From a virus: a DNA stretch of 21,346 nt. The translations under genes and the position numbers were made by a program. Under the pieces are notes generated by a model. It was given only the letters and a program-made list of their open reading frames with translations, searched no databases and was not told the origin of the DNA. Shown here in pieces: positions 1 through 21,346 of the stretch. The stretch is taken from IMG/VR virus record IMGVR_UViG_3300043449_001485, positions 1 to 21,346 of that record; one strand, written 5' to 3'. Each line of letters begins with the position of its first letter. Within the stretch, counting starts at the first letter, position 1.

Positions 1-1299
1 GTTGCCGGACACCGAGATGGCCCAGGTGCCGGTCGCGTTGGCGCCACCCGTCGAGGGTGCGCCGACTGTGTTGTAACTGATCGTGCGAGCGACACCGCCG
101 TCAAAAGAAGTGCCAGAACCGACGCCTGCGCCACCGTTGTTGAAGGTGAGCGCGGCCGTCGTGCTGGCGGTGACAGTGATGTTGGCGCTTCCGTTGAAGG
201 AAACGCCGTTGATGGTTCGTGCGGTTTGAAGCGTCGTGGCGGTCGCTGCGTTGCCGGTCGTGCTCTGGTTCAGAGTCGCGATGTAGCCTGCGGCGATCAC
301 GCCACCGTTCCACACCGAGCCCGTGCCAAGCGTTTTGTTGGTCAGGGTCTGTGTCGAATCGGTGTTGACCTGAATCTTGCTGCCGGCCGAGGTGCCGAGC
401 ACGATCACGTCATCGTCTGTATCCCATTCGATACGCCCTTCGGCGGTCGGTGCGGCGGTTGTCGATTGAACCAGCGTGATGGCTGTGCCGGTGATGGTGC
501 CGCCCGTGATGGCAACCGCCGATGCGGCCTGCGTGCCCATCGACGAGATGCCCAGGTTGGTGCGAGCCGTTGCTGCATCAGCAGCGCCCGTACCACCGTA
601 CGCAACGGCGACGGCCGTACCGTTCCAGGTCGAGCCGGAACCGAGTGTCTTGTTGGTGAGCGACTGGGTGTTGTCGGTGTTGACGAGCGTCTTGGTGCCC
701 GCGCCGGTGCCGATCTTCAGCACATCGTCGTCAGTGTCCCACTCGATGACGCCCTCGCCTGTCGGCGCGGCGGTCGTGGATTGCTTGATCGTGAGCGTGA
801 CGCCCGAGATCGATCCTCCCGTGATGGCGACGGCGCCAGCACCTTGCGTGGCCATCGTGCCAAGCGCAGCGGTCGTGACGGCGGTAATCAGGCCCTTGCC
901 GTTGACCGTGATGACCGGCACTGCGGCTGTCGATCCGAACGAGCCGACGTTGGAGTTGACCGTGGGCAGCGTGGTGGCGATCGACAGGTTGGCAGAACCC
1001 GTCCAGGTGGCGGAGGTTGCCGTTACGTCACCCGTGAGCGACACTGTTCGGCCAGTTGACCAGGCGTTGGCGGTGGCCACGTTGATGCCGTAAGTGCCGG
1101 CGAGATCGGCCCAGGACGTGCCGTTGTACTTCTCCCACTTCGAGGACGCCGAGGTCCAGCGAATGGTGTTGGTCGGCGCGTTCGTGACAGTCGTCACCGC
1201 CGGGTCCAGGCCATAGGCGAGGTCGTCCAACCGAGCGTCCAGCTCAGTGGTGTAGTTCACATACGTGGACGCTGTTGTTGGAAGTTGCCAGTTTGCCAT
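1..1299 (-). CDS. Tail fibre protein, N-terminal 433 residues (gene runs off left edge)
   Basis: An open frame of 433 codons begins at an ATG (MANWQLPTTASTYVNYTTEL) and stays open to base 1, so the C-terminus lies outside the window. The start is preceded by a GAGAG Shine-Dalgarno-like stretch and lies 46 nt after the J stop. The protein is rich in Gly, Thr, Ala and Ser and shows motifs common in phage fibres: TLTNKTLG twice (TQSLTNKTLG, TQTLTNKTLG), YGGTG followed by ARTNLG, and IEWDTDDDV twice. Two internal copies of an 81-residue unit are present. No enzymatic motif is visible. In lambda-type phages side tail fibres follow J and bind host surface polysaccharide or protein; that role here is inferred from position and composition. 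The receptor-binding part would be in the missing C-terminus. It probably has its own promoter overlapping the end of J. Confidence 0.85.
   Translation of the reverse strand, partial: MANWQLPTTASTYVNYTTELDARLDDLAYGLDPAVTTVTNAPTNTIRWTSASSKWEKYNGTSWADLAGTYGINVATANAWSTGRTVSLTGDVTATSATWTGSANLSIATTLPTVNSNVGSFGSTAAVPVITVNGKGLITAVTTAALGTMATQGAGAVAITGGSISGVTLTIKQSTTAAPTGEGVIEWDTDDDVLKIGTGAGTKTLVNTDNTQSLTNKTLGSGSTWNGTAVAVAYGGTGAADAATARTNLGISSMGTQAASAVAITGGTITGTAITLVQSTTAAPTAEGRIEWDTDDDVIVLGTSAGSKIQVNTDSTQTLTNKTLGTGSVWNGGVIAAGYIATLNQSTTGNAATATTLQTARTINGVSFNGSANITVTASTTAALTFNNGGAGVGSGTSFDGGVARTISYNTVGAPSTGGANATGTWAISVSGN
304..861 (-). repeat. Two direct copies of an 81-codon unit inside the tail fibre gene
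   Basis: Copy one spans about 619..861 and copy two about 304..546, each exactly 81 codons, with a period of 105 codons. Both carry AVAITGG, QSTTAAPT, EWDTDDDV, NTD.TQ.LTNKTLG and end in WNG. Both copies are in frame and diverged at the protein level, as expected for an old intragenic duplication rather than an assembly error. Confidence 0.85.
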
Positions 1300-1320
1300 G
1301 TGTATTTCTCTCGGTGTCCG

Positions 1321-1349
1321 ATGTTACGTCACGAATGACTTATGGTCAA
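1321..1349 (-). promoter_or_regulatory. Candidate promoter for the tail fibre gene
   Basis: The minus strand reads TTGACC, 17 nt, TAACAT, a good sigma70-like pair. The -35 overlaps the stop codon of J. The spacer holds the dyad AGTCA-TTCG-TGACG directly before the -10, like the site at 18976..19004. The predicted start would fall about 15 nt before the fibre ATG, giving a very short leader. Not experimentally shown. Confidence 0.5.
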
Positions 1350-4300
1350 TAGCCTTTGACCGACCACGAGAAGGCGCCACCCACGCGGTTGCCTGCCCCA
1401 TCGTAGAGCAAGACCTTGAAGCCGGCGGCGTTTGGAGTGTCCACGAAGTCGTAGAGGCCGTAGCGGGCGCTCGAGCCGGCGGCGGGTGAAATCTCGACGG
1501 CCGTGATGTCGATGAACGGCGTGCCGAACCGGATCATCGTGCCTGCGCCATCGGGTACTCGCACGCCGAAGCTGTTGTTGGGGTTCACGCCAGTCAGCGA
1601 CACGCCGTTGATGATCGCGTCATTGCCAGAAACTGCATCGGTCGCGCTGGCGGTATTCATACCGGCCTCGTTGCGAACTTTGGTATCCAGTTTCACGTTC
1701 AATTTAGTGATTCGGTACAGCGAAAGGTTGTCACCCGTCACAGTCAGGCGCACCTTCACGTAGCGGAAGTTGTTCACGAACACCGACGAGATGCCGTTGT
1801 AGTCCGTCCAGGCGTCACCAGCGTTCAGCTTCACGCTGATGTTGATGGTGATCGCAGGGTTGCCCGCCACGACCGAGCCAGTTGGCGTGACCGTGACCTT
1901 GGTGCCACCGATCGGGGTGCCGTAGTCGATCACCTCTTCGTAGTAGCCGGGGCTGTTCGCAGGCTGGATGAAGACGGGGTAGCCGGCTGCAATCTGCGCG
2001 TTCGGCGTTGTCCACGAGCGGCTCGTGAAGTGCTGCTCGAAGGTCTCCGTCGTGTTCACTGGCAGGATGTAGCTGCCGTCGGTGTCCAGGTACATGTTGG
2101 ACTTGGTGCCGTTGAACGTGGAGTCGTTGTTCGCCTTCAGCGCGTAGTCAGGCGGCTGGCTCACGCTCGTCGTCACGTCACCCGGAGTGCCGATGTTGCC
2201 CGCGCTGTCCACGCCGGCCACCCAGTAGGTGTAGGTGCCTGCAACAGTCTCGAACACGGTCGTGAAGCCACCCGCCTTTTGGCCGATGGGCTCGGCGGTC
2301 GCCCAGGTGGGGCCGCGACGCAGCTCGTTCGTGACGACCGGAAGCGTGCCGCTTGGCTGAGTCCAGTACAGCAACACGTTGTTGTCCACGACCTGTTGCG
2401 TCAGAGACGGCTTGGAAGGCGCGGTGATGACCAGTGCGGCGGAACCTGCGGCACCGACGTTTCTATTCACGTCGATGGCAGCAACCCACCATGTCCGCGA
2501 GCCCACCCACTGAGCTTTGGTCGAGATGGTCGTACCCTTGACACGGCCCAGTACCGTGCCGGCGGCCCATGAGGTGCCATAGCGGATCTCGTACTCGTCG
2601 ATCGGCAGCGTGGATGATGGATCGGTCCAGTTCAGCTTGAACTCGTCCAGCGAGAACGAGCCGCTGACGGTTGGTGCGGTCGGTGCGGTGACGGAGACGG
2701 CGGTCGAGCCGGCGGTGCCGACGTTGCCGTTCACGTCACGGGCTGCGATCCAGTAGGTTCGACTGCCCAGCCACTCCACGGGGGCGCGGTAGGTGGTCGA
2801 GAGCGTTGTGGCGACGACCGTGCCAGCAGCCCATGAGGCGCCGTGACGAATCTCGTATTCGCGAATCGGAAGCGTCGAGTTGGGCGCAGTCCACGTCAAT
2901 TCAGCCTTTGCCACAACCACCGTCGAGGAGACGCTCGGGGCGCCTGGTGCCGATACGCTCGAGATCACGGAGGCGGACAGGCCGAACTGCTTGTTGGAAT
3001 CGACGGCCGTCACCCACAGTTTGCGATCGCCAAGCCAGGTGATGGGCAGGGTGATTGTCGTTGTGTTGGCCTTGCCGATGACCTCGCCCGTGTCCCAGTC
3101 GGTGCCGTGACGGATGTCATAGTACGAAATGTCCAGCGAACCATTGGCGGCGGACTGCCAGCTCAGAGTGACGTTGGCCTGCGAGATCGTTGCGGTCAGG
3201 CTGGTCGGCGCGTCGTACTTGACGAACGTGACCACTCGGCTGCCGGCGGGGCCGTAGCTGCCGGCCGTATCGACCGCTGCCACAAAGAAGGTCTTGCTCG
3301 ATGTCCAGTTGACTGGAACCGAGTAGAGGCGATCGGAGGTGATGCCGACCAGCGATGCGGTCGCCCACGTTGCTCCCTCGCGCACTTCGTAGTGGCGAAT
3401 CGGCAACGAGCCAGTGCTTGGTGCCGCCCAGGTCAGGATAGCGTTGCCGTCCTTGAACTGGTGCGCGACGCTCACGGCGCCTGGAACCCCGATGGTGTTG
3501 ATGTAGGTGCCGATCGGGCCCTGGTTGCCGTTGATGTCGGTTGCCCGAGCCGTGAAGGTTGCCGATTCGGCCCAGCTCACCTCGAGGGTCAGGGTGTTCG
3601 TGTATGCCTTGCCGACCACAGTGCCCGTCGTCCAGTCGGCGCCACGACGCACTTCGTAGAAGTCGATCGGCAGGGTTTCGGCCGAGTCAGCCCACGAGAT
3701 CGTGATCTGGCTCTGGTTGTAGACGGCGCCGAAACTTGCAGGAGCTCGAGGCGCAAGAACCGTCAGAGCGCGGCTGCCGGCGGTGCCGACGTTGCCATTG
3801 AGGTCGATGCCCGCCACCCAGAAGGTGCGCGAACCCAGCCATGTGATGGGGATCGTCAACTGGTTGCCGTTGATGGTGCCGATCTTCACGCCGTTGGCGA
3901 AGCTCGAACCGTAGCGAACCTCGTATGCGGAGATCGGCAGGCTGGACGTGGGGGTTGTCCACTCCAGGATGTAGTTCGTTGCCTTCTGCGAGTTCGAGAG
4001 CGTTGGTGCTGTGGGGAGCGCGAAGACGGCGCTCACCGAGGTTGCCGTGCCCACACTGCCCGCAATGTCCACTGCCGCAACCCACATCAGTTGCGTGGTG
4101 GTCCATGTGACGCGCGTCTTGTAGCTCAGGTCGGTGGTTGTGCCGACATCGACAGCGGTCGCCCAGGTGGCGCCTCGCTTGACGATGTAGTGCTTGATGG
4201 GCAGCGAGCCAGCCGTTGCGGCACCCCAACTCACGACGATGTCGGCGAGTGAGTACGCATAGGTGGGCGTCACGGTGCCAGGTGCGGCGGTCGTGACCGA

Positions 4301-7081
4301 CACTCGGGTTGCCGTTGCGCTGTAATTGCCGTTCGTGTCGATCGCCTTGATGAGCCACTGGTACGTGCCCGATGCGGCGGGCGGCACTTGGTAGGTGGTG
4401 AGTGGCGTCTCGATCAGCTTCGTTGCGGCTTCCCAGGACTGGCCAGCCACCGTGCAGGTGCGGACTTCGTACGCCTTCACGTCTTCGTCAGCGATCGGCA
4501 CCCAGGACAGCTCGATGCCTTGCGCGTTCGGCGCGGCGAAGAACTGGCTCACGTTGGACGGAGGTGTCAGCTTTCCGACAACCGTGTAGGTGCCGGTGGC
4601 GCTGCCCGATCGCTTACCGAGCGGGTTGATACCGACGACCGAGACCTCGTAGGTGCCCACGGCGACGTTGGGCACTTCGTAGGACAGGCCGTCGCTGACT
4701 CGCACGGTTGTCCAATTGCTCGCGTTGCCGGCGCTCACGCCACGATAGGCGACTTCGTACTGGGTCGAGTCGCCATACCAGAAGATCATCAGCTTGTTGG
4801 CGAACACGCCAGGTGCTGCCTTGTAACGAGCCTCGGTCACGTACAGTTGCGCGGGCGTCTGCACGAATGTGGCGTCGATGATCGATGTCTTGCGATCCTG
4901 GAGCGCCCAGCCCTGCTCGATGGCGTTGAACTTTGTGGGGTTGTGCTCGAGCGCGGCGATGTCGAACTCGGAGGGGTTCTGACCCTGGGACACGCCGATG
5001 ACGCGAGCCAGGACAGGCTCGAGGTTGGGCTCCGACATCATCCACACGGCGTTCGCGACTGGCGTCTGCGTCAGGGGCGCAGACCACGTCACGGTCGAGT
5101 GAGTACCGGAACTCTGAAAGAGCTGGCGATCCGCGAACGAGCCGTCCGGCATCATGATCGAGATCGTTGTCGGTCCCGTGATCGTTGCCGGATTGTCGAG
5201 CGTGGCGCTTGTGGAGGTCGAAGACACCAACCGACCTGCCGATCGGCGGCCGGCGCGGTTGGGGTCGTGAATCTTGATGATGTTGCCAGGCATCACGAAT
5301 GCCGAGTCCAGACCCACGCGGAAGCTGATGAGGTCGGACTCGTACTTCTCGGTATAGAGAATCCACTTGCCTACGCGAGTGGCCTGGCCACGAGATGTGC
5401 AGCCGAACGCCAGCGTGTCGATCTTGCGAACGCCATAAAGCGCCACGAGCTCGGCATCCTCGACGTACTCGACGCGCTGCTTGTAGTTGTCCTGCGGGTC
5501 GTTCCAGGTGACGTGAACGACGCTGTGACGATCCTTGCGAGCGCTGCCCGAGTAGCTGAACTCGCCGTCGATCACGTTCGCTGCCGTGTAGAGCATCGTC
5601 GGATCGGCGGGCGCGTCCTGCGTGAAGTTGACCATGCCGCCGTCCCAGAAGCCCATGCCCCGGAAGACGGACGCGATGTCCGACACCAGCTTGTAGGACT
5701 CGCTCGAGTTGGCGATGACCGTGTTCAGCGTGAAGCGAGGCTCGGTTCCGCCAAAGCCGTCTGGCACCAGCTCGTCGCAGTAGCGGCCGATCGTGTAGAG
5801 GGTCGCCTTGTCAACCTGCGAGTCCGAGATGAAGTTGCCCAGTCCGTAGCGCTTGTGGGTCAGAACGTCGAACATGATCCAGGCAGGATTGTTCGAGATG
5901 GCGTACTTGAATGTGCCGTTCCAGACGCCCGAGTAGGTGCGGCTGACGGGGTCGTAGTTGACCGGAACGCGAATGTAGAGCCCGTCCACCAAGTACGAGC
6001 GGCTTGGAATGGAGCCGCCGAACTGCTCGGAGTCCAGGCGAATCCCGAAGAGCGCCGAGTTGGGGTACGCCATGTTCAGCGAGACGATCTCGGCGTACGA
6101 GTCCAGGTACAGGTCGTTCTGAACGAGCGCCGAAGTCGAGTCGGCCGTGATGCGGCTTACTCGGATGCGTGTGTTGGGGCCGGGTGTCAGTCGCAGAACA
6201 TGGCTGCGCTGGTAGCGCGAGCGGCTCTTGCCGGAGATGGTGACGGTCGTCGTGCCAGCCTTCGAGAGCAAAGGCTGCGTTGTCATGCCGGTCATCCAGT
6301 TCTGGGTTGGCACGGCTGCTTGAACGAAGCCGCCCTGACTGGAGTTTCCGACGACGACGAATCGCACCTTGTTGTACTGGGATTCGACCGTGTAGGAGTC
6401 GCCCAGGATCGAGTATCCGAACTCGTCTGCCGAGTACGAAATCTGCATGGCCTTCGGTGCGCCAATGTTCTGCCAGCTTGTGCCGTTGAACTCTTGGGGC
6501 TGAACTGTGATCGTGGCGTATTCGACGACCGTCGAGGTCGCGACGATGGTGGCTCGAAGGCCGTAGTACGCCGCGCTCGGGGCGTTTGCGGTCAGGTAGC
6601 CGCCCTCAGTAGCCCAGCTTCCGGACTCCACCCAGACGTAGTCGGCGTACTGCTCGGCCCAGGTTGCGCCGTTGTTGGTCGAGACCTCGAACTTGTACTG
6701 GACGGTCGCACCCGTGATGTCGCCATTCTCACCATTGGTGGTGGTGAGGCTCGGGGTGCTGACGATGACCCGCACGGCGTCCGCATCGGAGCGGCTCACC
6801 GAGAAGGTGTAGGGCGTGGTGGTCTTGATCTGGGCGCTGACGCTGTATGGCGACTCGATGTAGTTGCCATATCCAGGCATGACGGGCTGATCGTTGATGC
6901 CGCCTCGAATGTCCCAGCTCACACCTTGGAAGTTCTTTGTGCCGTTCTGGTTCTCGACAGGCGTGTTGTTCAGGTAGACGCTCTTCAGCCCATTTACCAG
7001 ACCGCCGATAGGGCCCTCACCCAGCAAATCCAAGATTGCCAGGGTTGCCTTTGACCGCAGTGAGTCTTTTGATTCGTTCAT
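1346..7081 (-). CDS. J: Tail tip attachment / host specificity protein, gpJ-like, 1911 residues
   Basis: This is the central tail-tip protein, which in lambda closes the distal end of the tube and binds the host receptor. The N-terminus (LLGEGPIGGLVNGLKSVYLNNTPVE) matches the usual gpJ opening. Further gpJ hallmarks follow in order: SYAEIVSLN, DSEQFG, YSGVWNGTF, VPDGFGGTEPR near residue 440, a conserved VTWNDP segment, and FGCTSRGQA near 560. From about residue 838 to 1643 there are nine fibronectin-III-like repeats, preceded by one more diverged copy (about 731-837). The last 270 residues form an unrelated beta-rich region with ITAVEISPAAGS near the end. Lambda gpJ is 1132 residues, so this protein is much longer, mainly from the repeats. 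The start overlaps the I stop by 4 nt (ATGA), implying translational coupling. Receptor unknown. Confidence 0.96.
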   Translation of the reverse strand: MNESKDSLRSKATLAILDLLGEGPIGGLVNGLKSVYLNNTPVENQNGTKNFQGVSWDIRGGINDQPVMPGYGNYIESPYSVSAQIKTTTPYTFSVSRSDADAVRVIVSTPSLTTTNGENGDITGATVQYKFEVSTNNGATWAEQYADYVWVESGSWATEGGYLTANAPSAAYYGLRATIVATSTVVEYATITVQPQEFNGTSWQNIGAPKAMQISYSADEFGYSILGDSYTVESQYNKVRFVVVGNSSQGGFVQAAVPTQNWMTGMTTQPLLSKAGTTTVTISGKSRSRYQRSHVLRLTPGPNTRIRVSRITADSTSALVQNDLYLDSYAEIVSLNMAYPNSALFGIRLDSEQFGGSIPSRSYLVDGLYIRVPVNYDPVSRTYSGVWNGTFKYAISNNPAWIMFDVLTHKRYGLGNFISDSQVDKATLYTIGRYCDELVPDGFGGTEPRFTLNTVIANSSESYKLVSDIASVFRGMGFWDGGMVNFTQDAPADPTMLYTAANVIDGEFSYSGSARKDRHSVVHVTWNDPQDNYKQRVEYVEDAELVALYGVRKIDTLAFGCTSRGQATRVGKWILYTEKYESDLISFRVGLDSAFVMPGNIIKIHDPNRAGRRSAGRLVSSTSTSATLDNPATITGPTTISIMMPDGSFADRQLFQSSGTHSTVTWSAPLTQTPVANAVWMMSEPNLEPVLARVIGVSQGQNPSEFDIAALEHNPTKFNAIEQGWALQDRKTSIIDATFVQTPAQLYVTEARYKAAPGVFANKLMIFWYGDSTQYEVAYRGVSAGNASNWTTVRVSDGLSYEVPNVAVGTYEVSVVGINPLGKRSGSATGTYTVVGKLTPPSNVSQFFAAPNAQGIELSWVPIADEDVKAYEVRTCTVAGQSWEAATKLIETPLTTYQVPPAASGTYQWLIKAIDTNGNYSATATRVSVTTAAPGTVTPTYAYSLADIVVSWGAATAGSLPIKHYIVKRGATWATAVDVGTTTDLSYKTRVTWTTTQLMWVAAVDIAGSVGTATSVSAVFALPTAPTLSNSQKATNYILEWTTPTSSLPISAYEVRYGSSFANGVKIGTINGNQLTIPITWLGSRTFWVAGIDLNGNVGTAGSRALTVLAPRAPASFGAVYNQSQITISWADSAETLPIDFYEVRRGADWTTGTVVGKAYTNTLTLEVSWAESATFTARATDINGNQGPIGTYINTIGVPGAVSVAHQFKDGNAILTWAAPSTGSLPIRHYEVREGATWATASLVGITSDRLYSVPVNWTSSKTFFVAAVDTAGSYGPAGSRVVTFVKYDAPTSLTATISQANVTLSWQSAANGSLDISYYDIRHGTDWDTGEVIGKANTTTITLPITWLGDRKLWVTAVDSNKQFGLSASVISSVSAPGAPSVSSTVVVAKAELTWTAPNSTLPIREYEIRHGASWAAGTVVATTLSTTYRAPVEWLGSRTYWIAARDVNGNVGTAGSTAVSVTAPTAPTVSGSFSLDEFKLNWTDPSSTLPIDEYEIRYGTSWAAGTVLGRVKGTTISTKAQWVGSRTWWVAAIDVNRNVGAAGSAALVITAPSKPSLTQQVVDNNVLLYWTQPSGTLPVVTNELRRGPTWATAEPIGQKAGGFTTVFETVAGTYTYWVAGVDSAGNIGTPGDVTTSVSQPPDYALKANNDSTFNGTKSNMYLDTDGSYILPVNTTETFEQHFTSRSWTTPNAQIAAGYPVFIQPANSPGYYEEVIDYGTPIGGTKVTVTPTGSVVAGNPAITINISVKLNAGDAWTDYNGISSVFVNNFRYVKVRLTVTGDNLSLYRITKLNVKLDTKVRNEAGMNTASATDAVSGNDAIINGVSLTGVNPNNSFGVRVPDGAGTMIRFGTPFIDITAVEISPAAGSSARYGLYDFVDTPNAAGFKVLLYDGAGNRVGGAFSWSVKGY
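2150..4570 (-). repeat. Array of nine fibronectin-III-like repeats in J
   Basis: Nine consecutive units of about 89 residues each carry the pattern LPI..YE.R.G..W..G..VG, then W.GSRT.WVAA.D.NGNVG.AGS, and a Pro-rich joint such as APTAPT. Repeats 7 and 8 are the most alike; repeats 1 and 9 are the most diverged. The array lies between the conserved tip domain and the C-terminal region and probably forms an extended rod. Confidence 0.88.
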
Positions 7082-7659
7082 GGTGCGATCTCGTCAACGG
7101 AAATGGACGCGGAAATGGGGTGTGACCCCGTCAGCACGCGGCCATAGATCAATGGGATGGGGCGACCCTGCATCTCCGTGTTCACGGCGCCATCGAAGTA
7201 GAATGACTTGGCCGAGTCTTCGTTGGAGCCGTCAGGCAGCTTGGGGCGGGGGCTCAGAATCTCGATCACGCCACTCAGAGCGAGCGAGACGCCGGCCTGG
7301 AACATGAACTTGCTCCAGGGGCCAGGAACGTAGAACGAGCCGATAATCAGCAGCGCCCCGACGATGACCTTCACCACGCCGCTGGAGCCCGCGACGGTCG
7401 GTGAGAAGCGAATCAGCTTGAGGTTGGTTCGGGTCGCGACGTAGGTGTCGTCATCGAGCGCCTCTTCGCGCCCGTCGTCATAGACGCAGATGACTCGGTA
7501 GGCGCTGTACTTGTCGCGGTTCTGGACGACCCAGCTCTTCAGGCCGGGTGAATTGGCTTCGATCATGCGAAGCGCTTCCGCAGGGCTGGAAACGTCGAGT
7601 TCCCATTCCTTGCCGAATTTCTTTCCCATGACGCCGTCCAGGCGAACTTTTGTCAGCAT
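7078..7659 (-). CDS. I: Tail tip assembly protein I, 193 residues
   Basis: The gene lies between K and J, exactly as gpI does in lambda. The first 85 residues form a small beta/alpha domain with a WVVQNRDKYSAYRV segment. Two hydrophobic stretches follow (about residues 95-111 and 118-136). The C-terminal stretch GRPIPLIYGRVLTGSHPISA is the typical gpI signature. In lambda gpI is needed for tail-tip assembly with J, L and K but is not found in the finished virion. The ATG overlaps the end of K by 7 nt and the stop overlaps the J start by 4 nt, consistent with coupled translation. The Shine-Dalgarno is weak. A promoter-like sequence inside K could give I and J extra transcription. Family assignment is secure; the molecular role is taken from lambda. 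Confidence 0.93.
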   Translation of the reverse strand: MLTKVRLDGVMGKKFGKEWELDVSSPAEALRMIEANSPGLKSWVVQNRDKYSAYRVICVYDDGREEALDDDTYVATRTNLKLIRFSPTVAGSSGVVKVIVGALLIIGSFYVPGPWSKFMFQAGVSLALSGVIEILSPRPKLPDGSNEDSAKSFYFDGAVNTEMQGRPIPLIYGRVLTGSHPISASISVDEIAP

Positions 7660-8411
7660 TTTGTCCGATGTCTGAGGTGCAGCTTGACCCTGGAGTACCA
7701 GTACGGCCCGAATGTCTCCCGCCTTGAAAGGCGGTTGACGAGGTGATGCAAAATTATATCACCCGTGACATACAACGCAACGTGATTCGCTTTGTCCGAA
7801 TCCATTGCAATGCAGACCACATCGCCTTCCTGAAACTGGCCATCTTCAACTTTTACGAACCCGACGGACTCGCACGTTGTTTCATCAAGAATGTCGAAGC
7901 CCTTTTGCCACCACTTGTTGATCCGAAGGTGGGCCATGCGCTCGAGCCGGATGCCGTACTCACGCTCGTAGTAGTCCGCGACGAGCGAATAGCAGTCGAA
8001 AGTTCCAAAGATGTAGGGGCGCCCCACGTAGTCCACCTTGAGGCCCGAGGGCTTGACCAAGTTGGTGCCCTCATGAACGAGGGAACCATCGACCATTCTG
8101 ATGCTCGAGATCAGCCAGGGCAGCTCCGATGCTTCGCAGCCGGCCAGGTCGGCTTCCGACGGCTCGAACGAGTCGTTGGGATGCGAGTGCCAGATGGCCA
8201 GAATCTCACCCTCGTCCTCGGCCCGCGCGTAGTCGGTGTGCGAGATCAGGAAGTGGAGCTCCGGCTGCTCGGCCGCATTCGTGCAGGGCATGAACTGGGC
8301 CTTCTTGCCCTTGCCAATGATGAAGCCGCACGCCTCCTGCGGAAAGCAGGCTTCGGCGTGCAGACGCATCGCGGCGGTCAGCGTGTCGTCAATCTGCTCC
8401 TCGGACAGCAC
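7653..8411 (-). CDS. K: Tail tip hydrolase K: JAMM peptidase plus NlpC/P60 domains, 252 residues
   Basis: Two enzymatic domains are visible. The N-terminal JAMM/MPN+ domain has the catalytic Glu in EACGFIIG (Glu26) and the zinc motif HSH-x7-S-x2-D (His75, His77, Ser85, Asp88). The C-terminal NlpC/P60 domain has the nucleophile Cys140 in FDCYSLV and His210 in NHVALYV, with His222/His223 as possible third residue. This two-domain arrangement is typical of lambda-type gpK, thought to process tail-tip components and/or cut peptidoglycan during entry. I chose the GTG at 8411: a GGAGG Shine-Dalgarno sits 8 nt upstream and the protein then begins at the family's usual place. The ATG at 8480 would overlap L by 92 nt and add a non-conserved leader. 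The gene overlaps L by 23 nt. An AT-rich patch near its 3' end holds a candidate promoter. Confidence 0.94.
   Translation of the reverse strand: MLSEEQIDDTLTAAMRLHAEACFPQEACGFIIGKGKKAQFMPCTNAAEQPELHFLISHTDYARAEDEGEILAIWHSHPNDSFEPSEADLAGCEASELPWLISSIRMVDGSLVHEGTNLVKPSGLKVDYVGRPYIFGTFDCYSLVADYYEREYGIRLERMAHLRINKWWQKGFDILDETTCESVGFVKVEDGQFQEGDVVCIAMDSDKANHVALYVTGDIILHHLVNRLSRRETFGPYWYSRVKLHLRHRTKC
7753..7780 (-). promoter_or_regulatory. Candidate promoter inside K, directed toward I and J
   Basis: The minus strand reads TTGCGT, 16 nt, TATAAT. The spacer ends with GTCA-CGGG-TGA directly before the -10, the same dyad form as the intergenic promoters. The -10 also lies within the inverted repeat GGTGAT..ATCACC (7742..7747 and 7758..7763). 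The AT-rich patch is unusual for the surrounding GC-rich coding sequence. Confidence 0.4.
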
Positions 8412-9081
8412 CAGGGAAGCCTCCGAATCGAATGGGTTGGGTGCCGAAGCGCACCTTGCAGGCGGCCAGGGTCTTTGCACAGGCGTCGCCCGCTGCGTTC
8501 GTGGGGTTGTTGTTCTTGTCGAAGTTGCCGCCCGTCCAGCCGCACTCGCCGCTTCGGTACTTCCACGAGCAACTGTTCTGGATGATTTGACGGCTTGGAA
8601 GCTGCTGGCCCATCAGGTCGAACGCCGAGGACAGCTCGAACTCGATGATGTAGCGGTTCTCCGTGACCTTGCGCTCCACGTACCACAGGTCGTCCGGAAT
8701 GAACTGGTTGGGGTCGGCGGTTACGTTCGTGCCGCCTGGGAAGTTGACCGCATCGAGGTACTTGGCAAAGGTTCGCTTGCGCGTGATCTTGCAGCCCACG
8801 AAGTCGTTGAAGGTCTTGACGGACGCCGACAGAAAGCCGCCGGCGTTGGCGACCTTGAGCTTGGGTCGCGGCAAGGCGCCCTTCGCAGTCACGTCAAAGC
8901 CCGATGCCTCAATCGGAAGCGGCTCGTATGTCTGCCCCTGCCAGACCACCGGCTGAGACAGCCCGTTGGTGCCCGCGTGAAAGCGCATCACCGAGCCGCC
9001 TGGCAGGTTCGTCGTGTCCAGGATGAAGAAGTCCAGCAGCGCGGAAGGCGACAGCGATTGAATTTCGGCGCGAATGGTCAT
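8389..9081 (-). CDS. L: Minor tail protein L, probable Fe-S protein of the tail tip, 230 residues
   Basis: Order and sequence match lambda gpL, a tail-tip hub component. The N-terminal region (IQSLSPSALLDFFILD) and the middle segments GFDVTAKGALPRPKLKVAN and LWYVERK are characteristic. Four C-terminal cysteines, Cys171 and Cys180 (CSWKYRSGEC) plus Cys201 and Cys208 (CAKTLAAC), match the four that bind an iron-sulfur cluster in lambda gpL; cluster binding here is inferred. A fifth Cys at 97 lies outside that set. The length is close to lambda's 232. The ATG overlaps the end of M by 4 nt (ATGA) and the 3' end overlaps K by 23 nt, so M-L-K-I-J form one tightly coupled block. No truncation is seen. 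Confidence 0.95.
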   Translation of the reverse strand: MTIRAEIQSLSPSALLDFFILDTTNLPGGSVMRFHAGTNGLSQPVVWQGQTYEPLPIEASGFDVTAKGALPRPKLKVANAGGFLSASVKTFNDFVGCKITRKRTFAKYLDAVNFPGGTNVTADPNQFIPDDLWYVERKVTENRYIIEFELSSAFDLMGQQLPSRQIIQNSCSWKYRSGECGWTGGNFDKNNNPTNAAGDACAKTLAACKVRFGTQPIRFGGFPGAVRGAD

Positions 9082-9413
9082 GCTTCAAACACCTGCTCGA
9101 AGTCCATGTTCAGCACCACATGGCCTTCCTTCTTGATGAGGCTCCACTTGCGGCAGACGAACACCTTCTGTTGGTTGAAGGGCGTCGTCCAGTAGAAGCT
9201 CTCCAGGCCGTTGCGGGCCTGGATGAAGGCGAGCACGTCCGGAAACGATGCCGAGCTCCGAGTGAACTCGACCGACCACGTCTCGGGGTTGTTGTTGATG
9301 CCGTCAGGCGAGCGCAGCTCGTAGCCGTCGCCGAACTTGGTCACGTTGACCTTCGGCTCCTGGGAGAGCTTCGAGTCGTAGTTGGGTCGCCAATTGAAGG
9401 TTTGTCGTGCCAT
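9078..9413 (-). CDS. M: Minor tail protein M, 111 residues
   Basis: A small protein with the features of the phage tail gpM family: F.WRP near the N-terminus, VTKFGDGYELR, a conserved WSVEF segment and ESFYWTTPF near residue 73. Lambda gpM is 109 residues and joins the tail tip complex between the J-I-L-K initiator and the tape measure. The length here is nearly identical. It begins 14 nt after the tape measure stop, with AGGTGAGA as Shine-Dalgarno just before the ATG. It overlaps L by 4 nt. The short gap to the tape measure gene is mostly occupied by a TCA-N4-TGA dyad that partly overlaps the ribosome-binding region. The assignment is firm from both sequence and position. Confidence 0.94.
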   Translation of the reverse strand: MARQTFNWRPNYDSKLSQEPKVNVTKFGDGYELRSPDGINNNPETWSVEFTRSSASFPDVLAFIQARNGLESFYWTTPFNQQKVFVCRKWSLIKKEGHVVLNMDFEQVFEA

Positions 9414-9416
9414 ATC

Positions 9417-9429
9417 TCACCTGTGACTT
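9417..9429. other. TCA-N4-TGA dyad between the tape measure and M genes
   Basis: The minus strand reads AAGTCA-CAGG-TGA starting inside the tape measure stop codon. It closely resembles the copy inside K (GTCACnGGTGA). No convincing -35 element accompanies it, and the following GATATG is a poor -10 that overlaps the M start codon. It may be a stray binding site or simply part of the ribosome-binding region. Confidence 0.3.
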
Positions 9430-12400
9430 ATCGATTGTAGAGCAAGCCACCGGGGCGCTGCTGGTTGCCCATCTCGTCGAGGACGATTCCGCGCACGCGC
9501 TGGGCGACTTGTTGCCAGCGCTGGGCGTCATCACCTTCCGAGGCCGCGCTCTGCGTGCCGTCCTTGTTGACGACGATGTTGATGACCACGCCATTGGTGG
9601 TCGTGGTGCTACCGCCCGTCATCGTGACGGGGATGCTGCGGCCGTCAGGCAGCGGCACGTAGGCTTCGTTCATGCTGCCTTCGCCGAAGAGTGCGAGCTG
9701 CGGGCTGTTGGCGACACCGCCAGCGGCGTACTTCTTCAGAGACAGCGAGCCCATGCCGGACATGATGCCGCCCTTGGCAAAGCCGCTGATTGTGGCGTAG
9801 TCGAGCTGGCTCAACTCGGTCGCACCGCCAGCACCGCCGCCACCGAAGAGAGCCGTGATTCCACCCAAGCCCCCGACGCTCGATGCGCCGCTCGATGCGC
9901 TGATTGATGCCATTGCCGTCGTGACGGCGGTCGTGATCGCTGTCATGGCGGTCGTGATCGCGGCTGTGTTCGCGGTCATCGAGGTGCCGGTAGCGGTCGT
10001 CATGGCAGTCATTGCGGACGTGACGGCGGTCGTCTGAGCGGTCTGAGCGGCTGTGTCAGTACCCAGGCCGAGCATCTTGGTGAGTGACGAGCCGACCGAG
10101 CCGAAGCTCTTGGTGACGAAGTCGCCCAGCATGTTCTTCATCGTGACGCCGAGCAGGTCTTTGGCCATGCCGGCTGCAAACTCCTTCCACTTGAACGAGC
10201 CGCCTGCGACCACATTCACCAGACGATCCATGAAGCCGGACGCCCAGTTGGCGCTCAGTTGGTTCATCTGGGTTGTCGAGTCGCGCCAGTTACGGGCGAG
10301 GTCGTCCATCGCGGTGCGCGACTTGTTGGCGTAGTCGATCTCGGCAGCCAGGCGAGCCTTGGTTGCGTTCTCTTTCACCCGAGTGAGTTCCTCCTCGAGC
10401 TCTTTCTTGCGAGTCGCATCGTTCTCGTTCAGCGCAATGGCCTTCTGCAAGGCCGCTTCTTGCTTTGCGGCCTCTTCGTCGATTCGCTTGAGGTTCTGGT
10501 CGAACTCGAACTTGCGGGCCTCGCCCACGGTCTGAGTGCCCTTGACCTGCTCCAGCGTCGCGGCGCGGAATGCTTTCTTGGCGTCGGTGCCGAAGTTCAG
10601 CGCATCGGTGGTCGCCTGGTTGGCGAACGCGGCAGCCTTGGCCTTGTCGAAGGCGGCGAAGTCGTCCGTACCGGCCTTCAGCGTGGCGCGAAGGTCAGCG
10701 AACTTCTTCTCCAGCGCGATCATGCCGGCGCTTTCCTTGGCAAGACCATCGGAGGCGTAAGCGGTGCGTGCGGCGTTCAGGTCTTCCAGCGTCTTGCGCT
10801 CTTCCTGTTGAGCCTGGGCAAGCGCCTTCTGGCTCTCGGCGAGCTGCATCTCTTCTGCGAGCTCCTTGATGCGCTTGATGATCGCACCCTTCTGCTCCAG
10901 ACCTTTCAGCCCATTGATGAACGCATCGATGTCTGCTTTGCCGGCGGCCAGGTCAGCCGTGAACTTCGCGACATACTCCTTGCGGTCGCTCTGCCCACCG
11001 ACGAACTCGGTCACGCGCTTCTTGCCCGTTGCGTCAACGTCGATAGAGTCGTACTTGCCCGACGCCATCTCGCCCAGCACCTTGATGGTCGCTTCGTTAC
11101 GCAAGGCAACGAGATCGCGAGCATTCGCGGCGGTCGCTGCCAGCTTGGCTTTGGCCAGGGCGACGTTCGCCTCGAGCTCTTCGGCCATGCGAACCAGCGG
11201 GTCTTCCTTCTGGGACTGCGTGAGCGGCTTCTTATCCTTCGGGTCTTTGGCGACGTTGCTGCTCTTGCCGAGCGTCTCGGACTGCTTGGCCAGCAACTCG
11301 GCCTTCTCGATCAGACCGCCCTGCTCGTTCGAGAGCGCCTTCAGTCGGGCGTTCAGCGTCTTCGCCTCTTCGGGTGTCGCCGTCTTCAGAGCCTCGTTGG
11401 TCTTCTTCTGCACTTCGCGCAGGTTGGCCAGCGAGCCCGAGATGACCTGGAGCTGGAGCGCCGTGATCTCTTTCAGACCGGCGTCCGAGACCTTGGCCAG
11501 TTGAGCGGCGCTCACCTCTTTGCCGGCGGCGTTCGCCTCCTTGATGAGCGCAGTCTTCGAGTCGGCGATGTCCTTGCGAATCTTGTTGATCTTGTCGGTC
11601 GCTTCGCGGAACAGCGCGTTGTTCTCAGCCTCGAGCGCACGACGCTCGGTGTTGACCCGAACGTCTTCCTCGTTCTGCCCCTTGACCTTGCTCTGGATCG
11701 CGGCCGTCTTGCGGAGGTTCTCGCGGTCGTTCATGGCGTTCTTCAGGTCTTCGTTCTGCTGGTCGAAAATCTTCTGCTCGGCCCGAAGCATCTCGGCCAG
11801 GCCGTTGTTGCCGGCACGGGTCGCGGCATTGATCGCCTCGTCAGTGACCCGAGCCTTGCGGTTGGGGTTGTTGACGATCCGCTCGAGACCGGCGATCTCG
11901 ACATCTCGACGCTTGATGGCGTCTTCGACGTTCTTTTGCTTGTCCTCCGATGTCACGCCCTGGGATGCGGCATCTACCGCTTCCTGGACGCGCTCCCAGA
12001 AGCTCAGAGCCTCGCGCAGCTTGGCCACCATGAAGCCCAGCGCCATGATCGCGACGTTGATCCAGCCGCCAAACGCATTGACGACCGAGTTCACGCCCAT
12101 CATGGCACGACCCATGAAGCTGATGCCGTTGCCGGCCGAGACGGCGGCTGCGGCCTTCTGGTTCAGAAGGTCGGTCGCTTTCTGGCGCTCGGCGTTGGCT
12201 TGATTGACAACAGCGATGTCTTGACGAGATGCGGTCGTGCCGGCCCGAGTTGCCTCGGCCAGGCGATCGTGAGCGTCCGCGACCTTTCGCATCTCGTCAG
12301 CCTGCTGGCGACGAGCGACGGCTTCGGTCTGGATTTCAACGATGGCTTCGCGGGTCTCGTCGCGACGAGCCGTGAGGCGGTCGATCTTCTGCTGACCGGC

Positions 12401-13693
12401 CCAGCCCAGGTTGCGCTTTTCCAGATCGGCGATCTGGTTCGAGTAGCGAGCCTGCTCGGCGTAGAGCTGGCCAGCCAGTTGTGTGCTGCGTGCGGCGGCA
12501 GACTCTTCCATCTGGGCTTTCGCACGCAGATTGAAGGCTTGATCGCGCAGAGTGTCGGCCGAAATCTTCGCAGCTTCGCGAGCCTTGGTGACTTCCTGCT
12601 GGTAAGCCGCCATGCGAGCGTCGGCAAAGCTCTTGATGCCGGCACCGAGCTGCATGAGCCGCTGGCTGCCGTAGTAGAACAGGAAGAGCTCGCCCACCGT
12701 CTTGATGGTGTCGCCCCACTTGCTGAAGAAGTCGATGGCTTCGCGGACCAGAATGACGGCTTCGCCCAGGCCACGGCCGATGTCGAACGCGAGCGACTTG
12801 CCGCCCATCGTGTCGAACATGTCGATGATGTCCAGGACGCCCTTCTTGGCCTCGTCGAAGAAGCCTGCCTTGCCGGCGTCGTTCTTGAACAGCTCGAACT
12901 TGGTCTTCAGGAGCGACAGCATGCCGGTCCAGGAATCCATCATCTCGGCTGCGGCGCCAGCGTTCTCGATGGTCATCACCGTGAACATGTTCTGGAGCGC
13001 CATGCTGGCTTGTACCGTGCCGTCGGAGACCTTCTTGGCGAAGACTTCGACCGACATGCCGGCACCTTCGGCCATCAGGTTGATCGCGTTCGGAACGGCT
13101 TCACCCAATTGCTGGCGAAGTTCTTCCATCGAGATCACGCCCTTGCCGGCCATCTGCTGGATGGCGATCGAAGCGCGGTGCAGGGTGTCGGTGGTGCCAC
13201 CGAACTTCGCAACCGAGTTGACCAGGGCCATCATCGAGCCGTTCGTGGGGTCGATGCCGCCCGACTTGAGCTTGACGAACGAATCGGTGAGCGCCTTGAC
13301 CTCGAACGGGGCGTTCTGAGCCATATTGAAGACGAACTTCACGTCCGACAGCGCTTCGGCCTGGCGAGCAGCCTTGGTGCTTTCCTTGCTCATGCCTTCC
13401 ATGAGCTTGGTGAGCTTTTCGATCTCGCCCGAAGTCTTGAGGATGGCGCCTGGGAGGGCCATGAAGATGTCGTGGACATCGTGCATGGCGTAGCGAAGCA
13501 TCGAGGCGGTCTGCACCACGGAACGGAAGCGCCCACCCAACCCAGTGAAGTGCTGCTCGAGCGCCTCCGTCGAGCGAGAGGTCTGCTCGATGGAACTCTT
13601 GAGCTGCTGGATCGTGCGCCCTGCCTTCTGCGTCTCGACCGTGAACTGCCCGTTATCGAGCGTCAGGACGACATTGATTTGACCACCGAGCAT
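9428..13693 (-). CDS. H: Tape measure protein, 1421 residues
   Basis: This is the longest gene after J and it directly follows the frameshifted chaperone gene, the invariant place for a tape measure. The N-terminal 240 residues (TASMLRYAMHDVHDIFMALPG, QNAPFEVKALTDSF, ISMEELRQQLGEAVPNAINLMAEGAG) match the tape-measure N-terminal domain. Long charged helical regions fill about residues 350-520 and 580-1150. A hydrophobic stretch lies at about 525-560 (VNAFGGWINVAIMALGFMVAKL). A Thr/Ala-rich heptad region lies at about 1215-1270, then a Gly-rich segment and the typical C-terminal KYAAGGVANSPQLALFGEG and PLPDGRSIPV. The protein sets tail length and is threaded through the tube. With lambda's ratio (853 residues, about 135 nm) one would expect a tail of roughly 200 nm or more; that is an extrapolation. 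AAAGGA precedes the ATG. Confidence 0.96.
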   Translation of the reverse strand: MLGGQINVVLTLDNGQFTVETQKAGRTIQQLKSSIEQTSRSTEALEQHFTGLGGRFRSVVQTASMLRYAMHDVHDIFMALPGAILKTSGEIEKLTKLMEGMSKESTKAARQAEALSDVKFVFNMAQNAPFEVKALTDSFVKLKSGGIDPTNGSMMALVNSVAKFGGTTDTLHRASIAIQQMAGKGVISMEELRQQLGEAVPNAINLMAEGAGMSVEVFAKKVSDGTVQASMALQNMFTVMTIENAGAAAEMMDSWTGMLSLLKTKFELFKNDAGKAGFFDEAKKGVLDIIDMFDTMGGKSLAFDIGRGLGEAVILVREAIDFFSKWGDTIKTVGELFLFYYGSQRLMQLGAGIKSFADARMAAYQQEVTKAREAAKISADTLRDQAFNLRAKAQMEESAAARSTQLAGQLYAEQARYSNQIADLEKRNLGWAGQQKIDRLTARRDETREAIVEIQTEAVARRQQADEMRKVADAHDRLAEATRAGTTASRQDIAVVNQANAERQKATDLLNQKAAAAVSAGNGISFMGRAMMGVNSVVNAFGGWINVAIMALGFMVAKLREALSFWERVQEAVDAASQGVTSEDKQKNVEDAIKRRDVEIAGLERIVNNPNRKARVTDEAINAATRAGNNGLAEMLRAEQKIFDQQNEDLKNAMNDRENLRKTAAIQSKVKGQNEEDVRVNTERRALEAENNALFREATDKINKIRKDIADSKTALIKEANAAGKEVSAAQLAKVSDAGLKEITALQLQVISGSLANLREVQKKTNEALKTATPEEAKTLNARLKALSNEQGGLIEKAELLAKQSETLGKSSNVAKDPKDKKPLTQSQKEDPLVRMAEELEANVALAKAKLAATAANARDLVALRNEATIKVLGEMASGKYDSIDVDATGKKRVTEFVGGQSDRKEYVAKFTADLAAGKADIDAFINGLKGLEQKGAIIKRIKELAEEMQLAESQKALAQAQQEERKTLEDLNAARTAYASDGLAKESAGMIALEKKFADLRATLKAGTDDFAAFDKAKAAAFANQATTDALNFGTDAKKAFRAATLEQVKGTQTVGEARKFEFDQNLKRIDEEAAKQEAALQKAIALNENDATRKKELEEELTRVKENATKARLAAEIDYANKSRTAMDDLARNWRDSTTQMNQLSANWASGFMDRLVNVVAGGSFKWKEFAAGMAKDLLGVTMKNMLGDFVTKSFGSVGSSLTKMLGLGTDTAAQTAQTTAVTSAMTAMTTATGTSMTANTAAITTAMTAITTAVTTAMASISASSGASSVGGLGGITALFGGGGAGGATELSQLDYATISGFAKGGIMSGMGSLSLKKYAAGGVANSPQLALFGEGSMNEAYVPLPDGRSIPVTMTGGSTTTTNGVVINIVVNKDGTQSAASEGDDAQRWQQVAQRVRGIVLDEMGNQQRPGGLLYNR

Positions 13694-13703
13694 TTCGCTT
13701 CCT

Positions 13704-14365
13704 TTACATTCCCGCTGCCATCATCTTCAGTTCAGCAAACCCCGCTTCGTCACGTTCGGCATTCAGGATGGGCCCTTCAGTGAAGACCGTCCCGATGTCG
13801 AGGATCAGTTTCTGTCGATACTCGCCGATGCCTTCAGCGCTTTGAGCTGCCGCTGCCGTCATCAACTGGCGCATATCGTCCCCTGCCTTGATGCGCCGGA
13901 TATTTCCGCTCATCAACCAGAACGTCTTGATGGGCAGGCCCATCACCGTCTGGTACGGCATCGCGTAGAAGTGGCTCACCTCACAGAACAGAAAGCCGAA
14001 ATCGACCTCCCGTCTGCCGGAGCCCTTTACGCGTTTCCCTGCTCACCTTCGGTCGCATCGTCCTTCTTGCCGACGATGTCGGCCGGGTCTTCGCCGCGAA
14101 TGAACGCAGTCAGACCCCGAAGCTGATCCAGCGACAGGCCCATCAGAAGACGGGTGTCGATGTCAGGAATCGCTCGCTGCACCAAGCCCACAGTCGCCTG
14201 GAGCTGCTTGGCATAGCTGGTCTCGGTCTCCATCTGTTCAGCGACGCGGCTGGTTTCGATGAAGTCCTCGACGGACATTTCTTTGATGACGTACACCTGC
14301 TGACCGATTTGCACCTGGCGGGTTTCCTTGGTGCTCAATTGATCGAGGTTCAACAATTTCGTCAT
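13704..14365 (-). CDS. GT: Tail assembly chaperone G-T fusion, made by -1 frameshift, 220 residues
   Basis: The G frame ends at 14027 and a second frame lies one base back. Slipping -1 on GGGAAAC (14039 to 14033) joins G residues 1-111 to 109 further residues, with no stop between the slip site and 13704. The extension begins RVKGSGRREVDFGFLFCEVS and contains LPIKTFWLMSGNIRRIKAGDD, which resembles the T part of other tail chaperones. In lambda the G:GT ratio matters for loading the tape measure during tube assembly, and neither protein stays in the virion. An independent start for the second frame is possible at the GTG at 13979, but no good Shine-Dalgarno stands before it and the reading frame continues upstream through to the slip site, which favours a fusion. 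The stop is 10 nt before the tape measure ATG. Confidence 0.9.
14027..14365 (-). CDS. G: Tail assembly chaperone G, 112 residues
   Basis: An acidic small protein lying between the major tail protein and the tape measure, the standard place for the gpG chaperone. It starts with MTKLLNLDQLSTKETRQVQI, has a central helical region (VEDFIETSRVAEQ) and ends GEQGNA at a TAA 4 nt after the slippery heptamer. AAGGAG stands 5 nt before the ATG. It is the zero-frame product; a minor share of ribosomes should slip to make the longer form. Upstream, an intrinsic terminator and a promoter-like sequence separate it from the major tail protein gene, so its level may be set apart from the tube protein's. Family identity rests on position, size and the linked frameshift rather than on strong residue signatures. 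Confidence 0.9.
   Translation of the reverse strand: MTKLLNLDQLSTKETRQVQIGQQVYVIKEMSVEDFIETSRVAEQMETETSYAKQLQATVGLVQRAIPDIDTRLLMGLSLDQLRGLTAFIRGEDPADIVGKKDDATEGEQGNA
14033..14039 (-). promoter_or_regulatory. Programmed -1 frameshift slippery heptamer GGGAAAC
   Basis: The mRNA reads CAG GGA AAC GCG TAA, so the heptamer is in the correct X-XXY-YYZ phase, with the zero-frame stop two codons after it. Lambda uses GGGAAAG at the same place. About 10 nt downstream CTCC (14022..14019) can pair with GGAG (14010..14007); this is a weak hairpin and any pseudoknot was not worked out. Confidence 0.9.
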
Positions 14366-14385
14366 GCGTACTCCTTTGAATTCAT

Positions 14386-14417
14386 AAAAAGAAAAAGCCT
14401 CGCACTAGGCGAGGCTT
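14386..14417 (-). terminator. Intrinsic terminator after the major tail protein gene
   Basis: The minus strand has a perfect 9-bp stem, AAGCCTCGC (14417..14409) with GCGAGGCTT (14403..14395), a 5-nt loop and the tract TTTCTTTTT. It lies 33 nt past the major tail protein stop and 20 nt before the G start, so it probably limits read-through from the highly expressed tube gene into the chaperones. Confidence 0.9.
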
Positions 14418-14446
14418 ATTCTATACGACTTCAGTCAGTTGTGAAA
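14418..14446 (-). promoter_or_regulatory. Candidate promoter abutting the terminator, for G/GT onward
   Basis: The minus strand reads TTTCAC, 17 nt, TAGAAT (or TATAGA shifted 2 nt). The -10 touches the first base of the terminator's 5' arm. The 11-mer TCACAACTGAC (14434..14444) is shared with the promoter at 18976..19004, and the dyad GACT-GA-AGTC lies just before the -10. The -35 is poor, so confidence is limited. Confidence 0.4.
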
Positions 14447-14450
14447 GAGC

Positions 14451-15323
14451 TTACGCACCCACAGTGAACAGTTTGCCGTTGCCGTCCGGATAGCCGGTGA
14501 ACTCGGTGTTGTAGACGCGCTCGGCATCCAGCTTGTACGCGAAGTTCATGGCGCCGGGTGTTGCGGCCAGAGGAATCACGAAGTCTTCCGACTTGTCGCT
14601 GGCAGGCTTGCCAACGGGGTGGATACGCAGCTCCTTGGCGTAGGTCAGCAAGTCCACGCCCACGCCGGTAGGCACGGACACGGAAGCGCCGGTGGGGTCA
14701 GCACCGCCAGTCAGAGTCGCGCCGGACACAGTCACCTTGGCGGCGGCAGTGCCAGTTGCGATCGTGAAGGCGTTGCCCTCGGCGCCCTTCTTGCCGGTCG
14801 AACCGTAAGTCAGTTGGGCGCCGTAAGTCACGGTCACGACGGCGGCAGCGGCTGCATAGCTGGCGACAGCGATCAGAGGATCGGTCGAAGCGTTCAGGGC
14901 AGCAGCCAGGTTGGCAGCGGTTGCGTTCGCGGCAGCGCCGATCAGCACTTCGTTGCCCACGCCAGTCAGCGCGGTGCGGAAGGTCACGGTGGCGCCGTTC
15001 ACGATGATCGTGTCGCCGGTGGTGGGTTGGGTGGTCACGGTGATCGTGCCGGTAGCGGTCGAGCCACCAACGGTTGCCAGCGTGGCGCCAGGCATGATCG
15101 ACACGAGGTTCTCGAGGGTGGTTTCAGCCATAGGCACTTTGGCCATGACTTCGCGACCCATGATGTATTCGTTGATCGTCGTGTTACCGAACTGATCGAT
15201 ATTGACTTTGTGTGTCTCAGTGGTGACTGTGACTTCGACGCCGCCTTGGGTGTAGCCCAAGTCCACGCCGTCAAAGAAAACCTGGCAGACGCCAAGTTTC
15301 ACGTTTTTTGTATTCGATGCCAT
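14451..15323 (-). CDS. Major tail (tube) protein with inserted beta-rich domain, 290 residues
   Basis: The N-terminal region (CQVFFDGVDLGYTQGGVEVTV, HKVNIDQFGNTTINEYIMG, MAETTLENL) and the C-terminal part (ELRIHPVGKPASDKSEDFVI, NFAYKLDAERVYNTEF) together look like a siphophage tube protein. Residues about 89-211 interrupt it with a Thr/Ala/Val-rich domain: TGTITVTTQPTTGDTIIVNG, then ANATAANLAAALNAS, then KGAEGNAFTIA. That pattern recurs in many phage tail and fibre proteins. The insert probably projects from the outside of the tube. AAAGGAG stands 6 nt before the ATG. The gene has its own promoter-like sequence upstream and a strong terminator downstream, fitting a protein needed in many copies. 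The function of the insert is unknown. Confidence 0.88.
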   Translation of the reverse strand: MASNTKNVKLGVCQVFFDGVDLGYTQGGVEVTVTTETHKVNIDQFGNTTINEYIMGREVMAKVPMAETTLENLVSIMPGATLATVGGSTATGTITVTTQPTTGDTIIVNGATVTFRTALTGVGNEVLIGAAANATAANLAAALNASTDPLIAVASYAAAAAVVTVTYGAQLTYGSTGKKGAEGNAFTIATGTAAAKVTVSGATLTGGADPTGASVSVPTGVGVDLLTYAKELRIHPVGKPASDKSEDFVIPLAATPGAMNFAYKLDAERVYNTEFTGYPDGNGKLFTVGA

Positions 15324-15349
15324 TAGAAGCTCCTTTGCAAAGGTGATTT

Positions 15350-15371
15350 GAAGTCACTGCTTAATGACTTC
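15350..15371. repeat. Inverted repeat in the leader of the major tail protein gene
   Basis: GAAGTCA (15350..15356) and TGACTTC (15365..15371) form a perfect 7-bp dyad with an 8-nt spacer. It lies between the candidate promoter and the Shine-Dalgarno. It may be a hairpin in the 5' leader or a protein site; the AAGTCA half recurs at other operon boundaries. No T tract follows, so it is not a standard terminator. Confidence 0.7.
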
Positions 15372-15384
15372 GCCGGTGCCCGAG

Positions 15385-15413
15385 ACTCTACCACAAGTGG
15401 ACATAAAAGTCCA
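15385..15413 (-). promoter_or_regulatory. Candidate promoter for the major tail protein gene
   Basis: The minus strand reads TGGACT, 17 nt, TAGAGT, wholly inside the 97-nt gap. The spacer ends with the dyad CCAC-TT-GTGG directly before the -10, the same arrangement as the capsid promoter. TGGAC..GTCCA also forms a dyad across the -35. The -35 is not close to consensus. Confidence 0.45.
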
Positions 15414-15420
15414 GCATTTC

Positions 15421-15882
15421 TTAGAAGTAGGATTTTGCTACATCGATGAGGCGGCTCATGATGCGTGCCGAGACCTCGTCGGCCGCACGCTCGAGGAACC
15501 GTCCACCCACACGACCGCTGCCGCCGTCCTTGGCTGCCGAGCGCTTGCCGAGGTTCAGCGGCCCGTACGGCGTCAGGTGCTCGTGCATGATGTAGGCGTA
15601 CTGCGACATCGGCTCGCCGTTGTAGCCCTCGGCGTCCATGTCGATGAACACCGACAGCGCCTTGCGGACGAATCGGCCTCGAGCGTCACGACCGCCGCCC
15701 AGGACTTCCATCTTGATGGCATCCTCCAGGTTGCCGTGGTCGATCGGGGCGTAGGTTCGGGCAAGGTCGCGAATGGACTGCGCCTCGACCTTCATCTGCT
15801 CGAAGATGCCGTCAGTGGCCTTGGGGCCGAGCTGGCGGAGCATCACCATCAGTTCATCAGCGCCTTCAAGCTGCATACCCAT
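15421..15882 (-). CDS. HK97 gp10-like neck / tail completion protein, 153 residues
   Basis: The opening MGMQLEGADELMVMLRQLG is typical of the HK97 gp10-like family (GxxEL...L..L), as are the early helix, the middle TYAPIDHGNLEDAI segment, a YAYIMHEHLTPYG segment and the C-terminal FLERAADEVSARI helix. Members of this family act at the head-tail neck or tail completion step. AGGAG stands 6 nt before the chosen ATG; the ATG two codons later is a weaker option. The gene overlaps the upstream terminator-like gene by 17 nt, and the major tail protein follows after a 97-nt regulatory gap. It is the last gene of the neck block. The family call is good; the exact role in this phage is inferred from relatives. 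Confidence 0.82.
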   Translation of the reverse strand: MGMQLEGADELMVMLRQLGPKATDGIFEQMKVEAQSIRDLARTYAPIDHGNLEDAIKMEVLGGGRDARGRFVRKALSVFIDMDAEGYNGEPMSQYAYIMHEHLTPYGPLNLGKRSAAKDGGSGRVGGRFLERAADEVSARIMSRLIDVAKSYF

Positions 15883-16264
15883 ACTTCGCTCCTGAGAAGG
15901 CGGTATGGAAGTTGACCTGCACCTCGTAGAAGTTGCCGTCCGACACCGGGAACGAGATCGGCAGGCTGGTCGGGTACATGTGCTTGACGGACATGCCGTC
16001 GAGCTCCTCGTTGTAGAGGGTGAGCGCGAGCATGACCTCGCGCATGAGCTCCAGCGCCTTGGTGTACTCGGGCGAGCGCACGACGACCATGAAGGGCGAC
16101 TTGAAGTAGCCAGGAAGCTCGTGGTCGATGGTGACGCCCGACAGCGGACTGCGAAGCATGATCGCGGTCTTGGCTTCCATCGGCATGAAGTTGATGAAGA
16201 GCGTCTTGCCCTGGACGCCCAGGCCCTCGAACTCCAGCTTGTTGGCGATTGGCATCAAGTCCAT
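15866..16264 (-). CDS. Probable tail terminator protein, 132 residues
   Basis: The start is the ATG at 16264 (MDLMPIANKLEFEGLG), which follows the previous stop by 2 nt and has GGAG 6 nt upstream. The frame runs open further upstream but that part is out-of-frame translation of the previous gene. The size, the opening helix, KTLFINFMP, the long helix ALELMREVMLALTLY and the final beta segment YEVQVNFHTAF fit the tail-terminator / minor capsid family, which caps the tail tube at the head-proximal end. The place just before the gp10-like gene and the tube gene supports this. No single catalytic motif is expected. A related neck role cannot be excluded. Confidence 0.7.
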   Translation of the reverse strand: MDLMPIANKLEFEGLGVQGKTLFINFMPMEAKTAIMLRSPLSGVTIDHELPGYFKSPFMVVVRSPEYTKALELMREVMLALTLYNEELDGMSVKHMYPTSLPISFPVSDGNFYEVQVNFHTAFSGAKYGYAA

Positions 16265-16266
16265 GT

Positions 16267-16611
16267 TCAGCTCCAGACCGAGGCGGTGATTTCGTAGTGA
16301 TCCAGCACGCCGCCCACCGAGTAGCGCGGGTGCTTGGAGAGGATTCGCAGCTTCGAGCCGCCCACGTCGATCAGGTCGTCGATGTTGGCCGCAGTCGTTG
16401 CGGTCAGAAGGATCAACGAGTCGCCCACCAGTTCCTTGGCATTGCCGCGAGACGCGGAGCTGTCCGCGCGAACGGCGCTCTTCATGTTGGTGGTGACGAG
16501 GCGCACGATCGCGCACTGCTCGCGCACCTTGGTGGCGGCAAGCGGCTGGCCGTAGACATCCGTGCGACCGGATGCCACGGTGATGTAGCAGACTTGGTTA
16601 GGACGGAACAT
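16267..16611 (-). CDS. Probable head closure (stopper) protein, 114 residues
   Basis: A small beta-rich protein of the size of head-tail stoppers. It begins MFRPNQVCYITVASGRTDVYG, where G.TDVYGQP recalls the exposed loop region of the family, and ends LRILSKHPRYSVGGVLDHYEI. It overlaps the upstream gene by 14 nt and is 2 nt from the next ATG. Stopper proteins bind below the adaptor ring and keep DNA in the filled head until the tail joins. The identification rests on size, fold-like pattern and position between adaptor and terminator, so it is moderate. The Shine-Dalgarno is weak, as expected for translation coupled to the overlapping gene. Confidence 0.6.
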   Translation of the reverse strand: MFRPNQVCYITVASGRTDVYGQPLAATKVREQCAIVRLVTTNMKSAVRADSSASRGNAKELVGDSLILLTATTAANIDDLIDVGGSKLRILSKHPRYSVGGVLDHYEITASVWS

Positions 16612-17272
16612 GAGGGCCGATCTTCGCGGTTGCGTTGTAATGAAAGACGGTCTCGGCGATGTCGTCGAAGCTCGGGTAGCCTGGCGTGGCGCCTGACATC
16701 GAGAAGACCAGTCCGTTGTTCTTGTGGCCAGGATCGTCGTAGATCACCTGCGCCAGATCGCTCTCCCAGGAGAACGCGACCATCTGTTGCTGAAGCCACG
16801 TCTGGTAGGCGAACTGACGGGCCTGTGACTTGACGAAGGGCGCGGCCTGGAAGGTGCGTCCCGATGCGGATGTCACGTTGAACTCGGGTGTGGAGAGCTT
16901 GCGTTGCAGCAGCAGGCCCATCGCGCCGTGAACTTCACCGACCGCATCCAGCTCGTTGTTCTTGGCGCCCTTCATGCGGTTCGAGAGCGACTGGATGTTC
17001 TGGCCGGTCACGCGGGCGAGCTCCTCACTGAAGCCCTGCGAAAGCGCTTTGACGGTGTCCAGATCGCTCACACCGACATAGTCAGCAATCGAGCGATTGG
17101 CGGTCTTCAGGAACGTCTCACGCAGCTCGGATGCGGTGCGCTCGAACTGTGTGATGAGCATCGGGGACACGGAGACCCCCGGCGCCATCACCGACAGGTA
17201 GCGGCCCGAGAGTGCGAAGAGGAAGAGCTCGTACTCCGACTTCAGGCGAATTGCGAAGCCTTCGTACTGCAT
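16598..17272 (-). CDS. Unrecognised neck-region structural protein, 224 residues
   Basis: I do not recognise this protein. The ATG at 17272 (MQYEGFAIRLKSEYELFLFAL) shares one base with the adaptor stop (TGATG), typical of coupled translation; the frame continues upstream to an ATG at 17338, but that part lies inside the adaptor gene. The N-terminal 110 residues are mainly helical and charged (FERTASELRETFLKTANRS, DLDTVKALSQGFSEELAR). A middle segment is SNRMKGAKNNELDAVGEVHG. The C-terminal third has DDPGHKNNGLVFSMSGATPG and YPSFDDIAETVFHYNA, which might recall minor head / morphogenesis proteins, but weakly. It lies between adaptor and stopper, so a neck or minor head role is likely. No membrane segment, signal peptide or catalytic motif is visible. 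Confidence 0.8.
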   Translation of the reverse strand: MQYEGFAIRLKSEYELFLFALSGRYLSVMAPGVSVSPMLITQFERTASELRETFLKTANRSIADYVGVSDLDTVKALSQGFSEELARVTGQNIQSLSNRMKGAKNNELDAVGEVHGAMGLLLQRKLSTPEFNVTSASGRTFQAAPFVKSQARQFAYQTWLQQQMVAFSWESDLAQVIYDDPGHKNNGLVFSMSGATPGYPSFDDIAETVFHYNATAKIGPHVPS

Positions 17273-18120
17273 CAGCCACGTCCGATCCGCTTGGCAAAGC
17301 TCACGTAGTAGCTCAGGTAGCCGAGCGCACGTCGGCACACGGGCAGGGTCAGCATGTGGCCCTGGACGAACTTCGTCGTGCTCTCGCCGATCTTTTCTTC
17401 GATGACGCCAGCGGTACGCCGCGCATCATCAGGCTCGCCGCCCAGAATGTAGTTGGCCTCGACCACCTGGGCCTGGCGCAACGCACGCTTGAACTTCTCC
17501 GGCAGTTGGTTGAACTGGGTCTCGTTCAGCAGGTTCAGGTTGCCGTTAAAGAGGAACAGGCTGTTGCGAGCCACGTAGGACGACTGGAACGAGCCCTCGG
17601 GCACGTAGTTCAGGCTGTCCTGACCGAAGTTCACGTTGGAGTTCAGCATGTTGAAGTTCAACTGCGTGATGTGCTCCCGAGCGTCCATCAGTGCGGCGAT
17701 CTGGTCGCGCTCACTTGCGGCATTGAATGCGGCGATGTTGGGCATGTCGAGCGCCGTCAGTTGAGCCATCGGAAACGTCTGGAAGCTCGTCTCGGGAATC
17801 TTCAGCGGATCGGTTGTCTCGATCGCGTAGGTCTTGCTGATGCCGATTGTTCCGGTGTCGGTCGCGCAGCGCAGCTCCACGGTGCGAATCTCGCGAGTTG
17901 CGGACGCCGTGAGCTGGTTGGATGTCGTGGGGATGACGACGACAGCCTGGCTGTCACCCGAGGTGAAGCTCGCCAGGCTGGCTTGTGGGACAAGCGCCAC
18001 GCCGTTCATGTCCAGCACCGAGTACTGGACGGAGTTGACGCTCAGTTCATTCCCCGCCGCATCGACGAGGTCGATGGTGAGTGTGACTTCCGTGCCGGCA
18101 AGGTAGATGTCGAGCGCCAT
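17272..18120 (-). CDS. Head-tail adaptor protein with Ig-like N-terminal domain, 282 residues
   Basis: The C-terminal half has the pattern of adaptor proteins that sit under the portal: an early helix (RDQIAALMDAREHITQLNF), a middle loop, then LPEKFKRALRQAQVVEANYILGG, RRTAGVIEEKIGESTTKF and a final helix (LPVCRRALGYLSYYV). Ordinary adaptors are about 100-180 residues. Here about 105 extra residues come first, beta-rich with alternating hydrophobic positions (GTEVTLTIDLVDAAGNELSV, VQYSVLDMNGVALVP, IRTVELRCATDTG), which look Ig-like. GGAG stands 6 nt before the ATG, 3 nt after the previous stop. The protein likely links the capsid vertex to the stopper, with the extra domain exposed. The adaptor call is moderate; the Ig-like label is an inference from pattern only. 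Confidence 0.65.
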   Translation of the reverse strand: MALDIYLAGTEVTLTIDLVDAAGNELSVNSVQYSVLDMNGVALVPQASLASFTSGDSQAVVVIPTTSNQLTASATREIRTVELRCATDTGTIGISKTYAIETTDPLKIPETSFQTFPMAQLTALDMPNIAAFNAASERDQIAALMDAREHITQLNFNMLNSNVNFGQDSLNYVPEGSFQSSYVARNSLFLFNGNLNLLNETQFNQLPEKFKRALRQAQVVEANYILGGEPDDARRTAGVIEEKIGESTTKFVQGHMLTLPVCRRALGYLSYYVSFAKRIGRG

Positions 18121-18123
18121 TGA

Positions 18124-18549
18124 TTACTCCGTAGGGCCTTGATGTTTCAGGATCGCTTCGATCAGGCCGACGATCGAGGTGCCCTTGACGCCAAGGGGAT
18201 CGGCGATGGCGCGAAGACCCGCGATACCGTCGGCATCGGCGATCTTGGCCAGGTCGTCCTTGGAGTAGGTCGTGCCGCTGGTTGGAGCGGCGGTCTTGGC
18301 TTGAGACTCGGCAGGTGCCGATGCCTCGCTGGAGCCGCTACCCACGAAAGCGGGTGCATCCATGTTGTTCAGGTACATGTCACCGACGTTGGCGGCCGAG
18401 CCGTCCTCCCAGTCAGCGCCGATGGCGGCCGAGATGCGGATCGCATCGATCGGCAGCACGTCACCTTCCGACAGGCCGTCCTTGAACATCACCACGCCCA
18501 TCTGGCCGGTGTACTTCTCAAAGCCCGCTTGGGTCAGGCGCAACTTCAT
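18124..18549 (-). CDS. Small capsid-associated paralogue with C-terminal HeH-like domain, 141 residues
   Basis: The first 45 residues (MKLRLTQAGFEKYTGQMG, then MFKDGLSEGDVL) are a diverged copy of those of the upstream neighbour. A Ser/Ala/Thr-rich linker follows (about 70-92). The last 45 residues (YSKDDLAKIADADGIAGLRAI, then DPLGVKGTSIVGLIEAIL) match the helix-extension-helix pattern found at the ends of various phage proteins, related to SAP/LEM nucleic-acid-binding folds. Its ATG overlaps the neighbour's stop by 4 nt (ATGA). It lies between the major capsid protein and the adaptor, where decoration, completion or head-tail proteins are usual, but I cannot assign a role. The HeH-like part could bind DNA or another virion protein. 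Confidence 0.85.
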   Translation of the reverse strand: MKLRLTQAGFEKYTGQMGVVMFKDGLSEGDVLPIDAIRISAAIGADWEDGSAANVGDMYLNNMDAPAFVGSGSSEASAPAESQAKTAAPTSGTTYSKDDLAKIADADGIAGLRAIADPLGVKGTSIVGLIEAILKHQGPTE

Positions 18550-18926
18550 TTGGCCACCTTCGTGACCTGAGCGGCGGCAGCTTCCTCGGCGGCGGCTTGC
18601 GCGGCAGCTTCGGCAGCGTCGGCTTCGGCACGCTCACGTTCAGCTTCGGCGGCCAGGCGCTCGGCTTCGGCAATCTTTGCTGCCGCATCCTGGTCCACAA
18701 CTTCTTGACCCTGCGAGGTCAATTCAGCGCCCTGGGCCTGTGTTTCGGCATCGCTTTGACCCGATGGGGTCACTTCTTCGCTGAAGCTCTCGACAGTGAA
18801 CATGGCCGCGACGTAAGCGGCTTGCTGGTCGCTCACCTCGTTGACGGACGTGCCGCCCTCGAACTTCACATCTCCGAGCAGACCCGTGAAGGTCTGGTAG
18901 CCAGATTGGGTAATACGGATTTTCAT
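18546..18926 (-). CDS. Small capsid-associated paralogue with Ala/Glu-rich tail, 126 residues
   Basis: The N-terminal domain (MKIRITQSGYQTFTGLLGDV, then KFEGGTSVNEV, AAYVAAMF) is a short beta-like unit shared with the next gene. The rest is a low-complexity helical stretch from about residue 75 (KIAEAERLAAEAERERAEAD, then AAEAAAQAAAEEAAAAQ) ending VTKVAK. Such a tail may form a coiled coil. It is the first gene after the capsid gene's terminator, with AAGGAG 6 nt before the ATG, and it overlaps the next gene by 4 nt. I do not recognise a family with known function. A decoration or head-completion role is a guess from position alone. Confidence 0.85.
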   Translation of the reverse strand: MKIRITQSGYQTFTGLLGDVKFEGGTSVNEVSDQQAAYVAAMFTVESFSEEVTPSGQSDAETQAQGAELTSQGQEVVDQDAAAKIAEAERLAAEAERERAEADAAEAAAQAAAEEAAAAQVTKVAK

Positions 18927-18940
18927 TGGGGACTCCTTAC

Positions 18941-18974
18941 AAAAGAAAAGGGCGAGCCTTATGAGCTCGCCCTT
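18941..18974 (-). terminator. Intrinsic terminator after the major capsid gene
   Basis: The minus strand has a perfect 10-bp stem, AAGGGCGAGC (18974..18965) with GCTCGCCCTT (18957..18948), a 7-nt loop and a TTTTCTTTT tract overlapping its end. It lies 36 nt past the capsid stop. Its layout is nearly the same as that of the terminator after the major tail gene. Confidence 0.92.
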
Positions 18975-18975
18975 G

Positions 18976-19004
18976 ATTCTACGTCAGTTGTGACTGACTC
19001 GCAA
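18976..19004 (-). promoter_or_regulatory. Candidate promoter overlapping the capsid terminator
   Basis: The minus strand reads TTGCGA, 17 nt, TAGAAT. The spacer is almost wholly the palindrome GTCAGT-CACA-ACTGAC (18998..18983). The -10 ends one base before the terminator's 5' arm, so the predicted start lies within that arm and its transcripts could not form the full stem. It would serve the two small paralogues and the neck genes. Confidence 0.5.
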
Positions 19005-19010
19005 CACCGA

Positions 19011-19922
19011 TTAGATGTTGGTCACGCCTTGCAGACGACCGATGGAGCGGGTGCTCTTCAGTGCCAGGCCGGTGTACCACTTCAGACGGATGCGGGTAGC
19101 ATCTTTGTTCTGAACGGTGCCGATGTTCTCGACCACGATACCGGCGTTGTCGCCGCCATACAGGCCGTGCAGACCGTCCAACTCGTTCAGACGCAGAGCG
19201 TAGACCGAGCAGGTGTCAGTGGCGGAGCCCTTGTCTTCGTCGCCGGCCAGGAACTCGTTCATGATGACCGGAATGCCGTTGTGAGTCAGCATGGGGCGGC
19301 CAAAGTTCTCGAGCTGCTGCATCACGGCGTCAGTGCCGTAAGTGGCGCGCAACAGAGCACGGAAGGCGCGGATCGTGCCGCGACGCATCACGAGCACGTC
19401 AGGACCGTTGGGCACGCTGTCAACCAGCTCGTCGAGCATGGTCAGGGTCAGCGCGTTGCCGTTCGCACCAGCAGACACGGTCTGGGTTGCGCCAGCGGCA
19501 GCAGCCAGAACGGGCAGGCCGTCGAACTCTTTGGCGTTGGCAGTGGCGTCGCCCTTGGCCAGTGTGCGGTGGAATTCGCGAGACACGGCCTTGGCCTTCT
19601 TCGCGATCTGCACAGCCATCTGGTCGTTGGTGTCGCCCATTGTGGATTGCAGGAACTTGTCCACGTCCACGTCGCCAGCCAGGATACGCAGCTTGGCCAC
19701 GACTTCAGTGAAGGTCGCAGCGGATTCGCTGATCGCTTCATTGGGGTCAAGCCATGCAGCACCACCCAGGGTGTTTTCACGGTTGTAAACGTATGCCTTG
19801 CCATTCACGCCGATGAACGGCAGAACGGCCATCAGGTCATCACGTTCGATGATCTGGTCGATAACGCCAGCGATGAGCTGGTTGTTACTCAGTTTCTCAG
19901 CTTCTGCGCGGAGGAGAGCCAT
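19011..19922 (-). CDS. Major capsid protein, 303 residues
   Basis: It directly follows the scaffolding gene, is flanked by its own promoter and terminator, and has the size and make-up of an HK97-fold coat protein. An N-terminal helix (SNNQLIAGVIDQIIERDDLM) is followed by LPFIGVNGKAYVYNRE, an E-loop-like region (AAWLDPNEAISESAATFTEV), the long spine helix (NDQMAVQIAKKAKAVSREFH), then EFDGLPVL and the axial-domain pattern PNGPDVLVMRRGTIRAFRAL with GRPMLTHNGIPVIMNEFL. No cleavage site or maturation protease gene lies between portal and capsid genes. The separate scaffold suggests assembly without a fused delta domain. AAAGGAAA precedes the ATG. The leader can fold (TGCCTC with GAGGCA). HK97 fold is inferred from pattern, not from a structure. 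Confidence 0.9.
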   Translation of the reverse strand: MALLRAEAEKLSNNQLIAGVIDQIIERDDLMAVLPFIGVNGKAYVYNRENTLGGAAWLDPNEAISESAATFTEVVAKLRILAGDVDVDKFLQSTMGDTNDQMAVQIAKKAKAVSREFHRTLAKGDATANAKEFDGLPVLAAAAGATQTVSAGANGNALTLTMLDELVDSVPNGPDVLVMRRGTIRAFRALLRATYGTDAVMQQLENFGRPMLTHNGIPVIMNEFLAGDEDKGSATDTCSVYALRLNELDGLHGLYGGDNAGIVVENIGTVQNKDATRIRLKWYTGLALKSTRSIGRLQGVTNI

Positions 19923-19975
19923 TTGATTTCCTTTCGAGGAGGGGTTTATTCAATGCCTCGGTCCTTACGTCGCTC

Positions 19976-20039
19976 TAAGTCACCGATGAGGCAGGACTAT
20001 ACCACACTTTGTGGCAAATTGCAAGTCATCGGTGACTTA
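19976..20039. repeat. 14-bp perfect inverted repeat framing the capsid promoter
   Basis: TAAGTCACCGATGA (19976..19989) and TCATCGGTGACTTA (20026..20039) are exact reverse complements separated by 36 bp. The right arm is part of a smaller palindrome, AAGTCA-TCGG-TGACTT (20023..20038). The promoter lies between the arms, with one arm at the -35 and the other near the predicted start. This fits a pair of operator sites or a large hairpin. Confidence 0.85.
19996..20024 (-). promoter_or_regulatory. Candidate promoter for the major capsid gene
   Basis: The minus strand reads TTGCAA, 17 nt, TATAGT, the best promoter-like sequence in the window apart from its framing. The spacer ends with the dyad CCACA-AAG-TGTGG directly before the -10. 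The start would fall near 19989, giving a leader of about 65 nt before the capsid ATG. Confidence 0.6.
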
Positions 20040-20043
20040 TAAC

Positions 20044-20937
20044 TTACATGACCTTGAGACCTTTCAATCCGGATGCAATCTTGGAAATGCCATCAGTAGG
20101 CACATCTGTCTTTTGCTGACCGGACGGCTTGCGTGAATCCGAGCCTGCGCCAGGTTTCATCTTGCTCTTCAGGAGGTGATCTTTCTCGGGATCGGCCTCG
20201 ATGATCTTGCGAAGTGCGCTCTCGAAGTCCACGGTGTTGCCGTACTGATCGACGATCGCGGTGCGGTTGGCAGCGCCACGGGGCTTGTCATAGCCCACGA
20301 CCTTGCCGTCTTCCACGTCGAAGTAGTCACCGTAGATCACACGGGTCTTGGCAGGTGTCAGGGTCAGCTCTTCCGAGATGAACTTCGACTGCGAGAACTG
20401 CGTGCCGATCGACAGGTCTTTGATCGTGCCTTCGGTGTTGTTCAGCTTGGCGGTCAGCGCGGCGATCTGGTCTTGCAGCGTCTTGACTTCCTTGCCGTGC
20501 TCTTCCGCCATGCGGCCCTTCAGGCGGTCCCAGTCACCCTTGGCTTCCAGCGCCTTTTCTTCGGCGGACTTCTGGTCGGCGAGCAGCTTGCGGACGGCTT
20601 CGGGATCGATGCCCTCGAACGCTTTCAGGGCGTCCTGGGTCTTCTTGAGTTCGGCGTTGGCTTTGTCCAGCGCTTCCTTCTTCTTCATGTTCTCTTTGAG
20701 CAGGCGAGCTTCCTCGTCGCTCGGCTTCTTGCTGCCGGCAGCATCTTCAGCAGCCTTCTTTGCTGCTTCCGCAGCGGCAGCAGCAGCGGCCTCTTCGCTA
20801 GCCTTTGCGGCAGCAGCTTCTGCGGCAGCTTTCGCAGCAGCGTCATCGCCACTACCACCGCCACCACCACCACCGTCGCCACCGTCTCCGTTCATCGGTG
20901 CCAGGTATTTACGTGCAACATTGCGTGTAACAAACAT
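20044..20937 (-). CDS. Probable scaffolding protein, 297 residues
   Basis: It sits directly before the major capsid gene. After a short start (MFVTRNVARKYLAPMNGDGG) come a Gly-rich stretch and about 45 residues that are mostly Ala, Lys and Glu. A long charged coiled-coil region follows (about 75-180: LLKENMKKKEALDKANAELK, KKTQDALKAFEGIDPEAVRK, EVKTLQDQIAALTAKLNNTE). The C-terminal part has SKFISEELTLTPAKTRVIYG and DQYGNTVDFESALRKIIEAD, and ends in a basic tail (SKIASGLKGLKVM). Coiled-coil body, basic C-terminus and gene place are the marks of capsid scaffolds, which guide coat assembly and then leave the procapsid. GGAAGG stands 7 nt before the ATG. No protease motif is seen. The family is inferred. 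Confidence 0.8.
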   Translation of the reverse strand: MFVTRNVARKYLAPMNGDGGDGGGGGGGSGDDAAAKAAAEAAAAKASEEAAAAAAAEAAKKAAEDAAGSKKPSDEEARLLKENMKKKEALDKANAELKKTQDALKAFEGIDPEAVRKLLADQKSAEEKALEAKGDWDRLKGRMAEEHGKEVKTLQDQIAALTAKLNNTEGTIKDLSIGTQFSQSKFISEELTLTPAKTRVIYGDYFDVEDGKVVGYDKPRGAANRTAIVDQYGNTVDFESALRKIIEADPEKDHLLKSKMKPGAGSDSRKPSGQQKTDVPTDGISKIASGLKGLKVM

Positions 20938-20982
20938 TTTTTCGCCTTCCAGACCGTTCGCTTGGTCATTGAGTTGTGGTTA

Positions 20983-21004
20983 CGCCAGCAGTCTCTTGCC
21001 GGCG
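20983..21004 (-). other. Hairpin between the portal-like and scaffold genes
   Basis: The minus strand can form CGCCGGCA / TGCTGGCG (8 bp with one G-U pair) over a 6-nt loop, in the 77-nt gap. No T tract follows, so it is not a standard terminator. It could be an mRNA processing or stability element. The rest of the gap shows no convincing promoter. Confidence 0.5.
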
Positions 21005-21014
21005 TTGCGGGGGC

Positions 21015-21346
21015 TTATTCCCCCTTCGAGGAGCCAACGGCTCCTTGATTCGATTCGGGCTTGGTCGCCTCCTTCACACCGGACGCAGGCTTGTTGGGGT
21101 CTGCGGTCAGTGTTGCGGGGTCAACGGGCCAGCCCTTGAGCTCTTTCTCCATCTTGGCGCGAAGCTCTTTGGCCAACTGGGGAAAGAGTTTGTCCAGCAC
21201 GGACTTCATCTGCTCTTGGCGAACCGCGTCCGGAGCGCTGATGAGCATGAGTCGTGCTGCGATGTCGAACTCGTCGTAGAGGCCACGGGTGTCGAAGTCA
21301 TCAGGGTAGGAGACGAGCTCCGCGCCGTTGACCTCTTCACCGCTCC
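21015..21346 (-). CDS. C-terminal 109 residues of a probable portal protein (5' end outside window)
   Basis: The frame is open from the right edge to a TAA at 21015; its start lies outside. The visible part begins SGEEVNGAELVSYPDDFDTRG and continues through IAARLMLISAPDAVRQEQMK, a helix with LDKLFPQLAKELRAKMEKEL, and a Pro/Lys-rich disordered end finishing GAVGSSKGE. It lies directly upstream of the scaffold and capsid genes, the usual place of a portal gene, and a helical segment followed by a disordered tail is common at portal C-termini. No diagnostic portal motif is in the visible part, so another head protein (for instance a minor head protein or a protease-scaffold) remains possible. 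Confidence 0.5.
   Translation of the reverse strand, partial: SGEEVNGAELVSYPDDFDTRGLYDEFDIAARLMLISAPDAVRQEQMKSVLDKLFPQLAKELRAKMEKELKGWPVDPATLTADPNKPASGVKEATKPESNQGAVGSSKGE

Follow-up and report, generated by a model that had tools for sequence, protein, structure and literature searches.

Probable boundary cassettes after the capsid and tail tube genes of a virus related to phage-plasmids: a terminator, an in-arm promoter and a repressor-type operator

We consider a 21-kb virus fragment (IMG/VR record IMGVR_UViG_3300043449_001485), the whole 21,346-nucleotide stretch of which is called the window here. Two structural genes on its minus strand concern us, that of the major capsid protein (MCP; 19011..19922, phrog_212, E 3e-96) and that of the major tail (tube) protein with an Ig-like part (14451..15323; phrog_2175, E 2e-56, and phrog_885, major tail protein). 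Relatives of the capsid gene are found in SSU5, in the Stenotrophomonas phages ANB28 and BUCTxx99 and in the Pseudomonas phage nickie, as well as in hundreds of plasmid records (Klebsiella, Escherichia, Acinetobacter) and in at least 80 IMG/VR contigs; judged from these relatives, the virus of the window would have a phage-plasmid life style. No Rfam family matches the window at gathering thresholds.

Downstream of both genes, on the minus strand, a similar set of elements is closely packed. The MCP gene is followed by a -35-like TTGCGA (19004-18999, with TTG here in many relatives), the 11-mer TCACAACTGAC (18993-18983), one base, the -10 hexamer TAGAAT (18981-18976, at a 17-nt spacer from TTGCGA), one more base, and an 11-pair stem-loop (18974-18948) that runs into TTCTTTTG, with its T-tract at 18938-18947. 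After the tube gene, the -35-like TTCACA (14445-14440, from the promoter scan) overlaps the 11-mer (14444-14434), and 10 bases separate the latter from TAGAAT (14423-14418; 16-nt spacer), which was read directly and is also returned by the scan. The 9-pair stem-loop (14417-14395, from scan and folding) then begins without an intervening base and is followed by TTTCTTTTT (T-tract 14385-14394). The sequence-only reading had described this order of 11-mer, TAGAAT, 0 or 1 nt, stem and T-tract, and the minus strand agrees with it base for base. Counting from the -10 hexamers, the predicted transcription starts are at 18967..18971 (centre 18969, within the 5' arm of the stem) and at 14409..14413 (centre 14411).

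Both modules have the form expected of their parts: the hexamer pairs are of the sigma70 type at 16-18 nt spacing, with 10 of 12 matches after the tube gene and 9 of 12 after the MCP gene, and the hairpins have GC-rich stems of at least five pairs with a T-tract directly after, as intrinsic terminators do. The MCP hairpin (11 pairs) folds at -19.5 kcal/mol and the tube hairpin (9 pairs) at -14.7 kcal/mol, with z below -4.9. The generic scans of the window return 8 terminators where 9.5 are expected, which is not above chance, and 3 promoters where 1.4 are expected, which is barely so; the two modules are the two best of these terminators and two of the three promoters. A generic scan alone is thus insufficient, and it is the conservation between related sequences that makes the case for the predicted modules.

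What is the 11-mer? It has exactly two copies in the window, and we reject it as a -35 box or other fixed promoter hexamer because its distance to the -10 is 1 nt in the MCP module and 10 nt in the tube module, a difference of 9 nt. It belongs to a palindrome of 14 bp, AGTCA-N4-TGACT, which reads AGTCACAACTGACG after the MCP gene (18995-18982, directly before TAGAAT) and TTTCACAACTGACT after the tube gene (14446-14433, with nine further bases before TAGAAT). The sequence-only reading had noted the 11-mer but missed what it means: it lies in a palindromic operator of repressor type that recurs genome-wide and whose gap to the -10 differs between the two modules. We also rejected the palindrome as an RNA hairpin, since its arms are conserved in sequence and show no covariation apart from one variant.

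Without prior input, AGTCAN4TGACT came out as the commonest palindrome of its class in nine of nine relatives of about 108 kb, and GTCAN4TGAC occurs in 19-37 copies per relative where about 1-3 are expected (six relatives tested). A weight matrix with the consensus TAAGTCACTAGTGACTTA finds 37-61 sites per ~108-kb relative, as against about 1 expected per genome and 0-2 in shuffled sequences, and 10 sites in the window, as against 0.4 expected; the palindrome is spread over the whole genome and on both strands. The greedy ORF caller gave many antisense ORFs in GC-rich relatives, and its inside-gene and intergenic labels are kept out of the evidence. There is no excess of matrix sites in BUCTxx99 and nickie. 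In the Acinetobacter baumannii phage-plasmid pA52-1 the geometry is the same with one base changed per half site, and this AGTAA-N4-TTACT shares the first place among the palindromes of that genome.

In the window, several of the operators stand at the boundaries of late genes: two before the MCP gene and one after it, one before and one after the tube gene, one at the tape-measure junction and one after the last large tail gene. The operator after the MCP gene (TCAGTCACAACTGACGTA on the minus strand, 18980..18997, 20.8 bits) includes the 11-mer and lies in the promoter spacer, and the operator after the tube gene (TCTTTCACAACTGACTGA, 14431..14448, 16.8 bits) has one weaker half and overlaps the -35 of the promoter. 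Upstream of the MCP gene, a conserved operator (20022..20039, 22.8 bits) overlaps the -35 edge of that gene's own promoter, TTGCAA-17-TATAGT (19996..20024, minus strand), which is found at the same position in relatives, several of them with TTGACA-17-TATAGT; a second, weaker operator (19976..19993, 13.2 bits; perfect in L041, L048 and L065) lies just 3' of the -10. This pair, one operator at the -35 edge and another, often weaker, after the -10, is present at the MCP promoter of many relatives. Just past the last large tail gene an operator (1325..1342, 22.0 bits) lies beside TAACAT, and another (9413..9430, 19.0 bits) falls precisely into the space that separates the tape-measure gene from the tail gene after it; this last one has no clear promoter and may be a roadblock site.

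The leader of the capsid mRNA, within 19953-19987, contains a strongly conserved element of a different kind, ATCGGTGACTTAGAGCGACTTAGGCCCGA (19964-19979, minus strand). It apparently folds into a small hairpin whose loop is constant (GAGCGAC or AAGCGAC) and whose stem varies, being CTTA/TAAG in the window and GGCAA/TTGCC in L067. The element can still be recognised in relatives as distant as the Acinetobacter elements and may act in the control or the stability of the capsid mRNA.

We turn to the conservation of the capsid-gene module. The capsid stop codon was located in 105 loci, and the operator, the -10 and the stem were sought downstream of it without forced spacing. All three are present in 71 of these loci (53 distinct sequences), with MCP identity down to 53%; among them are loci beside capsids 53-66% identical to that of the window (L123, L125-L127, L133). 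Across the 53 distinct loci the distance from the end of the -10 to the start of the stem is -1 to 2 nt (sd 0.52), and the operator adjoins the -10 (sd 0.37 nt), while the flanking spacings drift, from stop codon to operator with an sd of 2.7 nt and from the stem to the next start codon with an sd of 3.1. The GTCA/TGAC halves of the operator are nearly invariant across 48 aligned relatives. The stem covaries, with seven of nine pairs changed on both sides in relatives and 32 cells so changed against 8.5 in shuffles (none of 500 shuffles as high); over operator and stem together, 97.4% of cells are paired. A -10-like hexamer adjoins the stem in 53 of the 56 distinct loci with an operator and in 3 of the 12 without one, and several relatives (L003, L067, L070, L124) keep the MCP terminator with neither an operator nor a clear -10; therefore promoter and operator come together, while a terminator may also stand by itself.

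The tube module is spread more narrowly. Its operator, 9-10-nt gap, -10 and adjoining stem are found after the tube gene in 16 loci, the window and its closer relatives, while five loci outside the branch of the window have their hairpin 18-22 nt downstream, and many have a poor T-tract. The sequence-only reading had proposed two modules of one design and a search of related phages for -10 elements adjoining terminators after both genes. Both modules stand in the window, and the search succeeds after the capsid gene; after the tube gene, the overlap is limited to the branch of the window.

Several related elements were seen elsewhere. A third module of the same design (G001 103431-103449, locus L091) has the operator, TATAAT, a few bases, a GC-rich stem and TTTTTCTTT. 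In two other relatives, 18-mers starting at G002 64769 and G004 21728 are associated with a different overlap of promoter and hairpin, in which the operator precedes TTGACA and a -10-like GACAAT, the latter inside a terminator-like hairpin. In SSU5 (L004), the MCP terminator is immediately preceded by an inverted repeat of the phage's own, GGTAAGTAATTATCTACC, and a different palindrome, AAACAANTTGTTT, is frequent, with 11-14 copies; these are possibly SSU5's own operators. Genes of sigma-70-like factors are present in G001 (80521-81219), G002 (44984-45793), G003 (7089-7748), G008 (21059-21829) and pA52-1 (18432-19097, with a weak Sigma70_r2 match), and such a factor might recognise some of these promoters.

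What would the overlap of promoter and terminator do to the transcripts? With the predicted +1 set 5, 6, 7, 8 or 9 nt past the -10, it falls inside the 5' arm in all 71 loci with the MCP module, as the sequence-only reading had predicted for the window. The shortened transcript then lacks about half of the stem, and with it the base that adjoins the T-tract: the median hairpin over the 71 loci folds at -7.3 kcal/mol, against -18.2 kcal/mol with the full stem, and in 55 of them the base of the remaining hairpin is 5-6 nt away from the T-tract. In the window, RNA from 18969 folds at -7.3 against -19.5 kcal/mol at full length, and RNA from 14411 at -5.3 against -14.7 kcal/mol. Intrinsic termination requires a stem adjacent to the T-tract, and because of this the escape of transcripts from these promoters is soundly predicted, provided that the +1 is correctly placed. 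Given that start, the earlier proposal that incoming transcripts stop while local ones pass is probably correct as far as it goes; what it missed is an operator of repressor type that would gate initiation.

The next question is how the operators relate to promoters in general. A promoter scoring at least 9 overlaps 148 of 461 operators (27 expected with shuffled flanks), and one scoring at least 10 overlaps 58 of 461 (3 expected); about two thirds overlap none scoring at least 9, and some of these operators may act otherwise. Taking 6 nt between -10 and +1, the operator centres fall at about -19.5 (52 sites, the MCP-module type), at -41.5 (24 sites, the MCP-promoter type) and in a third cluster from +2 to +9 (about 30 sites). 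There are thus many copies of one site, many of them in promoters, which is the distributed-operator pattern of P1 C1, L5 and phiC31. We favour the logic of a repressor because one palindrome occurs at many promoter positions, near-consensus promoters included, which an activator bound to one position would not need.

Putting these parts together, we read the modules as boundary cassettes between two late transcription units, each with a terminator, a promoter starting inside its 5' arm and a repressor operator, and we give this reading a probability of roughly 0.7. Polymerase arriving from the capsid or tube gene would transcribe the whole stem and stop at the intrinsic terminator; the sigma70-type promoter would start the next unit inside the 5' arm, and its RNA, without the base of the stem, would pass the terminator. 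The palindromic operator TAAGTCAnnnnTGACTTA in or beside the promoter, one of roughly 40-60 such sites in the genome, would be bound by a phage repressor, most likely a small protein of the Cro/CI type with a helix-turn-helix (HTH), so that each structural unit is silent in the dormant state. Probably, the end of one message, the start of the next and the control that keeps both silent in the dormant virus are combined in a single stretch of 60 bases.

The operators could instead act mainly as roadblocks to elongating polymerase, in the manner of stoperators, with the terminator finishing the stalled complexes and initiation being secondary. The many operators in gene junctions with no obvious promoter, such as 9413-9430 between two tail genes, and the two thirds of operators with no promoter scoring at least 9 speak for this; promoter overlap at 5-19 times the expectation and the symmetry of the sites, which allows no orientation with transcription, unlike the L5 stoperators (PMC9283540), make it unlikely. 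We also hold it unlikely that the cassette is a device for polymerase hand-off and gating, in which the polymerase releases the capsid mRNA at the T-tract, slides backwards along the DNA by about 25 bp and restarts at the overlapping promoter, with one repressor palindrome gating the step. E. coli polymerase does stay on the DNA after intrinsic termination and reinitiates nearby in vitro (PMC6978380, PMC11347151), the distance from the termination site to the predicted +1 is about 25 bp, and the -10 to stem distance is held in the 53 distinct loci; however, proximity alone would not require a +1 inside the arm, and such reinitiation is still undemonstrated in vivo (PMC11347151). If a hand-off were at work, which could supplement the boundary-cassette reading instead of replacing it, the capsid output would feed the expression of the next genes directly while the two mRNAs are kept separate.

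The late promoters of phage P1 need the activator Lpa and have a repeat at -22, and the palindrome could in the same way bind a late-gene activator on which a -10 without a good -35 depends. The palindrome centre of the MCP module at about -19.5 is near that position, and palindrome and -10 co-occur (the 53 of 56 against 3 of 12 loci above). The Lpa-like activator was downgraded from the leading reading once the operator was found at several promoter positions, and we consider it rather unlikely: other promoters have the same palindrome at -41.5 and at about +2 to +9, and it is genome-wide on both strands and accompanies the MCP promoter, which in several relatives is near consensus (TTGACA-17-TATAGT) and needs no such help; nor does the repeat keep to a position near -22 as a substitute for a -35, a -35-like TTG being present. 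That the hairpin is a terminator only, beside a weak or inactive -10-like hexamer and with downstream genes read through incomplete termination, would suit the four relatives with a lone terminator, but is quite unlikely with a -10 to stem distance held to 0.5 nt while its flanks vary by about 3 nt, and with a -10 that accompanies an operator which overlaps promoters elsewhere too.

For the boundary cassettes, then, which protein would bind the operator? A Cro/CI-type HTH protein of 140-170 aa (HTH_3, PF01381, phrog_8; open frame 85078-85554 in G001) is encoded in all operator-bearing genomes compared and in pA52-1, and is absent from SSU5, nickie and BUCTxx99; from this correlation of gene distribution among related genomes, it is most likely the repressor and is our best candidate. 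The best solved match of its profile is 8bny, deposited as an immunity repressor (E 9e-5), and its helix region, of the FNKPNIITMIKQGKTK type, is nearly constant in most of the genomes with GTCA-type operators, with G003 deviating, and differs in pA52-1. The gene has no operator at its own start, the nearest upstream ones being 370-650 nt off. A ribbon-helix-helix-like protein (G005 10151-10564), also common to all operator genomes compared, is the second candidate; neither gene was found within the short window. A search for an S24-type (LexA/CI-like) repressor gave none. An HTH_17 excisionase-like protein has an operator directly upstream in some cases; it was rejected as a general repressor, with no convincing detection in the operator-bearing G001, G006, G008 and G009 or in the Acinetobacter element.

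How does this arrangement compare with known systems? In the cluster A mycobacteriophage L5, 20-30 repressor sites are present genome-wide in promoters and short intergenic gaps (PMC6550527, PMC9283540). Repressor-type sites scattered over the genome are thus common to both; the L5 sites, however, are asymmetric, follow the direction of transcription and are recognised by a monomer, whereas the site here is a 14-bp palindrome, fused to a promoter and terminator at the capsid boundary. The C1 operators of phage P1 are asymmetric too. This phage-plasmid carries repressor operators at scattered sites, together with rho-independent terminators and late promoters of a special kind (PMC8201110). Scattered operators and such terminators are shared, and the difference is that one palindrome is used here at several promoter positions. 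Palindromic repressor sites that lie throughout intergenic regions and overlap promoters are known from phiC31; its conserved inverted repeats are alike in being palindromic and scattered, with another sequence, host and repressor, and we know of no terminator fused to them. The part of the LUZ100 report considered here (PMC10134795) describes, for this T7-like phage, an MCP gene that has a promoter to itself and a strong terminator immediately behind it; that promoter is one for a phage-specific polymerase, and the same part describes no promoter inside the terminator. The phage-plasmids of the SSU5 type share homologues of the capsid and tail genes, and behind the MCP gene they too have an inverted repeat and then a terminator; SSU5 lacks both AGTCAN4TGACT as the main palindrome and the HTH protein.

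In the literature searched, we found no description matching an overlapping promoter and terminator of this kind in phages. Distributed operators, terminators of capsid genes and neighbouring promoters are each already known; what looks new is their fusion in one 60-base cassette whose spacings vary by only about half a nucleotide between phages that have diverged very far. Such a cassette would offer a compact, naturally occurring insulator part and a natural system in which to test whether polymerase is recycled after termination. The comparison also supplies a predicted immunity operator, with a candidate repressor, for the phages and phage-plasmids of a large family that has relatives among Klebsiella, Escherichia and Acinetobacter elements.
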